From contig NZ_JAHOOZ010000001.1 of the NCBI RefSeq assembly GCF_019075875.1, positions 5,991,501 to 6,055,500 on the forward strand: a DNA stretch of 64,000 nt, in the 5' to 3' direction. The stretch comes from Novosphingobium sp. G106. Its GTDB lineage: Bacteria; Pseudomonadota; Alphaproteobacteria; Sphingomonadales; Sphingomonadaceae. Positions 1-64,000 of this stretch are shown here, piece after piece. The translations under genes and the position numbers were made by a program. Position 1 is the stretch's first letter; each line of letters starts with the position of its first letter. Below the pieces are notes generated by a model. That model saw only the letters and a program-made list of their open reading frames with translations. It was not told the DNA's origin and did no database searches.

Positions 1-2031
1 ATTGGCACCTATCTGCCGATGGCGAAGCCGACGGCACTCGGGCTCATCGCCATAGGAATCGGCAGCTTCCTGCTGACGCGCGAGATCGGTCTGGTGATGA
101 TCTGGCGTGACCGCGGACCGGCGGGAACGATGTTCCGCAAGACCTTGCCGCTTCTTGTGATGCTTCCGCTGGTCGCGGGCGTCCTGCGCATCTGGGGCCT
201 GCAGAAGGGCCTCTACAGCGAGGAAGCCGGCATAGCGCTGCAGATCATCACCAACATCATCATCACCACGACGCTGCTGATGGTCGGCACGCTGGCGCTT
301 TTCCGCAGCGATCTCGCCCGGCGCGAGCGGGAAATCGAACTGCGCAACAGCGAGCAGTTCAACCGGCTCGTCGCCTCGGCCAATCCTGACTGCATCTCGC
401 TGCTCGACGAGGATCACACCACGCTCTTCGCCAATGAGGCGCTGCTGCAGGCGCACGGGCTGACCGATCTCGCCGACCTGCTGGGCAAGCCCTACGGCTA
501 TCGGCTCGATCCCGCGGCCAAGGTCGAACGCGATGCCGCGCTGCTCGCAGCGCGCGACGGCGGCGTCGGCCGGTTTACGCTGTGCTACCCCGACGGCGAC
601 GGCTGCGAGCGCTGGTTCGATACGATCATCTCGAAGCTTCCGCCCGATCACGACTGGCCGTTCCGCTACCTGGCCATTTCGCGCGATATTTCCGAGAAAC
701 GCGAGATCGAGGACCAGGTGCGGTGGAAGGCGTCGCACGACGATCTGACTCATTTGCCCAACCGCGCGCAGTTCCAGCTACATCTCGACGGCTATGTCCG
801 GCAGGCCAGGCAGGAAGGCTTCGCCCTGCTGCTGCTCGACATCGACAATTTCAAGATGGTCAACGACACGCTGGGCCACGACGCCGGCGACCGACTGCTG
901 ATCACCGTCGCCGAGCGTCTCGCCAAGGCCGTGCGCCAGGGCGACATCGTCGCGCGCCTCGCCGGCGACGAATTCGCCGTGATCGCGCGCGACATTCGCA
1001 CTGAGCCCGGCGCGGTCGCCGTGGCCGAGCGGATATTCGAAAGCCTGCGCGAGCCCTGGCTCTACAAGGGACGGCTGGGGGAATGCCGCGTCAGCATCGG
1101 CGCCTCGCTTGCCCCGCGGCATGGCGATACCGCCGAGGAACTGTTCAAGCACGCCGACATCGCGCTCTATGACGCCAAGTCGCGCGGCAAGGGCCAGATC
1201 GCGGTGTTCCGTCCGAGCATGAAATCCGCGGTCGAGAAGCGCAACCGTCAAATCTCGCTGGCACGCCATGCGCTCAGCCGCGATTTCGTCATCCCCTATT
1301 ACCAGCCCAAGGTCGAGCTGTCCTCGGGGCGGGTGGCGGGCTTCGAGGCGCTGCTGCGCTGGCGTCACCCGACTCAGGGCGTGCAGATGCCGGCGACGAT
1401 CCAGGCCGCCTTCGAGGATCTCGAACTCGCGGGAGAAATCACCGAGCGGATGCTCAGCCACGTCCTGCTCGACATGCGGCGCTGGCTCGATCGCGGCCTG
1501 TCGTTCGGCCACGTCGCGATCAACGTGACGGCAGCCGACCTCAAGCAGGACGATTTCGCCGACCGCTTGCTCGAAAGCCTTCGCCGCCACGGACTGCCGC
1601 ACGATTGCCTGCAGGTCGAGATAACCGAGACTGTGTTCATGGGCCGCGGCGCCGAATATGTCGAACGCGCGCTGCGCCTGCTGCACGATTCCGGTATCCG
1701 CGTGGCGCTCGACGATTTCGGCACCGGCTATGCCTCGCTGTCGCACCTCAAGCAGTTCCCGGTCGACATCGTGAAGATCGACCGGTCGTTCCTGCACGAT
1801 TTCGCGCTCGATCCGCAGAACCAGGCGATCATCAATACGGTGATCAGCCTTGGCCACAGCCTCGACATCGCCATCGTCGCTGAGGGTATTGAGACGCCCG
1901 AGCAGGAGAGCCACCTGCTCGCCCGCGGCTGCACTTATGGCCAGGGCTACCTCTACGGCAAGGCCGTGCCCGCGCTGCGCGTGCCGCGGCTGCTGGCCGC
2001 GCCGCTTGGCGAGTGGCGTAGCGCTGCCTAG
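1..2031 (+). CDS. PAS-GGDEF-EAL cyclic-di-GMP signalling protein, 5' end cut by the window
   Basis: This is a membrane-bound protein that probably makes and/or degrades cyclic di-GMP. Numbering is from the ATG at 19. Three hydrophobic stretches (about residues 8-25, 44-62, 74-95) precede a PAS domain (about 110-225), a GGDEF domain (about 232-395) with signature AGDEF, and an EAL domain (about 410-655) with FEALLRW and DDFGTGYASL. Both catalytic signatures look intact, so it could be bifunctional. The frame is open from base 1 with no stop before the ATG at 19, and that ATG falls beside a membrane-type segment, so I infer the real start lies upstream and the sensory N-terminus is missing here. 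It is followed after 76 bases by a stress-type gene with its own promoter. Confidence 0.9.
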   Translation: MGTYLPMAKPTALGLIAIGIGSFLLTREIGLVMIWRDRGPAGTMFRKTLPLLVMLPLVAGVLRIWGLQKGLYSEEAGIALQIITNIIITTTLLMVGTLALFRSDLARREREIELRNSEQFNRLVASANPDCISLLDEDHTTLFANEALLQAHGLTDLADLLGKPYGYRLDPAAKVERDAALLAARDGGVGRFTLCYPDGDGCERWFDTIISKLPPDHDWPFRYLAISRDISEKREIEDQVRWKASHDDLTHLPNRAQFQLHLDGYVRQARQEGFALLLLDIDNFKMVNDTLGHDAGDRLLITVAERLAKAVRQGDIVARLAGDEFAVIARDIRTEPGAVAVAERIFESLREPWLYKGRLGECRVSIGASLAPRHGDTAEELFKHADIALYDAKSRGKGQIAVFRPSMKSAVEKRNRQISLARHALSRDFVIPYYQPKVELSSGRVAGFEALLRWRHPTQGVQMPATIQAAFEDLELAGEITERMLSHVLLDMRRWLDRGLSFGHVAINVTAADLKQDDFADRLLESLRRHGLPHDCLQVEITETVFMGRGAEYVERALRLLHDSGIRVALDDFGTGYASLSHLKQFPVDIVKIDRSFLHDFALDPQNQAIINTVISLGHSLDIAIVAEGIETPEQESHLLARGCTYGQGYLYGKAVPALRVPRLLAAPLGEWRSAA

Positions 2032-2050
2032 TGGCTATCCCCCGGTATCG

Positions 2051-2075
2051 GGAACGAAACCCATAGCCTATCGTT
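2051..2075 (+). promoter_or_regulatory. EcfG-type promoter of the GlsB/YeaQ-like gene
   Basis: GGAAC at 2051-2055, a 16-base spacer, and CGTT at 2072-2075. This matches the known consensus for the alphaproteobacterial general stress sigma factor EcfG (GGAAC-N16/17-CGTT). The expected transcript start, near 2082, leaves a short leader of about 25 bases before the ATG at 2108. Site seen directly; use by EcfG is inferred. Confidence 0.8.
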
Positions 2076-2107
2076 ATGCCGTACATCACAACAGGAGTGT
2101 GCGTGCC

Positions 2108-2377
2108 ATGACCCTTATTCTCGTTCTCGTCGTCGGCGGCATCATCGGCTGGCTGGCCAGCATCGTGATGCGGACCGACGCCCAGCAGGGTGTCCTGCTC
2201 AACGTCGTCGTCGGTATCGTCGGCGCGCTGATCGCCGGTGTGCTGATCACCCCGCTGATCGGCGGTGCGCCGATCACCAGCGGCACTTTCGACTTCATGT
2301 CGCTGCTGGCATCGTTCCTCGGCGCGGTCGTCCTGCTGGCGATCATCAACCTCTTCCGCCGCGGCTCGGTTCGCTAA
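2108..2377 (+). CDS. GlsB/YeaQ/YmgE family small membrane protein
   Basis: This is an 89-residue, almost wholly hydrophobic protein of the family formerly called transglycosylase-associated proteins. They are inner-membrane proteins of unknown biochemical role that are commonly induced by general stress. Three membrane segments can be seen (about residues 2-18, 27-47 and 60-80), with the glycine-rich GGIIGWLAS motif near the start. The ATG at 2108 is preferred over upstream in-frame codons because AGGAG lies 10 bases before it and the upstream part overlaps the previous gene. A consensus EcfG promoter lies directly upstream and a strong terminator directly downstream, so it is a single-gene GSR transcript. 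Confidence 0.88.
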   Translation: MTLILVLVVGGIIGWLASIVMRTDAQQGVLLNVVVGIVGALIAGVLITPLIGGAPITSGTFDFMSLLASFLGAVVLLAIINLFRRGSVR

Positions 2378-2400
2378 GCCTAAGCAATTGCAGCAAGAAG

Positions 2401-2431
2401 GATGGCGGGCCGCGTGCCCGTCATCTTTTTT
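2401..2431 (+). terminator. Rho-independent terminator after the GlsB/YeaQ-like gene
   Basis: A 10-bp stem (2401-2410 with 2416-2425, one G-U pair), a 5-base loop, then six T. It ends the short stress transcript before sodB. Confidence 0.85.
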
Positions 2432-2508
2432 GCACATCCGGTCGGTAGGTCGGCAACTCGATAGGGGAGTGGGGCTTTTCCAAGGCACGCAATACAGGAA
2501 ACCCACCC

Positions 2509-3159
2509 ATGACCATTTCGCTTACGCCGCTGCCCTATCCCGCCGACGCGCTCGAACCGCACATTTCAAGCCGCACGCTCGAGCTGCACCACGGGGCCCA
2601 TCACAAGGCCTACGTCGACAAGACCAATGAGGCGATCAAGGGCACCTACCTGGCCGACGCCGATCTCAACGCCATCGTTCTGGCCGCCAGGGGTGAAGCC
2701 AAGCTGTTCAACAACGCCTCGCAGGTGTGGAACCACGGCTTCTACTGGAACAGCCTGACGCCTAGCGCGGGCAAGCCCAGCGACAAATTGCAGCAGGCGA
2801 TCGACCGCGACTTCGGTTCGATTGACGCGCTGAAGACGCAGCTTGCCGAGAAGGCTACCGGCCATTTCGCCTCGGGCTGGGCCTGGCTCGTCGCCGACGA
2901 TGGCAAGCTCAGCGTGGTCGACACGCACGATGCCGCCTCGCCGTTCAGCGAAGGCAAGGGCAATCCGCTGCTGACGATCGACGTGTGGGAGCACGCCTAC
3001 TACCTCGACGTGCAGAACAAGCGTCCCGACTATGTGAAAGCGGTGCTCGACAAGCTGTTGAACTGGAGCTTCGCTTCGGAAAACTTCGAGCGCGGCAGCG
3101 CCTGGCACTATCCGGCGGCAGCGCAACAGTCGGCTTTCAATCTCGAATCCGCCAAGTAA
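2509..3159 (+). CDS. sodB: Superoxide dismutase [Fe]
   Basis: Cytoplasmic superoxide dismutase of 216 residues, converting superoxide to hydrogen peroxide and oxygen. The metal-binding histidines and aspartate lie in LELHHGAHHKAYV, QVWNHGFYW and DVWEHAYYLD. Glutamine in the QVWNH segment and the THDA segment (rather than the Mn-type glutamine) point to the iron type. Length is normal. The start follows a CAGGAA ribosome site. It stands alone between a terminator and a hairpin shared with ecfG; I see no EcfG-type promoter upstream despite the stress setting. Confidence 0.95.
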   Translation: MTISLTPLPYPADALEPHISSRTLELHHGAHHKAYVDKTNEAIKGTYLADADLNAIVLAARGEAKLFNNASQVWNHGFYWNSLTPSAGKPSDKLQQAIDRDFGSIDALKTQLAEKATGHFASGWAWLVADDGKLSVVDTHDAASPFSEGKGNPLLTIDVWEHAYYLDVQNKRPDYVKAVLDKLLNWSFASENFERGSAWHYPAAAQQSAFNLESAK

Positions 3160-3168
3160 CCCTTTCGC

Positions 3169-3194
3169 GTGATCCTCCCGACTGGGAGGATCAC
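3169..3194. terminator. Bidirectional hairpin between sodB and ecfG
   Basis: A perfect 11-bp stem (3169-3179 with 3184-3194) with a 4-base loop lies between two convergent genes and overlaps the stop codon of ecfG. There is no long T tract on either side, so it may act as a weak terminator or protect the mRNA 3' end. Confidence 0.6.
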
Positions 3195-3730
3195 GCCTTC
3201 TCGTGTTCGACGGTGATCGTGTCGCGGTCGGGATCGAGCAGCCGGGCGAGCTGGTCGCGCGCACGGGCGACACGGCTTTTCATCGTGCCGATCGCGCAGT
3301 CGCTGATGTTTGCGGCTTCCTCGTAAGTGAAACCGCCGGCGCCCACGAGCAGCAGCGCCTCACGCCGTTCGGGCGAGAGCTTGAGCAAAGCGGTTTCCAT
3401 GTCTGACAAGTGCAAAGGTGCTTCCTGATCGGCTTCCATCGTCAGCAGCCGCTCTGCCGCATCGGGGTCGTAGTCGGCCTGGTGGCGGTTGCGGCGTAGT
3501 TCGCTCAGGAAATGGTTGCGCAGGATTGCGAAAGTCCAGGCACGCATATTGGTGCCGGGGGTGAAGCGATCGCGTGCGACCCAGGCCTTGATCGCGGTTT
3601 CCTGGACGAGATCGTCGGCGAAGTCGGGCCGGCCGCAGAGGCCACGAGCGAAGGCACGCAGATGCGGCAGGACCGCCAGCAGATCGCGCTTGAATCCGTC
3701 GTCGCCTTCGGCTGCGGTTGGTTCAGTCAC
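3191..3730 (-). CDS. ecfG: General stress response sigma factor EcfG
   Basis: This is an ECF sigma factor of the EcfG group (179 residues), the output of the alphaproteobacterial GSR. It directs RNA polymerase to GGAAC-N16/17-CGTT promoters and is held inactive by NepR. Region 2 is visible around HLRAFARGLCGRPDFADDLVQE through NMRAWTFAILRNHF. Region 4 follows at LSPERREALLLVGAGGFTYEEAA. The chosen start is the GTG at 3728-3730, whose sequence overlaps the nepR stop (GTGACTGA), a typical translational coupling. A longer reading to 3772 would run far into nepR. It is cotranscribed with nepR. A second, broken paralogue lies at 7620-8271. Confidence 0.93.
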   Translation of the reverse strand: MTEPTAAEGDDGFKRDLLAVLPHLRAFARGLCGRPDFADDLVQETAIKAWVARDRFTPGTNMRAWTFAILRNHFLSELRRNRHQADYDPDAAERLLTMEADQEAPLHLSDMETALLKLSPERREALLLVGAGGFTYEEAANISDCAIGTMKSRVARARDQLARLLDPDRDTITVEHEKA

Positions 3731-3926
3731 GCTCGTTCTTCGCCCGGTCGAGCTTCTTGAGCAAATCGTCAAAGCTGTCGGGCAGGGGCTCGTGCACGAC
3801 GGAGTTGTAGAGCTGCCTCAAGCCATCTGCCCAGCCGGGTTCCTTGGCGTCCCCAGCCTTTGACGGGCGGCGAGGGGCGCGCTTCCGGTCATCCATTCCC
3901 GGTGGCTGACTCAAAACGAACTCCAT
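3723..3926 (-). CDS. nepR: Anti-sigma factor NepR
   Basis: This is a small anti-sigma factor (67 residues). Known NepR proteins bind EcfG in unstressed cells and are pulled off by phosphorylated PhyR, which mimics the sigma factor. The conserved core is at LRQLYNSVVHEPLPDSFDDLLKKLD, whose two short helices form the binding surface; I identify it from this core, its size and its position. The ATG at 3926 is preferred to an upstream in-frame codon at 4025, which would add a hydrophobic stretch not expected in this family. A start at 3896 is also possible. It overlaps ecfG and is preceded by a palindromic EcfG-type promoter, implying autoregulation. Confidence 0.9.
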   Translation of the reverse strand: MEFVLSQPPGMDDRKRAPRRPSKAGDAKEPGWADGLRQLYNSVVHEPLPDSFDDLLKKLDRAKNERD

Positions 3927-3996
3927 CTTGCAACGTCCTATTTCCTTCCAATCAGCGGGTGCGTCAAGCACGCTGCTGAGAACGACTATCAGGATT

Positions 3997-4023
3997 GGAA
4001 CTTTCAACCGGACACATGGTTCC
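3997..4023. promoter_or_regulatory. Palindromic, bidirectional EcfG-type promoter
   Basis: GGAAC (3997-4001), 17 bases, then GTTCC (4019-4023). Read on the plus strand it is GGAAC-N16-GGTT facing the sensor kinase. Read on the minus strand it is GGAAC-N16-AGTT facing nepR-ecfG. Only the least conserved first base of the -10 element departs from CGTT on each strand. Each -35 element supplies most of the opposite -10 element. Predicted leaders are about 65 bases (nepR) and 78 bases (kinase). Confidence 0.65.
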
Positions 4024-4105
4024 ATTGCCGTGAAAAGCTTGCCAAGAGGGGGGAGGGCACGCGCGCTGACCTGGGACAGCCGGTTTCCCGATATGATCGA
4101 GGTCT

Positions 4106-5767
4106 ATGGACAGAGCGCTGCTAGCCCGTGTTGAAAAGCAGGCGTGGTTTCACCGCTATCCCCGCGGTTGGCCACTGCTGCTGTTCGTGCTCGTCGCGCT
4201 CGGAACCGTGCTCAGTGTGATCGCGATTGAGCGCGCCGAGGCCGAGCGGCGGCAACTGGAGCTCGATCGCAACGTCACCGAACTGGCATCGGGCCTGCAG
4301 CGCCGCGCTTCGGAGAATATCGCCATCCTGCGGGCTGGTGCGGCGCTGTTCACCGCCAACGACCGGGTCACGCCGCAGGCCTTCGCCGGCATTGCGCAGG
4401 GCCTTTATACCGGCGGTGACTATCACGGCGCGATGGGCCTTGCCTGGGCGCGCTGGATGCCGGTGGGCGAGGTTGCGCAGTTCGAAACGGCAGTGCGTGG
4501 CGGGGTGGATCCGGACTACAAGGTACATCCACCTGCCGAGGACGGGCGCGAGATTGCGGTGCCCATTCTCTATGTCGCGCCGGAGAGCCCGGCCAACCGC
4601 GCTGCCATCGGCTTCGACATGTATTCGGAAGCTACGCGCCGCGAGGCCATGGAACTGGCCGCGGGATTGGGGCAGCCAGTGGCTTCGGGCAAGGTCCACC
4701 TGGTCCAGGACGCTGACCAGCCCGGGGCTTCCGGCTTCCTGATCTACATGCCGGTGTTCCAGGGCGAAGGCTCTGCGCGCCGCGTCCGCGGCTTCGTCTA
4801 TAGTCCGTTCCGGGCGCGCGAATTCCTCGATTCCGCCGTCGAACTGGTGCGGGACCGGGGTGTCGAAATTTCCATCTACGACGGCATCCGCCGTCCCGAC
4901 CGCCTGCTCGTCTCGCGCGCGGTTTCCGGCGAGAACGCGATGTCGATGGACCGCCGCATCGTCGTCGCCAACCGGCCGTGGATCGTCAGCGTCAGCTTCA
5001 AGCGAGCACGAACGCTGTCGGCCCTGTCGCGCGCGACCTTGGTGTTCGGTGCGGTGCTCGGTGTCCTGGTCCTGTTCATCGCCCGGCTCATCACCAAGCG
5101 TTCGGCCGAGGACCGCGTGGTTCTCGAATGGCTGAGCGACCAGTCGGCGATCCGTACCTCGCTGACCCGCGAGCTCAACCACCGGGTCAAGAATACTCTG
5201 GCCAACGTGCTGTCGATCGTCGCGCTAACCCGGCGGCGCTCGGTCGACATCGACGATTTCGCGGAAAGCCTGACCGGGCGCATCCGTGCACTATCGGCGA
5301 CGCACGACCTGCTCTCGCAGAGCGACTGGACCGACGCACCGATCGCCGAGATCGTTCGCAGCGAACTGGCGCCCTACATGGGGACCGGCGACGCGCATGT
5401 GGAACTGACCGGCCCGGCGATAAACCTCGCACCCAACGATGCCATGTCGCTGGGCCTCGCTATCCACGAGCTCGCGACCAATGCCGCCAAGTACGGCGCG
5501 CTGAGCACGGCTGCCGGGCGCGTGTTCATCGAATGGCGGCTGGTATCGCCTGAGGTCGCCGAGCTGCATTGGCGCGAGGCCGGCGGCCCGCCAGTCCAGG
5601 CGCCGAGCAAGCGCGGTTTCGGCCGCGACCTGCTAGAGAAGATCGTCGCGCACGAGCTGCAATCGAAGGTCGACCTGCGCTTCGATCCCTCGGGCGTCGA
5701 ATGCACGCTGCGCGTCCCTGTGCGCAAGCTGACGAGCTTCGCCCTGCGCAGCGGCAAACGGACCTAG
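4106..5767 (+). CDS. CHASE-domain HWE/HisKA_2 sensor histidine kinase of the GSR locus
   Basis: This is a 553-residue inner-membrane sensor. One membrane segment (about residues 20-40) is followed by a periplasmic CHASE domain (about 45-240), a second membrane segment (about 300-325) and a cytoplasmic HRxxN-type kinase core. His359 in ELNHRVKN is the expected phosphorylation site, and HELATNAAKYGALS is the ATP-binding N box. Kinases of this family feed the PhyR pathway; in Sphingomonas a similarly placed sensor (PhyP) acts as a negative regulator, so direction of action cannot be read from sequence. It is divergent from nepR-ecfG across a shared promoter and convergent with phyR. Confidence 0.88.
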   Translation: MDRALLARVEKQAWFHRYPRGWPLLLFVLVALGTVLSVIAIERAEAERRQLELDRNVTELASGLQRRASENIAILRAGAALFTANDRVTPQAFAGIAQGLYTGGDYHGAMGLAWARWMPVGEVAQFETAVRGGVDPDYKVHPPAEDGREIAVPILYVAPESPANRAAIGFDMYSEATRREAMELAAGLGQPVASGKVHLVQDADQPGASGFLIYMPVFQGEGSARRVRGFVYSPFRAREFLDSAVELVRDRGVEISIYDGIRRPDRLLVSRAVSGENAMSMDRRIVVANRPWIVSVSFKRARTLSALSRATLVFGAVLGVLVLFIARLITKRSAEDRVVLEWLSDQSAIRTSLTRELNHRVKNTLANVLSIVALTRRRSVDIDDFAESLTGRIRALSATHDLLSQSDWTDAPIAEIVRSELAPYMGTGDAHVELTGPAINLAPNDAMSLGLAIHELATNAAKYGALSTAAGRVFIEWRLVSPEVAELHWREAGGPPVQAPSKRGFGRDLLEKIVAHELQSKVDLRFDPSGVECTLRVPVRKLTSFALRSGKRT

Positions 5768-5816
5768 CGCCCCTCCCAAGTAGGGGAAGGACGCCTGTTC
5801 TCTCAGTCTTTGATGA

Positions 5817-6623
5817 TCAGTTAAGCGGCCTTCCGGTGCCGAAGAACAGCGCCTGGCTGATCGCGGTACGCACGGTCGATTCCTGGAACGGCTTGGTCAC
5901 GAGGTAGGTCGGCTCGGGCCGCTCGCCGGTCAGCAGCTTCTCGGGATAGGCGGTTATGAAGATCACCGGCAGGTCGCCGAACTTGAGTAGGTCCTCGACC
6001 GCGTCGATGCCCGAACTGCCGTCGGCGAGCTGGATGTCGGCGAGGACGAGGCCGGCCGGGTTTTGGGCGAAGATCTCGAGTGCCTGGCTGCGCGTCGCCG
6101 CCGTGCCGATGACCCGGTGGCCGAGATCGCTGACCAGGCCTTCGAGCTGCATCGAGATCAGCGGCTCATCCTCGATGATCAGCACGTCGGTCGTGGTCTC
6201 GCTCTCGATTTCCTCGATCGCCTGGGCGACCATGGCATCGACATTGCCGGGCGAGGTGTCGAGGATCGTCGCCGCCTCCTCGTAGGAGAAATCCTCGAGC
6301 GTCGTCAGCAGTAGCGCCTGGCGGTGGGTCGGCGTGACATGCGCCAGCCGCGTCTGCGCCGCCTGTTCCTGCGATCCGCCGCCGATATCGCCGCCGGCAT
6401 CGGCCGTGACTGGTTCGACGTGGCCGGTCGACCAGATGCGGTTGAACGCGGCATAGAGCGCGACCCGGCCTTTGCCGATCTGGTCGAGCAGTTCGCTGTC
6501 GGCCAACGCCGCTTCGAGCGTGGCGCGGACGTAAGTGTCGCCCGACGTTTGCGAGCCGGTCAGCGCGCGAGCATAGCGGCGCAGGTAGGGAAGCTGGACG
6601 GCAATCTGATCAGCCATCGACAT
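5817..6623 (-). CDS. phyR: General stress response regulator PhyR
   Basis: This is the partner-switching anti-anti-sigma factor of the GSR (268 residues). The N-terminal part (residues 1-140) is an EcfG-like sigma domain that binds NepR. The C-terminal part (145-265) is a receiver. Asp196 in LADIQL is the expected phosphoacceptor, with Thr224 and Lys244 completing the active site. The ATG at 6623 has GAGG 6 to 7 bases upstream; a longer open frame upstream has no family support. I see no consensus EcfG promoter directly upstream of this gene, unlike its partners. Confidence 0.93.
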   Translation of the reverse strand: MSMADQIAVQLPYLRRYARALTGSQTSGDTYVRATLEAALADSELLDQIGKGRVALYAAFNRIWSTGHVEPVTADAGGDIGGGSQEQAAQTRLAHVTPTHRQALLLTTLEDFSYEEAATILDTSPGNVDAMVAQAIEEIESETTTDVLIIEDEPLISMQLEGLVSDLGHRVIGTAATRSQALEIFAQNPAGLVLADIQLADGSSGIDAVEDLLKFGDLPVIFITAYPEKLLTGERPEPTYLVTKPFQESTVRTAISQALFFGTGRPLN

Positions 6624-6781
6624 GACGTACCTCGAGAAATCTATCAGGATTTGAATGGTGTAATCGAACGCAGCAACTTGTCGACCGCTCAGGGCGGAGC
6701 CTTGCGCCGATCGCACCGGATGCAGCGCGTTTCTATCACCTTGCGGGTTTCCGGGCGCCAAAAATATTTTTTCGGGTCGCG

Positions 6782-6806
6782 GGAACCAAGCGCAAGAGAT
6801 GGTGTT
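6782..6806 (+). promoter_or_regulatory. EcfG-like promoter candidate without an obvious gene
   Basis: GGAAC at 6782-6786, a 16-base spacer and TGTT at 6803-6806 (one mismatch to CGTT). It faces the non-coding stretch, not phyR. Confidence 0.4.
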
Positions 6807-7098
6807 TTTCCGATATCACCACTGGCCCTCCCGTACCCACCCCCGCAAACCGGTGGTGACCCGATCCCGAGACCTCCGCTCCCTTCACCGAGTGCGGAGG
6901 TCTCATGGTTTCTGGGGTCCGAGAATTCCGCCCGGTGGGGATGGCTGCGATCAGCATTTTCGAAGCCGGTGAAAACATCTCGCAGCATCCCGCCCTATCT
7001 TGCGTGCTCGCGGAGCGTCGACGACGCAACCGAACACGCCGCAGAACGCGCGGCGTGGCGATGGGTTCCAGGTTCCTATGCGCTTTTTTGCACGTAAA

Positions 7099-7127
7099 GC
7101 GGCGGCCGATCGCTGACCGGCCGCCGC
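7099..7127 (-). terminator. Probable terminator of the 7462-7156 gene
   Basis: A 9-bp all-GC stem (7099-7107 with 7119-7127), an 11-base loop, then only TTT on the minus strand. It lies 29 bases after the stop of the minus-strand gene. Confidence 0.5.
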
Positions 7128-7155
7128 AAGGTTTCGTTGCGAGCTCGGTGAGGGC

Positions 7156-7462
7156 TTACTGCCGTTCGGCGACGAGCTCCTCGAGCGCCTTGCTGACGCG
7201 GCGGTGCTCGCTGGCGAGGCGCGATTCCTGTTCCTGCGAAATCGGATCGGAAGCGCTCATTCCTTCGGATTCGGCTTCGAGCCTCTGATCCAGGTCCTTC
7301 TTCCACTGTCGCAGCAGCTCTTCACGCGTCGCGACATCGAGATCGATGTCCTCGCGCAGGTCTTCGGGGCTCGAATAGTGCCGGCGCGGATCGGGGGGCC
7401 TTGTCCGCTGCGGCGTCGTTGTTGACCGCATGCGCTGGCGCTGTGTCGGTGACATCACCCAT
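7156..7462 (-). CDS. Conserved small acidic stress-type protein, apparently frameshifted
   Basis: The function is unknown. The body of the protein reads from DPRRHYSSPEDL through ELLRQWKKDLDQRLEAES to ALEELVAERQ, a charged and probably helical protein. The best start is the ATG at 7462, with AGGAG 6 bases before it, but that frame (MGDVTDTAPAHAVNND) ends at 7322. The body is read in another frame that opens at a GTG at 7458. Removing one C from the C6 run at 7393-7398 joins the ATG frame to the body (DKAP then DPRRHY). This is therefore either a sequencing or real frameshift, or a GTG start in the second frame. An exact EcfG promoter (7532-7508) lies upstream, making it a GSR target. Confidence 0.6.
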
Positions 7463-7507
7463 TACGATCTCCTGTGTGTCGCGGCCAAGACGGCCGGGCA
7501 GAACAGG

Positions 7508-7532
7508 AACGCGGGCGCCGCGGAGCAGTTCC
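7508..7532 (-). promoter_or_regulatory. EcfG-type promoter, minus strand
   Basis: On the minus strand GGAAC (7532-7528), 16 bases, CGTT (7511-7508): an exact consensus match. The predicted leader to the ATG at 7462 is about 40 bases. It is divergent from the promoter at 7559-7584. Confidence 0.82.
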
Positions 7533-7558
7533 GGATTTGGAACGAAATCGGACCGGCG

Positions 7559-7584
7559 GGAACCATTGTGACACAACCGGCGTT
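7559..7584 (+). promoter_or_regulatory. EcfG-type promoter of the second ecfG gene
   Basis: GGAAC (7559-7563), 17 bases, CGTT (7581-7584): exact consensus with the longer spacer. The ribosome site GGAGGAG at 7608-7614 and the ATG at 7620 follow at a suitable distance. Confidence 0.82.
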
Positions 7585-7619
7585 TGTCGGTGGAGAATAA
7601 ACAACCTGGAGGAGTTCGT

Positions 7620-8271
7620 ATGGCGGCGGAGATGACTACGACGGCGGAGCCCAGCGAGCGCGAATTCAGCCCCTTGAGCGATAGGGAATTCAAGCACGCC
7701 CTGACCGAAGTCGCCCCTCATCTACGTGCCTTCGCCCGCGGCCTCTGCGGCTGCCGCGACCGCGCCGACGATCTCGCCCAGGAAGCCCTGATGCGGGCCT
7801 GGGCCGCGCGCGACCGCTATCGCGCCGGGACCAATTTCAAGGCCTGGACTTTCACCATCCTGCGCAACCACTTCTACAGCGAGGCCCGCCGCGCTCGATT
7901 CCCACGGCGACTACGACGAGGGCGTGGCCGAGCGCGTGCTGCGGGCGCCTGCCTCGCAGGAAAGCGCGGTCGAGCTTTCGGACGTATTGCGTGCGCTGTC
8001 GGTCGTGCCCGATACTTATCGCGAGGCGTTGATCCTCGTTGCCATCGGCAGCCTCTCCTATGAAGAGATCGCCGATATCTGCGGGATCGCGCTGGGAACC
8101 GTGAAGAGCCGAATCTGCCGCGCCCGGGCCATGCTCAGCCAGGTGCTCGCTTCGGGCCAGCTACCGGACTTCCGTCACAATTTCGTCCTTACCGGGAACG
8201 CCGTCGACGCCTTTTTCGCCGAACTGGCGCAGATCGCGAATACCCAGGCGGCGGACACGGCGGCTGCCTGA
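7620..8271 (+). pseudogene. Second EcfG-type sigma factor, frameshifted between regions 2 and 4
   Basis: Residues 1 to about 90 (HLRAFARGLCGCRDRADDLAQE, NFKAWTFTILRNHFYSE) are an intact sigma region 2, close to the EcfG at 3191-3730. The rest (HGDYDEGVAERVLRAPASQE, then a region 4 with SYEEIADICGIALGTVKSR) is in the next frame. The switch must lie near 7890-7900: removing one base of GCTCGATTC restores one frame of about 216 residues. The ATG at 7620 has a near-perfect GGAGGAG and an exact EcfG promoter. The gene is either recently inactivated or carries a sequencing error. Both halves keep good conservation, which favours a recent event or an error. Confidence 0.8.
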
Positions 8272-8283
8272 GAGAGCCGGGGC

Positions 8284-8712
8284 ATGTTGCACACAGCGAT
8301 GAATTGCGGACCGATGACAGGGGCCAACATCCTTATCGTCGAGGATGAATTCCTCGTCGCGCTGGAGCTTGAAGACATTCTTACCGATGCCGGGCACACT
8401 GTCGTCGGCATAGCTCCCGATCAGGCGGCGGTCCAAAAGCTCGATCGAACGCCGCAAGTCGCTCTGGTCGACCTCAATCTGCGTGACGGGCCCTCGGGCC
8501 CGTCCATCGCCCGCCAGCTTGCCGAGCGTTTCGGTACGATCATCGTCTATGTGACAGCGAACCCCGGCCAGATCGGCACGCCGGCATCGACTGCGCTCGG
8601 CGTCGTGCAGAAACCGTTCTCGCAGCACGCGATCCTGGCCGCGGTTTCGCTCGCGCTGAAGGGTGAGGCGGGAACCCTGCCGCCCGAGCTCGATCTCTAT
8701 TACTCCGAATGA
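8284..8712 (+). CDS. Single-domain response regulator
   Basis: This is a stand-alone receiver of 142 residues or, if the ATG at 8314 is used, 132. Acidic residues lie in ILIVEDEF, the phosphoacceptor aspartate in ALVDLNL, and the conserved lysine in VVQKPF. There is no output domain, so it probably acts as a phosphate relay or sink for histidine kinases. It lacks the PFxFATGY signature of the well-known sphingomonad FAT GUY receivers such as SdrG. It follows the second ecfG by 12 bases and is probably cotranscribed from the EcfG promoter at 7559. Confidence 0.82.
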   Translation: MLHTAMNCGPMTGANILIVEDEFLVALELEDILTDAGHTVVGIAPDQAAVQKLDRTPQVALVDLNLRDGPSGPSIARQLAERFGTIIVYVTANPGQIGTPASTALGVVQKPFSQHAILAAVSLALKGEAGTLPPELDLYYSE

Positions 8713-8746
8713 ACCGCGCACCGATGGCGGGGCAGGCAACGCCGCG

Positions 8747-9055
8747 ATGAACGAAACCGCACTGACCGCGCTTCAATATTACGGCGCCGTCGCCGCGGCG
8801 ATTGCCGCCTTGCTGGTATCGCTAGATCTCGGTCGGAAGTGGACCGGCTATGCCATGGTCATCTTCGTCACGAGTTCGCTCGCACTGATCGCCTGGGGGT
8901 TTCTCCAGCCCGAGAGCGAGGGCATCGGCGTGCAGAACGTCGTGCTACTCGTCATCAATGCGGTGGGTGTCTGGCGTTATCTGCTGTCCCCGCACCGCAA
9001 GGAGATGAGCGGATCGGGCACGAACGACGCGAAGGAAAGAGCCCCGGCCGCCTAG
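8747..9055 (+). CDS. Conserved small inner-membrane protein, function unknown
   Basis: A 102-residue protein with three hydrophobic segments (about residues 9-26, 32-50 and 62-80) and a polar C-terminal tail. I do not recognise a catalytic family. It lies 34 bases after the receiver gene in the same orientation and could share the EcfG-driven transcript starting at 7559. The ATG at 8747 was chosen because it begins just before the first membrane segment; upstream in-frame codons overlap the receiver gene. Confidence 0.6.
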   Translation: MNETALTALQYYGAVAAAIAALLVSLDLGRKWTGYAMVIFVTSSLALIAWGFLQPESEGIGVQNVVLLVINAVGVWRYLLSPHRKEMSGSGTNDAKERAPAA

Positions 9056-9177
9056 CCGGAGCCCTTTGACGTGATGATGGCCGTGTCTACCGGCCGGTAC
9101 TGTTCTGTCCCGATCACCGAGAATGCGATGAGCGCTGCCATGACCAGCGCCAGAAGCGCCGCGAGCATGGGACCCAT
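9052..9177 (-). CDS. Small single-span membrane protein (tentative)
   Basis: A 41-residue frame with one clear membrane segment (MLAALLALVMAALIAFSV). It lies just after the next small stress gene in the same direction and its stop overlaps the end of the plus-strand gene. The frame remains open upstream to about 9250 without a good start codon, and no convincing ribosome site precedes the ATG at 9177, so the start is uncertain. Function unknown. Confidence 0.35.
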   Translation of the reverse strand: MGPMLAALLALVMAALIAFSVIGTEQYRPVDTAIITSKGSG

Positions 9178-9251
9178 GCCGACGCCGATTTCGGGAGGAG
9201 TATCGGGCTGAACTTCAGCCCTTTCTGCGTCCCGCGCCTGCCCCCGCGTGC

Positions 9252-9437
9252 TCAGGCGCTGCGGCCTTCGGCCGAGGCCTTGCGCGCCCGCTCGAGTTCC
9301 TCAGCCTCTTCGCCGTCGAGCGCTTCTGCTGCCTCTCGGGCCTTCTCCTTCACCGGGCCATCCTTGGCGAACTTGTGCTGTTCCTTCTGGAACTGCTCGG
9401 TTCCGTCGTAGCTGCCTTCGCCTTTTCTATCAGACAT
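9252..9437 (-). CDS. Small hydrophilic KGEGSYDG-type stress protein
   Basis: A 61-residue, highly charged protein starting with MSDRKGEGSYDGTEQF and continuing as a predicted helix rich in Lys, Glu and Ala. It has no membrane segment. I know of no established function. Its size, composition and place inside the GSR cluster suggest a stress-protective or disordered protein. GGAGAA precedes the ATG. A near-consensus EcfG promoter (CATT in place of CGTT) lies at 9525-9500. Confidence 0.7.
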   Translation of the reverse strand: MSDRKGEGSYDGTEQFQKEQHKFAKDGPVKEKAREAAEALDGEEAEELERARKASAEGRSA

Positions 9438-9499
9438 TTGCTATTCTCCGTTGAAAGGTCCACTCCGGTTTCTCGACCGGCTGGAGCGATTGCCGACTC

Positions 9500-9525
9500 A
9501 ATGCCGCTCGCATGCGAAATGTTCC
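9500..9525 (-). promoter_or_regulatory. Imperfect EcfG-type promoter
   Basis: Minus strand GGAAC (9525-9521), 17 bases, CATT (9503-9500): one mismatch in the -10 element. It lies 63 bases upstream of the 9437 start. Confidence 0.4.
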
Positions 9526-9696
9526 TGCTGCGCGACCGAATGCCCGGCGCAGCAGGCGGATCGCCGGACTTCAGCTTGCGAGTTCTTCGGTCCATCGGAA
9601 ATTTGTTGCACTGCGAGAAACCTTAACCTTGGATTGCAGTTCACCCTTCGAGCGGTGCGCTGGCGAACGCGCATCACAAAGCGAGAAGGGCTGCCC

Positions 9697-12027
9697 GTGG
9701 AGAACCTGCTTCTGGGAAATGTGAAAAGTACTGCCGAGGCGGCCGAGGTCGTTTCGCTCGAGCCGAGAAGCTCGGGAGTGCCGCAGGCCTGGACTCGGCC
9801 GATGCGCGTGGCGCTGATCGGCAACTTCGCCCCGCGCAAGTGCGGCATCGCGACATTCACGACCGACATTTTCGAGCAACTCGGCCGCTTTCAGCCGGAG
9901 ACGCGGCTCGACGTCTATGCGCTGCAGGACGCTGAGGACGAGGCCGCCGACGCACGCGCCTATGCGGAAATCCTGCGCAGCGAGCCCGATGCCTATGCCC
10001 TGGCCGCGCGGCGGATGAACGAGGATGGAGTCGACGCGGTCTGGCTGCAGCACGAATTCGGCATCTTCGGCGGCGATTGCGGCGAGCATGTGCTCGGCCT
10101 TGTTGAGCGCATCGCCGCGCCGCTGATCGTCACGCTTCACACGGTCCTGTCAGAGCCTTCGACGCTTCAGGATGCGATCACCCGCAGGCTGGTGGCGCGC
10201 GCCAGCCATATTATGGTCATGTGCCAGGCGGGGTGCGATCTTCTGGTCGAGCGCTATCGTGCCGACCGTGATCGGGTCAGCGTGATCGAGCACGGTGCGC
10301 CCGACTGGCCGCTGCGGCTGAGCGGCGCCGGAGAAGGCTCGCCCAAGTCGCGCCGGCTGATGACCTTCGGTCTGCTCGGCCCTGGCAAGGGCCTGGAAAC
10401 GGCGATCGAGGCGCTTCCGGCGATCGTTCGGCGTCACCCCGATACCATCTACCGGATCGCCGGTGTGTCGCATCCCAACGAACTGCGCCGGCATGGCGAG
10501 GCCTATCGTCAGAGCCTGGAGGCGCTTGCCGAGCGGCTCGGCGTGGCCGGCCATATCGAGTGGATCAACCGTTTCCTCGATCCCGAGGAGCTGGGCGAGC
10601 TGCTGCAGGACTGCGACATCTACCTGACGCCCTATCTCAACCTTCAGCAGGCGACTTCCGGCACGCTGAGCTATGCCGTGGCGCTGGGCCGTGCCGTGGT
10701 CTCGACACCCTATATCCACGCACGCGAACTGCTGGCCGATACTGGCGGCGTGCTCGTCGAGCCGGGCGATTCCGCGGCCATCGCCAAGGCGGTGAACCGC
10801 CTGCTCGATCATCCGGCCGAGCTCGAAGCCCTGCAACTGCGCACCTATCGGCGCGGCCGGCGGACGATCTGGCGGCATTGGGCCGCCAATGCCAAGGCCG
10901 CACTCGAATCCGCGGTGGCACCGGAGCGCGCGCTGCCCGTCACGATCGAGCGGATCGCCCCGGGGCTCGCCGCTTTCGACGTGCTGTGCGACGGCACCGG
11001 CATGCTCCAGCACGGCAACTATGTCGTACCGGACCGCCGCCATGGCTATTGTCTCGACGATAACGTCCGCGCGCTGATGCTCGTAAGCCGCGTGCCCTGG
11101 CGCAGTCCGGGCGAGGAGTTGCGGCGCGCCAGCACTTTCGCATCCTTCCTGCAGTATGCCTGGAACCCAGAGGTCCGGCGCTTCCGCAATTTCATGAACT
11201 ATGATCGCAGCTGGTGCGAGACGATCGGTTCGGAGGACAGCAATGGCCGCGCCATCTGGGCGCTGGGCGATACCGCTGCGCATTCGCGACTGCCCGGCCT
11301 GCGCGGCTGGGCGGCGCAGGGTTTCGACGTCCATGCCGAGATCGCGCTGGAATTCGTCTCGCCGCGCTCCGTCGCCTTTGCCGCACTCGGGGCGGCGGCT
11401 CTGCTCGAAGGCGATCCCTCACACCGCATGGCGCGCGCGATCATCGAACGCTGCGGCGACCTGCTCGACAAGCTGCTGGGTGGAATCCGCCGCCCCGATT
11501 GGACCTGGTTCGAGACCGTGATCGGCTATGATAATCCGCGGCTGTCGCAGGCCCTGATCGAATGCGGTCGCGCGCTCGGCCGCACCGACTGGATCGAAGC
11601 GGGGCTCGACAGCCTGCGCTGGGTCCTGGCCAACCAGTGCGGGGCCAAGGGCGTATTCCGCCCGGTCGGCTCGGAAAGCTTCGGCCGCGGCGGCGACATC
11701 CTGCCTTTCGACCAGCAGCCGCTCGAAGCCTGGGCGGCGATCGACGCCTGCGTTTCGGCCCGGCGTTGCGATCCGGATTCTTCCCTATGGCTCGAACATG
11801 GTCGCCGCGCCTATCGTTGGTTCCTGGGGGACAACGACCGCAACGTGCCGCTCGCCGACCTGCAGCTCGGTTCATGCCTCGATGGCGTGACCCCGCACGG
11901 CGCCAACCAGAACGTCGGCGCGGAATCGCTGCTGGCGTTCCAGCTTGCTTATTACGGCTACGAGCAGTTGCTCGGATGCGCCGGCCCCGACTGGAGGGAA
12001 GATGCCGCTCAGAGCCATCGAGGATGA
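9697..12027 (+). CDS. GT4 glycosyltransferase fused to an alpha-helical glycosidase-like domain
   Basis: A two-part protein of 776 residues. The N-terminal part (about 35-425) is a GT-B glycosyltransferase of family 4. Its signs are FAPRKCGIATFT near the start, LQHEFGIFGG, and a nucleotide-sugar binding half with GLLGPGKGLETAIEALP and ARELLADTGGVLVEPGD. The C-terminal part (about 430-770) resembles an all-helical toroid glycosidase fold (HGYCLDDNVRALML, RPDWTWFE, PFDQQPLEAWA). The GTG at 9697 is used because GAGAAGGG precedes it and upstream sequence overlaps the divergent small gene. It overlaps the GH130 gene by 26 bases. I infer a mannose-type glycan or glycoside as product; the sugar is not readable from sequence. 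Confidence 0.8.
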   Translation: MENLLLGNVKSTAEAAEVVSLEPRSSGVPQAWTRPMRVALIGNFAPRKCGIATFTTDIFEQLGRFQPETRLDVYALQDAEDEAADARAYAEILRSEPDAYALAARRMNEDGVDAVWLQHEFGIFGGDCGEHVLGLVERIAAPLIVTLHTVLSEPSTLQDAITRRLVARASHIMVMCQAGCDLLVERYRADRDRVSVIEHGAPDWPLRLSGAGEGSPKSRRLMTFGLLGPGKGLETAIEALPAIVRRHPDTIYRIAGVSHPNELRRHGEAYRQSLEALAERLGVAGHIEWINRFLDPEELGELLQDCDIYLTPYLNLQQATSGTLSYAVALGRAVVSTPYIHARELLADTGGVLVEPGDSAAIAKAVNRLLDHPAELEALQLRTYRRGRRTIWRHWAANAKAALESAVAPERALPVTIERIAPGLAAFDVLCDGTGMLQHGNYVVPDRRHGYCLDDNVRALMLVSRVPWRSPGEELRRASTFASFLQYAWNPEVRRFRNFMNYDRSWCETIGSEDSNGRAIWALGDTAAHSRLPGLRGWAAQGFDVHAEIALEFVSPRSVAFAALGAAALLEGDPSHRMARAIIERCGDLLDKLLGGIRRPDWTWFETVIGYDNPRLSQALIECGRALGRTDWIEAGLDSLRWVLANQCGAKGVFRPVGSESFGRGGDILPFDQQPLEAWAAIDACVSARRCDPDSSLWLEHGRRAYRWFLGDNDRNVPLADLQLGSCLDGVTPHGANQNVGAESLLAFQLAYYGYEQLLGCAGPDWREDAAQSHRG

Positions 12028-13345
12028 ACCGATAGCCACCGCACCCGACCACGCGGGCTCAAGCAGCCTGCTGACATTCCACGAGCGCAAGCTTCTGGCG
12101 GCTCCGTCGCGCGTGGTGATCCGGCCGTTCCACCTCGGTTGGCAGGCTTCGGGGCACAGCTCTTCGCGAGCGGGCAAGCTCGTTACCGACATCCTCGCGC
12201 TGCCGGACGAGGTGGTGCACGCCGAATACCGCGCGATCCTGTCCGACTTCTCGGAGCGGCACTGGCAGACCGAACGTGTCTTCGACGAAAGGGCGGACGA
12301 GGTCGCCCAGACCGTGCGCCTGCCGCGCGGCTTGTCGCAGGAACGCCGCCGACTGATCGGCGCCTATTTCTGCCACGAATATTCTTATGCCGCCGCGGCG
12401 CTGATGAACCCCAGCGTGGTCGAACATCCCGACCAGTCGGGGCTGACCGGCGGCGCCGTCCGTTTCGTCATGTCGCTGCGCGCGGTGGGCGAGGGCCACA
12501 TCAGTTCGATCGCCTTCCGCGAGGGCATCGTCGAGCCCGACGGCAGCTTCGAGATATGGCCGCAGCCCAATGTCGCCACTGCCGTGTCACTGACCGACCA
12601 GTCGCAGGCGCACGAGGTCGGCGAGGTCCAGGTGAGCCGGCATCCCGAGTCCACACTTTCGGGTTCGGTGATCTTCCCGATCACCGAGCCGCAGCGCAAC
12701 GGGCTCGAGGACCTGCGGCTGGTGCGCTTCGTCGACGACGACGGCGAGTTCCAGTGGATCGGCACCTATACCGCCTACAACGGCCGCGAGATCCGTTCAG
12801 AGCTGCTCTGCACGCGCGATTTCCGCAACTTCACGCTGGGGCCTATCGAGGGCCGGGCGGGGCGCAACAAGGGACTGGCTCTTTTCCCGACCAAGCTCGG
12901 CGGCAGCTACTACATGCTCGGGCGGCAGGACGGGAAGAACCTCTACCTGCTGTCGTCCGACCGGCTCGACCGCTGGGACGACGACGGCGTGCTGCTGCTC
13001 GAGCCGAAGTTCCCCTGGGAATTCATCCAGCTCGGCAATTGCGGCAGCCCGATCCTGACCGACGAGGGCTGGCTGGTGCTGACCCACGGCGTCGGCGCGA
13101 TGCGTAAGTATTCGATCGGCGCGATCCTGCTCGACCGGCACATCCCGTCGAAGGTGCTGGCGCGCAGCGAAAAGCCGATCCTGTCGCCGAAGGATAGCGA
13201 CCGCGAAGGCTATGTGCCCAACGTCGTCTACACCTGCGGTGCGATGCGCGTCGGGAAGGTGCTGTTCATGCCCTATGGCATCTCGGACAGCGCGATCGGC
13301 TTTGCCACGGTGCCGATCGCCGACCTCATCGCTTCGCTGGGGTAG
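12002..13345 (+). CDS. GH130-family glycoside phosphorylase/hydrolase
   Basis: This 447-residue protein has the pattern of the GH130 five-bladed beta-propeller family, which mostly acts on beta-mannosides by phosphorolysis or hydrolysis. Family-like segments include the FQWIGTYTAYNGREIRSELL region, GRNKGLALFPTKLGG, GNCGSPILTDEGWLVLTHGV and VPNVVYTCGA. Its ATG lies inside the end of the glycosyltransferase gene with GGAGGG just before it, so the two are translationally coupled. The pair may build and trim the same mannoside. Whether it is a phosphorylase cannot be decided by eye. Confidence 0.82.
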   Translation: MPLRAIEDEPIATAPDHAGSSSLLTFHERKLLAAPSRVVIRPFHLGWQASGHSSSRAGKLVTDILALPDEVVHAEYRAILSDFSERHWQTERVFDERADEVAQTVRLPRGLSQERRRLIGAYFCHEYSYAAAALMNPSVVEHPDQSGLTGGAVRFVMSLRAVGEGHISSIAFREGIVEPDGSFEIWPQPNVATAVSLTDQSQAHEVGEVQVSRHPESTLSGSVIFPITEPQRNGLEDLRLVRFVDDDGEFQWIGTYTAYNGREIRSELLCTRDFRNFTLGPIEGRAGRNKGLALFPTKLGGSYYMLGRQDGKNLYLLSSDRLDRWDDDGVLLLEPKFPWEFIQLGNCGSPILTDEGWLVLTHGVGAMRKYSIGAILLDRHIPSKVLARSEKPILSPKDSDREGYVPNVVYTCGAMRVGKVLFMPYGISDSAIGFATVPIADLIASLG

Positions 13346-13351
13346 CGGCTT

Positions 13352-14080
13352 TCAGTCCTTCAGGCTCGTCGGCCGAACGATGATCTCGCTGACGTCCACA
13401 TGGGCTGGCTGGGCAATGGCATAGGCGATCGCGCGCGCGACGTCGTCGGCCGACAGCATGAGATCCCGCCGCGAAAGCAGGGCTTCGCGCATGATCGGAT
13501 GATCGACGTTCTCCACGATTTCGGTCCGCGTCGCGCTCGGCGAGATCAGAGTGGCCCGGATCGCCGTTCCGCCCTCCGCGCGGAGACTGTCGGCGATGGC
13601 GCGCAACGCGAACTTCGTCGCGGAATAGGCGCCGCCCAGCGGCACGACGTGATGTCCGGCGGTCGATCCGATCAGGATCATGTGACCCGATTGCTGATCC
13701 AGCATGTGCGGAAGCGCCGAAGCGATGCCGTTCAGCACGCCGCGGACGTTGACGTCGAACATGCGGTCCCACTCGTCGCGGCGCAGCTCGGCCCAGGGGC
13801 CCAGCATCATCAACCCGGCATTGTGCACGAACACGTCGATCCGTCCGAAGCGTTCGATCGCGCGGCCGACGAAATCGTCCATGCTGTCGCGAGCCGTGAC
13901 ATCGAGCATGACCGCAAGGGCTTCGCCGCCGGCCGCCACGATCTCGTTCGCCAGGCCGGTCAGCCGGTCCGTCCGGCGGGCACCCAGGACGAGCCTGGCG
14001 CCGTCCTTCGCCAGCAATCGGGCGGCAGCCTCGCCGATCCCGCTGCTGGCTCCGGTGATGACAACGACTTTTCCCGACAT
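13352..14080 (-). CDS. Short-chain dehydrogenase/reductase
   Basis: Classical SDR oxidoreductase of 242 residues. The cofactor motif is TGASSGIG near the start, then HNAG, the catalytic serine in IGSTAG and YSATK (Tyr and Lys). Arginines after the cofactor motif (ARRTDR) suggest NADP(H). The ATG at 14080 has GGGAGGG before it. It is convergent with the GH130 gene, with stops only 6 bases apart. Substrate unknown. Confidence 0.85.
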   Translation of the reverse strand: MSGKVVVITGASSGIGEAAARLLAKDGARLVLGARRTDRLTGLANEIVAAGGEALAVMLDVTARDSMDDFVGRAIERFGRIDVFVHNAGLMMLGPWAELRRDEWDRMFDVNVRGVLNGIASALPHMLDQQSGHMILIGSTAGHHVVPLGGAYSATKFALRAIADSLRAEGGTAIRATLISPSATRTEIVENVDHPIMREALLSRRDLMLSADDVARAIAYAIAQPAHVDVSEIIVRPTSLKD

Positions 14081-14158
14081 GAACCCTCCCGTCTTCATCG
14101 GCGATGATGACCGGCTCAGGCAGACTGGGCAAGCGGGCTAGGGCAAGCGGGCGGGGGG

Positions 14159-15679
14159 CTAGCGCGCCATCATCTCCGCAGGGATGCGTGCGCGGACGCA
14201 GAGGCCCTGCTTGCGCCAGTCGTAATCGAGCGTCCCCCCGAGCTGGCGCGTAATGCTCATCTCGACGAGGCTGGCGCCGAAGCCAGGCTCGCTGGGCGGG
14301 AGGACGGGCGGGCCGCCGATTTCGGTCCAGGTGAGCGCGATGCAGTCGGGAGCACTCGCGTCGATCTCGATCTCGACATGGCCCTCGCCGACCGACAGCG
14401 CGCCGTATTTGGCGGCGTTGGTCGCCAGTTCGTGGAAGAAGAGGGCCAGCGGCGTGGCAGAGCGGTCGTCGATGCGCACTTCGTCACCGCGAACGATGAT
14501 GCGGTCTCCGGGGTTCGCCTGATAGGCGCTCATCAGGCTGTCGAGCATGCCGCCGATGCTGCTGTGCGATTGATAGGGCCGTGAATGCTCGCTGTGGGGG
14601 CGGACGAAATCGTGCGCGCGGCCCAGCGCCAGGACCCGCTGCTGCAAGTCGCCGCCCAGCGTCTTGAGCTCGGGATGGCGGCGTAGCGAGAGCGCGATCA
14701 GGCCGCTGATCACTGCGAAGATGTTCTTGATCCGGTGGCTGAGCTCGCGGGTCAGCAATTCGCTCTGTTCGGACGCCGCCTTCTGCTCGTGGATGTCGGT
14801 GCAGGTGCCGATCCAGCGATAGACCTTGCCGCCCTGGTCGAGCATCGGCGTGCCGCGCGCCAGCATCCAGCGGTATTCGCCATCGGCGCCGCGCAGCCGG
14901 TATTCGGCCTCGTAAGCTCCGCTGCTGTCGACGGCCTCGACCCAGGCCTTGTCGACATCGGCGACGTCGTCCGGGTGGAGGAACTGCATCCAGCGCTCGC
15001 CGTAGCTTTCTTCCGGCGGACCTCCGGTGAATTCGCACCACAGGCGATTGACATAGTCGACGCGCCCGCTGGCCAGGGTCGACCAGACCATATGCGGGAT
15101 GACGTCCGACAGGACGTGAAACCGCTGTTCGAGCTCGTGGATCGTATTGCGCGACTGCGCCTCTTGCGTCCGGTTATGGGTATCGGCGCGCCAGCGTTCG
15201 AGCAGCGCCATGGCGGAATCGGCCAGGGTCCTCAGAGCGTCCTGCTGCTCCGCGGTCGGTGGCGGGCGCGTCGTGGTGTCGATGATGCAGAGCGTGCCCA
15301 GCGGCGCGCCTTCCGACGAGCGCAGCGGCTGGCCGACGTAGAGGCGGATGCCCGGCGCACCGGTGACCAGCGGGTTGTCCTGAAAGCGCGCGTCGCCGCG
15401 CGCATCGGCAACGATCATGCAGTCCTGCAGATGCATGGCGTAGTCGCAAAACGCATATTCGCGCGGGGTTTCGGCAAGATCGGTGCCGCTGCGGCCGATG
15501 AAGCGCTGCCGATCGGTCTCGATGAGGCTGACGAGACCGATCGGTGCGTTGCAGATAGTGGCGGCGAGGCGAGCGAGCCGATCGAGGTGCGCGGTGACGT
15601 CCTCGCGCTCCACCGCATAGGAGGCGACGATCGCACGGCGCCGCGCTTCGGCACCTCTGGACGACCAGCCTTCGCTCAC
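14159..15679 (-). CDS. GAF-PAS-HWE soluble sensor histidine kinase
   Basis: A 506-residue kinase with no membrane segment. A GAF domain (about 20-165) senses small ligands or redox state, followed by a PAS domain with PAC tail (about 185-300). The HWE/HisKA_2 core has His315 in RELSHRIKN and the ATP-binding region HELATNAAKYGALS. Such kinases in sphingomonads phosphorylate PhyR or single-domain receivers (Pak kinases), so it is a candidate input to the GSR here. It starts 37 bases after the stress-protein gene ending at 15717 and is likely driven by the EcfG promoter at 16263-16239. The GTG start has GGGGGGAAG upstream. Confidence 0.85.
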   Translation of the reverse strand: MSEGWSSRGAEARRRAIVASYAVEREDVTAHLDRLARLAATICNAPIGLVSLIETDRQRFIGRSGTDLAETPREYAFCDYAMHLQDCMIVADARGDARFQDNPLVTGAPGIRLYVGQPLRSSEGAPLGTLCIIDTTTRPPPTAEQQDALRTLADSAMALLERWRADTHNRTQEAQSRNTIHELEQRFHVLSDVIPHMVWSTLASGRVDYVNRLWCEFTGGPPEESYGERWMQFLHPDDVADVDKAWVEAVDSSGAYEAEYRLRGADGEYRWMLARGTPMLDQGGKVYRWIGTCTDIHEQKAASEQSELLTRELSHRIKNIFAVISGLIALSLRRHPELKTLGGDLQQRVLALGRAHDFVRPHSEHSRPYQSHSSIGGMLDSLMSAYQANPGDRIIVRGDEVRIDDRSATPLALFFHELATNAAKYGALSVGEGHVEIEIDASAPDCIALTWTEIGGPPVLPPSEPGFGASLVEMSITRQLGGTLDYDWRKQGLCVRARIPAEMMAR

Positions 15680-15716
15680 ACGCGCTTCCCCCCTGTGAAC
15701 TGTCAGCGCCTAAGGG

Positions 15717-16193
15717 TCAGACCAAGCCGACCGCATGTTTGCCCATTTCACTAGAGCGGATAGCACTCCCGGTCAGCATTTTGAAAGTACCGAAAAGGCC
15801 CGGTTCTACGGTCCATACTTCGGCATCGTCGATTTCGAAGCGCAGCATCATGAGATCGGGATCGTTGCGACCGTTGGGAAACCACGCTTCGACTTCCTTC
15901 GACCAGTGCTTGTCGATGCGCGCGGGATCGGTTTCTTCGACCAGCGTGCCCGCGAGGCAGGCAAAGACGTCATGCCCCTTGCTGGCAAACTGGCCCATGG
16001 CCCGGCCGCCGGTGGCGATGCGGTTGCTGCGCGATGCGAAGAACCAGATCGTATGCAAGGCTTCCTTGTCGAGCTGAGCGGTCATCGGCTCGGCGTGACC
16101 GGCACCGGAAGCGGATGCGTCGTCGAGCCGGATCATGATGAACGGGCTCTTTTCGAAAGCGTGCCAGAATTCCTCGCGAATTTCCTTCTTCAT
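15717..16193 (-). CDS. Pyridoxamine 5'-phosphate oxidase-like general stress protein
   Basis: A 158-residue flavin-binding split-barrel protein of the general stress protein 26 type. The segments HTIWFFASRSNRIA, DPARIDKHWSKEVEAWFPNG and DLMMLRFEIDDAEVW are typical of this family, whose members bind FMN or related cofactors and whose true substrate is mostly unknown. Length is normal. The start at 16193 has AGGAGC upstream. An exact EcfG promoter lies 45 to 70 bases upstream, matching its stress role, and a sensor kinase follows in the same direction. Confidence 0.88.
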   Translation of the reverse strand: MKKEIREEFWHAFEKSPFIMIRLDDASASGAGHAEPMTAQLDKEALHTIWFFASRSNRIATGGRAMGQFASKGHDVFACLAGTLVEETDPARIDKHWSKEVEAWFPNGRNDPDLMMLRFEIDDAEVWTVEPGLFGTFKMLTGSAIRSSEMGKHAVGLV

Positions 16194-16238
16194 CGTTCGC
16201 TCCTGCCTTTTGGGGACGCCGTGGCGTGATGATTGATC

Positions 16239-16263
16239 AACGCTAAGAAGGCAGGCGCGTTCC
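16239..16263 (-). promoter_or_regulatory. EcfG-type promoter, minus strand
   Basis: Minus strand GGAAC (16263-16259), 16 bases, CGTT (16242-16239): an exact match. Predicted leader of about 40 bases to the ATG at 16193. Confidence 0.82.
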
Positions 16264-16288
16264 GGAAAAACCGGCTGAATCGAAGCGC

Positions 16289-17692
16289 TTATTTCGCTTC
16301 GTCGGCGGCGCGTTTCAGGTCGGCGACGAGCGCCGCCTCGGCCTCTCGCGCGGCTTCGCGATCGGGCTGGCGCAGGATGTAGGACGGGTGGTAGCTGACC
16401 ACGCCGATCCCGTGCGCCAGGGTCACGCCCTTGCCGCGCAGCGCGCCGACCGCGCCGGTGCGCCCGGTTACGCTGCGGACCGCGCTGGCGCCGAGCATCA
16501 CCGTGGCGGCCGGTCGGAGCAGCCCGATCTCCTGGTCGAGCCACCAGCGGCAGGCGTCGATCTCGCCCGCATTGGGCGTCTGGTGGATACGCCGCTTGCC
16601 GCGCAGGACGAACTTGAAGTGCTTGACCGCATTGGTCAGGTAGATGCGGCCGCGGTCGAGGCCAGCCTCTTCCATAGCGCGAGCCAGCACCTGGCCGGCG
16701 GGGCCGACGAAGGGATGACCGGCGCGGTCCTCCTCGTCGCCGGGCTGCTCGCCGACCACCACTATGCGGGCATCGGGCGGACCTTCGCCGAAGACGCACT
16801 GCGTCGCGTCTTTCCACAGCGGGCAGCGGCGGCAGGCGTCGGCTTCCTTGCGAAGGCCGTCGAGTGTGATCCCCCGCTCGGTTGGCGCGACGACCTGCGC
16901 GGTCATGGTCGCCTCGCGAGCCTGCGCGCCGGCGATGAGCGGGGCAATGAGCTGGGCCTCCGGCATGTTCTTCCAGTAACGGCGCGGCATCTCCTTGAGC
17001 ATCGCCGATACCTTGAGACGGGCGGGGTTGAAGATCGACGCATAGTAGGCCTTCCAAACTTCTTCGAGCACGTCGCCGTCAGGTGCCTGGCTGCGATCGG
17101 CCCCAGGGCCTTCGCGCAACGCCGCGCCGTCCCAGTGGAGTGAAATCTCCGGAGTCAGGATCGACCAGCGCATCGTGGAGAAACGGCGGACGAAGAAGCC
17201 GGCATTGGCGCGGACCACGTGATGCTCCGGCTCGAACCAGGCCACAAAGGTGCCGTCGAGTTCGCGGAACCGGACGAAAGCGCGCATCTTGTGCATGTCG
17301 CGCCGTACCGCCTTGGCCAGGCCTTCGATGCGGCGGACGAGCGGATCGGCGTGGTCTTCGATCAGCCCGGAATTCTCGCCGAGATGGACCAGCAGCCGGT
17401 AGAGCAGTGAGAAGCGACCGGGATCGCGGTGAAGGACCGCTGCCTGCGCCAGTTCGATGAAAGCGCGCGGCACACGCAGTTCGCCGCTCGGGGCAGAGGG
17501 CAGTTCCTGCTCCGTGCCGAACAGGTCGGCGCTATCTTCGCCGACCTGCCAGACCACCGCATCGGGTGATATTTTCGCACTGGCCAGGCGCCGTGCGGCA
17601 TCGCGCCAGCCGTCGAAGTCGTCCTCCGCGGCAAGCCGGACCACGCGCGGCTGTTCGCGCGTGGTCGCCTGACTATTACTCGCGCGCGTCAC
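16289..17692 (-). CDS. DUF4130-UdgX fusion, uracil-DNA glycosylase superfamily repair protein
   Basis: A fusion of about 467 residues. The N-terminal half is the DUF4130 domain found beside repair-type radical SAM proteins. The C-terminal half is a family-4-like uracil-DNA glycosylase with ACRRCPLW (iron-sulfur cysteines), GEQPGDEED (motif 1) and VVSYHPSYILRQ (motif 3). Before motif 3 is GKRRIHQTP, the UdgX signature whose histidine in studied UdgX proteins bonds covalently to uracil sites in DNA. The start is uncertain: the GTG at 17692 overlaps the hemerythrin end. It lies in an operon with a hemerythrin and the radical SAM partner under a LexA-type box, so a damage-induced repair role is likely. 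Confidence 0.88.
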   Translation of the reverse strand: MTRASNSQATTREQPRVVRLAAEDDFDGWRDAARRLASAKISPDAVVWQVGEDSADLFGTEQELPSAPSGELRVPRAFIELAQAAVLHRDPGRFSLLYRLLVHLGENSGLIEDHADPLVRRIEGLAKAVRRDMHKMRAFVRFRELDGTFVAWFEPEHHVVRANAGFFVRRFSTMRWSILTPEISLHWDGAALREGPGADRSQAPDGDVLEEVWKAYYASIFNPARLKVSAMLKEMPRRYWKNMPEAQLIAPLIAGAQAREATMTAQVVAPTERGITLDGLRKEADACRRCPLWKDATQCVFGEGPPDARIVVVGEQPGDEEDRAGHPFVGPAGQVLARAMEEAGLDRGRIYLTNAVKHFKFVLRGKRRIHQTPNAGEIDACRWWLDQEIGLLRPAATVMLGASAVRSVTGRTGAVGALRGKGVTLAHGIGVVSYHPSYILRQPDREAAREAEAALVADLKRAADEAK

Positions 17693-18158
17693 CGGGCTGT
17701 TCGTGTGCAGCGCGTTCGAGTTCGCGCGGTTTGCGCTTTTCGAACACTGCGGCAAGCCGCTTCTCTGCCTCCTTCGACAGCCCCTTGGCGGCGGTGGGGA
17801 ACATCTCTTCCTCCTCTTCGCCGATATGATGGAGGTAGCGGTGGCGCATTTCCTTGAATTTCACCAGCCAGCCGCTCGAGCTCATGTCCATCTCGACCAG
17901 TTTGCCGAGCATGTCGTCGACTTCCTTGTGCTCGCTGACCGAATGGCGCGCGTCCTCGCGCAGGTCGGGCATGCCGAGCATCGTCGCGTAAAGCGATTCC
18001 TCCTCGGCAGCGGCGTGCGCCTGCAATTCCTTGCGGAGGGTTTCGAACAGGGACTTGCGCTCATCGCTGGCCCCCTGCGTCTCGCCGAGCTGTTCGAAAA
18101 GCTTGCGCTGGCGATCGTGGTCCTGCTTAAGATCTGCGAAGATACGGGCTTCGGCCAT
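17676..18158 (-). CDS. Hemerythrin HHE-domain protein
   Basis: A four-helix protein of 160 residues with the iron-binding His/Glu pattern of hemerythrin: QDHDRQRKLFEQL, HAAAEEESLY, HKEVDDML and HRYLHHIGEEEEEMFP. Such proteins bind a di-iron centre and handle oxygen, nitric oxide or iron. The ATG at 18158 has CAGGAGAA upstream. It sits between the radical SAM and UdgX genes, 33 bases after the first and overlapping the second. That place could mean it supplies iron or protects iron-sulfur clusters in these two repair proteins; this is inference. Confidence 0.88.
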   Translation of the reverse strand: MAEARIFADLKQDHDRQRKLFEQLGETQGASDERKSLFETLRKELQAHAAAEEESLYATMLGMPDLREDARHSVSEHKEVDDMLGKLVEMDMSSSGWLVKFKEMRHRYLHHIGEEEEEMFPTAAKGLSKEAEKRLAAVFEKRKPRELERAAHEQPGDARE

Positions 18159-18191
18159 GCGAATTCTCCTGAGCTTTGCCGAGTGAACGGC

Positions 18192-19430
18192 TCAGGCAGC
18201 GAAAAGTTCGAGCTGCTCGGCTGGCGGTGCGACGAGCGCGCGCAAGTCGTCGCGATCGACCAGCCGCGCGGGGCGCCAGTCGGCGGCGGAGATGAAGGGT
18301 CGAACCTTGGCGATCGACTGGGTCAGCCGGCCAACATCGTCGAGGCGAAGGCGCCGATGCCGGCGCGCCGAGAGGATCGCCGAGACGGCCTTGGTGCCGA
18401 GCCCGGGCACGCGCAGCAGGTGCTCCTTGTCGGCGCGGTTGACGTCGACCGGGAACGAACCGCGGAACTTGAGCGCCCAGGCGAGCTTGGGATCGATGTC
18501 GAGCGGCAGCATGCCTCCCTCCGTCGCCGCACCGACTTCGTCGGCCCGGAAGCCGTAGAACCGCATCAGCCAGTCGGACTGGTAGAGCCGATGCTCGCGC
18601 AGCAGCGGCGGTCGTTTCAGGGGGAGCACGGCGCTGGCGTCGGGGATAGGCGAGAAGGCCGAATAATAGACCCGCCGCATGGCATAGTCGCGGTAGAGTC
18701 CGGCGGCGCTGGCGATGATGTCGCTGTCGGTCGCGGCATCCGCGCCGACGATCATCTGGGTCGATTGCCCGGCCGGGGCATAACGCGGCGCCGACTTGAA
18801 TCGCGTGCTCGCATCGTGCGCCTCGACGATCGACGACTGCATGCCCGCCATGGCCCTGGCGATACGCGTGGCCGACTTTTCGGGCGCCAGCCGCTCGAGC
18901 CCCGCGACGGTCGGCAATTCGATGTTGATCGAGACCCGGTCGGCATAGAGCCCCGCCGCCTCGACCAGTGTCGGATCGGCATCGGGGATCGTCTTGAGAT
19001 GGATGTAGCCGAGAAACTTGTGCTCCTCGCGCAGCTTGCGCGCGACCTCGACCAACTGCTCCATCGTGTAGTCTGACGAGCGGATGATGCCCGACGAGAG
19101 GAACAGCCCCTCGATGTAATTGCGGCGGTAGAAGCCGAGCGTCAGCTCGACCACTTCGTCGACCGTGAACCGGGCGCGGCGCACGTTCGAGCTCTTGCGA
19201 TTGATGCAGTAGTGGCAGTCGAACTGACAGACGTTGGTCAGCAGGATCTTGAGCAGCGAGATGCAGCGGCCGTCGGGCGCATAGGCGTGGCAGATGCCCA
19301 TGCCCTCGGTCGAGCCGATCCCGCCGCCGCGCGAGTCGCGCTTGGCCGTGCCGGAGGAGGCGCAGGAGGCGTCGTACTTGGCCGCGTCGGCCAGGACTTC
19401 GAGCTTTTGTTTCAAAGACATCAGTGGCAT
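18192..19430 (-). CDS. Putative DNA modification/repair radical SAM protein
   Basis: A radical SAM enzyme of about 412 residues. The cluster motif CX3CX2C is seen as CQFDCHYC, and LLRVPGLGTKAVSAIL near the C-terminus is a helix-hairpin-helix DNA-binding element. This combination defines the family annotated as putative DNA modification/repair radical SAM protein, regularly linked with a DUF4130/uracil-glycosylase partner, which is found here two genes downstream. The reaction is unknown. The start may be 19430 or 19421 (MSLKQKL); neither has a strong ribosome site. A LexA-type box (19433-19447) abuts the start, so transcription should be SOS-controlled. Confidence 0.85.
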   Translation of the reverse strand: MPLMSLKQKLEVLADAAKYDASCASSGTAKRDSRGGGIGSTEGMGICHAYAPDGRCISLLKILLTNVCQFDCHYCINRKSSNVRRARFTVDEVVELTLGFYRRNYIEGLFLSSGIIRSSDYTMEQLVEVARKLREEHKFLGYIHLKTIPDADPTLVEAAGLYADRVSINIELPTVAGLERLAPEKSATRIARAMAGMQSSIVEAHDASTRFKSAPRYAPAGQSTQMIVGADAATDSDIIASAAGLYRDYAMRRVYYSAFSPIPDASAVLPLKRPPLLREHRLYQSDWLMRFYGFRADEVGAATEGGMLPLDIDPKLAWALKFRGSFPVDVNRADKEHLLRVPGLGTKAVSAILSARRHRRLRLDDVGRLTQSIAKVRPFISAADWRPARLVDRDDLRALVAPPAEQLELFAA

Positions 19431-19432
19431 TA

Positions 19433-19447
19433 GTTCTTGATATGTTC
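19433..19447 (-). promoter_or_regulatory. LexA-type SOS box
   Basis: GTTC-N7-GTTC on the plus strand (19433-19436 and 19444-19447), that is GAAC-N7-GAAC toward the repair gene. This is the known alphaproteobacterial LexA operator. It lies directly before the radical SAM start. Confidence 0.75.
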
Positions 19448-19473
19448 TATTCGAGGTTATGTCCACCCCAACC

Positions 19474-19563
19474 CGTCATCCCCGCGAAGGCGGGGACCTC
19501 AGGCGGTATGCGCGCAGCCTAGGGCTTTACCTGCTCCAGATCCCCGCCTTCGCGGGGACGACG
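19474..19563. repeat. REP-like inverted repeat pair
   Basis: Two 23-base arms (19474-19496 and 19541-19563) are inverted copies with one mismatch. Each arm contains its own near-palindrome CCCCGCGAAGGCGGGG. This is the look of a REP/REPIN element, a type common between genes in sphingomonads. It separates the divergent radical SAM and topoisomerase genes. Confidence 0.75.
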
Positions 19564-19606
19564 AGAGGAGCCAAAACCAAAAGCCGTCTCAAGCGTTTCG
19601 TGCGCC

Positions 19607-20599
19607 ATGCGGCTCCATTTTCTCGACGACGGCATGCCAGGGATCACACGCAGATTGCTGCGTGGGAAATGGGCCTATTTCTTGCCGGACGGCAGCCGTA
19701 TTACCGACGCGGAGGAAGTGACGCGCCTCAACCGGATCGCGCTGCCGCCGGCCTACCGCGATGCCTGGTATGCGCCGCGCCCCGACGCCCATCTGCTGGC
19801 GATCGGCTACGATGCGCGGGGGCGCAAGCAATACCGCTATCACCCCGACTACCGGCAGGAGCGCGAGACCCGCAAGTTCGAGCTCTGCGCGCCGTTTGGC
19901 CGCGCTTTGCCCAGGCTGCGCGCGCGGGTGGCCGATGACCTCGCTTTGCGCAGCCTGACGCGCGAGCGGGCCATCGCTTCGGTCATCGCGCTGCTCGATA
20001 CCGGCGCGATCCGCATCGGTAACGAGTTCTACGCGCGCGAGAACAAGAGCTTCGGGGCGACGACGCTGCGCAATCGCCATGCCAAGATCGAGGGCCGGCG
20101 GCTGCGGCTGCGCTTCCGCGGCAAGTCGGGCAAGCAGCAGGAAATCGACTGCAGCGATGCCGCGCTGGTCCGCTGCGTGCGGAAGATGCAGGACCTGCCC
20201 GGCCAGCGCCTGTTCCAGTATGTGGACCCTGACGGCGACGTGGTGCCGGTCGATTCGGCCGACGTGAACCTCTACCTGCGCGAGACGATGGGCGAGGAGT
20301 TCACCGCCCGCAATTTCCGCACTTGGGCCGCCTCGGCGCTGGCTTTCGGCCTGCTGGTGGAGAACCCGAACATTCCGCTCAAGACGATGCTCGAGGCGGT
20401 GTCCGAACGGCTCGGCAATACGCCGGCTATCGTGCGCAAGTCCTACATCCATCCCGCGGTCACCGCCGCAGCGAAGGGCGAGGCGCCGATCGCCGAACTG
20501 CCCGAAAGATTGCCGCGCCAGACGCCGTGGTTGAGCCGGGTCGAGCGCGGCCTGATCGATTTTCTGGAAACGCCTCGCGCGGTTGCCGCGCTGGGCTAG
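19607..20599 (+). CDS. Type IB DNA topoisomerase
   Basis: A poxvirus-like (eukaryotic-type) topoisomerase IB of 330 residues that relaxes supercoils by nicking one strand through a 3'-phosphotyrosine. Conserved catalytic context includes KQYRYHPDY and the GAIRIGNEFYARENKSFGA region. Tyr280 in RKSYIHP is the expected nucleophile. Length fits bacterial members. It is divergent from the repair operon; its stop overlaps the end of the receiver gene at 20596. In bacteria it is often part of accessory stress or repair sets. Confidence 0.93.
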   Translation: MRLHFLDDGMPGITRRLLRGKWAYFLPDGSRITDAEEVTRLNRIALPPAYRDAWYAPRPDAHLLAIGYDARGRKQYRYHPDYRQERETRKFELCAPFGRALPRLRARVADDLALRSLTRERAIASVIALLDTGAIRIGNEFYARENKSFGATTLRNRHAKIEGRRLRLRFRGKSGKQQEIDCSDAALVRCVRKMQDLPGQRLFQYVDPDGDVVPVDSADVNLYLRETMGEEFTARNFRTWAASALAFGLLVENPNIPLKTMLEAVSERLGNTPAIVRKSYIHPAVTAAAKGEAPIAELPERLPRQTPWLSRVERGLIDFLETPRAVAALG

Positions 20600-20955
20600 A
20601 TCCCCAGCCCGGCGATGGCGGCGGCGATGTCGCTGCCGGTATAGGGCTTGCTGACTACGGGCACGCCGGTCAGTTCCTCGGTCATTTCGGGAAATTCATC
20701 GTAGCCGCTGGCGAAGATGAAAGGGGTGCCCTTGGCCTGGAGCGACGTCGCGATGTCCTCGCTGGTCTCGGTGCCCAGATCCATGTCGAGCAGTGCGAAA
20801 GTAATCGGGTTGTCCTCGATGATCTGCAGCGCGCTGCGTACCGAACTGCAGACGTGGCAGTCGGCATAGCCGAGGTCGCGGAGAATCTCCTCCGCCTCCA
20901 TGGCAATGATCATGTTGTCTTCGACGACAAGCGCCGTCCGCGAATTCGCTGTCAT
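20596..20955 (-). CDS. Single-domain response regulator
   Basis: A stand-alone receiver of 119 residues. Acidic residues lie in LVVEDNM, the phosphoacceptor aspartate in ALLDMDLG, and the conserved lysine in VVSKPYTG. No output domain is present. Such receivers often serve as phosphate donors or sinks for HWE/HisKA_2 kinases, several of which are encoded nearby. It is convergent with the topoisomerase gene (4-base overlap). No EcfG-type promoter faces it. Confidence 0.88.
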   Translation of the reverse strand: MTANSRTALVVEDNMIIAMEAEEILRDLGYADCHVCSSVRSALQIIEDNPITFALLDMDLGTETSEDIATSLQAKGTPFIFASGYDEFPEMTEELTGVPVVSKPYTGSDIAAAIAGLGI

Positions 20956-21329
20956 TGTTCCGTACCCAATCCGGAGACCGTCTTATTCGCAATTGCAGCG
21001 GAAGTCAGCACGTCGTTTGACGAACACCCCTCGCCGGGCGGGCCGACACGTGCGGTCGATGGGACGAGCGCCTCCGCAGTCCCACGATCAGATCGAGCCC
21101 GCATTGCGGCACCCACTTTTTTCCAATGAAGTCCAGCAGTCGCGACCCATTGCGGCGATACGGAGCCTGCCGGCATGGCGCGCTCCGCCGTCGGCAGCGC
21201 GTCTTGTGTTCAGCTTAGCACATAACCTTCATTTGTCTGTCCACTTGTGACCATTCTCTGGAACTTTTCTATAGTTCCGTCGTTTGGCCTCAGTTCGGCG
21301 GTTTCGGCTTTGCGAGAAGAGGTTCGGGG
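20956..21329. other. Intergenic region between the receiver and Crp/Fnr genes
   Basis: 374 bases with no convincing coding frame. It carries the divergent promoters of both genes; the one toward the Crp/Fnr gene is an exact EcfG site at 21260-21284. Nothing else is recognised. Confidence 0.6.
21260..21284 (+). promoter_or_regulatory. EcfG-type promoter of the Crp/Fnr gene
   Basis: GGAAC (21260-21264), 16 bases, CGTT (21281-21284): an exact match. The predicted leader to the ATG at 21330 is about 40 bases. Confidence 0.82.
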
Positions 21330-22043
21330 ATGCTTGAGGAAAGCAATCTATTGGGGGCGCTAAGGCAGAAGGAGCGGGCTCTGCTCAAGCCTTTCATGAC
21401 CGAGTGCCATCTTGCCGCCGGGGAAACGATCTACGAGCCCGGACAGGTCGTCCGCTACGCCTATTTCCCTCGCAATTCCGCTCTAGCGGTGTTCCTCGTC
21501 ATGATGGAAAATGGCGAGGTCGTGGAGACGACGATGGTCGGCCGCGAGGGCGCGCTCGGCGGCATCGTCAGCCAGGGCAGCGTTCCCTGCTATGCGCGGT
21601 CCTGCGTGATGCACGAGGGCGACTTCTACCGCATTTCCTCGGTCGACCTCGAGCAGGTCAAGGAACAGTCTCCGCAGATCCGCCACCTCTTCGCGCGCTA
21701 TGCCGATTGCATGATGGCGCAGGTGTTCCAGTCGGTCGCCTGCAACGCCAGCCACACGATCGAGCAGCGCGCCGCCAAGTGGCTCTGCGCCGCGCTCGAC
21801 CGCACGGGCAAGGACGAGATCGCGATGACACAGGAGCAGCTTGCCTCAATGATGGGCATCGGCCGTTCCTACGCCAGCCGCGTCGTCCAGCGCTTCAAGG
21901 GCGATGGCATCATCCAGACGCGCCGCGGTGGGCTCAAGGTGCTCAATCCCGAAGGCCTGCGCTCGCGCGCCTGTGGATGCAACGAACTGGTGAAGCAGCA
22001 TTTCGAAACGGTGCTGAAGGGCGTCTATCCGAACGGGGATTAA
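21330..22043 (+). CDS. Crp/Fnr family transcriptional regulator
   Basis: A 237-residue regulator with an N-terminal cyclic-nucleotide-binding-type beta barrel (about 10-140) and a C-terminal winged helix (about 150-225). The recognition helix lies in LASMMGIGRSYASRVVQRF. The four N-terminal cysteines of oxygen-sensing Fnr are absent, and the phosphate-binding cassette of true Crp is not evident, so the ligand is unknown. An exact EcfG promoter lies upstream, so this is a likely second-tier regulator of the general stress response. Its stop overlaps that of the oxidase gene by 4 bases. Confidence 0.88.
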   Translation: MLEESNLLGALRQKERALLKPFMTECHLAAGETIYEPGQVVRYAYFPRNSALAVFLVMMENGEVVETTMVGREGALGGIVSQGSVPCYARSCVMHEGDFYRISSVDLEQVKEQSPQIRHLFARYADCMMAQVFQSVACNASHTIEQRAAKWLCAALDRTGKDEIAMTQEQLASMMGIGRSYASRVVQRFKGDGIIQTRRGGLKVLNPEGLRSRACGCNELVKQHFETVLKGVYPNGD

Positions 22044-23188
22044 AGCCCCGGCACGGTCCCCGCGCGCAGATAGCTGCGGTCGAGTTCGACGAGCGAGCGC
22101 ACCCCGATCATCGCCATCGAGGTGCTGATCTCTTCCTTGAGGATATCGATCGCTCGCGCCGCGCCCGGCTGGCCGCCGGCGCCGGCACCGTAGAGCGTCG
22201 CGCGGCCGATCATCACCGCGTGGGCGCCGATCGCCATGGCCTTGAGCACGTCGCTGCCGCGGCGAATGCCGCTGTCGAAGATCACCGTCATCTTGTCCGC
22301 CACCGCATCGACGATCTCGGCCAGGACTTCGATCGAGGCCGGCGCCGCGTCGAAAGTGCGGCCGCCGTGGTTCGAGACGACGACGCCGTCGACTCCGTTA
22401 TCGGCCGCGGCGATCACGTCCTCGCGGTTGAGCATGCCCTTGAGCAGCAGCTTGCCGGGGAAGCGGCGCTTCAGTTCCCTGACGTCGTCCCAGGTCACCG
22501 AAGGCGAATTGGTCACGCGGCCGGTCTTGGCCACTTCCGCGGGGTAGTTGGCGAAAGTCGGCAGCCCGCCGTTGAGCAGGTAGCGGCCGAGCACCGTGGT
22601 CATCCAGCCGGGCCGCTGCATGATCGACCAGGCGAGCAGCGGATTGGCCTTGATTGGATTGGCCATGCCGTTGCGCTTGTTGAACTCGCGGTTGGGCCAG
22701 ATCGGCACGTCGACCGTGACGATCAGCGCCTCGGCGCCGAGCGCGGCGGCGCGATCGACCACCTGCCACGACAGGTCGCGGCGCTCCCACAGGTACATCT
22801 GCTGCCAGAAGCCGGTGCCGCCCGAGGTGATCCGCGCGATCGTATCGACGCTGGTCGTCGAACTGGTGGCGAGGCTGAACGGCAGGCCGGCTGCCGCCGC
22901 AGCGCCGGCGATGGCGCTTTCGCCGCGGAAGCAGGCGAGGTCGGCGATGCCCGTGGGGGCGATGATCAGGGGCGAGGGGCGCTTCTTGCCGAACAGCTCG
23001 ATCGACATGTCGCGGGTGGTGACGTCGCGCAAGGTGCGCAGGTCGAACTTGATCCGGCGCAGCGCTTCGTTGTTCTCGCGGATGAGGATGTCGTCCTCGC
23101 TGCCGCGCTCGATGAATTCCCAGATCGCCTTGGGAATCCTGCGCTTGGCCTGATCGCGCAGGTCCCAGATATTGTACGCCGGCTTCAC
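22040..23188 (-). CDS. FMN-dependent alpha-hydroxyacid oxidase/dehydrogenase
   Basis: A 382-residue TIM-barrel flavoenzyme of the lactate dehydrogenase/glycolate oxidase family, oxidising a 2-hydroxy acid to the 2-oxo acid. The catalytic histidine lies in SNHGGRTFD and the phosphate-binding end in DSGIRRGSDVLKA; LIIAPTG is the N-terminal flavin contact. It is the last gene of a minus-strand set with RraA, hydroxyacid dehydrogenase and flavin monooxygenase. Two genes acting on 2-hydroxy acids in one operon suggest a hydroxy-acid intermediate in a degradation path. Confidence 0.9.
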   Translation of the reverse strand: MKPAYNIWDLRDQAKRRIPKAIWEFIERGSEDDILIRENNEALRRIKFDLRTLRDVTTRDMSIELFGKKRPSPLIIAPTGIADLACFRGESAIAGAAAAAGLPFSLATSSTTSVDTIARITSGGTGFWQQMYLWERRDLSWQVVDRAAALGAEALIVTVDVPIWPNREFNKRNGMANPIKANPLLAWSIMQRPGWMTTVLGRYLLNGGLPTFANYPAEVAKTGRVTNSPSVTWDDVRELKRRFPGKLLLKGMLNREDVIAAADNGVDGVVVSNHGGRTFDAAPASIEVLAEIVDAVADKMTVIFDSGIRRGSDVLKAMAIGAHAVMIGRATLYGAGAGGQPGAARAIDILKEEISTSMAMIGVRSLVELDRSYLRAGTVPGL

Positions 23189-23214
23189 CCTGTCATTCCC
23201 CCGATCGATCGCGA

Positions 23215-23937
23215 CTAGCCCTGGTCGTCTTGCCAGGTGCCTTCGATCTGCTCGATGCCGAGCGTCTCGATCGTATTGCGGATGCCGAGGATGTCGAGCG
23301 GCAGTTCGCCTGCGGCGATGCGCGCGCGGATCTTGACCTCGTTGGCGGCACGAGCTTCGGCTCCGGCGATCGTCTGCGCCAGCAGCGCCTGCGGGATCAC
23401 CACGACACCGTCGGCATCGGCGGCGATGATATCACCCGGCTCGACCAGCACGCCGTCGGCGACGATCGGCACGTTGACCGCGGCGGGGCCGCGCTTCTCG
23501 GGCTGTTCGACCGAGACGTGGGTCGACCAGACGGGAAAGCCGAGCGCGCGTATCGCATCGGTATCGCGGCAGGAGCCGTGGACGACCGCGCCGGCGACCC
23601 CCTTCTTGACCGCGAAGCCGCAGGCGACGTCGCCCCAGAGCGCACCCTGGTGGCCGCCGCCGTTGGTGAAGACGAGCACGTCACCGGCCTGCGCGGTGTC
23701 GAGCGCGCAATGGATCGCCAGGTTGTCGCCGGGGAAGTTCCAGGCGGTGATCGCCGGCCCGCAGAGCTTCTGGCCGGGCGCGATCGGGTTCATGTTCGGG
23801 CTCATCAGGCTCATCCGCCCGGCGACGAGGCCGAGCGCGCCGTGGAGATCGGCCACGCCGAATTCGGCAGCCCGCGCGAGCAGCGCCGGGTCGGGCCGGG
23901 GGATATTGCGGTAGATGACGGACTTTACGGGCTTCAC
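23215..23937 (-). CDS. RraA/HMG-aldolase family protein
   Basis: A 240-residue protein of the RraA-like fold that includes 4-hydroxy-4-methyl-2-oxoglutarate and 4-carboxy-4-hydroxy-2-oxoadipate aldolases and oxaloacetate decarboxylases. The active-site features are GGHQGALWGDVACG and the later GSCRDTDAI, holding the metal-binding aspartate and the substrate-binding arginine. An aldolase role is favoured over RNase E inhibition because it is cotranscribed with catabolic genes; it overlaps the upstream dehydrogenase gene by 4 bases. Confidence 0.85.
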   Translation of the reverse strand: MKPVKSVIYRNIPRPDPALLARAAEFGVADLHGALGLVAGRMSLMSPNMNPIAPGQKLCGPAITAWNFPGDNLAIHCALDTAQAGDVLVFTNGGGHQGALWGDVACGFAVKKGVAGAVVHGSCRDTDAIRALGFPVWSTHVSVEQPEKRGPAAVNVPIVADGVLVEPGDIIAADADGVVVIPQALLAQTIAGAEARAANEVKIRARIAAGELPLDILGIRNTIETLGIEQIEGTWQDDQG

Positions 23938-24887
23938 GACAAGGCCTCCGGGTTGAGCAGCGTCGCGGGGCGCTCGCCGCTCAGGATGGTTTCGACGACT
24001 TGGGCACAGTGCAGCGCCATATGCTTCATGCTCGCCTCGGTCACCCCCGCGACATGCGGGCCGAGCACGACATTGCCCAGCGCGAACAGCGGGTGATCGG
24101 CCGGCGGCGGTTCGGCTTCGAACACGTCGATGCCCGCGCCGCCGATCGTGCCCGCCTTCAGTGCTTCGGCCAGTGCCCTCTCATCGATGATGCCGCCGCG
24201 GCTGGTGTTCACGATCACCGCGCCGGGTTTCATCTGCGCCAGTTCGGCCGCGCCGATCAGGTTCCGCGTGCCGTCGGTCAGCGGTACGTGGATCGAGATC
24301 ACGTCGGCCCAGGCGAGTAGTTCGGGCAGGTCCATTGGCCTTGCACCGGCGATCTCGACCTCGGCCGTGGGGAGCATCGGGTCATAGGCGCCGATCTCGG
24401 CGCCGAAGCCGGCCCCACAGATCTTGGCGGTGAAACGCGCGATCCGGCCGAAGCCGATCAGGCCGACGCGGGCCTCGGTCAGATCGCCGAGCCGCGTCTT
24501 CCAGCGCTCGTCCCAGCGGTTTTCGCGCACCACGGCGTCCATCTCGCGCACGCGGCGCAGCACGGCGAGCATCAGCGTTACCGCGCCTTCGGCCACGGCG
24601 GTCGAATTGTTGCCGCCGGGCGTGTTGCAGACCAGCACGCCGCGGCTCGTCGCGAAGGGGATCGGGATGTTGTCGACCCCGGCGCCGTGCTTCACGATTG
24701 CCTTGAGCTTCGGCATCCGCGCGATCAGCGCCTCCGGCAGTTCGGTCGTGCGGATGACGATGAAGGTCGTATCCTCGATCCGCGGATCGGACGTGCCTTG
24801 CTCGGGTGTTATGACGTCATGCACCGCCGCGATCTTCTCGGCGCCGGCCGGGTGGATCGGGTCGAGAATGTAGACGGTCTCGGTCAT
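23934..24887 (-). CDS. D-2-hydroxyacid dehydrogenase family protein
   Basis: A 317-residue NAD-dependent dehydrogenase of the D-isomer family. The Rossmann motif is GLIGFGRIA; the catalytic arginine lies in NTSRGGIIDE, and the histidine at the end of the catalytic triad in GPHVAG. It interconverts a 2-oxo acid and a D-2-hydroxy acid. It is tightly coupled (4-base overlaps) to the flavin monooxygenase upstream and the aldolase downstream, so it acts in the same unidentified degradation route. Confidence 0.9.
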   Translation of the reverse strand: MTETVYILDPIHPAGAEKIAAVHDVITPEQGTSDPRIEDTTFIVIRTTELPEALIARMPKLKAIVKHGAGVDNIPIPFATSRGVLVCNTPGGNNSTAVAEGAVTLMLAVLRRVREMDAVVRENRWDERWKTRLGDLTEARVGLIGFGRIARFTAKICGAGFGAEIGAYDPMLPTAEVEIAGARPMDLPELLAWADVISIHVPLTDGTRNLIGAAELAQMKPGAVIVNTSRGGIIDERALAEALKAGTIGGAGIDVFEAEPPPADHPLFALGNVVLGPHVAGVTEASMKHMALHCAQVVETILSGERPATLLNPEALS

Positions 24888-26194
24888 GCCAGCTCCACGT
24901 TCTCGCGCAGCGTCGTGCCGAGATATTCGGTCGGATAGACGCCGCGCTTCTGCAGGATCGGCACGACTTCGTTGACGAAGTCGTCGACCGAGACGGGCAT
25001 GATGTTGGGCGTGACGTTGAAGCCGTGGCAGCCGGTCTCGCGCCAGATCGTCTCCATCTGGTCGGCGACCTGCTCGGGCGAGCCGACGATCTGCGGCATG
25101 CCCACGGCGAGGCCCCAGCGGATGGCGACGTCGCGCAAGGTCAGCGGCTTCTCGCCGACGATGTTCGAGAACGCCTTCATCAGGCCCTGCGAACCCTGCG
25201 TCTGCATCTCGGCGAGCGGCTGGTCTAGCTCCATGCCGGCGAAATCGACCCCCATCGTGCCCGAAAGCCGGCTGATCGCCGCTTCGAGCGGGATGCGCTC
25301 GACGATGTCGTTGAGCTTCTTCTTCGCCTCTTCCTCGGTGCCGGCGATGATCGGCTGGATGCCGAAAGTCACGCCCGGTGCCGGGCTGCGATCGTACTGC
25401 GCGGCGGAGGCGGCGAAATCGGTCATGAACTTCTTCATGCCCGCGACATTGGGCTGGATCGCGAAGACGACGTCGGCGTGCTTCATCGCGAACTGCTGGC
25501 CGCGGCCCGAGCTACCGGCCTGGAACAGCACCGGCCGGCCTTGCGGCGAGGGCAGGGCAGGGGCGACGGTGTTGCAGCGGAAGTATTTGCCCTCGTGCGC
25601 GACTTTGCCGACCTTGCTCGGATCGGCGAAAATGCCGCTGGCCTTGTCGGCGATCACCGCGCCTTCGCCGACGCTGTTCCACAGCGCGTAGCAGATCTCC
25701 ATGTACTCTTCGGCGCGGTCATAGCGCTCGTCGTGCGGCAGCTCGGTCAGGCCGTAGGCGCGGTGCTCGCCGCGCAGGTGGCCGGTGACGATGTTCCAGC
25801 CGACGCGCCCGCCGCTCATGTAGTCGAGCGTCGAAAGCTGGCGGACCACCGAATAGGGATGATGCGGTCCGGTCGAGACCGTGGCGGCGAGCCCGAGGCG
25901 TGTCGTCGCGCCGGCAATCGCGCCGAGTAAGGTCACGGGGTCCATCGTCGGCCAGCAGACGCCGTAGCGGATCGCGTCGTCCATCCGGTCCATGTAGCGG
26001 TCGAACACGCCCGGCGTGTCGGCGAAGAAGATCGCGTCGAACAGCCCGCGCTCGAGCGTCTTGGCCATGTCGATCCACAGGCCGAGGTTGCCCAGCGCCT
26101 TCAGCCGGTTGTCCTCGGGCGCCGCCCAGGACAGCACGGTATGGTTGATCGGGGAATTGATCTGGAAACTGACCAGATGAATGTACTTGCCCAT
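24884..26194 (-). CDS. Luciferase-like FMN-dependent monooxygenase (NtaA/SnaA/DszA type)
   Basis: A 436-residue luciferase-like (LLM) flavin monooxygenase. FQINSPINHTVLSW near the start and the long insert RGEHRAYGLTELPHDERYDR are typical of the NtaA/SnaA/DszA subgroup, which uses reduced FMN from a separate reductase to open or oxidise sulfur- or nitrogen-containing or cyclic substrates. The start at 26194 has GAGGAC six bases upstream. It is the first gene of the four-gene operon and divergent from the SMP-30 lactonase. No flavin reductase is seen in this window. Confidence 0.88.
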   Translation of the reverse strand: MGKYIHLVSFQINSPINHTVLSWAAPEDNRLKALGNLGLWIDMAKTLERGLFDAIFFADTPGVFDRYMDRMDDAIRYGVCWPTMDPVTLLGAIAGATTRLGLAATVSTGPHHPYSVVRQLSTLDYMSGGRVGWNIVTGHLRGEHRAYGLTELPHDERYDRAEEYMEICYALWNSVGEGAVIADKASGIFADPSKVGKVAHEGKYFRCNTVAPALPSPQGRPVLFQAGSSGRGQQFAMKHADVVFAIQPNVAGMKKFMTDFAASAAQYDRSPAPGVTFGIQPIIAGTEEEAKKKLNDIVERIPLEAAISRLSGTMGVDFAGMELDQPLAEMQTQGSQGLMKAFSNIVGEKPLTLRDVAIRWGLAVGMPQIVGSPEQVADQMETIWRETGCHGFNVTPNIMPVSVDDFVNEVVPILQKRGVYPTEYLGTTLRENVELA

Positions 26195-26377
26195 GGCCTG
26201 TCCTCTGCGCCGCTCGCCCAAACGTATCCGATCTTGGTCGGACTGTCCGGGTTACGTGAAAGCTCTTTCGTCGTCGGTCAACTCATAATAGGGGCCGGAA
26301 TCGACAAGGCCGGCCCGGATGTCGCATAGCGTGCAGCGCGGCCCGATGCACCCCTTTTGTTTCGAGGAGAGCGTAAA

Positions 26378-27286
26378 ATGTATCCGATCCCACCGAGTGT
26401 CGAAGCGGAAGTCTTCGCCGTCATCCCCGAATCGATCGGCTACGGCGACCGCAAATCGGACTGGGCATCGGTGCAGGTGCACGGCAATCCGACGCCGACT
26501 TTCCTCGAAGGACCGTGCTTCGATGCGCAGGGCACGCTCTGGGTGACGGATATTCCCTGGGGCCGGGTGCTGAAGATCACCGCCGCCGGCGATGTCTCGG
26601 TGGGCGCCGAATACGACGGCTATCCCAACGGCCTCAAATTCCTGGCCGACGGCACCGCGCTGATCGCCGACCTCAAGAACGGCATCATGAAGTTCGATCC
26701 GGCCAACGGCACGGTCGAGCCGCATATCACCCGCCGCCTGCTGGAGCCGTTCCGCGGCTGCAACGACCTGTGCATCGCGAAAAACGGCGACGTCTATTTC
26801 ACCGACCAGGCGCAATCGAGCCTCGCCGATGCCTACGGCAAGGTCTATTGCCTGCGCGCCGACACCGGCCGCCTCGAAGTCGTGCTCGCCAATATCCCGA
26901 GCCCCAACGGCCTCGTGCTGAACAAGGCCGAAAATGCGCTCTACCTCGCGGTCACGCGCGCCAATCAGATCTGGAAGATCAACTTCAACGCCGACGGCAG
27001 CACCGGCAAGGTCGGCATCTTCATCCAGCTTTCGGGCGGACACGGCCCCGACGGCATCACCATCGACGAGGATGACGGCCTCGCGGTCTGCCACGTCGGC
27101 ATGGGCTCGGTCTGGGTGTTCGACGCTTATGGTGAGCCGACCTTGCGGATCAGGTCGCCCAAGGGCCGCATGACCACGAACCTCGCTTATGGTGGGCCGG
27201 ACAACCGGACGATCTATTTCACCGAGTCCGCGACCGGCACCGTGCTCAAGGCTGAGGTGCCGGTACCAGGGCGCAAGCTGCTCTAA
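26378..27286 (+). CDS. SMP-30/gluconolactonase family protein
   Basis: A 302-residue six-bladed beta-propeller of the SMP-30/gluconolactonase/LRE family, likely a lactonase. Metal-binding positions are suggested by FLEGPCFD, CNDLCIAKNGDVYFTD, SPNGLVLN and GPDGITIDEDDG. The ATG at 26378 is preceded by GAGGAG. It may hydrolyse lactones made by the Baeyer-Villiger enzyme encoded next. A GC-rich inverted repeat (26292-26298/26310-26316) lies in the divergent control region. Confidence 0.85.
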   Translation: MYPIPPSVEAEVFAVIPESIGYGDRKSDWASVQVHGNPTPTFLEGPCFDAQGTLWVTDIPWGRVLKITAAGDVSVGAEYDGYPNGLKFLADGTALIADLKNGIMKFDPANGTVEPHITRRLLEPFRGCNDLCIAKNGDVYFTDQAQSSLADAYGKVYCLRADTGRLEVVLANIPSPNGLVLNKAENALYLAVTRANQIWKINFNADGSTGKVGIFIQLSGGHGPDGITIDEDDGLAVCHVGMGSVWVFDAYGEPTLRIRSPKGRMTTNLAYGGPDNRTIYFTESATGTVLKAEVPVPGRKLL

Positions 27287-27343
27287 CTGACGGAAGCTAG
27301 GCGCGTGCCGGGCATTTCCCGATGCGCTCTCGCTTGGATACAT

Positions 27344-27371
27344 TTATAATAGACAACATTGTTGATTATAA
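27344..27371. promoter_or_regulatory. AT-rich imperfect palindrome, probable operator
   Basis: A 28-base dyad in which 11 of 14 pairs match: outer arms TTATAAT/ATTATAA and inner CAAC-ATT-GTTG. It is strikingly AT-rich in a GC-rich region and lies 37 bases before the monooxygenase start. Its size suits a TetR-type dimer. The local repressor at 29418-30023 is one candidate, although the operator beside that gene has a different sequence. Confidence 0.55.
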
Positions 27372-27407
27372 GATAGATCGCTCTCTGCGAATCACTGGGA
27401 GTGAGTC

Positions 27408-29264
27408 ATGACCTGTCAACCGACCAACGTTCCTGCTGCCGACACCCTCGACATCGCCGCGCTGCGCGAAAAGTATGCGGCCGAGCGGGACAAGCGTCTC
27501 AACACGCGCGGGCAGGAGCAGTACGTTCCCGCTTCCGGCGGCGTCTCGGGCGAGATGAACGAGGTCTATGCGATAGATCCGCACAACCCCGTCGCACCGC
27601 GCGATCCGATTTCGGAGGACCTCGACGTTCTGATCCTCGGCGGCGGCTTTGGCGGGCTGCTCGCGGCCTATCACCTGACCCGGGCGGGGGTGACCGACTT
27701 CCGCAACATCGACCACGCCGGCGATTTCGGCGGGGTCTGGTACTGGAACCGCTACCCGGGCATCCAGTGCGACAACGACGCCTACTGCTACCTGCCGCTG
27801 CTCGAGGAAACGGGTTTCCTGCCCTCGAAGAAGTTCGCCGACGGCGCCGAGATCTACGGCTATTGCAAGCGCATCGCCGAGACTTTCGGTTTCGCCGACA
27901 AAGGCGTGTTCCACACGCTGATCACCTCGCTGCAATGGGACGATCGGATCGGCCGCTGGCGCGTCGGCACCAACCGCGGCGACGAGTTCCGCCCGCGCTT
28001 CGTGATCATGGCCTGCGGCGTGCTCAACATGCCCAAGCTGCCGGGGATCCCGGGCATCGACGGGTTCAAGGGCAAGATGTTCCACACGGCGCGCTGGGAC
28101 TACGGCTACACCGGCGGCAGCCACACCGTGCCCGAGCTCGAAAAGCTGCGCGACAAGCGCGTCGCCATCCTCGGCACGGGCGCGACCGCGATCCAGGCGG
28201 TGCCTTACCTCGCGAAATACGCGAAGGAGCTCTACGTCATCCAGCGCACGCCCTCGAACGTCGACGAGCGGCCCAATCCGCCGACCGATCCGGTCTGGGC
28301 GCAGTCGCTCGAGCCCGGGTGGCAGCACGAGCGGCAAGACAATTTCCACCGCGCCGCGATGGAGTTCTTCCAGCCCGGTGAGCAGGACCTGATCTGCGAC
28401 ATCTGGACCGAGATCGCGCGCAACCTCGCCACGGAACTGGAAGCCGAAGGCTGGCCCGAATTGCCTCCCGAGGAATTCATGGCCCGCCGCGACGCGATGG
28501 ACTTCCAGGTGATGGAGCGCATGCGTCAGCGCGTGGAATCGATCGTCGAGGACAAGAAGACGGCCGAAGCGCTCAAGCCCTGGTTCCGCTTCCTCTGCAA
28601 GCGGCCGCTGTCGAACAACGAATATTACCCGGCGTTCAACCAGCCCAACGTCCACCTCGTTGACGTCTCGGCGACGCAGGGGCTGGAAGCGATGACCGCG
28701 AAGGGCTTCGTCCACGAGGGCCGCGAGATCGAGGTCGATTGCATGATCTTCGCCTCGGGCTTCGAGGTGACCTCTGATCTCGAACGCCGCTGGGGCATCT
28801 CGGTGGTCGAGGGCCGGGAAGGGCGCTCGCTCTACGACCACTGGCGCGAGGGGCCGGTCACGCTCCACGGCACGATGACCCACGGTTTCCCCAACCAGTT
28901 CTTCGTCGGCTATATCCAGGGCGGCATCAATGCCTCGGTCACCGAGCAGTTCGGCCGCCAGGGCCAGCACATCGCCCACATCATCGGCGAGGCGCTCAAG
29001 CGCGGCGCCGCAGTGGTCGAAACCAGCCAGGACGCGCAGAACGCCTATGTTGCACGCTTCGAGGAGATCGAGCCCGATAGCTCGGCCTTCGCCCGCGAAT
29101 GCACGCCGTCCTATTTCAACAACGAGGGAGAGGAGAAGCCCAAGTGGGCGCTGTTCCGCCCCTGGGGCCATGGCTGGCACGACTTCCAGGCGATGTTGGG
29201 CGCCTGGCGCGAAGCGGGCGATCTGGCGGGGCTGATGGTGAAGGGTCCGGCGTTGGTGGAGTAG
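27408..29264 (+). CDS. Baeyer-Villiger-type flavin-containing monooxygenase
   Basis: A 618-residue FAD/NADPH monooxygenase that probably inserts oxygen next to a ketone to give an ester or lactone. The FAD site is ILGGGFGGLLAAYHL (about residue 75). The Baeyer-Villiger fingerprint FxGxxxHxxxW is seen as FKGKMFHTARWDY, with aspartate in place of the usual proline. The NADPH site is ILGTGATAIQAVP. An N-terminal extension of about 70 residues is as in phenylacetone-monooxygenase-like proteins. It is next to an SMP-30 lactonase, which would fit ring opening of a lactone. Confidence 0.9.
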   Translation: MTCQPTNVPAADTLDIAALREKYAAERDKRLNTRGQEQYVPASGGVSGEMNEVYAIDPHNPVAPRDPISEDLDVLILGGGFGGLLAAYHLTRAGVTDFRNIDHAGDFGGVWYWNRYPGIQCDNDAYCYLPLLEETGFLPSKKFADGAEIYGYCKRIAETFGFADKGVFHTLITSLQWDDRIGRWRVGTNRGDEFRPRFVIMACGVLNMPKLPGIPGIDGFKGKMFHTARWDYGYTGGSHTVPELEKLRDKRVAILGTGATAIQAVPYLAKYAKELYVIQRTPSNVDERPNPPTDPVWAQSLEPGWQHERQDNFHRAAMEFFQPGEQDLICDIWTEIARNLATELEAEGWPELPPEEFMARRDAMDFQVMERMRQRVESIVEDKKTAEALKPWFRFLCKRPLSNNEYYPAFNQPNVHLVDVSATQGLEAMTAKGFVHEGREIEVDCMIFASGFEVTSDLERRWGISVVEGREGRSLYDHWREGPVTLHGTMTHGFPNQFFVGYIQGGINASVTEQFGRQGQHIAHIIGEALKRGAAVVETSQDAQNAYVARFEEIEPDSSAFARECTPSYFNNEGEEKPKWALFRPWGHGWHDFQAMLGAWREAGDLAGLMVKGPALVE

Positions 29265-29280
29265 CGATCGAAACAAAAAG

Positions 29281-29385
29281 CCGTCGCCCCTGCGGAGGCA
29301 GGTGCCCATCTGGCCTGGCGTTCAAACGAGAAGCGTGCGGTCGGGCGAGAGTTCGGTTGGGCCCCTGCCTGCGCAGGGGCGACGG
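29281..29385. repeat. REP-like inverted repeat pair
   Basis: Two 22-base arms (29281-29302, 29364-29385) are inverted with one mismatch; each arm holds a CCCCTGCG-type palindrome. The flanks (GATCGAAA... and ...TTTTGATCG) also match in inverted order. It lies between convergent genes and may serve as their terminator. Confidence 0.7.
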
Positions 29386-29417
29386 TGATTTTGATCGAAC
29401 GCTAAGTCGACCGACCG

Positions 29418-30023
29418 TCAATCCACCGCCAGCAGCCGATGCACCGCGAGCCGGAAGGCCGCAAGCAGACGCTCCGGATCGGCATCGGGATCGGCGGTGA
29501 TGCGCGTCGTCATGCCGTGCGACAGCATCACGATGGCCTCCAGGCGATCGTCGATCTCGTCCGCCGGGATCGGCCCCGAAAGCGGCAGCAGGCTGCGCCG
29601 CATGATCTCGCGAAAATGCCGGTCGATCCGCTGGACGACCTGCGCGACTTGAGGATTGCGTCCGGCCTCCGAGGTGATTTCGGTTGTCAGCGGCGCGCGC
29701 AGCGGATCGATCCACCAGGCGAACTGCGCGATCCAGGCGTCGATGAGCGATCCGGTGGTCCGCGCATCTTCCTCGGCCGCTACCAGCAGCGCCTCGAAGC
29801 CCGAAAAGCGCCGCTCGCACAGGGCGATGATCACGGCGTCCTTGTTCTCGAAATACTGGTAGATGTGTCCGACGCTCATCTCCGCCGCTGCGGCGATCCG
29901 CGCCATGCTCGCGCCGTGGAAGCCCTCGGCACGGAAGCACTGCTCGGCCGCGTCGAGCACCTGGTCGCGGCGAAGCTCGGTCCTCTGCTGGCGTCGGGCG
30001 AGGGCTTCGGCAGTGTGCGCCAT
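29418..30023 (-). CDS. TetR family transcriptional repressor
   Basis: A 201-residue TetR-type repressor. The N-terminal helix-turn-helix (about residues 20-65) includes RRDQVLDAAEQCF and SMARIAAAAEMSVGHIYQYFENKDAV; the rest is the ligand-binding helical domain. The ATG at 30023 is chosen because it begins just before the HTH; the upstream frame would cross the operator region. It is divergent from the Rieske oxygenase gene, and a perfect inverted repeat lies between them, so it probably controls both. Confidence 0.88.
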   Translation of the reverse strand: MAHTAEALARRQQRTELRRDQVLDAAEQCFRAEGFHGASMARIAAAAEMSVGHIYQYFENKDAVIIALCERRFSGFEALLVAAEEDARTTGSLIDAWIAQFAWWIDPLRAPLTTEITSEAGRNPQVAQVVQRIDRHFREIMRRSLLPLSGPIPADEIDDRLEAIVMLSHGMTTRITADPDADPERLLAAFRLAVHRLLAVD

Positions 30024-30115
30024 TCTCTTCGGGCATTCCTCTGAAGGGGCCGATGATCGGCCCGCCTGTTTATCCGAACGGCACCCTGCGCCAAGCAGAA
30101 AGCCGACCATAGCAA

Positions 30116-30141
30116 AAAAAGAATGATCATTCATTCTTTTT
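30116..30141. promoter_or_regulatory. Perfect palindromic operator between TetR and Rieske genes
   Basis: 11-base arms AAAAAGAATGA (30116-30126) and TCATTCTTTTT (30131-30141) separated by TCAT. Size and symmetry suit a TetR-type dimer. Confidence 0.72.
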
Positions 30142-30297
30142 AGCCTACACGGAGTCGCGATCGTATATCATCGTTCGCGCTGGGGCCGCTGGCCGGTTCC
30201 ATCCGCCGCCGATCTACGATACTGAAACAGGCAATTGGCGTTACGGCACGCGAGGCTCCGAAGTCCCGCGGCTAGGCTGGGAAGTGGAGAGAAAACC

Positions 30298-31746
30298 GTG
30301 AACGAGCTGTCTAAGATCACCTCGGACAATATTGGCGCCGATACCATGGATGCCGAGCTGATGGTCACCTATCCGACCGAGGCTTTCCTCTCGAAGGAAT
30401 ATCTCGAAGCGGAGAAGAAGCTGCTCTGGCCCAAGATCTGGCAGATGGTCGAGCGCGAGGCGGATCTCCCGAACCCCGGTGACTGGATGACCTATAACGT
30501 CGCCGAGGAATCGGTCATTATCCTGCGCAAGGGCGACGGCTCGCTGAAGGCCTTCCACAACGTCTGTCCGCACCGCGGCCGCCAACTGATCGACGTGCCC
30601 GACATGCTGCCGAACCCCCACAGCACGAAGAAGGGCTACGTCCACGACGTCCGCGGCAACCAGCGCAAGAACTTCATCTGCGGCTTCCACGGCTGGACCT
30701 ACGATCTCGACGGCGCCAACACCTACATCCTCGACAAGCAGGACTGGGGCGAGGGCGGCCTGACCAAGGAAATGACCTGCCTGTCCGAGGTCAAGGTCGA
30801 TACCTGGGGCGGCTACATCTACATCAACATGGATCCCGAGAGCATGTCGCTCAAGGAATGGATGGGCCGTGCGGGCGAGATCCTCGATCATTTCGATATC
30901 GCCGGGCTGAGCTACAAGTGGCGCCAGTGGGCGATCTATCCGTGCAACTGGAAGACCGCGATCGAGGCCTTCCTCGAACCCTACCACGTTGCCGGCACGC
31001 ACACGCAGCTGCTCGCCTATGGCGACTACTACGCGCTGTCGAGGCAGTATGGCCTGCACTCGGTATCGAGCTATGACACGCGCGACGCCAAGTTCCAGAT
31101 GAGCGAGAGCGCCGGCACCACCCGCGCCGGCAAGGGCGACGATCCGCGAGTCTCGACCTACGAACTGATCCGCGAGAACTATGAGACGGTGAACTTCTCG
31201 GCCTCGACCGAAACCTTGGTCAATGCCGCCAGCCGGCTCAAGGACGAGCTGCCCGAGACCGCGACCGCGCAGGAATGCATCGCCCACTGGATCAAGTCGG
31301 CCAAGGCCGACGACGCCGCGCGCGGGGTGATCTGGCCCGAGGTCCCGCCCGAGATCAAGCAGGAGGGCGGCCTCGCCTGGGGGCTCTGGCCGAACCAGAA
31401 CATTCTCCACGGCGAGACTTTCGCGCTCTGCTACCGCGTGCGTCCTTATGGCGACGATCCCAACCAGTGCATCTTCGAGAGCTATGCGCTCGAACGCTTT
31501 CCCGAAGGCGAGGCGCCTGTGACCGAATGGGTCTATGCCGAAGCCACCGGCGAGAACTGGGGCTCGGTCCTGGCGCAGGACTTCTCGAACATGGAATTCG
31601 TCCAGAAGGGCATGAAGTCGAGCGGCTTCCGCGGCCCGCTGCCCAATCCGCACCAGGAGCAGAAGGTGATCAATCTCCACCGCAACCTGGCCGACTGGAT
31701 GGAAGGCCGCGGCGCGGTCACGCCGGTCCACAAGAACAAGGCGTGA
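30298..31746 (+). CDS. Rieske aromatic-ring-hydroxylating dioxygenase, alpha subunit
   Basis: A 482-residue oxygenase alpha subunit. The Rieske [2Fe-2S] ligands are CPHRG and CGFHGW; the mononuclear iron site is indicated by EPYHVAGTH. It adds oxygen to an aromatic or related substrate using electrons from a separate reductase and ferredoxin, none of which is encoded nearby, and no beta subunit is present. The GTG at 30298 has GGAGAG upstream. It is divergent from a TetR repressor and overlaps the next gene by GTGA. Confidence 0.9.
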   Translation: MNELSKITSDNIGADTMDAELMVTYPTEAFLSKEYLEAEKKLLWPKIWQMVEREADLPNPGDWMTYNVAEESVIILRKGDGSLKAFHNVCPHRGRQLIDVPDMLPNPHSTKKGYVHDVRGNQRKNFICGFHGWTYDLDGANTYILDKQDWGEGGLTKEMTCLSEVKVDTWGGYIYINMDPESMSLKEWMGRAGEILDHFDIAGLSYKWRQWAIYPCNWKTAIEAFLEPYHVAGTHTQLLAYGDYYALSRQYGLHSVSSYDTRDAKFQMSESAGTTRAGKGDDPRVSTYELIRENYETVNFSASTETLVNAASRLKDELPETATAQECIAHWIKSAKADDAARGVIWPEVPPEIKQEGGLAWGLWPNQNILHGETFALCYRVRPYGDDPNQCIFESYALERFPEGEAPVTEWVYAEATGENWGSVLAQDFSNMEFVQKGMKSSGFRGPLPNPHQEQKVINLHRNLADWMEGRGAVTPVHKNKA

Positions 31747-32336
31747 GCGATACGGTCGACGGCCCGGACGGGCGGCCTCGCTGCCGCTGGGCCGTCTCCA
31801 CGCCCGAATACCTCGCCTACCACGACAGCGAATGGGGCTTCCCCGTCGCCGACGACCGCCGCCTGTTCGAGAAGCTGTGCCTCGAAGGCTTCCAGTCGGG
31901 CCTGTCGTGGCGGACTATCCTGGCCAAGCGCGAGAATTTTCGCAGTGCTTTTGCGGACTTCGACTACGACAAGGTCGCGAAGTTCGGCGAGGCTGATGTA
32001 GCGCGGCTGCTCCAGGATGCGGGCATCGTCCGGCACCGCGGCAAGATCGAGGCCGTGATCAACAATGCCCGGCGGATGCAGGAACTGGTCGAGAAGGAAG
32101 GCTCGCTCGCGGCCTACGTCTGGCGCTTCGAGCCGTCCTCGTCCGAGCATGGTGCCGCGACATCGCCGGCCTCGGTCGCGATGTCGAAGGACCTCAAGAA
32201 GCGCGGCTGGGCTTTCGTCGGGCCGACCACGGTCCACGCCTTCATGCAGGCGATGGGCCTGATCAACGACCATGCCTCGGGCTGCGTGATCCACGATCGG
32301 GCCGCGGCGGTGCGGGGCGCCTTCACCGCGCCCTGA
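31743..32336 (+). CDS. tag: DNA-3-methyladenine glycosylase I
   Basis: A 197-residue base-excision repair glycosylase that removes 3-methyladenine. Family landmarks are RCRWA (zinc cysteine), YHDSEWG, GFQSGLSWRTIL and the C-terminal NDHASGC with the remaining zinc ligands. The GTG start overlaps the Rieske stop (GTGA), so a repair gene is translationally coupled to a catabolic oxygenase, an odd pairing that may be chance. Confidence 0.93.
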   Translation: MSDTVDGPDGRPRCRWAVSTPEYLAYHDSEWGFPVADDRRLFEKLCLEGFQSGLSWRTILAKRENFRSAFADFDYDKVAKFGEADVARLLQDAGIVRHRGKIEAVINNARRMQELVEKEGSLAAYVWRFEPSSSEHGAATSPASVAMSKDLKKRGWAFVGPTTVHAFMQAMGLINDHASGCVIHDRAAAVRGAFTAP

Positions 32337-32397
32337 ATCCACAACAATTGCAGCCGTTGCATGCGGCAGTGCAGCAAAGGGCTGCTAGGTCGGTTCG

Positions 32398-33189
32398 ATG
32401 CACCTCGGGCCCGACATCATCGCGCTGCTCATGGCCGCCGCCTTCATGGCGGGGACGATCGACGCGATTGCGGGCGGCGGCGGCTTGATTTCGATACCGG
32501 CGCTGCTCGCGGCGGGGCTGCCACCCGTCGCAGCAATCGCCACGAACAAGTTGCAAAGCACTTTCGGCACCGGCGGGGCCGTGCTGGCCTATGCCCTCAA
32601 GGGGCATATAGACTTCAGGCGCTTCGCTTGGCCGGCCCTGGCTTCCTTTGCGGGATCGGCTATGGGCGCCTTCATCCTGACCCTGGTCGATCCGCACTTC
32701 CTCTCGGGCCTCCTGCCCGTCCTGCTGCTCGCCATGGTGATCTACTTCGTCACCGCGCCGAAGATGACCGACGAGGACAGGCATAGCCGTGGCGGTCCCG
32801 TGCTGCTGCTCGCCGTGGCGATGATCATCGGCTGCTACGACGGCTTCTTTGGACCCGGCACCGGCTCGTTCTTCACCACCGCGCTCGTCGCGCTTTTCGG
32901 GCTCGGCCTCATCCGCGCGGTCGCCCACACCAAGCTGCTCAACTTCGCCAGCAATGTCGCCGGGCTCGCCGTGCTCGTCGCGGGTGGGCATGTGCTCTGG
33001 GTCGTGGGTCTGGCGATGGCGCTGGCGAACTTCGCCGGCGGACAGCTCGGCGCCCATGTCGCGATCCGGTTCGGCGCCAACGTCGCCCGGCCGCTGCTGA
33101 TCGTCGTCAGCCTGGCGCTGACGGCGAAGCTGCTCTGGGATCCGGCCAATCCGCTGACGGCAGCGGTGCTCCGCGCGCTGGGGGCCTAG
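32398..33189 (+). CDS. TSUP (TauE/SafE) family transporter
   Basis: A 263-residue inner-membrane protein with about eight hydrophobic segments and the family's N-terminal GTIDAIAGGGGLISIPAL motif, repeated in the second half near YDGFFGPGTGSFF. TSUP proteins export or import sulfur-containing or organic anions such as sulfite, taurine-derived sulfonates or glycolate. The substrate here is unknown. Its end overlaps the convergent SDR gene by 4 bases. Confidence 0.9.
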   Translation: MHLGPDIIALLMAAAFMAGTIDAIAGGGGLISIPALLAAGLPPVAAIATNKLQSTFGTGGAVLAYALKGHIDFRRFAWPALASFAGSAMGAFILTLVDPHFLSGLLPVLLLAMVIYFVTAPKMTDEDRHSRGGPVLLLAVAMIIGCYDGFFGPGTGSFFTTALVALFGLGLIRAVAHTKLLNFASNVAGLAVLVAGGHVLWVVGLAMALANFAGGQLGAHVAIRFGANVARPLLIVVSLALTAKLLWDPANPLTAAVLRALGA

Positions 33190-33935
33190 CCCTTCCGCGC
33201 TTCCAGCATCAGCTCGGTCACGTCGACGTCGCCGGGCAGGTCGATCAGCCAGGGCAGCAATTCCGCCACCGAGGCGAACTGGCTGACTGCGCCCTCGCGA
33301 TTGCCCACGCCGCGCTTGGCGCGTTCCTCTTGGAAGCGGCGCGCGGTCTCGGGCGAGATCGTCCAGTTCATGCCCTCTTCCATCATCCCGGCGGCGCGGA
33401 TCATCGTGACGCGGATGCCGCGTTCGGCCACTTCCTCGCGCAGCGTCTTGGTGAAGCGTTCGAGCCCGGCCTTGCTGGTCTGGTAGAGCGCCAGCATCAC
33501 CGCTGGCGCCACGACCGTGCGCGTCGAGATGTTGACGATGTGACCGCCCTTTTCCATCTGCGCCATGGCGGCCTGGCTGCAGCGGATCGTGCCGGCGAGA
33601 TTGGTGTCGAGCGTCTCCGCGATCTTCGCCTCGGTGGCGTCCTCGATCATCAGCGGCTCGTAGACCGCGGCGTTGTTGATCATCACGTCGATCCGCGGCT
33701 CGCGCGCCGCGATCGCGGCGAAGGCCGCCTCGACGCTGGCCGCATCGCCGACGTCGCAGGACGCCGCCCAGGCGCCTCCACTCTTTTCATTGGTGCCTAT
33801 TTCCTGCGCGACCGCCTCGACCTTCGCCAGCGTGCGGCCGAGCAGCACCAGCCGATGCCCGTCCTGCGCCAGTCGGCGCGCCATCGCGCGGCCGAGGCCG
33901 GTGCCCGCGCCGGTGATCACAATCGTCTTGCTCAT
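33186..33935 (-). CDS. Short-chain dehydrogenase/reductase
   Basis: A 249-residue classical SDR. The cofactor motif is TGAGTGLG, then NNAA, the catalytic serine in NISTRT and YQTSK. LLGRT after the first helix suggests NADP(H). The ATG at 33935 has GGGAGAGGAT before it. It is convergent with the TSUP gene. The substrate is unknown but is probably a keto or hydroxy intermediate of the surrounding catabolic set. Confidence 0.85.
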   Translation of the reverse strand: MSKTIVITGAGTGLGRAMARRLAQDGHRLVLLGRTLAKVEAVAQEIGTNEKSGGAWAASCDVGDAASVEAAFAAIAAREPRIDVMINNAAVYEPLMIEDATEAKIAETLDTNLAGTIRCSQAAMAQMEKGGHIVNISTRTVVAPAVMLALYQTSKAGLERFTKTLREEVAERGIRVTMIRAAGMMEEGMNWTISPETARRFQEERAKRGVGNREGAVSQFASVAELLPWLIDLPGDVDVTELMLEARKG

Positions 33936-34153
33936 ATCCTCTCCCGTGGATTCGCTGTGGCAAGATAGCATCCACTATCGGAAAAGGAATTCGATTGCGG
34001 GGACAGGCAAAGCAAGACTCTGGCGCAGGCGCGGCGATATCGTTAAACAGAGGAAATAGACCAAAGGCGTACCAAAAAAAACAGGGCCTGCGGGCGGGCG
34101 GATAATTCGAACACGGCGACCGGCAAGACCGGCGCATGGTAGGGGAGGAAGCA

Positions 34154-36547
34154 ATGAGGAACTCGACAAAGGCCGGACTCTATCTGGCATCTGCGATCGT
34201 GGCTGTGCTGTCGGCACCAGCCTTCGCGCAGGACACGGCAACCGTGGACAACAAGGGCGTCAACGAGATCATCGTCACCGCGCAGCGCAAGGGCGAAAGC
34301 CTGCTCGACGTGCCGCTGTCGATCCAGGCGACCACCGGCGACCAGCTGGCTTCGGCCGGCATCAAGCAGATGAGCGATCTGCAGCTCACCACGCCGGGCT
34401 TCGCCACGTCCAACGCCTCGGGCTACAACCAGATGTTCATCCGCGGCATCGGCAACTCGATCTTCGTCGGTGCCGACCCGAGCGTCGCTACGTTCATCGA
34501 CGAAGTGCCGCGCGTGTTCGGCTCGATGGTCAACAATTTCGTCGACGTCGAACGCGTCGAAGTGATCAAGGGCGCGCCAGGCGCGCTCTACGGCCGCAAT
34601 GCGACCGGCGGCGCGGTGAACATCATCACGCGCCAGCCCGATACCGACGCGGTCCACGCCACGTTCCGCGCCAGCTATGGCGAGAAGAACACCTTCCAGG
34701 CCTCGGGCTATGTGAACCTGCCGCTTTCGGATCAGTTGGCCATCTCGCTGACCGGCGACCGGCGCAGCCACGACGGCTACATCAAGAACATCACGCCCAA
34801 TGCCGGGCCGATCTACACGGCCGCGATGTTCCCGCCCAATCCGGCGCTCGGCGGCGCCTCGGGAATCGTCGGTTTCGGTGCAGGCGGCGCCCCCATCCTC
34901 GGCACCGGGGCGCAAATGGCAGCCCTGGTGAATTCGGGCCTCTCGGCGAAGGACAGCTACAGCACCGAAGATTTCTGGGCCGTGGGCGGCAAGATTCTGT
35001 TCCGTCCGAGCGACAGCTTCAAGATCACCATCGCCGGCGACTACAGCAAGAAGGACGACGACAACGGCAACGGCCTCTACAACCTGACGCCGCAATACGC
35101 GGTCGCAGTGGCATCGGCCTTGTTCAACGCGAATGCCGGCGCCAATACCACGCCGGCCGGCCTGGCGCCGATCGGCAATCCCCTGGCTACGGCGAAGTTC
35201 ACCACGGCGCAGCGCGGTGAGGGCTACGTCAAGCTCAAGGACTACGGCGTCTCGGGGACCGCAGTGCTCAACCTCGGCAGTGTCGATATCACGTCGATCA
35301 CCGCCTACCGCGAGAACCACAGTCGCTTCCTGACCGAGCTCGGCTTCCTGCCGTTCAACTTCCTCGCGGCGAAGGTCGATATCGACAAGTCGACCTTCTA
35401 CCAGGAACTGCGCGCGGCCTCGACCGGTGACGGCCCGCTGCACTGGATCGTCGGCGGCTCCTACCTGCAGGCGAAGTTCGACGGCGGCCTGGCGACGACG
35501 ATCTTCAAGGGCATCCCCTATCTCGCCAACCTGCCGTCGGGCAGCGGCAAGTACACGGTGACCAACTGGTCGGCCTATCTCCAGGCCGATTACGACATCA
35601 CCGAGAAGCTGAACCTGATGCTCTCGGGCCGCTATATCAACGAGAAGAACGACGCGATCTCGTTCAACCCGATCGCCAATACGCAGGATCCGTTCCTGCT
35701 GAAGGAGCATCCGTTCCTGCCGGCCGCAACGCTCAAGTACAGCTTCGACGGCGGCGGCAACGTCTATGCCCGCTGGGCCCGCGGCTTCAAGTCGGGCGGC
35801 ATCGTGCCGGTCGTGCCGACGAGCTTCTTCCCCGATCCGATAAACCAGGGCGGCGCTTTCCGCGGCGAGCATGTCGATACTTACGAGGTCGGCGCGCACG
35901 CTTCGCTGATGGACCGCAAGGTTCAGGTCAGTGCGGCGGTATTCTACAACGACTACAAGGACGTCCAGGTGGCGGCGCACGTTTCGCCGACCTTCCCGCT
36001 GGCGGCGCTGGTCTCGATCTCGGTGGTCAATGCCGGCAGCGCCCGGACCTATGGCGCCGAGGCGAGCGTGACCGCGCGCGTGGCCGAGCCGCTGACACTC
36101 AACGCCTCGGTCGGCTACCTCAATGCCAAGTACAAGACCTTCCGCATCGCGCCGGGCAATCCGGTGATCGCGCCGTTCGATCTCAGCAACACGCGGATGA
36201 TCAACTCGCCCGAATGGCAGCTGTCGTTCGGCGCCGATCTCGACCAGCCGATCAACGACAGCTTCAAGGTCGTCGGCAACGTGCTGGCGTCCTATACCGA
36301 CGCGATCATCTGGCAGCAGTCGGGCCTACCCGGCGTGCTGCCCGACTCGGTCGGGCCGAGCTACTGGCTGGTCAACGCCCGCTTCGGCGTCCGTACTGCG
36401 GATGACAGGTACGAGTTGGCGGTCTATGCCAAGAACCTGTTCAACTCGGCCTATACGACCTTCGGCAACTCGAGCTCGACCTATGGCAACATCCTCGCCT
36501 GGGGCGATCCGCGGATCGTCGGCGTCGAGGGTACGGTGAAGTTCTGA
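34154..36547 (+). CDS. TonB-dependent outer-membrane receptor
   Basis: A 797-residue outer-membrane beta-barrel. A signal peptide (about 1-26, ending APAFAQ) is followed by a TonB-box-like EIIVTAQRK segment, a plug domain with RGIGNSIFV and VERVEVIKGAPGALYGRNATGG, and a barrel that ends in aromatic KF. It imports a large or scarce substrate using TonB energy. Sphingomonads use many such receptors for plant- or pollutant-derived compounds, and the surrounding oxygenases suggest such a substrate rather than siderophore. The ATG at 34154 has AGGGGAGGAA upstream. Confidence 0.93.
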   Translation: MRNSTKAGLYLASAIVAVLSAPAFAQDTATVDNKGVNEIIVTAQRKGESLLDVPLSIQATTGDQLASAGIKQMSDLQLTTPGFATSNASGYNQMFIRGIGNSIFVGADPSVATFIDEVPRVFGSMVNNFVDVERVEVIKGAPGALYGRNATGGAVNIITRQPDTDAVHATFRASYGEKNTFQASGYVNLPLSDQLAISLTGDRRSHDGYIKNITPNAGPIYTAAMFPPNPALGGASGIVGFGAGGAPILGTGAQMAALVNSGLSAKDSYSTEDFWAVGGKILFRPSDSFKITIAGDYSKKDDDNGNGLYNLTPQYAVAVASALFNANAGANTTPAGLAPIGNPLATAKFTTAQRGEGYVKLKDYGVSGTAVLNLGSVDITSITAYRENHSRFLTELGFLPFNFLAAKVDIDKSTFYQELRAASTGDGPLHWIVGGSYLQAKFDGGLATTIFKGIPYLANLPSGSGKYTVTNWSAYLQADYDITEKLNLMLSGRYINEKNDAISFNPIANTQDPFLLKEHPFLPAATLKYSFDGGGNVYARWARGFKSGGIVPVVPTSFFPDPINQGGAFRGEHVDTYEVGAHASLMDRKVQVSAAVFYNDYKDVQVAAHVSPTFPLAALVSISVVNAGSARTYGAEASVTARVAEPLTLNASVGYLNAKYKTFRIAPGNPVIAPFDLSNTRMINSPEWQLSFGADLDQPINDSFKVVGNVLASYTDAIIWQQSGLPGVLPDSVGPSYWLVNARFGVRTADDRYELAVYAKNLFNSAYTTFGNSSSTYGNILAWGDPRIVGVEGTVKF

Positions 36548-36552
36548 AGCAG

Positions 36553-36571
36553 CCTCCCCCTCCTCTGAAGA
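36553..36571. terminator. Left half of a terminator hairpin split by the IS element
   Basis: CCCCCTCCTCT before the element pairs exactly with AGAGGAGGGGG after it (ending near 39672). Without the element and one target copy these form a stem of about 10 bp with a TGAA loop between the convergent TonB-receptor and TauD genes. Confidence 0.65.
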
Positions 36572-36637
36572 GGCGATTATATACCTTGCAAACACGCCCT
36601 GATTGAGGCATAAGCTGTCTCAACAGGAGTTGTTTCG

Positions 36638-37576
36638 ATGTCTGCCCTTTCCCGCCCTGAGTTCCACAGTGAAGAAGCGGCCTTCGCCCACCTCGAAAAG
36701 ATCGTGTGGGCCGAAGGTCGCGTTTGCCCTCACTGCGGCGGACTGGATCGGATCACGAAAGTGAAGGCGAACCCGGCGAAGCGCATCCGCGAGGGTCTGT
36801 GGCGCTGCGGCGACTGCAAAAAGCAGTTCACCGTCAAGATCGGCACCGTGTTCGAGCACATGCGCTTGCCGCTGCATAAGGCCCTGCAAGCGGTCTATCT
36901 GATGTCGTGCAGCAAGAAGGGCGTCTCGGCTCACCAACTGCACCGCACCCTTGAAATCACTTACAAGTCGGCTTGGTTCCTGGCCCACCGCATCCGTGAA
37001 GCCATGCGCGACGGTGCGCTTGCCCCGTTCGGCGGCAACGGCGGTTTCGTTGAAGTGGACGAGACCTTCATCGGCCGCGAGCCTGGCATGGAAAAGGGTA
37101 AGGGCGGCTTCAAGCACAAGATGAAGGTGCTCTCACTGCTCGACCGTGACACTGGTCGCCGCATTTCGTTCGTTGTTGATGGCATCACCATCGCGGATGT
37201 CACCCCGATCCTGCGCGCCAACATCGCCGCCGAAGCCAACCTACTGACCGACGACGCCGGCCAGTACCGCTTCATGCATCGCCACTTCGCAACCCACAAC
37301 ACGACGCCGCACATGAAGGGCGTCTATGTCGATCCGAACAACCCGACGATCCACACGAACACAATTGAAGGCAGCTTCTCTATCTTCAAGCGCGGTATGC
37401 GCGGTGTGTACCAGCACTGCGCGAAGCATCACCTCCACCGCTACCTTGCCGAGTTCGACTTCCGCTATTCCAACCGGGAGGCAACTGGCTGCAACGACCG
37501 TGACCGCTCCGAACGCGCGCTGGCGGGTATCGTTGGCAAGCGCCTCACTTACGCAAGGCCTGACCTCGGCGCCTAA
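36638..37576 (+). CDS. IS1595-family transposase
   Basis: A 312-residue DDE-type transposase. An N-terminal zinc ribbon is seen as CPHCG and CGDCKK. The catalytic acidic residues lie in EVDETFIG, LLTDDAGQY and NTIEGSFSIFKRG. It is complete, with CAGGAG before the ATG. It lies just inside the left end of the element and points toward the passenger genes. Confidence 0.95.
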   Translation: MSALSRPEFHSEEAAFAHLEKIVWAEGRVCPHCGGLDRITKVKANPAKRIREGLWRCGDCKKQFTVKIGTVFEHMRLPLHKALQAVYLMSCSKKGVSAHQLHRTLEITYKSAWFLAHRIREAMRDGALAPFGGNGGFVEVDETFIGREPGMEKGKGGFKHKMKVLSLLDRDTGRRISFVVDGITIADVTPILRANIAAEANLLTDDAGQYRFMHRHFATHNTTPHMKGVYVDPNNPTIHTNTIEGSFSIFKRGMRGVYQHCAKHHLHRYLAEFDFRYSNREATGCNDRDRSERALAGIVGKRLTYARPDLGA

Positions 37577-37675
37577 GGTCGCAGCGGCCAAGCCGCCCAA
37601 GCAACAACGGTGGCGCGGGAAGCCCCACAGAATGCCCCGGACTAGACCGGCCCGCCAAAAGCGGTAAATAGAGTG

Positions 37676-37745
37676 TGGAGCCGGGGGGAATTGAACCCCA
37701 GGGGAGACGCTGCAAATCGTTCCTGGTCACCTGACCTCCGGCCCC
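37676..37745 (-). tRNA. Degenerate tRNA-like sequence, anticodon-like GCA (Cys)
   Basis: On the minus strand this 70-base stretch shows a 7-bp acceptor stem (GGGGCCG with CGGCTCC, one G-U), a D-arm GGTC/GACC with only 4 loop bases, an anticodon-arm-like hairpin holding TTTGCAG, and a T-arm with GGTTCAATTCC. No CCA is encoded. The D loop lacks the usual GG, the anticodon stem is irregular and one T-stem pair is mismatched. It may be a decayed tRNA-Cys or a tRNA mimic carried by the element. Confidence 0.4.
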
Positions 37746-37835
37746 ACAAAAGCCCGTCAGGGGGATTGCGACTCGCGCATATAACGCACAAGTTATATCG
37801 CTGCAAGCGCAGGGCCTTGCCGTTATAACACAGAG

Positions 37836-38195
37836 GTGATATTGGGCTGGACGCTGCTCCAATGCGATGGGAAAGTCGATGCTTTCTTACGCGAAGTGGG
37901 GCTGGCGGCCGAGACGCGTCTGTTGCGCGATCTCCGGAATTTGGCGAGCAAAGGGAATGCACTGCGTTATCCGAAGACGGACAGCCTCGGTGATGGGCTC
38001 TTTGAGTTGAGGACCGATCTTGGGTCCAACATCTACCGGAACATCTTCATCTTCCGAGGGGGCGCAATTATCATCCTGGAGTCGTTCCAGAAGAAGACTC
38101 AAAAGACGCCTCAGAGACACCTAGATAACGCCAGAGCTAGACGAGATCAGATAGATCCAGGAGGACTCCGCCCTGAACCATATCAGCCCCATTGA
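37836..38195 (+). CDS. HigB/RelE-like toxin (phage Gp49-like)
   Basis: A 119-residue RelE-superfamily toxin of the Gp49/HigB group, expected to cleave mRNA on ribosomes. Characteristic segments are DGLFELRTDLGSNIYRNIF and ILESFQKKTQKTPQ. The start is a GTG at 37836 preceded by ACAGAG. It is followed directly by a Cro/C1-type antitoxin gene, the toxin-first order normal for HigBA. It is a passenger of the IS1595-type element and could stabilise it. Confidence 0.85.
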   Translation: MILGWTLLQCDGKVDAFLREVGLAAETRLLRDLRNLASKGNALRYPKTDSLGDGLFELRTDLGSNIYRNIFIFRGGAIIILESFQKKTQKTPQRHLDNARARRDQIDPGGLRPEPYQPH

Positions 38196-38742
38196 TTTGT
38201 CGATCTCCGACAGGCTGGGCGATCAAGAATTTCGTCGTGAATGGTTTCGCGCCGAGCTTGAGGAGGCTGTGCCTTCGGCCTTTCTGGCGCTTAGAGAGCG
38301 TCGCCAAATGACGCAGACGGAGTTGGCCAAACTGATGGGCACCAAGCAGCCGGCTATTTCTCGGTTCGAGAAATCCACCGAGCCTGTTTGGGAGTTCGAC
38401 TTCCTTCTTCGCCTAGCCGAAGCGCTAGACGCACGTCTTCGCGTAGTGGTCGAGGCATCTGAAGACATCATCGAAGAATATAAAGACCACCCCAAAGAGA
38501 CTGCCGCGGCTGCTGCGGTGAGTACTGCGCATTCGAGCGCGGCCTACGCATTAGTACAGTCTCAACCCGCATTTAGCGGACCTTCGTTGAGGTATCCCAA
38601 TGGAATTAATCAATATCGAGCAGGCCAAGATAACAGCGCTGGGGAACTATCGTTTTACCCACGGCAATCCGTTTTTTCTGGACCTCCTGAGCGCTTTGGC
38701 AACTCGATACCAGTTTCAATACCTACCCGATCGATCCCCTGA
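38173..38742 (+). CDS. HigA-like XRE antitoxin, probable CTG start
   Basis: The protein has a helix-turn-helix domain (MTQTELAKLMGTKQPAISRF) and is expected to bind both the toxin and its promoter. A perfect AGGAGG (38159-38164) stands 8 bases before a CTG at 38173, which gives the N-terminus LNHISPIDLSISDRLG. A TTG at 38197 is the only more usual start nearby. The C-terminus (from about 38520) is low in complexity and overlaps the next gene in another frame for 143 bases, so it may be a non-conserved extension. Confidence 0.72.
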   Translation: MNHISPIDLSISDRLGDQEFRREWFRAELEEAVPSAFLALRERRQMTQTELAKLMGTKQPAISRFEKSTEPVWEFDFLLRLAEALDARLRVVVEASEDIIEEYKDHPKETAAAAAVSTAHSSAAYALVQSQPAFSGPSLRYPNGINQYRAGQDNSAGELSFYPRQSVFSGPPERFGNSIPVSIPTRSIP

Positions 38743-39259
38743 CCCTCTTGGAGAGGCCGGGGCAGTCCATTTCCGAGTTGGTCGCTGGATGGATATCCAA
38801 GTCGATCAACTCAGCGTGTACAATGACGGGTACATTGTCTCCGCAAAGTGTAATTCTCGAATTTTGGACGCTTTAATTGATGATATTCATGATTTTATAG
38901 AGTCCGATTTTGGGATTTTGCTTGCGCAACAGCCACCGCCAGTTCGACTTTATGAAAGTCAAGTTGTCATACAGATGGATGGCGACATTGAAAAGGCGTT
39001 GAATTTGTTTAATGAACTTTTCAAGGATATGTCGGATTACTCCCGCACTTATTTGGGTGTTCCTGGAGAATATCACTTTGCCGGCTTCCACGTTTCAACC
39101 GATATAGTTGCTCATGTGGCGAAGAAGCCGCCGGTTTTTATGCTGGCGCGCCGCGACGGTGTTGATTTTTCGGCGAACTACTGGTGGGGGAATGCCGGGT
39201 TGCGGACGGACGATCACATTGCGGTCTTAGAGAGGCTTGAAAAGAGACTTTTGGCATGA
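38600..39259 (+). CDS. Unknown passenger protein of the IS1595-type element
   Basis: A 219-residue soluble protein without a recognised domain. It has a mixed alpha/beta look (VHFRVGRWMDIQVDQLSVYN, FDVS-like and HFAGFHVSTD segments) and clearly lower GC and different codon use than the surrounding chromosome. It begins inside the antitoxin gene and ends with an ATGA overlap to the next small gene, so at least three passenger genes are translationally coupled. Function unknown. Confidence 0.65.
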   Translation: MELINIEQAKITALGNYRFTHGNPFFLDLLSALATRYQFQYLPDRSPDPLGEAGAVHFRVGRWMDIQVDQLSVYNDGYIVSAKCNSRILDALIDDIHDFIESDFGILLAQQPPPVRLYESQVVIQMDGDIEKALNLFNELFKDMSDYSRTYLGVPGEYHFAGFHVSTDIVAHVAKKPPVFMLARRDGVDFSANYWWGNAGLRTDDHIAVLERLEKRLLA

Positions 39260-39396
39260 CCGACCCCAAGCCATCCCAGCTCGACAAGTTCAAGGAACTC
39301 GCTCGCGAGCTAGAGGCGGACGAGGACGAAACCCGCTGGGATGAGAAGCTAGGCAAGCTGGTGAAGGTCAAGCCGAAGCCGGAGAAACCGGAGTGA
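39256..39396 (+). CDS. Small charged passenger protein
   Basis: A 46-residue, highly charged protein (starts MTDPKPSQLDKFKELARELE, ends in KPKPEKPE). Its ATG overlaps the previous stop (ATGA), and its stop overlaps the next GTG (GTGA). It is too short for automatic detection, but the coupling on both sides supports it. Function unknown. Confidence 0.7.
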   Translation: MTDPKPSQLDKFKELARELEADEDETRWDEKLGKLVKVKPKPEKPE

Positions 39397-39629
39397 CGGA
39401 CCCCACGCCCGAAATCTGGTTTGATCGGGTCCTCTGGAGTTACATGCCCTGCCACTGGAAGGGGATCGCAGTGATCTTCGGCCTAGTTGCTACAGTCTTT
39501 GCGTCATTCGGTATCCTGACGCTGTTGGCGAGATTGCTAAACGCACCTTGGATACAAGAAGGCTCGATAGCAGCATTCTTCATCATTTGGCTTTGGGGCA
39601 TGAGAATCGCACGCCGCCACAGCCGCTAA
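39393..39629 (+). CDS. Small two-span membrane passenger protein
   Basis: A 78-residue protein with two membrane segments (about residues 24-45 and 56-72) and a basic C-terminus (RIARRHSR). It is the last gene of the element, ending two bases before the right terminal repeat. It shares its first residues (MTDP) with the small gene before it. A holin-like or toxin-like role is imaginable, but nothing in the sequence proves it. Confidence 0.65.
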   Translation: MTDPTPEIWFDRVLWSYMPCHWKGIAVIFGLVATVFASFGILTLLARLLNAPWIQEGSIAAFFIIWLWGMRIARRHSR

Positions 39630-39685
39630 GGCGCGTGTTTGCAATCTATACAATCGCCTCTGAAGAGGAGGGGGCCTATTTCAAT

Positions 39686-40573
39686 TCAAGCCGCCACTTT
39701 CGCCCGCGCCTCCCAGTCGGCGATCGACAGCATCGGCTGGCCCGCCAGGGTGATCCGTTCGAGATAGCGGTCCGTCTGCTGGTCGGGCACGCCGTAGTGC
39801 TGGACCAGCCGGTTGTCCCAGATCGCCAGCGCGCCGTCCTGCCATTGCCAGCGCGTCTGGTACTCGGGCTTGTGGAATTCGGCGGCGAGCTCGCGGATCA
39901 GCGCCTGGCCTTCGGCATCTTCCATCCCGACGATTTCGAGCGACCAGGTCGTGTTGACGTAGAGTGCGCGGGCGCCGGTCACCGGATGGACGATCGCGAC
40001 CGGTTGATGGACGGGCGGAAAGCGGTCGCGCAGTTCGTTCCATTTGTCGGCGCTGCCGAACGAGGCATTGTTCTTCGGCATCCGCGCCGCAAGGCTCGAC
40101 ATGAATTTCAGTTTCTCGATCCGCCCGCGCATCTCCTCGGACAGTCCGGCATAGGCGGCCGTGGCGCTTGCAAAGCAGGTGTCGCCGCCGAAAGTGCAGG
40201 CATCGATCGCACGCAGCACCGAGACCGCCGGCGGCGCCGCGTAGTAGCAGCCGTCGCTGTGCCAGGTGGAGGCCGTCCCCTCGCGCGAACCCGCCTTGGC
40301 GCGGACCGGCGTGATCTGCGGTCGCTCGGGATCGGGCCCGTCGACGATCGGCGTGCCGAACAGCTCGGCCAGTGCGAGGTGATCGTCGAAGGTCATTGCC
40401 TGCTGGCCAGTGAAGAAGATCACGCCATGTGCGAACAGGGCGTGGCGGATCGATTCCGCCTGGACCTCGCCGATCGGCCGAGCGAGGTCGATCCCGCCGA
40501 GCACGGCGCCGCAGGCGGGCTGGGTGCGCGTGACGGTGATGCCGCCGGGCAGCTCGTATTGCCGCGCGTCCAT
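39686..40573 (-). CDS. TauD/TfdA-family Fe(II)/2-oxoglutarate dioxygenase
   Basis: A 295-residue dioxygenase of the TauD/TfdA group. The iron ligands HxD...H are seen as STWHSDGCYY and NRLVQHYG, with an arginine for 2-oxoglutarate in DRYLERITLAG. Such enzymes hydroxylate taurine, sulfate esters, phenoxy-acids and related compounds. Start at 40573 overlaps the stop of the SnoaL-like gene by one base. It is the last gene of a three-gene minus-strand operon. Confidence 0.9.
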   Translation of the reverse strand: MDARQYELPGGITVTRTQPACGAVLGGIDLARPIGEVQAESIRHALFAHGVIFFTGQQAMTFDDHLALAELFGTPIVDGPDPERPQITPVRAKAGSREGTASTWHSDGCYYAAPPAVSVLRAIDACTFGGDTCFASATAAYAGLSEEMRGRIEKLKFMSSLAARMPKNNASFGSADKWNELRDRFPPVHQPVAIVHPVTGARALYVNTTWSLEIVGMEDAEGQALIRELAAEFHKPEYQTRWQWQDGALAIWDNRLVQHYGVPDQQTDRYLERITLAGQPMLSIADWEARAKVAA

Positions 40574-41037
40574 CAGAACACCCGCTCGTAGATCGTGCGC
40601 AGCCGCGTCAGCCGCGTCGAGAGGATGCGCCAGCCGATGTCCAGCTTGACGTAGCGTTCGCGGTAGTGGCCGAAGCCGAGGATGCGCGCGGCATCCTTGT
40701 AATCGGGGTGATCCCGGTCGCGGTAGATGCGGTCCTCCATCGCCCAGATTCCGGTCGCCGTGGTGGGCGACGTGATCTCGATGATCGGCGTGTGCCCGTG
40801 ATGGACCGAGACCTGCTTCATCGACCGCTCGATGACCCATTCGATCATCGCCTCGCGCGGGGCGATGTCCTGCCCCATCTCGGGCACTTCGAGCCGGCCG
40901 TCGGGCGCCCAGACCTGATCGCGCCAGAACGCCCAGTCCTTGTGGTCATAGCCGTAGAAATACCGCGCCTTGAGCTGCTTGATCGCCTCGATCGCGGTCA
41001 GATATTCGAGCGGCGACATGCCTTCGGGGGGAGCCAT
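40573..41037 (-). CDS. SnoaL-like/NTF2-fold protein, copy 2
   Basis: A 154-residue protein of the NTF2-like fold used by SnoaL cyclases, dehydratases and Rieske beta subunits. Landmarks are ARYFYGYDHKDWAFW, VWAPDGRLEVPE, HHGHTPIIE and GFGHYRERYVK. It is a close tandem paralogue of the gene at 41037-41486, coupled by one-base TGATG overlaps at both ends. It probably acts on the same compound as the neighbouring dioxygenase. Confidence 0.85.
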   Translation of the reverse strand: MAPPEGMSPLEYLTAIEAIKQLKARYFYGYDHKDWAFWRDQVWAPDGRLEVPEMGQDIAPREAMIEWVIERSMKQVSVHHGHTPIIEITSPTTATGIWAMEDRIYRDRDHPDYKDAARILGFGHYRERYVKLDIGWRILSTRLTRLRTIYERVF

Positions 41038-41486
41038 CAGAACACCTTCCGCATTTCGACGCGCAGCCGGGTGAGGCGGCTCGCCAGGATGCGCCAGCCG
41101 ACGGGCAGCTTCACATAGGTCTCGCGATAATGGCCGAACCCGTGGAGATAGGTGCTGCCGTCGTAGAGCGGGTTTTCGGGCGTGCGGTAGAGCCGGTCCT
41201 CCATCGCCCAGATCACCTTGGCCTCGGTGTCCGAAGTGAACTCGATGATCGGCGTGTGCCCGTGGTGCACCGATGCCTGGTCCGCCGCCGCCTCGGAGGC
41301 ATATTTCAGCACTTCCTCGAAGGGCGTGAACGGTTCCTCACGGAATTCGGGCACTTCGAGCCGACCTTCGGGCGCCCAGACCTCGCGCCGCCACATGTCC
41401 CAGTCCTTGTGATCGAAGGCATAGAAGTACTTCGCCTTGACCTGCTTGATCTCCTCGATCGCCAGCAGTCGTTCGATTTCGGTCAT
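41037..41486 (-). CDS. SnoaL-like/NTF2-fold protein, copy 1
   Basis: A 149-residue paralogue of the next gene, sharing AKYFYAFDHKDWDMW, VWAPEGRLEVPE, HHGHTPIIEF and GHYRETYVK. First gene of the SnoaL-SnoaL-TauD operon, divergent from the luciferase-like oxidoreductase at 41572. The two paralogues may form a heteromer or handle sequential steps; this cannot be told from the sequence. Confidence 0.85.
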   Translation of the reverse strand: MTEIERLLAIEEIKQVKAKYFYAFDHKDWDMWRREVWAPEGRLEVPEFREEPFTPFEEVLKYASEAAADQASVHHGHTPIIEFTSDTEAKVIWAMEDRLYRTPENPLYDGSTYLHGFGHYRETYVKLPVGWRILASRLTRLRVEMRKVF

Positions 41487-41571
41487 GCCTTGTCTCTCCC
41501 AAGACGGTATTGGCCTATGTCGTCATTGGGAATTGAATCGCACGAAAGGTCAAGGGTATGAGGATCGGCGC

Positions 41572-42471
41572 ATGAGGATCGACAAGCTCGCAGTCTGGAT
41601 CAACACGATGGGCTATCCTTCGGCCGATCTCGTCGCTTTCGCCCGTCGGCTCGAGGGTTGGGGTTATGGCACCCTGTGGATCAACGACGGCATGGGCAGC
41701 GATCCGATGGTCCTGGCCGCGAAGATCCTGTCGGACACCGAGCGGCTGCAGGTCGCGCTAGGCGTCGCCAACATCTATTCGCGCGACCCGACGATGATGA
41801 TCGGCGCGCAGTACGGCCTCAACGAGCAGTGGAACGGGCGCTTCCTGCTGGGCCTGGGGGCGAGCCACGCCTTCATCGTCGAAGGGATGCGCGGGCACAG
41901 CTACCAGAAGCCGGTGGCGACGATGCGCGCCTATCTCGATGCGATGGCGGGGCTCGACTATGCCGGCCCGCCACCGGCCGAAAAGCCGCTGACGGTGATC
42001 GCCGCGCTCGGTCCCAAGATGCTCGAACTCGCGCGCGACAAGGTCGACGGCGCGCATCCGTACAGTACCACGCCCCAGCACACTGCGATGGCACGCGACA
42101 TCCTGGGGCCCGGCAAGCTGCTGCTGGTCGAGCAAAGGGTCATGCTCGAAAGTGATGCAGGGAAGGCCCGGGCGGTCGGCCGCGGGCTGGTCTCGGGCCT
42201 GGCAACCATGCCCAACTATCGCAACAGCCTGCTGCGCATGGGGCTCATCGACGAGGACTATGCGGGCGGCGAGGTGTCCGACGCGGCGGCCGATGCGATG
42301 GTCGCCTGGGGCGATGCCCTAGCGATCCGGCGGCGCCTGCAAGAGCACTGGGACGCCGGGGCCGATCAGGTCGCGATTGAGGTTATCCCGAAGGACGGAG
42401 CGCTGCTGACGGCTGAAGACGAGAAGATTCTCGAACAGCTCGCGCCCAACGCCGAACAACAGCTCGCCTGA
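41572..42471 (+). CDS. Luciferase-like oxidoreductase (F420/FMN type)
   Basis: A 299-residue TIM-barrel oxidoreductase of the LLM family, in the subgroup often annotated as F420-dependent. Landmarks are YGTLWINDGMGSDPM, VALGVANIYSRDP and GRFLLGLGASHA. No F420 biosynthesis gene is in the window, so flavin use is equally possible. The ATG at 41572 is preferred; another ATG at 41558 is out of frame. It is divergent from the SnoaL-TauD operon and ends before a clear hairpin. Confidence 0.85.
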   Translation: MRIDKLAVWINTMGYPSADLVAFARRLEGWGYGTLWINDGMGSDPMVLAAKILSDTERLQVALGVANIYSRDPTMMIGAQYGLNEQWNGRFLLGLGASHAFIVEGMRGHSYQKPVATMRAYLDAMAGLDYAGPPPAEKPLTVIAALGPKMLELARDKVDGAHPYSTTPQHTAMARDILGPGKLLLVEQRVMLESDAGKARAVGRGLVSGLATMPNYRNSLLRMGLIDEDYAGGEVSDAAADAMVAWGDALAIRRRLQEHWDAGADQVAIEVIPKDGALLTAEDEKILEQLAPNAEQQLA

Positions 42472-42479
42472 AACGAAAA

Positions 42480-42508
42480 CTGGCAGCCCGCGGGGCACCG
42501 GCTGCCAG
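42480..42508. terminator. Hairpin terminator between convergent genes
   Basis: A perfect 9-bp stem CTGGCAGCC/GGCTGCCAG with an 11-base loop. On the minus strand it is followed by TTTTCGTTT, so it best serves the small secreted-protein gene. Confidence 0.7.
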
Positions 42509-42528
42509 CATCTCTTGTCAGTTCGGGC

Positions 42529-42855
42529 TTACTTCGAAGCGGAGATCGCCGCTTCGAGCTGGGCCTTGGTCATGCTGATCGTCGGGCCCTTTGGGCCGGC
42601 GGCGAACGAGCTCAACGGGACGGTCGCCTTGGCCGAGCCGGTCGTGATGACGGCATTCGCGCCGCTGATGCTCTCGACCGTAGCCACGACTTCGCCGGCC
42701 GTGTCGTAGATCGTGTCGCCTGCCTTGGCGGTCGCAGCCTGGGCGGCTGGGGCTTCGGCGGCGGGGGCCGGCGCGGCGGCGGCATCCTGAGCCATGGCGG
42801 GAGCCGTCATGCCGAGGGCGGAAACGGTAACGATTGCGGCAAAAATCTTCTTCAC
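42529..42855 (-). CDS. Small secreted Ala/Pro-rich protein
   Basis: A 108-residue protein with a signal peptide (KKIFAAIVTVSALGMTAPAMAQ), an alanine/proline-rich linker and a compact C-terminal part (AGDTIYDTAGEVVATVESIS...) that resembles one small beta unit. It is probably periplasmic. Start is the GTG at 42855 with GGGAG seven bases upstream. Function unknown; similar small proteins are common in sphingomonads. Confidence 0.75.
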   Translation of the reverse strand: MKKIFAAIVTVSALGMTAPAMAQDAAAAPAPAAEAPAAQAATAKAGDTIYDTAGEVVATVESISGANAVITTGSAKATVPLSSFAAGPKGPTISMTKAQLEAAISASK

Positions 42856-42974
42856 GCTGTAACTCCCAATTGTTGATGGCGTATTTGCAACGCTCAACTT
42901 GGCGGCGGGCGCCCGCATGAGGAGTCGAAATGCGATGGACGGCGGGACTCCGGCGATGGGCCGACTCAAGCCGT

Positions 42975-44102
42975 TCAAATCCCCCGGCAATCGTCCGAGT
43001 CGCGCTGGCCGGCGAAGCGTGCATCGATCCAGTCGAGCGTAGTCTTGGCGCTATCGCGCGCGCTGTTCTCGTGCGCGGTGCCGGTCATGCGCAGATATCG
43101 CAGCGGGCGGCCCAGCCGGCAGTAGCGGCGGGCAAAGTCGCGTGTCACCGCCGGCGCGACGATCTTGTCGGCATCGCTCTGGGCTATCATCAGCGGGCCG
43201 GGGACCGCTCGCGGATCGACGCTGTTGTCGCGGGCGATGACCGACCAGGGCCGGATCGCGCCGACGTCCTTGCTGCGCAGCGCATTGCGCACGGCCACCA
43301 CGCCGAGGATCGTGCCCAGCCGCGGCTTGCCGTTGAGCTCGATGCAATTGTTCTGGGCGAGGCGCGTGACCACGCCCTGGATCGACGGTGTGAACAGCGT
43401 CGAGAGCGGCGCATCCAGCCGCTGCGACCAGCTGTAGACCGCGAAAGTCGTCAGCATCGCGCGGGCGTTGAGATCGCTGCCCGAGCGCAGGTTGGCAGCC
43501 AGATCGGTCGGCGGCGCCGCGGCGGCGGTGGCGGTCAACGACAGGTCGGGCGCATAGCGCCGGGCCTCGGCCGCGGTCCACAGCGCGGCATGGCCGCCCT
43601 GCGATTCGCCCCAGACGGCGAAAGCGTGGCCCGACCCCGCCGCAGGTATGCCGCGCGCCGCGCGCACGGCGTCGAGCACCGAATGGGCGGTCTCGCGGCC
43701 GAGCAGGAGGGCGTGCTGCCCCGGCGAGCCGAGGCCCGGATAGTCGGCCGCGACCACGACATAGCCGCGCGCCACCATCTCGCCCAGCGCGGGACTCAGT
43801 GTCAGGATCGCCGGATTCAGCGACGGAGCGCAGCGCTGGGCGATGCCCCAGGCGCCGTGGGTCCAGGCGATCACCGGCCTGATCCGCGATGCCGTCGGGC
43901 CGGTCGGGGCGGCGACGATGCCGGTCGCGGTTATCGCCCGGCCGTTCTCGTCGGTGGTGCCGTAGGTGATCTTCCAGGCCTGCATTCCTGCTGGCGCGTT
44001 GAGCATAGGCTGCGCCGAAACCAGCGAGCCGGCCTGCTGGGCCTGAGCCGGCGATGCGGCGAGAGCAACAAGCGCGACAAGCGCCCTCAGGCGTCCAGGC
44101 AT
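42975..44102 (-). CDS. Secretory lipase-type alpha/beta hydrolase
   Basis: A 375-residue exported alpha/beta hydrolase of the secretory lipase (LIP) type. A signal peptide (about 1-21, ending PAQA) precedes the core. The nucleophile elbow is GESQGG. AWTHGAWG is the oxyanion region. GTAHENSA probably carries the catalytic histidine. It likely hydrolyses esters in the periplasm or outside the cell. It stands alone downstream of ligD on the same strand. Confidence 0.87.
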   Translation of the reverse strand: MPGRLRALVALVALAASPAQAQQAGSLVSAQPMLNAPAGMQAWKITYGTTDENGRAITATGIVAAPTGPTASRIRPVIAWTHGAWGIAQRCAPSLNPAILTLSPALGEMVARGYVVVAADYPGLGSPGQHALLLGRETAHSVLDAVRAARGIPAAGSGHAFAVWGESQGGHAALWTAAEARRYAPDLSLTATAAAAPPTDLAANLRSGSDLNARAMLTTFAVYSWSQRLDAPLSTLFTPSIQGVVTRLAQNNCIELNGKPRLGTILGVVAVRNALRSKDVGAIRPWSVIARDNSVDPRAVPGPLMIAQSDADKIVAPAVTRDFARRYCRLGRPLRYLRMTGTAHENSARDSAKTTLDWIDARFAGQRDSDDCRGI

Positions 44103-44127
44103 ACCGTCTTCCCTCCTAAGCGCGCCG

Positions 44128-46644
44128 CTACACTTCCGGCAGAACCTGCGCGGCGAAGCCCCAGCCTTTGAGCTCCTTGCTCGCCGCGCGCTCGATCAGT
44201 TTCTGGGCATCGGCGATCGACCATTCGTGGGCGCTGCCGATGTCCTTCAATTCGTCCCAGGTGATCGGCACGGCCACCGGCGCATTTTCGCGGGCGCGCG
44301 CCGAATAGGGCATCACCGCGGTGCTGCCGCGCTGGTTGCGCAAGTAGTCGATGAATATCCTGCCCACGCGCTTGGCCTTGGACATCGTCGCGACAAAGCG
44401 GTCGGGCTCGGCCATCGACAGCGCTTCGGCGAAGCGCTTGGCGAAGTCCTTGTGCTCGTCCCATGAATGGCCGGGCGTCAGCGGCACGATCACATGCACG
44501 CCCTTGCCGCCGGTCAGCATGGCGAAAGTAGTCAGGCCGAGATCGCTCAGCTTGTCGCGCAGGTCGAAGGCGGCCTGCTTGACCTCGGCAAAGCCCAGGC
44601 CCTCGTCGGGATCGAGATCGAAGATCATCCGGTCGGGCAATTCGACGTCGCTGGCGTGCGAATCCCAGCCGTGGAATTCGATCGTGCCCATCTGCACGCA
44701 GGACAGGATGCCCGCGGCGCTGTCGACGTAGAGATAGTCCTCGGTGCCCCCGTCCTTCTCGCGGATCGGCACGTGGTGGACATCCTCGCCGAACGAACCG
44801 CTGTCGTGCTTCTGGAAGAAGCACTTCTTGGCGCGGCCCTGCGGGCAGCGGACCAGGCTGATCGGCCGGTTCGCCATATGGGCGAGCATCAGCGGCGCGA
44901 TCGCGGTGTAGTAGTCGGCGAGCTGGCCCTTGGTCTGGCCGCTCTCGGGGAAGATCACGCGCTCGCGGCTGGTGATATTGACGCCGGTGTCCGGGGCAGG
45001 GGCAGGTTGGGCTTTCTCGGGTTTCACATCGCTGGCCTTCTTGTCGCCGCGCAGTCCGAGGAAGCTACCATGACGGACACGGCCGTCAGCAGTCATTTCG
45101 GCGAAGGCAATCTCGGCGATGAGCTTGGGTTCGATCCAGGTGCCGCCGCGCGCTTCGGGGCGGGGCACTTCGGCGGCCGGCTTGTCGCACGTCAGCGGCT
45201 TCATCTTCCGCGCAAGCTCGTCGAGCGTCGCGGTGTCGAACCCGGTGCCGACCTTGCCTTTGTAAACGAGCTCTTTGCCCTCGTACTGCGCGAGGAACAG
45301 TGAGGAGAACGGCCGCGCCTTGGCGCTCGACTTGGCCCAGCCGATCACGATGAATTCCTGCCGCCGCGTGCATTTGACCTTGACCCAGGTCTTGGTCCGC
45401 GCGCCGCGGTAGGGCGCATCGATGCGCTTCGAGATGATCCCTTCCATCCCCGCCTGGCACATCGCCTCGTATAGCTTCTCGCCCGCGCCGATGAGGTGAT
45501 CGGCGACGCGGACCGGCGGCTCGGCATCGACCAGCAGCGCTTCGAGCCGCTCCTTGCGCTCGATCTGGGGCAGGGCCTTCAGGTCCTCGCCGTTCAGCGA
45601 GAGCAGGTCGAAGGCGTGGAAGTCCATATGCGACTTCTGCGCGCCGTGACCGCGTTTCAGTTCGTTCTGCAGGGCGGAGAAGCTGGGATTGCCGTCGGCG
45701 CCGGGGGCGGTGATCTCGCCGTCGATCAGCGCGGGCGGCAGGTCCATTGCGGCGATCGCCTCGACCAGCGGGCCGAACTTGTCGGTCCAGTTGAGCCCGT
45801 TGCGCGTGAATACGCGCACGTCCGCGCCGGCAACCGAGATCAGCGCGCGGTAGCCGTCGAACTTGATCTCGTGGAACCAGTCGTTGCCCGCGGGCACGGC
45901 ATCGACCAGCGTCGCAAGCTGCGGCGCGGTGAAAGCGGGAGGCTTGCCGCCGGTCTTGCGCGCAGGCCTGGCGGCCCGTTTGTTGTGGCTTGCCGCCTTG
46001 GCCATCTCGGCGGCGAAGGCATCGCCTTTCTTGCCTTTCAGCGAATGGGCCCCCTGCTTGTCTGCCGCGATCTCGGCCATCGAGCGCCCGGTCAGCACGC
46101 TGGATAGCGCGCGCTCGACCAGTTCGCCCGAGCCGGCGGCGTACTTGTCCTCGATCTTGCGCAGCAGCCAGTTCTCGCGCTTCTCGCCGGGGCGGGGCTT
46201 CAGGCGGATCAGGATCCATTCGCCCTTCATCCGTTCGCCGTGGAGGATGAAATGGAGGTGGCCTTCTTCGATGTCCTTGGCGCTCTTGCCGGGGATCGGC
46301 TCCCAGGTGCCTTTGTCCCAGAGCATGACCGTACCGCCGCCGTATTCGCCCTTGGGGATCACCCCCTCGAATTCGGCGTAGGACATCGGGTGGTCCTCGG
46401 TGCGGACGGCGAGCCGCTTGTCATTGGGATCGAGGCTTGGCCCTCTGGTCACCGCCCAGCTCTTGAGCACGCCATCGGCTTCGAGCCGGAAATCCCAGTG
46501 CAACCGGGTTGCCTCGTGCTTCTGGACGATAAAGCGGTTGCCCCTGGCGCTCGATTGGCGCGTGCCTTTCGGCTCGGCAGTCTTCTTGAAGTCGCGCTTG
46601 GCATTGTAGCTCGCCAGCGGATCGGATTTCTGCCGCGTCGCCAC
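44128..46644 (-). CDS. ligD: ATP-dependent DNA ligase D (end-joining)
   Basis: A multifunctional non-homologous end-joining enzyme (838 residues) in the order phosphoesterase-ligase-polymerase. The 3'-phosphoesterase is at about 25-180 (HEATRLHWDFRLEADG). The ligase is at about 235-520 with the nucleotidyl lysine in HEIKFDGYRAL. The polymerase/primase is at about 555-835, with LVRCPQGRAKKCFFQKH and MIFDLDPDEGLGF, whose aspartates bind metal. All active-site regions look intact. It starts two bases after the Ku stop, so the pair is coupled. Confidence 0.96.
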   Translation of the reverse strand: MATRQKSDPLASYNAKRDFKKTAEPKGTRQSSARGNRFIVQKHEATRLHWDFRLEADGVLKSWAVTRGPSLDPNDKRLAVRTEDHPMSYAEFEGVIPKGEYGGGTVMLWDKGTWEPIPGKSAKDIEEGHLHFILHGERMKGEWILIRLKPRPGEKRENWLLRKIEDKYAAGSGELVERALSSVLTGRSMAEIAADKQGAHSLKGKKGDAFAAEMAKAASHNKRAARPARKTGGKPPAFTAPQLATLVDAVPAGNDWFHEIKFDGYRALISVAGADVRVFTRNGLNWTDKFGPLVEAIAAMDLPPALIDGEITAPGADGNPSFSALQNELKRGHGAQKSHMDFHAFDLLSLNGEDLKALPQIERKERLEALLVDAEPPVRVADHLIGAGEKLYEAMCQAGMEGIISKRIDAPYRGARTKTWVKVKCTRRQEFIVIGWAKSSAKARPFSSLFLAQYEGKELVYKGKVGTGFDTATLDELARKMKPLTCDKPAAEVPRPEARGGTWIEPKLIAEIAFAEMTADGRVRHGSFLGLRGDKKASDVKPEKAQPAPAPDTGVNITSRERVIFPESGQTKGQLADYYTAIAPLMLAHMANRPISLVRCPQGRAKKCFFQKHDSGSFGEDVHHVPIREKDGGTEDYLYVDSAAGILSCVQMGTIEFHGWDSHASDVELPDRMIFDLDPDEGLGFAEVKQAAFDLRDKLSDLGLTTFAMLTGGKGVHVIVPLTPGHSWDEHKDFAKRFAEALSMAEPDRFVATMSKAKRVGRIFIDYLRNQRGSTAVMPYSARARENAPVAVPITWDELKDIGSAHEWSIADAQKLIERAASKELKGWGFAAQVLPEV

Positions 46645-46646
46645 GG

Positions 46647-47540
46647 TCAGGCGCGTTTGCGCCGCGCCGCGGGCTTGGCTGCGGCAGCTGGACGGCTCTT
46701 GGGTGTCGCTTTGGCTGTCGGTTTTTCCGCCTTGTCGGGCGCCGTCTTCTTGCCCTCGACCGAGGCCTTGAGCGCGGCCATTAGATCAATGACGTTGGAC
46801 TTGCCCGAAGCCGGCCCCGGTTCCTCGACATCCTCGAGCACGCGCTTGCCCTTGGCTTTCGCTTTCTTTTCAATCAGCCGGTGCAGCCCGTCGATATAAC
46901 GGTTGTGATATTCGCCGGCATCGAACTTGCCCGCCTTCTTCTCGATCAGGGTGGTGGCGAGATCGAGCAGGTCGGCATCGGGCTTCGTGTCGCCGATATC
47001 GCGGAAATAGTTCGCCGCCTTGTTCACCTCGTCGGCATAGCGCAGCGTCTCGAGCACCAGCCCGCGGCCGCAGGGCTTGAGGCTGACGAGAAACTCCTGG
47101 CCCCTGATCGCGAGCTGCCCAAGGCCTACTTTCCGTGATTTCCGAAGGGCTTCACGCAGCACGACGTAGGCCTCCTCGGCAAGATCGTCGGCGGGGACGA
47201 CGTAATAGGGCTGGTCGAAATAGAGTACGTCGATCGCATCGGCATCGACGAACTGGACGAGATCGAGCGTCCGCTTGGACTCGAGCTTGACCGCCTCGAT
47301 CTCCGCGTCCTCGAGCAGCACGAAATGGCCCTTGGAGAGCTCGTAGCCCTTGATGATTTCGTCGCGGTCGACCGGGCCGATGCCCGGCACGACCTTCTCG
47401 TACTTGATCGGCTTGCCCGAAGGCTCGTGAATCTGGCGGAAGGAGATCGAGGCGCCCGACTTGGTCGCCTTGTAGATCTCCACCGGGATCGAGACGAGCG
47501 CCAGTCGGATCTGGCCTTTCCAGTAAGCACGAGCGGCCAT
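46647..47540 (-). CDS. ku: DNA end-binding protein Ku
   Basis: A 297-residue bacterial Ku that binds double-strand break ends and recruits LigD. The Ku core covers about 5-255 (WKGQIRLALVSIPVEIYKAT, YVVPADDLAEEAYVVLREA), followed by a Lys/Ala/Pro-rich tail (KSRPAAAAKPAARRKRA) typical of bacterial Ku and thought to aid DNA binding. First gene of the ku-ligD operon. A GGAAC element lies upstream but without a matching -10, so EcfG control is not supported. Confidence 0.96.
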   Translation of the reverse strand: MAARAYWKGQIRLALVSIPVEIYKATKSGASISFRQIHEPSGKPIKYEKVVPGIGPVDRDEIIKGYELSKGHFVLLEDAEIEAVKLESKRTLDLVQFVDADAIDVLYFDQPYYVVPADDLAEEAYVVLREALRKSRKVGLGQLAIRGQEFLVSLKPCGRGLVLETLRYADEVNKAANYFRDIGDTKPDADLLDLATTLIEKKAGKFDAGEYHNRYIDGLHRLIEKKAKAKGKRVLEDVEEPGPASGKSNVIDLMAALKASVEGKKTAPDKAEKPTAKATPKSRPAAAAKPAARRKRA

Positions 47541-47645
47541 GGTCTACCTCCGCGGATTAAGTACACCCGCGGCGATTTGGTTCCAACATCGATGGCCCGA
47601 TGCAGAGGCGGGCGGCGGCCCTCGTCCTTTGCCGTCAGGGCTCGT

Positions 47646-48707
47646 TCAGCGCTTCCCGGCCGCCGAAAGCGCGATCCGGATATCCGAAGTGACGTTCTGG
47701 GGGGACGCGACGGTCAGAGTCGCCGCCATGGCGATTTCCTCCGCCTGGGGGCCTGCCAGAACGCCGACGACGTCGCCGGAGCCCGTTGAAGCCGTGCCGT
47801 TGAGCGTGGACAACGTCGGCGTTCCCGACTGGTTGAAATTGATCGTGATGATATTCACGGTCGCATTCGTCTGCGGATTCTTGAGTGTGAGGTCGAGTTT
47901 CGTCGAGAACGCCTTGCTGGTGAAGTCGACCGTGGTGGTAAGCGTTCCGATCACGTCATATTGCGCGCTGTTGTCTCGGGCGATGCCTTTCACCACGCCG
48001 GTATAGGTCGCGACGCCCGCGCGGTTGAGGCCCGCGGCACCCGTCGGCAGGGCATAGCCGAAAGGCAGATAGGTGATAAGCGGGCCGCCCAGAGACGCGT
48101 TCTGGATCGTGAACAGGCCGAAGCTGGCATAGTTCAGATTGAGCGTCGGGTTGGCGGAACCCGGATTGAACAGGCGCAGCATGTAGACGTCGGACCCCGA
48201 AGTGGTGAGGCACTGGTCGCGGCGGAACAGGGTCTCCTCGGGTGTGGTCGCAGTGGTGACGATGTTGTCCGGGCCGAAGCTGATGCTCGAATCCAGCGAA
48301 CTGTTGAACTCGATGAAGGTGTAGCGCTTGGTCGCCTGAGAATAGTGGAGCCGATCGGTCAGCGAGGGCGGCGAGAGCGCTCCGCCGTCTGCGCTGATCC
48401 GCGCGAGCGGAACCGAAAACGTATCGCTGTAGACCGCGTCGGGGCGGCAGACGGTGCGAAAGAATGTTCCAGGAACGGGCTGGCCTTGAGGCACGCCGGC
48501 ACCGGAATCGCCCACGGCAGCGGCCGGCGTCGGCAGCGTCGTAAGCGGTGTGGGTGTGGGTGTGGGTGTGGGTGTGGGGGTCGGAGACGGGCTCGGCGTC
48601 GCCGTAGGGGTCGGCGACGGCGTAGAGCTTCCGCCATCCCCACACCCAGTCAGCGCCGAAACAGCCAGCAAAGGTGCTACGACGCGGTAAAAACGCATTT
48701 CATTCAT
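47646..48707 (-). CDS. TbpB-like surface lipoprotein with Pro-Thr linker
   Basis: A lipoprotein of about 353 residues. The lipobox is LTGC (VAPLLAVSALTGCGDGG). It is followed by a long Pro-Thr/Ser repeat linker and a beta-rich domain. The end GDVVGVLAGPQAEEIAMAATL resembles the C-terminal barrel of transferrin-binding-protein-like lipoproteins, where a G-x-F-x-G-x-x-AEE pattern is usual. It is probably anchored to the outer membrane. Starts at 48707 or 48698 are both possible. The ligand is unknown. Confidence 0.7.
   Translation of the reverse strand: MNEMRFYRVVAPLLAVSALTGCGDGGSSTPSPTPTATPSPSPTPTPTPTPTPTPLTTLPTPAAAVGDSGAGVPQGQPVPGTFFRTVCRPDAVYSDTFSVPLARISADGGALSPPSLTDRLHYSQATKRYTFIEFNSSLDSSISFGPDNIVTTATTPEETLFRRDQCLTTSGSDVYMLRLFNPGSANPTLNLNYASFGLFTIQNASLGGPLITYLPFGYALPTGAAGLNRAGVATYTGVVKGIARDNSAQYDVIGTLTTTVDFTSKAFSTKLDLTLKNPQTNATVNIITINFNQSGTPTLSTLNGTASTGSGDVVGVLAGPQAEEIAMAATLTVASPQNVTSDIRIALSAAGKR
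48548..48577. repeat. GTGTGG tandem repeat (5 units) in the lipoprotein linker
   Basis: Five perfect 6-base units encode part of the Pro-Thr linker. Being a multiple of 3, changes in unit number would alter linker length without breaking the frame. Confidence 0.8.
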
Positions 48708-48883
48708 AGCCTTCACGCTAGAGAGCTTGATAGACAGCGGCAAGCCTCGCGGAACTCGTCGCAGATCTTAGTTGCTCCATTGTGAAGGTACTTTCCTACG
48801 CCAATAGCGAGCGCAAGCGCCTGCGCCCCGGCGCGGGCGCTGTCAGCCAAGCGCCCCGGCCTCCCCTATGACGTGGGCCGCCC

Positions 48884-50278
48884 TCAATCGCGCGGCATGC
48901 GGTTCCAGGCGTCGAGTGCGGCGATCTTGTAGGCCTCCGCCAGCGTCGGGTAATTGAAGGTGTTCTCGATGAAGTAGTCGACCGTGCCCTTAAGGTTGAG
49001 CACCGCCTGGCCGATGTGGATCAGCTCGGTAGCGCCTTCGCCGAGGATGTGGACGCCCAGCAGCCGACGCGTCTTGTGGCTGAAGATCATCTTCATCATG
49101 CCCTGATCGAGGCCCATGATATGCCCGCGTGAGGTCTCGCGCATGCGGGCGATGCCGCATTCGTAGGCGATGCCCTTGTCGCGCACTTCCTGCTCGCTCA
49201 TGCCCACGGTCGAGATTTCCGGCACGGCATAGACACCGTAGGGGAAATAGGCCGGAGCCGGCGGCAGCGGCAGCTCGAAGGCATGGCAGGCAGCAATACG
49301 GCCCTGTTCCATCGAGGTTGAAGCAAGGCTGGGAAAACCGATCACGTCGCCCGCCGCATAGATGTGCGGAACTTCGGTCTGGAACGTGTCGGCGTTCACT
49401 TTCAGCCGCCCGCGCCCATCGGTCGTAAGGCCGCAGGCGTCGAGTCCGAGTTGGTCGGTCGCGCCCATGCGGCCGGCGCAATAGAGCAACATCTCGTTGC
49501 GCACGATGCGGCCGTCCTCGGTCGTGCAGACGACGCGGTTGCCCTCGCGAACGACCGATTTGACCGGCGAGCCGAGCCGGAACGAGACGCCGCGGTCACG
49601 TAGCTGGTGGACGAATTCGTCGATGATCTCGCGGTCGATGAAATCGAGGAAAGTGCTCCGCGGTTCGATGATCGTCACCGCCACGTCGAGCGCGCTGAAA
49701 ATCGTCGCATATTCAATGCCGATCACGCCCGCGCCGACGACGGTGAGACTGCGCGGCAGGCGCGGGATCTCGACCACCTCGTCGCTGTCGAGGATGCAAT
49801 CGTCGTCGAAGTCGATGCCCTCGGGGCGGAAAGGAACCGTGCCCACGGCAATCAGGATGCGCTCGCCTTCGACCGCCAACTGGCTGCCGTCGGGCGAGGT
49901 GACGATCAGGCGGTGCGCGTCCTCGAAGCGGGCGAAGCCCTCCATCGTGTGGACGCCGTTGCGCAGGAACTGGTGTTCGAGCACGTCGACCTCATGCTCG
50001 AGCGTCTTGTGCAGGCGGATGCCCAGATCCTCGCTGCCAATCTCCTTCTTGACCCGGTACGACCGGCCATAGAAGCCGCGCTCGCGCCAGCCCGAGAGGT
50101 TGAGCGCGGTCTCGCGCAGGGTTTTCGAAGGGATCGTGCCCGTATGCACCGAAACGCCGCCGACCCGCTTGCGGCCTTCGACGACGAGTACCGACTTGCC
50201 GAGCTTCGCTGCCTGGATCGCGGCGCGGCGGCCCGAGGGACCGCTGCCGATGACGATGAAATCGTACTGCCCCGCCAT
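48884..50278 (-). CDS. sthA: Soluble pyridine nucleotide transhydrogenase
   Basis: A 464-residue flavoprotein that exchanges hydride between NADPH and NAD. FAD site is IVIGSGPSGRRAAIQAA. NAD(P) site is VVGAGVIGIEYATIF. The C-terminal dimer domain has NYPTLAEAYK. The segment VHTGTIPSKTLRE replaces the disulfide of related dehydrogenases, which is normal for SthA; here even the first cysteine position is serine. The start at 50278 (MAGQYDF) matches the family; an upstream ATG at 50359 would add 27 residues. Confidence 0.92.
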   Translation of the reverse strand: MAGQYDFIVIGSGPSGRRAAIQAAKLGKSVLVVEGRKRVGGVSVHTGTIPSKTLRETALNLSGWRERGFYGRSYRVKKEIGSEDLGIRLHKTLEHEVDVLEHQFLRNGVHTMEGFARFEDAHRLIVTSPDGSQLAVEGERILIAVGTVPFRPEGIDFDDDCILDSDEVVEIPRLPRSLTVVGAGVIGIEYATIFSALDVAVTIIEPRSTFLDFIDREIIDEFVHQLRDRGVSFRLGSPVKSVVREGNRVVCTTEDGRIVRNEMLLYCAGRMGATDQLGLDACGLTTDGRGRLKVNADTFQTEVPHIYAAGDVIGFPSLASTSMEQGRIAACHAFELPLPPAPAYFPYGVYAVPEISTVGMSEQEVRDKGIAYECGIARMRETSRGHIMGLDQGMMKMIFSHKTRRLLGVHILGEGATELIHIGQAVLNLKGTVDYFIENTFNYPTLAEAYKIAALDAWNRMPRD

Positions 50279-50512
50279 GCGCTTGCCCCGCGTGAGTTCG
50301 ACCGGAAAGTCGCCGCAGTGTACAGAAGCCGTCGCCTTGCGGTAGTCAAAATGCTGCATTGCACAATCTTTCGCGCTTGGGATGCCCCCTGATCCGAACG
50401 TAGATAACGGCATTTTAAGCAAATTTTTCAGGCCGGATGGGCTGAAGGCGATCGTTTGTCGCCGCAAAGTTGGGGGCTCGCCGCGATGGCGGACTGGCGC
50501 TAGGATGCCGGA

Positions 50513-50893
50513 ATGGCGGACGAAGCGATCCTCAAGCTAAAGGTGCAGCTCTATTCTGGCGAGGAGATCGCGATGGGACCGGGCAAGGCCGATCTGCTCG
50601 AGGCGATCCGTGCGCACGGATCGATTTCGGCCGCGGGCCGGGCCATGGGCATGTCCTACCGCCGCGCCTGGCTACTGGTCGATGCGATGAACCGCTGCTG
50701 GCAGCGCCCGCTGGTCGAAACCTCGCCCGGCAGCGCGCATGGCGGCGGCGCGCGAGTCAGCGCTTTCGGCGAGACCGTGCTGACGCACTACCGCGCGCTC
50801 CAGGCTCGGATCGATGCAGCGGCCGACTGCGCCGATTTCGCCGCGCTGCAGGCAGGCATCCTGCCTGAGCCGCGCTCCAGTCAGAAGGCCTAG
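50513..50893 (+). CDS. ModE-type winged-helix DNA-binding protein without molybdate domain
   Basis: A 126-residue protein with the winged-helix of ModE/LysR type (AIRAHGSISAAGRAMGMSYRRAWLLVDAMN, GGGARVSAFGETVL). ModE normally has C-terminal molybdate-binding domains; these are absent, so it either acts as a one-domain regulator or senses nothing itself. No molybdate transport genes are next to it. It is divergent from sthA. Confidence 0.85.
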   Translation: MADEAILKLKVQLYSGEEIAMGPGKADLLEAIRAHGSISAAGRAMGMSYRRAWLLVDAMNRCWQRPLVETSPGSAHGGGARVSAFGETVLTHYRALQARIDAAADCADFAALQAGILPEPRSSQKA

Positions 50894-50909
50894 TTCTCAG
50901 CGTTATGAC

Positions 50910-51098
50910 CTAGGCCGGCAAGGCGAGCCGCGACCAGTCATACTTCCGTCCGGGTTCGCGATCGATGTCACGCACGGCTTCGGCGGTGAGTTGGTCCGCC
51001 AATGCGCGATGCAGCCGTTCGTCCTCGGCGCTTTCCGAACCCAAGGCGAGCAGTACTTCCTTGCGGGCAAGTATCAGGCGCAGTGTCGGATCCATCAT
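50910..51098 (-). CDS. Small hypothetical protein
   Basis: A 62-residue charged protein (MDPTLRLILARKEVLLALGS... ending in YDWSRLALPA), probably helical. No domain is recognised. Its start has AGGAGAG upstream and it is convergent with the ModE-like gene, which supports it as real. Function unknown. Confidence 0.6.
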   Translation of the reverse strand: MMDPTLRLILARKEVLLALGSESAEDERLHRALADQLTAEAVRDIDREPGRKYDWSRLALPA

Positions 51099-51257
51099 GG
51101 CTGGCTCTCCTCTTCCGCCATGTAGGGGATTACCCTATCACGTCCTGAGGGCCGGGCCAAACCTTCTCGTCGCCGCCGAGCGCCCGGTCGCCGCATTGCG
51201 TGACGCTTGATATGCGCCTCCGCGATGCTAGGGATGGGCAGGATTGTTGCGCGGGGA

Positions 51258-51401
51258 ATGAGAAGAATGACGCCATATCGCAAACTGCTCTGTGCGGCCG
51301 TGCTCGGCGGTCTGCTGGCCTCGCTTGCGGCATGCAATACGGTCAAGGGTGTCGGTCGCGACATCGAGTCGGTCGGCGAAGCGGGTTCGCGCGCGCTCTG
51401 A
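51258..51401 (+). CDS. Entericidin-like small lipoprotein
   Basis: A 47-residue lipoprotein with an N-terminal signal and lipobox ASLAAC, then NTVKGVGRDIESVGEAGS, the conserved EcnA/EcnB signature. Entericidins are small cell-envelope lipoproteins, in enterics expressed under stress. Starts at 51258 (CGGGGA upstream) or 51267 are possible. Confidence 0.85.
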   Translation: MRRMTPYRKLLCAAVLGGLLASLAACNTVKGVGRDIESVGEAGSRAL

Positions 51402-51739
51402 TCCGGCGCTTTGATCGCGCGGCGCGCCATCGCGCGCTTGACCGCTTTTACAAACCGCACTAAGGGCGCCGGCTTCCGGACGGGATTTATCTCGCTTGCC
51501 GGATATAGAGCTGAACATTGGCGGTGCGGGTGAGGGCCAGTTCCTCGCGCCCATCGTCAAAGTAACCCGGCATTCTTCGACCGGGTGGAGTGTTTTCGGC
51601 TCACGCTGTGCGAACTGCCTGCTGCCCGGCTTGCCCGGGGCGCGGCGCACATGCGTGATCCCGTACATCTCCATCGGTTCTCGAATGCCATACCGGGGCG
51701 GCAATTCCGCTGTCCCCAAACACAGGTGAAGAGTACTTC
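51402..51739. other. Control region upstream of rpsL
   Basis: 338 bases with no convincing gene. It contains small GC hairpins (for example 51565-51570/51581-51586) and should hold the promoter(s) of the str operon; I cannot identify the -35/-10 with confidence. Confidence 0.5.
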
Positions 51740-52111
51740 ATGCCGACTATCAACCAGCTGATCCGCAAGGGTCGCGTACCGCAGAAGGCCAAGTCGAAGG
51801 TTCCTGCGATGGAGCAGAACCCCCAGAAGCGCGGCGTCTGCACGCGCGTCTACACGACGACGCCGAAGAAGCCGAACTCGGCGCTTCGCAAGGTGGCCAA
51901 GATCCGCCTGACCAACAGCCGCGAGGTCATCTCGTACATCCCGGGCGAAGGCCACAACCTGCAGGAGCACTCGGTCGTGCTGATCCGCGGCGGCCGTGTT
52001 CGCGACCTTCCCGGCGTGCGTTACCACGTGCTGCGCGGCGTGCTCGACACCCAGGGTGTCAAGGACCGCAAGCAGAGCCGTTCGAAGTACGGCGCCAAGC
52101 GTCCGAAGTAA
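51740..52111 (+). CDS. rpsL: 30S ribosomal protein S12
   Basis: 123 residues, normal length. S12 lies at the decoding centre of the small subunit and is the streptomycin-resistance locus. [19 protein letters not shown] and [13 protein letters not shown] are the conserved loops; the lysines at the classic resistance sites are unchanged. First gene of the str operon. Confidence 0.98.
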
Positions 52112-52176
52112 GCCTCAGGCTGGTTTTTCCCGGCCGCGCCTTTGTCGCAGCGGCCTGAGAATAAGGAATTCATCCG

Positions 52177-52647
52177 ATGTCACGTCGTCGTCGTCCCGAG
52201 AAGCGGGAAATCCTGCCTGATCCCAAGTTCGGGGATGAGGTTCTGTCGAAGTTCATGAACAACCTGATGCTCGACGGTAAGAAGTCCGTCGCCGAAAGCA
52301 TCGTCTATGGCGCCATGGAAACCATGGAAACGCGCGCCAAGGCCGATCCGCTCGGGCTGTTCCACAATGCGCTCGAGAACGTGAAGCCGCAGATCGAAGT
52401 GCGTTCGCGCCGCGTCGGTGGTGCCACCTACCAGGTGCCGGTCGAGGTTCGCCCCGAGCGCGCCCAGGCTCTCGCCATCCGCTGGCTGATCACGGCCGCC
52501 CGCAACCGTTCGGAAACGACGATGTCGGCGCGCCTCTCGGCCGAGCTGCTCGACGCCGCCAACAACCGCGGCAACGCGGTCAAGAAGCGCGAAGACACCC
52601 ACCGCATGGCCGACGCCAACCGTGCGTTCAGCCATTATCGCTGGTAA
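52177..52647 (+). CDS. rpsG: 30S ribosomal protein S7
   Basis: 156 residues, typical length without C-terminal extension. S7 nucleates assembly of the 30S head and contacts the exit-site t[22 protein letters not shown] and the end NRAFSHYRW are standard. It follows rpsL by 65 bases in the str operon. Confidence 0.98.
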
Positions 52648-52762
52648 TGGGACGCCGGTAGGTTCGCGCCGCTTAGGGCCGGACGTCTTTCGGTTGTCAT
52701 AAAGCACACTATATGAGCGGGAGCCTCAAGCCGGCTCCCCTCATCACATCAAGGAAACCACC

Positions 52763-54856
<2,094 letters not shown>

Positions 54857-54876
54857 GCGGCAAGATGATACTAGGG

Positions 54877-54902
54877 GCGGCGCCTGATTCAGCGGGCGCC
54901 GC
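54877..54902. other. Stem-loop between fusA and tuf
   Basis: A perfect 8-bp all-GC stem GCGGCGCC/GGCGCCGC with a 10-base loop and no T tract; possibly a processing or attenuation site. Confidence 0.5.
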
Positions 54903-54947
54903 ACCTTCCCGCAGATTCTCATTCAAGCGAAACAGAAGGTTTGAACA

Positions 54948-56138
54948 ATGGCGAAGGCAAAATTTGAGCGGACCAAGCCGCACTGCAACATCGGCACCAT
55001 CGGTCACGTCGACCACGGCAAGACCACGCTGACGGCCGCGATCACCAAGGTGCTGGCCGAGACCGGCGGCGCGACGTTCACCGATTACGCCAACATCGAC
55101 AAGGCTCCCGAAGAGCGCGAGCGCGGCATCACGATCTCGACCGCCCACGTCGAGTACGAGACCGCCAACCGCCACTACGCGCACGTCGACTGCCCGGGCC
55201 ACGCCGACTACGTGAAGAACATGATCACCGGTGCCGCCCAGATGGACGGCGCGATCCTGGTCGTGAACGCCGCTGACGGCCCGATGCCGCAGACCCGCGA
55301 GCACATCCTGCTCGCCCGCCAGGTCGGCGTGCCGCAGCTCGTCGTCTACATGAACAAGGTCGACCAGGTCGACGACGCCGAAATCCTCGAGCTCGTCGAG
55401 CTCGAAATCCGCGAGCTGCTGAGCTCGTACGGCTTCGACGGCGACGCGATCCCCATCATCCCGGGTTCGGCTCTGGCCGCTCTCGAAGGCCGCGACGACA
55501 ACATCGGCAAGGAATCGATCTACGCGCTGATGAAGGCCGTCGACGAGTTCATCCCGCAGCCGCCGCGCCCGACCGACAAGCCGTTCCTGATGCCGGTGGA
55601 AGACGTGTTCTCGATCTCGGGTCGTGGTACGGTCGTGACCGGCCGCGTCGAGACCGGCATCGTCAAGGTTGGCGAGGAAGTCGAGATCGTCGGCCTCAAG
55701 GACACCCGCAAGACCGTCGTCACCGGCGTCGAAATGTTCCGCAAGCTGCTCGACCAGGGCGAAGCCGGCGACAACATCGGCGCGCTGGTTCGCGGCGTTG
55801 CCCGTGAAGACGTCGAGCGTGGCCAGGTCCTCTGCAAGCCCGGTTCGGTCAAGCCGCACACCGAGTTCTCGGCCGAGGTCTATGTCCTGTCGAAGGACGA
55901 AGGCGGCCGTCACACGCCTTTCTTCGCGAACTATCGTCCGCAGTTCTACTTCCGCACCACGGACGTCACCGGCGAGGTCATCCTCCCCGAGGGCACCGAG
56001 ATGGTCATGCCCGGCGACAACATCGGTCTGTCGGTCAAGCTGATCGCCCCGATCGCCATGGACGAAGGCCTGCGCTTCGCCATCCGCGAAGGCGGCCGCA
56101 CCGTCGGTTCGGGCGTCGTCGCCAAGATCACGAAGTAA
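54948..56138 (+). CDS. tuf: Elongation factor Tu
   Basis: A 396-residue GTPase delivering aminoacyl-tRNA to the ribosome. G1 is GHVDHGKT, G3 DCPGHADY, G4 NKVD, and the C-terminal domains are complete. It is followed by a strong terminator, so the str operon ends here instead of running into rpsJ. Confidence 0.98.
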
Positions 56139-56169
56139 GCTTCGCGATCCTCGGACAACCGAGTTGAAA

Positions 56170-56204
56170 AGGCCCGGTCTTCCGCAAGGAAGGCCGGGCT
56201 TTTT
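56170..56204 (+). terminator. Rho-independent terminator after tuf
   Basis: A 12-bp stem (56172-56183 with 56188-56199, one G-U), GCAA loop, then TTTTT. Confidence 0.92.
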
Positions 56205-56342
56205 GCGTTCGGACAGTGCGTGGCCTTCGGCAAGCTCAGGCTGATCAGGCGCTAGGATTGATCGCTGTCGGCGAGTTCGCTTCAGCGTGGGAATGACTGC
56301 TTTGTCAGCGGGCATGACCGCCAAATAGCGCCGTAAGCTGCA

Positions 56343-57017
56343 CTACCTGGAAGGAAGCAGCTTGGCCCAGCGTGCATCCAGGGTTGCCTGTGCCCCACCG
56401 CTTTTGGCGTGGGAAACGAGCGAGACACCGCGGAGCGCGACGGTATGGCCGCCTAGCAACCGCCCCGCGATCGTGTAGCCGACATCGTAGATCGCAATGT
56501 CTTCGTGCGTCCTCCCGTCAGCGAGAAACTGCGTGGTGATCGCCACCGGCAAGCGTTCGTCACCGCGGCTGTCGTCAGGCATGCCGGCGTTGTCGCGCGC
56601 CTTCTTTAGCGCATCGGCAAACCAGCCGGCTTCCACCCTCGGCTCGCCCGTGGTTTGTACCGGCGCCAATCCCAGGGCTTTCGGAAACGAAATGGACTGG
56701 GCTTGCACAGACTGGTCGGCGGAAACCGGTTTCAGGGCCAGCATGCGCTCGCTCGAACGCGTCGCGGTCAAAACCAGGGTCTGAGCACGGGCTGATGCTC
56801 GTTGCGCCTCGGCTCTATTGGTAGCCTCGGTGTCGGCGCGTTCGCTCCAGCTATTCCAGAGCGTCAAGGCCGAGATCACGACGGCGACGACAGCCAACGC
56901 TTCGCCGAGTGTGATCCATCGCCGGCGAATCGCCGCTGCTTCGGCCGAACGGGCCTCGGCTTGCGCCGCCGCTTCGGTTTTGATCGTGGGATCGGCGTGA
57001 TCGCAGTCTTCACTCAC
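56343..57017 (-). CDS. Unknown single-span membrane protein
   Basis: A 224-residue protein. After a short charged cytoplasmic N-terminus comes one membrane helix (ALAVVAVVISALTLW, about residues 39-53), a helical stretch and a globular part with DERLPVAITTQFLADGRTHEDIAIYDVGY. No family is recognised. It lies on the opposite strand between tuf and rpsJ, where alphaproteobacteria normally have no such gene, so it is probably a later insertion. Confidence 0.75.
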   Translation of the reverse strand: MSEDCDHADPTIKTEAAAQAEARSAEAAAIRRRWITLGEALAVVAVVISALTLWNSWSERADTEATNRAEAQRASARAQTLVLTATRSSERMLALKPVSADQSVQAQSISFPKALGLAPVQTTGEPRVEAGWFADALKKARDNAGMPDDSRGDERLPVAITTQFLADGRTHEDIAIYDVGYTIAGRLLGGHTVALRGVSLVSHAKSGGAQATLDARWAKLLPSR

Positions 57018-57032
57018 CTGACAGTTCTTTCC

Positions 57033-57794
57033 CTAACCCGTCGCGAGCGCTCCGCCATCGACGGCTAGGCAAATGCCGGTGACGTAGCTCGCTGCAGGCG
57101 ATGCCAGGAACACCGCCGGCCCGGCGATTTCCGCAGGATCTCCCGCTCGGCCCAATGGCATTCTCGTCCTGAACATCTCCTGCATGGCGGGCGTCTTGAG
57201 GTTCTCGTTCGTTTCGGTGAGGAAACCGCCCGGCATGATCGCATTGCAGGTGATCCCCTCGGGGCCGAACTCCGCAGCGAGGCTCCTGGTCATGGCGTTC
57301 ATTCCGCCTTTGACGATGATGTAGGCGGCATCGCCGGCCCGGCCGCGCATAGCCGCTACGGAACTGATGTTGATGATGCGTCCATATCCACCCTTGGCCA
57401 TGTGCGAGACGGCAAGCTTTGCCAGGGCGAAGGCGGAGACCAGGTCGACATCGAGCATGTGCCGCAATTCTGCGCTGCCTATCTTTTCCAACGGCTCGCG
57501 CATGCGCACCCCGACATTGTTGACGAGAATGTCCAGCCGGCCCGTTTCCATGGCAATCCGCTCGATCGCGGCGGCGGCCAGGCTATCGTCGGTGACGTCG
57601 AAGCACAGGGGAGTGGCGCTCGCGCCGGCGGCTTCGAGGCGCTCGACGGCCCGCAGCAGCCGGTCCTCGTTGGTACCGTTGATATAGACCTTAGCCCCGG
57701 AAGCGGCCATGCCGCGGGCAATCTCGAACCCCAGCCCGCGCGCCGAACCGGTGATCAAGGCAACGCGACCCTCGAGGCTGAATTCCCGCAACAT
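57033..57794 (-). CDS. Short-chain dehydrogenase/reductase
   Basis: A 253-residue classical SDR resembling gluconate 5-dehydrogenase-type enzymes: TGSARGLG, NNVG, NISSVAA and catalytic YIIVK, then the C-terminal PAASYVTGICLAVDGG. Start 57794 (MLREFSLEGRVALITG) is preferred to the ATG at 57809. It ends 15 bases before the unknown membrane-protein gene, on the same strand, so the two form a unit inserted between tuf and rpsJ. Confidence 0.88.
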   Translation of the reverse strand: MLREFSLEGRVALITGSARGLGFEIARGMAASGAKVYINGTNEDRLLRAVERLEAAGASATPLCFDVTDDSLAAAAIERIAMETGRLDILVNNVGVRMREPLEKIGSAELRHMLDVDLVSAFALAKLAVSHMAKGGYGRIINISSVAAMRGRAGDAAYIIVKGGMNAMTRSLAAEFGPEGITCNAIMPGGFLTETNENLKTPAMQEMFRTRMPLGRAGDPAEIAGPAVFLASPAASYVTGICLAVDGGALATG

Positions 57795-58177
57795 CCGAAT
57801 TGTCCTCAAATCGCTGACTCACCCTGGCGTCATCTACACCATTCGGAGAAATCCACAGCCGAACGAACGACGGCGCCGAAACATCGAGATCTCCCGCAGC
57901 AACGAATGCCATGTCGGCCGGAGAGGAGGCTCAATCTCCTGCGCGATCGACCAGCATCGACGAACTATTCTACGTGCGGGCATTGCCTCTAGGGACATTT
58001 TCTTACGTAACGAAACTGCCTGCCCCATTGATGTGCTTCCGTAACGCATCTTCCGGTCGCACCCCCAACCAAATCCCGAAAAACAGGCCTTGCGCGAATC
58101 CCGCCCCCGATGTAGGGGCGCGCTTCGAATTTGTTTGGGGCGTCGGCCCCTTGGCTCTTTCTCATCGGTAGTTGGAC
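57795..58177. other. Control region between the SDR gene and rpsJ
   Basis: 383 bases with no convincing gene. It must hold divergent promoters, including the S10-operon promoter; I see no clear -35/-10 pair. CCCGCCCCCGATGTAGGGG-type GC runs lie about 60 bases before rpsJ. Confidence 0.5.
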
Positions 58178-58489
58178 ATGGAAGCTCAGAATATCCGTAT
58201 TCGCCTCAAGGCGTTTGACCACCGCGTGCTCGACCAGGCGACTGGCGAAATCGCGGACACGGCCCGCCGCACCGGCGCGCTGATCCGGGGCCCCATTCCT
58301 CTGCCGACGAAGATCGAGAAGTTCTGCGTCAACCGCGGCCCGCACATCGACAAGAAGTCGCGTGAGCAGTTCGAGGTGCGCACCTACAAGCGGCTGCTCG
58401 ACATCGTGCAGCCCAACGCCGCCACGGTCGACGCGCTGATGAAGCTCGATCTGGCTGCCGGCGTGAACGTCGAGATCAAGCTGGCCTAA
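58178..58489 (+). CDS. rpsJ: 30S ribosomal protein S10
   Basis: 103 residues, standard length; also known as transcription factor Nus[16 protein letters not shown] and [17 protein letters not shown] are conserved. The ATG at 58178 is preferred to the TTG two codons earlier. First gene of the S10 operon part; a long structured leader separates it from rplC. Confidence 0.97.
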
Positions 58490-58497
58490 CCGCCAGT

Positions 58498-58706
58498 GGG
58501 CCAGAAATGGCCCGACCTTCCGGCTTCGGCCGGTTCCGCGGGAACCTTTCCCGCGCGGACATAGGGATACCTCCGGTTTCTTAACCGGGCATGCGTCCCC
58601 CGTCTGCCATCCGCAGTCCCGAGTGGGGCAGGGGATGGCGCTCAGCCCGACGGGGGCTCGTATCACAATTGGGCTGAACACGCCTGAGGGGATGGTCCTC
58701 TCAGGC
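58498..58706 (+). promoter_or_regulatory. Multi-hairpin leader upstream of rplC
   Basis: Perfect stem-loops in series: 58498-58513 (6 bp, GAAA loop), 58520-58533 (5 bp, TTCG loop) and 58537-58555 (8 bp). A large 11-bp stem at 58682-58706 follows, just before the rplC ribosome site. This may be a ribosomal-protein autoregulatory leader or an internal promoter/processing region. Confidence 0.6.
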
Positions 58707-58726
58707 CTCTGTATGGAGTAAGGATC

Positions 58727-59485
58727 ATGCGCACTGGCGTGATCGCCAAGAAGGTGGGGATGACCCGCCTGTTCCAGGAGGACGGTCGGCATGTGCCGGT
58801 TACCGTCTTGGCGCTGGAAGTGAATCAGGTGGTTTCGGTTCGTACCGAAGAGCGCGACGGCTATGTTGCCGTGCAGCTCGGTGCGGGCGAAGCCAAGCAG
58901 AAGAATGTCGCCAAGCCGCAGCGTGAGCACTTCGCCAAGGCGCAGGTGCCGCTCAAGCAGCGCGTTCAGGAATTCCGCGTCGCCGACGACGCCGTTCTCG
59001 AAGTCGGTTCGACGATCGCCGCCTCGCACTTCGTGCCGGGCCAGCTGGTCGACGTCGCCGGCCACACGCAGGGCAAGGGCTTTGCCGGTGCGATGAAGCG
59101 CTGGGGCTTCGGCGGTATGCGCGCCACCCACGGCGTCTCGATCAGCCACCGTGCCCACGGTTCGACGGGTAACCGCCAGGATCCGGGCCGCGTCTTCAAG
59201 AACAAGAAGATGGCCGGCCACATGGGCGACCGCGAGCGGACCCAGCAGAACCTGGAAGTCGTGCGCGTCGATGACGAGCGCGGCCTGATCTTCGTCAAGG
59301 GCTCGGTCCCCGGCGCCAAGAACGCCTGGCTGACCGTGGTCGACTCGGTGAAAGTCGCCCGCCACGCCGAGGCTCCTTATCCCGCTGGTCTGATCCAGGC
59401 CGCCAACAGCAACGACTCGGCTCCCGCCGACACGCCGGCCGAAGAGACCGTCGCTGTCGAAGCGGCCGAAGGTCAGGAGGGCTAA
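58727..59485 (+). CDS. rplC: 50S ribosomal protein L3
   Basis: 252 residues. L3 lies near the peptidyl transferase centre; [14 protein letters not shown] and the [20 protein letters not shown] region are conserved. An acidic, low-complexity tail of about 35 residues (after [10 protein letters not shown]) extends beyond the usual length, as often seen in sphingomonads. Confidence 0.97.
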
Positions 59486-59488
59486 GTC

Positions 59489-60115
59489 GTGAAGGTCAAG
59501 CTTTCCAACATCGACGGCACCGCCGGCAAGGGCGACATCGAGCTGTCGGATGACGTGTTCGGCCTAGAGCCGCGCGCCGACATCCTGCACCGCGTCGTCA
59601 CCTGGCAGCTCGAGAACCGCCGCGGCATCGCCCGCGCGACCCGCGAGCGCTCTGAGGTTGCCCGTACCGGCAAGAAGTTCGGTCGCCAGAAGGGTGGCGG
59701 TACTGCCCGTCACGGCGATCGTGCGGCCCCCGTGTTCATCGGCGGTGGTAAGGCTCACGGCGCCCGTCGCCGCGAGTTCGACATCTCGCTGAACAAGAAG
59801 ATCCGCGCGCTCGGTCTCAAGATGGCGCTTTCGGCCAAGGCCCAGAGCGGCCTGGTCATCGTTGACAGCCTTGAGCTCAAGGATGCCAAGACGAAGGCGC
59901 TGTCGGCGCAGCTCGCCAAGGCAGCTTTCGGCAAGAAGGTGCTGGTGATCGATGGTGACGCAGTGGACGCCGGCTTCGCCCGCGCCGCCGGCAACCTGAT
60001 CGGCATCAACGTGCTGCCGGCCGTGGGCGCCAACGTCTACGACATCCTGAAGCATGATACCCTGGTGCTGACGCGCGCCGCGGTCGAGAAACTGGAGGCG
60101 CGTTTCAATGGCTAA
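59489..60115 (+). CDS. rplD: 50S ribosomal protein L4
   Basis: 208 residues, GTG start three bases after the rplC stop. L4 lines the exit tunnel, and in many bacteria represses its own operon. [17 protein letters not shown] is the conserved tunnel loop. Confidence 0.97.
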
Positions 60116-60413
60116 GGACGCAATCGACACGCGTCACTACGACGTGATCGTGGCTCCCCACATCACCGAGAAGTCGACGCTGCTCAGCGAACATAACGCC
60201 GTGGTCTTCAAGGTCGCCGAAAAGGCGACCAAGCCGGAGATCAAGGCTGCGGTCGAAGCGCTCTTCGATGTCAAGGTGACCAGCGTGAATACGCTCACCC
60301 AGAAGGGCAAGACCAAGCGGTGGAAGGGCAAGCCCTATCGCCGTTCCGACGTCAAGAAGGCCGTCGTGACCCTGGCTCCTGGCCAGTCGATCGACGTGAC
60401 CAGCGGGATCTGA
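60108..60413 (+). CDS. rplW: 50S ribosomal protein L23
   Basis: 101 residues, normal length; located at the tunnel exit where trigger factor and SRP dock. [11 protein letters not shown] and [19 protein letters not shown] are conserved. It overlaps rplD by 8 bases. Confidence 0.97.
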
Positions 60414-60423
60414 GGCGCGAACC

Positions 60424-61260
60424 ATGGCACTCAAGAACTACAATCCGACCAGCCCCGCACGCCGCGGCCTGATCCTCGTCGACAAGTCGTCGCTGTGGAA
60501 GGGCAAGCCCGTCAAGGCGCTGACCGAAGGCAAGAACAAGACCGGTGGCCGTAACAACAAGGGCCATGTCACCTCGCGTGGCATCGCCGGCGGCCACAAG
60601 CAGAAGTACCGCTTCATCGACTTCAAGCGTCGCAAGTGGGACCAGCCGGCCACCGTCGAGCGTCTGGAATATGACCCCAACCGCACGGCCTTCATCGCGC
60701 TCGTCAAGTACGAGGACGGTGAGCAGACCTACATCATCGCGCCGCAGCGTCTTGCCGTCGGCGACACGATCGTCGCCGGTGAGAAGACCGACGTGAAGCC
60801 GGGCAACGCGATGCTGCTCAGCCAGATGCCGGTCGGCACGATCATCCACAACGTGGAGATGAAGCCGGGCAAGGGCGGCCAGATCGCACGTTCCGCAGGC
60901 ACTTACGTGCAGCTCGTCGGCCGCGACCGCGGCATGGTCATCGTTCGCCTGAACTCGGGCGAGCAACGTTACCTGCGTGGCGATTGCATGGGCACGGTTG
61001 GTGCGGTGTCGAACCCCGACAACCAGAACCAGAACTTCGGCAAGGCCGGGCGCACGCGCTGGCAGGGTCGTCGTCCGCTGACCCGCGGCGTCGCCAAGAA
61101 CCCGGTCGATCACCCGCACGGCGGTGGTGAAGGCCGCACCTCGGGTGGCCGTCATCCGGTCACGCCCTGGGGCAAGCCGACCAAGGGTGCGCGCACCCGC
61201 AACAACAAGCAGACGGATAAGCTTATCATCCGTTCGCGTCACGCGAAGAAGAAGAGGTAA
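60424..61260 (+). CDS. rplB: 50S ribosomal protein L2
   Basis: 278 residues, normal length; a core 23S rRNA-binding protein needed for subunit joining and peptidyl transfer. Conserved are [20 protein letters not shown] and [14 protein letters not shown], holding the key histidine. It follows rplW by 10 bases. Confidence 0.98.
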
Positions 61261-61265
61261 CCGCC

Positions 61266-61544
61266 ATGGCACGTTCCGTCTGGAAAGGCCCCTTCGTCGA
61301 ACTGCACCTGCTCAAGAAGGCGGAAGCCGCGCAGGATGCTGGCGGCCGCGCCGGTCCGATCAAGACCTGGTCGCGTCGCTCGACGATTCTGCCGCAGTTC
61401 GTTGGCCTGACGTTCACCGTCTACAACGGCCACAAGTTCATCCCGGTCTCGGTCAACGAGGACATGGTCGGCCACAAGCTCGGTGAATTTGCGCCCACGC
61501 GCACCTTCCCCGGTCATGCTGCCGACAAGAAGGGCAAGCGCTAA
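61266..61544 (+). CDS. rpsS: 30S ribosomal protein S19
   Basis: 92 residues, normal length, in the 30S head with S13. [18 protein letters not shown] and [20 protein letters not shown] are conserved. Its last base overlaps the rplV start. Confidence 0.98.
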
Positions 61545-61921
61545 TGGGCAAGGAAAAAGCTCCCCGTCGCGTCGGCGACAAGGAAGCGCTGTCGGTCGGC
61601 ACGCAGATCCGCGGTTCGGCTCAGAAGCTGAATCTCGTCGCTGCGCTGATCCGCGGCCGCAAGGCAGAAGACGCTCTGAACATCCTCACCTTCTCGAAGA
61701 AGGCGATGGCTCAGGACGCCCACAAGGTTCTCGCGTCGGCCATCGCCAATGCCGAGAACAACCACAACCTGGACGTCGACGCCCTCGTGGTCGCCGAAGC
61801 CAGCGTGGGCAAGTCGATCACCATGAAGCGTTTCCACACGCGCGGCCGTGGCAAGTCCACGCGCATCCTCAAGCCGTTCAGCCGGCTGCGCATCGTGGTC
61901 CGCGAAGTCGAGGAGGCCTGA
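61544..61921 (+). CDS. rplV: 50S ribosomal protein L22
   Basis: 125 residues. L22 forms part of the exit tunnel with L4. Conserved are [23 protein letters not shown] and [17 protein letters not shown], the tunnel beta-hairpin associated with macrolide resistance, with no unusual change seen. Confidence 0.97.
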
Positions 61922-61924
61922 GCC

Positions 61925-62635
61925 ATGGGTCATAAGAGCAACCCGATCGGCCTGCGCCTGCAGATCAACCGGACCTGGGACAGCCGCTGGTACGCCGAAG
62001 GCAAGAGCTATGCGTCGATGCTTGAGGAAGACCTCAAGATGCGCAAGTTCATCATGGAATCGCTGCCGCAGGCCGCGATCTCCAAGGTTGTCATCGAGCG
62101 TCCGGCCAAGCTGTGCCGCGTGTCGATCTATGCCGCCCGCCCGGGCGTCATCATCGGCAAGAAGGGCGCCGACATCGAGAAGCTGCGCTCGCAGCTGGCC
62201 AAGCTGACCAGCAGCGAAGTGAAGCTGAACATCGTCGAGATCCGCAAGCCGGAAATCGACGCCAAGCTCGTCGCCCAGGGCATCGCCGACCAGCTGGTTC
62301 GCCGCGTGGCTTTCCGCCGTGCGATGAAGCGCGCCGTGCAGTCGGCGCTGCGTCTCGGCGCGGAGGGCATCAAGATCACTTGCGGCGGCCGTCTCGGCGG
62401 CGCCGAGATCGCCCGTGTCGAATGGTACCGCGAAGGCCGCGTGCCGCTCCACACGCTGCGCGCGCACATCGATTACGCTGAGGCCGAGGCGCTGACCGCC
62501 TACGGCATCATCGGCATCAAGTGCTGGATCTTCAAGGGCGAGATTCTCGGCCACGATCCGATGGCGCAGGACCGGCTCATGATGGAGGCCCAGACCTCCG
62601 GCGTGCGTCCGGCACGCGAAGACCGCAGGAACTAA
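61925..62635 (+). CDS. rpsC: 30S ribosomal protein S3
   Basis: 236 residues, normal length. S3 lines the mRNA entry tunnel. The KH domain has [15 protein letters not shown]; the C-terminal part has [15 protein letters not shown]. It starts three bases after rplV. Confidence 0.98.
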
Positions 62636-62638
62636 GTC

Positions 62639-63073
62639 ATGCTGCAACCTAAGAAAACCAAGTTCCGCAAGGCCTTCAAGGGCCGGATCAAGGGCGATGC
62701 CAAGGGCGGCACCGATCTGAACTTCGGTTCCTATGGCCTCAAGGCCATGGAGCCCGAGCGGATCACCGCCCGCCAGATCGAAGCGGCCCGCCGCGCGATC
62801 ACGCGTCACATCAAGCGCCAGGGCCGTCTCTGGATTCGCGTCTTCCCCGACGTGCCGGTGACGAAGAAGCCCGCCGAAGTCCGCCAGGGCAAGGGCAAGG
62901 GTGCGATCGAGTACTGGGCTGCCCGCGTCAAGCCGGGCCGCATCCTGTTCGAGCTCGACGGCGTTCCCGGTCCGCTCGCCGCTGTTGCGTTCCAGCGCGC
63001 CGCGATGAAGCTGCCGATCAAGACCAAGGTCGTCGCCCGTCTTGGCGACACCTCGCACCTGGGAGCCGAATGA
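62639..63073 (+). CDS. rplP: 50S ribosomal protein L16
   Basis: 144 residues, normal length, near the A site and central protuberance. [16 protein letters not shown] and the [18 protein letters not shown] region are conserved, as is [17 protein letters not shown]. Confidence 0.98.
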
Positions 63074-63291
63074 TGGCCGCCAAGAACTCCAACAAGGTCG
63101 AAGACCTGCGCGTGAAGAGCGACGATCAGCTGCAGGGTGACCTCGCCGAGCTGAAGCGTGAGGCGTTCAACCTGCGCTTCCAGGCCGCGACGAACCAGCT
63201 CGAACGTCCGGCACGCATCAAGGAAGTGCGCCGCGACATCGCCCGTATCAAGACGCTGCAGACTGAGCGCACTCAGTCGCCCAAGGCGTAA
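63073..63291 (+). CDS. rpmC: 50S ribosomal protein L29
   Basis: 72 residues; tunnel-exit protein. Conserved [19 protein letters not shown]. The ATG at 63073 has GGGAG at a better distance than the overlapping ATG at 63070; both are possible. Confidence 0.95.
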
Positions 63292-63301
63292 GGAGACTAC
63301 G

Positions 63302-63571
63302 ATGCCCAAGCGTATTCTGATCGGGACCGTGGTTTCCGACAAGACCGACAAGACCGTCGTGGTCCGCGTCGAGCGCAAGGTGAAGCACCCGATGTACGGG
63401 AAGATCATCCGCCGCTCGAAGAAGTACCACGCCCACGACGAGGACAACACGTACAAGGCCGGCGAGACCGTGCGGATCGAAGAGACCCGCCCGATGTCGA
63501 AGCTGAAGACGTGGAAGGTCATCGATCGCGTCACGGCCGGCAAGACTGCCGCCGTCGAAGCGGACGTCTGA
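63302..63571 (+). CDS. rpsQ: 30S ribosomal protein S17
   Basis: 89 residues, normal length; a primary 16S rRNA-binding protein. [20 protein letters not shown] and KYHAHDEDN are conserved. AAGGAG stands before the ATG. Confidence 0.97.
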
Positions 63572-63631
63572 GCTAGATTTTTGGAACTGCCGGACTGGTT
63601 CCGGCAAGCCGACTGAGAAGGAACCGGATCG

Positions 63632-64000
63632 ATGATCCAGATGCAATCCAATCTCGACGTCGCGGACAACAGCGGCGCCAAGCGCGTCCAGTGCATCAAG
63701 GTGCTGGGCGGGTCGAAGCGTCGTTTTGCCGGCGTCGGCGACATCATCGTGGTGTCGATCAAGGAAGCGCAGCCCCGTGCTCGCGTGAAGAAGGGCGACG
63801 TTCACCGCGCCGTGATCGTGCGTACCCGCAAGGACGTGCGCCGCGCCGATGGCTCGGTGATCCGCTTCGACAGCAACGCTGCCGTGCTGATCAACAAGAA
63901 CGAAGAGCCGATCGGCACTCGTATCTTCGGGCCGGTGGTGCGCGAACTGCGCGGCCGCGGCTTCATGAAGATCATTTCGCTCGCGCCGGAGGTGCTGTGA
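63632..64000 (+). CDS. rplN: 50S ribosomal protein L14
   Basis: 122 residues, complete; its stop is the last codon of the window. [20 protein letters not shown] and the ending of REL(R)[15 protein letters not shown] type are standard. The operon (rplX, rplE and others in relatives) should continue beyond. Confidence 0.98.

What the first reader, a model, noticed from the sequence alone, without database searches (positions are those of the whole stretch)
16289..19447. LexA-boxed repair operon: radical SAM/HhH, hemerythrin and DUF4130-UdgX
A GAAC-N7-GAAC box abuts the first gene. The radical SAM protein and the DUF4130-glycosylase fusion are known to co-occur but have no assigned reaction. Here the glycosylase carries the KRRIH signature of UdgX, which in studied cases captures uracil sites covalently. 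A hemerythrin is wedged between them with overlapping coupling to udgX. Two iron-sulfur repair enzymes plus a di-iron protein under apparent SOS control suggest a damage-induced nucleic-acid modification/repair system needing iron supply or protection from oxygen or nitric oxide. This is the strongest candidate for an undescribed system in the window.
Basis: partly seen in the sequence, partly recalled or inferred. Interest (0 to 1): 0.82.

Follow-up and report, generated by a model that had tools for sequence, protein, structure and literature searches.

The report
SOS-controlled radical repair operon with hemerythrin
A known but biochemically unsolved bacterial DNA-damage operon, which pairs a radical-generating enzyme with a uracil-trapping protein under the SOS repressor, has in some members of one bacterial family an added hemerythrin gene, which gives a new handle for finding out what the pair does.

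Summary
Confirmed. On the minus strand lie a TIGR03916 radical SAM/HhH gene (18192-19430), a hemerythrin-like gene (17676-18158) and a DUF4130-UdgX fusion (16289-17644 or -17692); a GAAC-N7-GAAC box ends 2 nt before the first ATG. In one window such a box is chance-level, but it stands at the rSAM start in 149 of 158 distinct loci (control motifs 0-6) and before lexA, recA and uvrA of this genome. SOS control of an HhH-UDG pair is already in print. The hemerythrin is no one-strain accident: it sits in the operon in 12 of 131 rSAM-bearing genomes of the family and 5 of 21 same-genus loci, keeps its iron-ligand residues, and stays beside udgX in two species where rSAM is split off. It was found in none of 65 loci from other families. 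None of ten literature searches listed a paper joining it to the pair. rSAM plus DUF4130 is the near-constant core; UdgX is optional. All six rSAM cysteines are invariant in 58 of 58: the radical motif plus three N-terminal ones that may bind a second cluster. Reaction and hemerythrin role remain inferred. Verdict: new variant of a known kind.

The parts
19433..19447 (-). LexA box GAACATATCAAGAAC, 2 nt before the rSAM ATG
   Evidence: the same motif at the start of 149 of 158 distinct rSAM loci, 93 of the 147 measurable ones with exactly 2 nt to the next in-frame start codon; boxes before lexA, recA, uvrA
18192..19430 (-). radical SAM protein with HhH-like motif, TIGR03916 (412 aa from ATG 19430; the next ATG gives 409 aa)
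   Evidence: 562.2 bits, cut-off 343.5; PF04055 30.9 bits, cut-off 29.5
19206..19229 (-). CX3CX2C radical SAM motif (C68, C72, C75)
   Evidence: invariant in 58 of 58
19263..19364 (-). stretch with three further invariant cysteines C23, C47, C56 (possible auxiliary Fe-S cluster; inferred)
   Evidence: each invariant in 58 of 58; low model confidence at residues 21-30 and 41-54
18360..18449 (-). helix-hairpin-helix-like motif
   Evidence: PF12836, E 0.00016, 22.1 bits, below the curated cut-off of 27
17676..18158 (-). hemerythrin-like protein (160 aa), AGGAG sequence before its ATG, 33 nt after rSAM
   Evidence: PF01814 64.2 bits; ligand-type residues H14, H48, E52, H77, H111, E115 invariant in 39 of 39
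16289..17644 (-). DUF4130-UdgX fusion (451 aa from GTG 17644; GTG 17692 also possible)
16925..17644 (-). DUF4130 / TIGR03915 domain (residues about 1-240)
   Evidence: invariant D100, H118, R125, R154, R209, E229 in 53 of 53
16292..16873 (-). UdgX domain (residues about 258-451): GEQPG, R-loop KRRIH with H354, HPSYILR, presumed Fe-S ligand set C271/C274/H342/C365

Best explanation
This is a LexA-repressed lesion-handling operon. The LexA box lies directly against the start codon (shown), so LexA probably covers the -10 region and start point of a leaderless transcript (inferred), and SOS induction should release all genes together (inferred). The near-constant core is the radical SAM/HhH enzyme with DUF4130 (shown by gene order). 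The UdgX domain, where present, is inferred from its motifs to excise uracil and hold the abasic site through His354, as M. smegmatis UdgX does with His109. I propose that the fused DUF4130 presents the trapped or damaged site to the radical enzyme, which uses a 5'-deoxyadenosyl radical, perhaps with a second Fe-S cluster on three conserved N-terminal cysteines, to alter the sugar or base and so finish repair or release the adduct. The hemerythrin is a lineage-specific accessory that most likely guards or services iron in these oxygen-sensitive proteins during the damage response. The chemistry and the hemerythrin's role are inferred, not shown.
Against: No direct evidence for any reaction, for interaction between the proteins, or for iron in the hemerythrin. 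119 of 131 rSAM-bearing family genomes do without the adjacent hemerythrin, so it is not required. The same hemerythrin family is common as a stand-alone gene in the family, without a nearby LexA box, so its basic job need not be tied to SOS. Other unrelated genes also lie between rSAM and udgX in some species, several on the same strand (L115, L124, L157, L158, L163, L171), so the junction tolerates insertions. UdgX being optional argues that release of the UdgX adduct cannot be the general reaction of the core. The cysteine-rich N-terminus is modelled with low confidence, so a second cluster is not shown. Nine of 158 loci have no box.
Confidence: 0.4

Rival explanations
1. The hemerythrin is a passenger: a common family gene that landed in a permissive spot of a strongly regulated operon and has no functional link with repair.
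For: Stand-alone homologues are common in the family; other unrelated genes, several on the same strand, also sit at this junction in some species; label changes on the trees are many (at least 5 on the hemerythrin tree; at least 10 on the rSAM tree).
Against: It is the only gene I saw at this junction in more than two of the loci whose junction I read, always in the order rSAM, hemerythrin, DUF4130, UDG (21 of 21 loci with it); its ligand residues are kept; it stays beside udgX when rSAM is separated (L115, L124); in L115 and L120 its stop overlaps the udgX start (GTGA).
Confidence: 0.3
2. The hemerythrin is a damage-induced growth brake: like P. aeruginosa PA2171, reported to bind ribosomes and FtsZ, it slows translation and division while repair goes on.
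For: The best NCBIfam match is the PA2171 family (59 bits, E 4.7e-16); PA2171 inhibits translation in vitro and interacts with FtsZ (PMC13041383, passages read); SOS regulons often contain division inhibitors (established knowledge, recalled).
Against: The match is far below the family cut-off of 190 bits, so it is not a member by that test; PA2171 lies in a different operon, PA2171-PA2173 (PMC13041383).
Confidence: 0.15
3. The radical SAM-DUF4130 core is a DNA-modifying or thiolating enzyme rather than a repair enzyme: three N-terminal cysteines hold a sacrificial or substrate-binding auxiliary cluster as in lipoyl synthase or MiaB (recalled), and UdgX was added to remove or trap by-products.
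Against: HydE ties at the same Z (17.1, rmsd 2.5 A, 213 residues); the cysteine region has pLDDT under 50 in part; a LexA box in 149 of 158 loci speaks for a damage response rather than housekeeping modification.
Confidence: 0.12

Closest known systems
SOS-regulated UDG-HhH two-gene operon, COG1573-COG4277 (PMC8565304; earlier reports cited there for Verrucomicrobia and Alphaproteobacteria)
   Same: LexA-controlled HhH gene with a UDG gene; I take COG4277 to be the TIGR03916 family (recalled, not from a call)
   Different: No hemerythrin in that paper's text (0 occurrences); other LexA motifs in Bacteroidetes
TIGR03916 rSAM_link_UDG with TIGR03915/TIGR03914 (NCBIfam)
   Same: All three models match above cut-off, in the expected pairing
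   Different: Hemerythrin gene between them; DUF4130-UdgX fused here but DUF4130-only in some other alphaproteobacteria
M. smegmatis UdgX (PDB 6AJO, 6AIL; PMC10359453)
   Same: 48-49% identity, GEQPG, KRRIH R-loop, same fold
   Different: Here fused behind DUF4130 and in an operon with rSAM; motif B reads HPSYILR instead of the published HPS(S/A)(L/V)(L/V)R
PA2171 hemerythrin-domain protein of P. aeruginosa (PMC13041383)
   Same: Hemerythrin-domain protein; best-matching NCBIfam equivalog
   Different: 59 bits against a cut-off of 190; different operon

Membership tests
TIGR03916 radical SAM (rSAM_link_UDG) | curated HMM cut-off | tested here: met
   562.2 bits against 343.5
TIGR03916 radical SAM (rSAM_link_UDG) | CX3CX2C radical SAM motif | tested here: met
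   C68, C72, C75 invariant in 58 of 58
TIGR03916 radical SAM (rSAM_link_UDG) | pairing with DUF4130/TIGR03915 | tested here: met
   TIGR03915 222 bits in the third gene, cut-off 112.25; DUF4130 downstream in 22 of 22 and 77 of 80 homologous loci
TIGR03916 radical SAM (rSAM_link_UDG) | enzymatic activity on DNA | not testable with these tools
   no reaction is assigned to the family in anything read
UdgX | motif A GEQPG and R-loop K-R-R-I-H | tested here: met
   both present; H354 falls on the R-loop histidine of the M. smegmatis protein
UdgX | motif B HPS(S/A)(L/V)(L/V)R | tested here: inconclusive
   HPSYILR: H, P, S and R kept, but Y and I stand where S/A and L/V are published
UdgX | 4Fe-4S cluster ligands | tested here: inconclusive
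   C271/C274/H342/C365 present, the same set in 34 of 44 fused homologues; which residues bind the cluster is recalled, and no cluster was measured
UdgX | covalent capture of the abasic site | not testable with these tools
   -
LexA (SOS) regulon of Alphaproteobacteria | GAAC-N7-GAAC (= GTTC-N7-GTTC) box in the promoter, conserved | tested here: met
   motif as given in PMC8565304
LexA (SOS) regulon of Alphaproteobacteria | LexA binding and damage induction | not testable with these tools
   -
Hemerythrin HHE domain (PF01814) | HMM cut-off and His/Glu iron ligands | tested here: met
   64.2 bits against 25.3; ligand-type residues invariant in 39 of 39; assignment of ligands is by the known HHE pattern (recalled)
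PA2171 ribosome-binding persister protein | equivalog cut-off | tested here: not met
   59 bits against 190
FeS_repair_RIC (YtfE) | equivalog cut-off | tested here: not met
   20.8 bits against 204.7
Lipoyl synthase-like enzymes with auxiliary cluster | N-terminal three-cysteine auxiliary cluster before the radical SAM motif | tested here: inconclusive
   three invariant cysteines ahead of the motif; fold tie with HydE; low pLDDT there
Known anti-phage defence systems (PADLOC) | match to any model | tested here: not met
   0 families for all three proteins at E 0.001

The most novel reading that the evidence does not exclude
A damage-induced three-protein machine in which UdgX covalently captures a lesion site, DUF4130 hands it to a two-cluster radical SAM enzyme that resolves the protein-DNA bond or rebuilds the nucleotide by radical chemistry, and a di-iron hemerythrin keeps the clusters alive in air: a direct radical repair route that releases a suicide glycosylase.
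Probability: 0.1. Interest if true: 0.88.

Novelty: new variant of a known kind. Interest (0 to 1): 0.5.

Why it matters
The rSAM gene is present in 131 of 199 sampled genomes of the window's family, carries a LexA box in 149 of 158 distinct loci, and yet has no assigned reaction in anything read here. UdgX, used as a tool for mapping uracil, has a largely unknown physiological role by its discoverers' own words (PMC10359453, passage). A recurrent hemerythrin partner, six invariant cysteines and an optional UdgX domain turn a vague 'DNA repair' label into concrete tests: which part is the core, whether the enzyme has a second cluster, and whether oxygen or iron limits it.

Tried and rejected
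Considered and rejected: (a) box by chance: rejected by conservation. (b) hemerythrin by chance in one strain: rejected. (c) all operon hemerythrins as one clade apart from the stand-alone ones: rejected by an AU test (p 2.8e-5 for all 21 operon rows, 5.0e-6 without the two most divergent). The test presumes a group named beforehand; mine was named by gene context, but the second grouping was chosen after seeing the tree, the 18 stand-alone rows are only part of those that scored best against the window's protein, and the bootstrap of that tree had not settled. (d) phage origin: two viral contigs and ten 'phage' records match; the one I opened, 'Acinetobacter phage MD-2021a', carries glyS, glyQ and aidB and looks like bacterial chromosome; the others were not opened. 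(e) defence system: no PADLOC match.

Led nowhere: no solved structure is related to rSAM by sequence at E 0.01. Spore photoproduct lyase was not among the rows shown, which excludes nothing. Neighbours of six stand-alone hemerythrins gave no clue by eye. The simple scan found no sigma-70-like promoter, and its only terminator-like site is on the other strand inside udgX. Two earlier papers on Caulobacter and Verrucomicrobia are not held and are cited only through PMC8565304. The main text of a Caulobacter SOS paper (PMC12700426, passages read) has no occurrence of radical SAM, uracil, glycosylase or hemerythrin; its gene table is in a supplement I could not see. Three papers in which searches found hemerythrin together with SOS or repair words were checked by passage: one lists a hemerythrin-like gene changed in an Acinetobacter ddrR mutant (PMC7273328), one has the word only in a reference (PMC3936754), one only in an annotation table (PMC3877243). 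The R-loop residue before the histidine differs in frequency between operons with hemerythrin (16 I, 4 L, 1 V of 21) and without (18 I, 51 L, 6 unread of 75); I take this as possibly shared descent and build nothing on it.
Full report
WHAT IS THERE. The window lies in a 7.2-Mb genome whose named close protein relatives are mostly Novosphingobium. Three genes run on the minus strand. The first, 18192-19430, is a radical SAM protein of family TIGR03916 (562.2 bits, cut-off 343.5) with a weak helix-hairpin-helix match. The second, 17676-18158, is a 160-aa hemerythrin-domain protein (PF01814, 64.2 bits). The third, ending at 16289, fuses DUF4130/TIGR03915 to UdgX/TIGR03914. The genome shows one rSAM match. 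The gap between the first two genes is 33 nt, with an AGGAG sequence before the hemerythrin ATG. The third gene starts at GTG 17644 by comparison with related starts (31 nt after the hemerythrin stop), or at GTG 17692 if the 467-aa database version P0121 is right (17-nt overlap).

THE BOX. GAACATATCAAGAAC ends two bases before the first ATG. By count alone such a box is unremarkable in this window (3 matches, 1.72 expected) and not rare in the genome (173 matches against 132 of the reversed pattern). The comparison decides. I took the rSAM loci held at that point, left out 28 listed duplicates, fragments, sub-threshold matches and one stray locus (the fragments L023, L024 and L077 have the box too), those with under 300 bits or too little upstream DNA, and identical upstream stretches; 158 distinct ones remained. 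Of these, 149 carry GAAC-N7-GAAC between -120 and +15, against 0 for the reversed motif, 0 for GACA-N7-GACA, 0 and 1 for spacers of 6 and 8, and 6 for GTTC-N7-GTTC. In 93 of the 147 measurable loci exactly two bases separate the box from the next in-frame start codon. The spacer is AT-rich (commonest letters ATATAAT). The nine without a box are L059, L170, L176, L184, L188, L190, L198, L209 and L213, eight of them not sphingomonads by title or kinship. Boxes of this form also lie upstream of lexA (50 nt before the matched domain), recA (139 nt) and uvrA (41 nt) of the same genome. The box leaves no room for a ribosome-binding site, so I infer a leaderless transcript whose -10 region and start LexA would cover.

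PRIOR ART. SOS control of such a pair is in print. PMC8565304 (passages read) reports a two-gene operon COG1573-COG4277 with a uracil-DNA glycosylase in the SOS network of Bacteroidetes and cites earlier reports for Verrucomicrobia and Alphaproteobacteria; those two papers are not held and I read nothing of them. PMC3765255 (passages read) calls DUF4130 a predicted mutagenesis-related enzyme associated with SplB-like radical SAM proteins and UDGs. Ten searches of the library listed no paper that joins a hemerythrin to this pair: UdgX with radical SAM (0 papers), SOS regulon with LexA, UDG and radical SAM (1), COG4277 with SOS (1), three of hemerythrin, LexA, UDG and radical SAM (2), hemerythrin with SOS response and LexA (5), hemerythrin with uracil, DNA repair and operon (0). 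Of the papers I checked passages in PMC8565304, PMC13041383, PMC7273328, PMC3936754 and PMC3877243; the other two I saw only in the listing. The library holds open-licence papers only.

THE HEMERYTHRIN IS RECURRENT BUT RESTRICTED. Same genus: 22 of 59 genomes have rSAM over the cut-off; in 5 of 21 loci with a whole rSAM gene (own window included) the hemerythrin lies between rSAM and UdgX. Same family: rSAM over the cut-off in 131 of 199 genomes; comparing places, the hemerythrin lies beside it in 12 of these 131 (G000, G076, G098, G109, G131, G144, G176, G196, G200, G204, and G250 and G251, where 2.5 to 2.7 kb of other genes separate rSAM from hemerythrin-udgX), all confirmed on fetched DNA; the match list was cut off among weak matches, so a divergent hemerythrin could be missed. 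Class: rSAM over the cut-off in 22 of 289 genomes; hemerythrin in 2 of 22, both of this family, and in none of the 18 from other families. Named genomes: 5 of 80 loci, four titled Sphingomonas or Sphingobium and one a MAG titled Pseudomonadota whose rSAM groups with sphingomonads; none among the 47 loci L167-L214 other than the Sphingopyxis locus L198, which lacks it too. The 80 are the best of more than 593, so distant groups are hardly sampled. Related hemerythrins are common as stand-alone genes in the family; in 19 such loci the nearest GAAC-N7-GAAC box, on either strand, is 2.8 kb or more away or not in the stretch (1.5 to 5 kb held each side). On a tree of 21 operon and 18 stand-alone hemerythrins, operon position changes at least 5 times (2 forced by well-supported branches), and one clade of operon copies is rejected (p 2.8e-5). 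On a tree of 100 rSAM proteins the label changes at least 10 times (3 forced); all hemerythrin operons then in hand were put in but only part of the others, so the ratio there means nothing. Ligand-type residues H14, H48, E52, H77, H111 and E115 are invariant in 39 of 39. The order rSAM, hemerythrin, DUF4130, UDG holds in all 21 operons. Where rSAM is separated the hemerythrin stays with udgX (L115, L124), and in L115 and L120 its stop overlaps the udgX start. Against a functional link: other, unrelated genes, several on the same strand, also occupy this junction in some species.

THE CORE IS rSAM PLUS DUF4130. DUF4130 lies downstream of rSAM on the same strand in 22 of 22 class-level loci and in 77 of 80 named loci (66 of these 77 within 100 nt and without hemerythrin, 5 with hemerythrin between, 6 with another gap); of the three exceptions two are cut by contig ends and one (L165, S. 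koreensis S11.1Y) shows no DUF4130 within 5 kb. The UDG domain is absent in 7 of 22 (1 more cut) and in 5 of 77 (2 more cut). So the optional part is UdgX, and the shared chemistry should lie with rSAM and DUF4130. All 21 hemerythrin operons do have the UDG domain. DUF4130 has enzyme-like invariant residues (D100, H118, R125, R154, R209, E229 in 53 of 53).

HOW IT MOST LIKELY WORKS. Shown: the box, its conservation, gene order, domain content, conserved residues. Inferred: LexA represses a leaderless promoter; damage releases it; UdgX traps uracil-derived sites through His354; DUF4130, fused to UdgX or free, presents the site to rSAM; rSAM performs a radical reaction on the nucleotide or the adduct; the hemerythrin, found in part of one family, protects or supplies iron. 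The rival that the hemerythrin is a growth brake rests on its best NCBIfam match, PA2171 (59 bits, cut-off 190), reported to bind ribosomes and FtsZ and to inhibit translation (PMC13041383, passages read). The passenger rival remains open.

VERDICT. Observation confirmed; interpretation partly supported. A new variant of a known, biochemically unsolved SOS operon. Interest 0.5: the pair and its SOS control are known, but the hemerythrin partner and the conserved extra cysteines make a long-open question testable.

Noticed in passing
window 19480-19496 (-) and 19541-19557 (+): An inverted pair of the 17-mer TCCCCGCCTTCGCGGGG stands just upstream of the operon; the genome holds three exact copies in all. 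Looks like a REP-type element.
   Followed up: partly
window 19607-20599 (+): A DNA topoisomerase IB gene is divergent from the operon; it is also next to rSAM in same-genus loci L005, L006, L020 and L024, and the first three carry the hemerythrin.
   Followed up: partly
alignment A3, columns of C271/C274/H342/C365: In 10 of 44 fused UdgX homologues the three presumed cysteine ligands are lost together, 8 of them with tyrosine at the last position, suggesting cluster-free UdgX forms.
   Followed up: no
L116:4864-5268:- and L162:6260-6670:+: A small, apparently membrane-spanning protein (134 and 136 aa) lies between rSAM and the hemerythrin in two species.
   Followed up: no
L235 (CAKLQH020000003.1): The 'Acinetobacter phage MD-2021a' record carries glyS, glyQ and aidB around an rSAM gene followed by a 'probable DNA metabolism protein' and looks like bacterial chromosome filed as phage.
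   Followed up: partly
plasmid collection, e.g. L236 (NZ_CP081087.1): rSAM homologues occur on 158 plasmid records, among them Phaeobacter, Leisingera, Paracoccus and Azospirillum; the Leisingera copy opened is followed at once by a UdgX gene.
   Followed up: no
literature, PMC7273328: A hemerythrin-like gene (A1S_0891) is among genes changed in an Acinetobacter mutant of the DNA-damage corepressor ddrR; kinship with the window's hemerythrin not tested.
   Followed up: no
window 15717-16193 (-): A pyridoxamine-phosphate-oxidase-like protein (PF16242) follows the operon on the same strand; not tested as a member.
   Followed up: no
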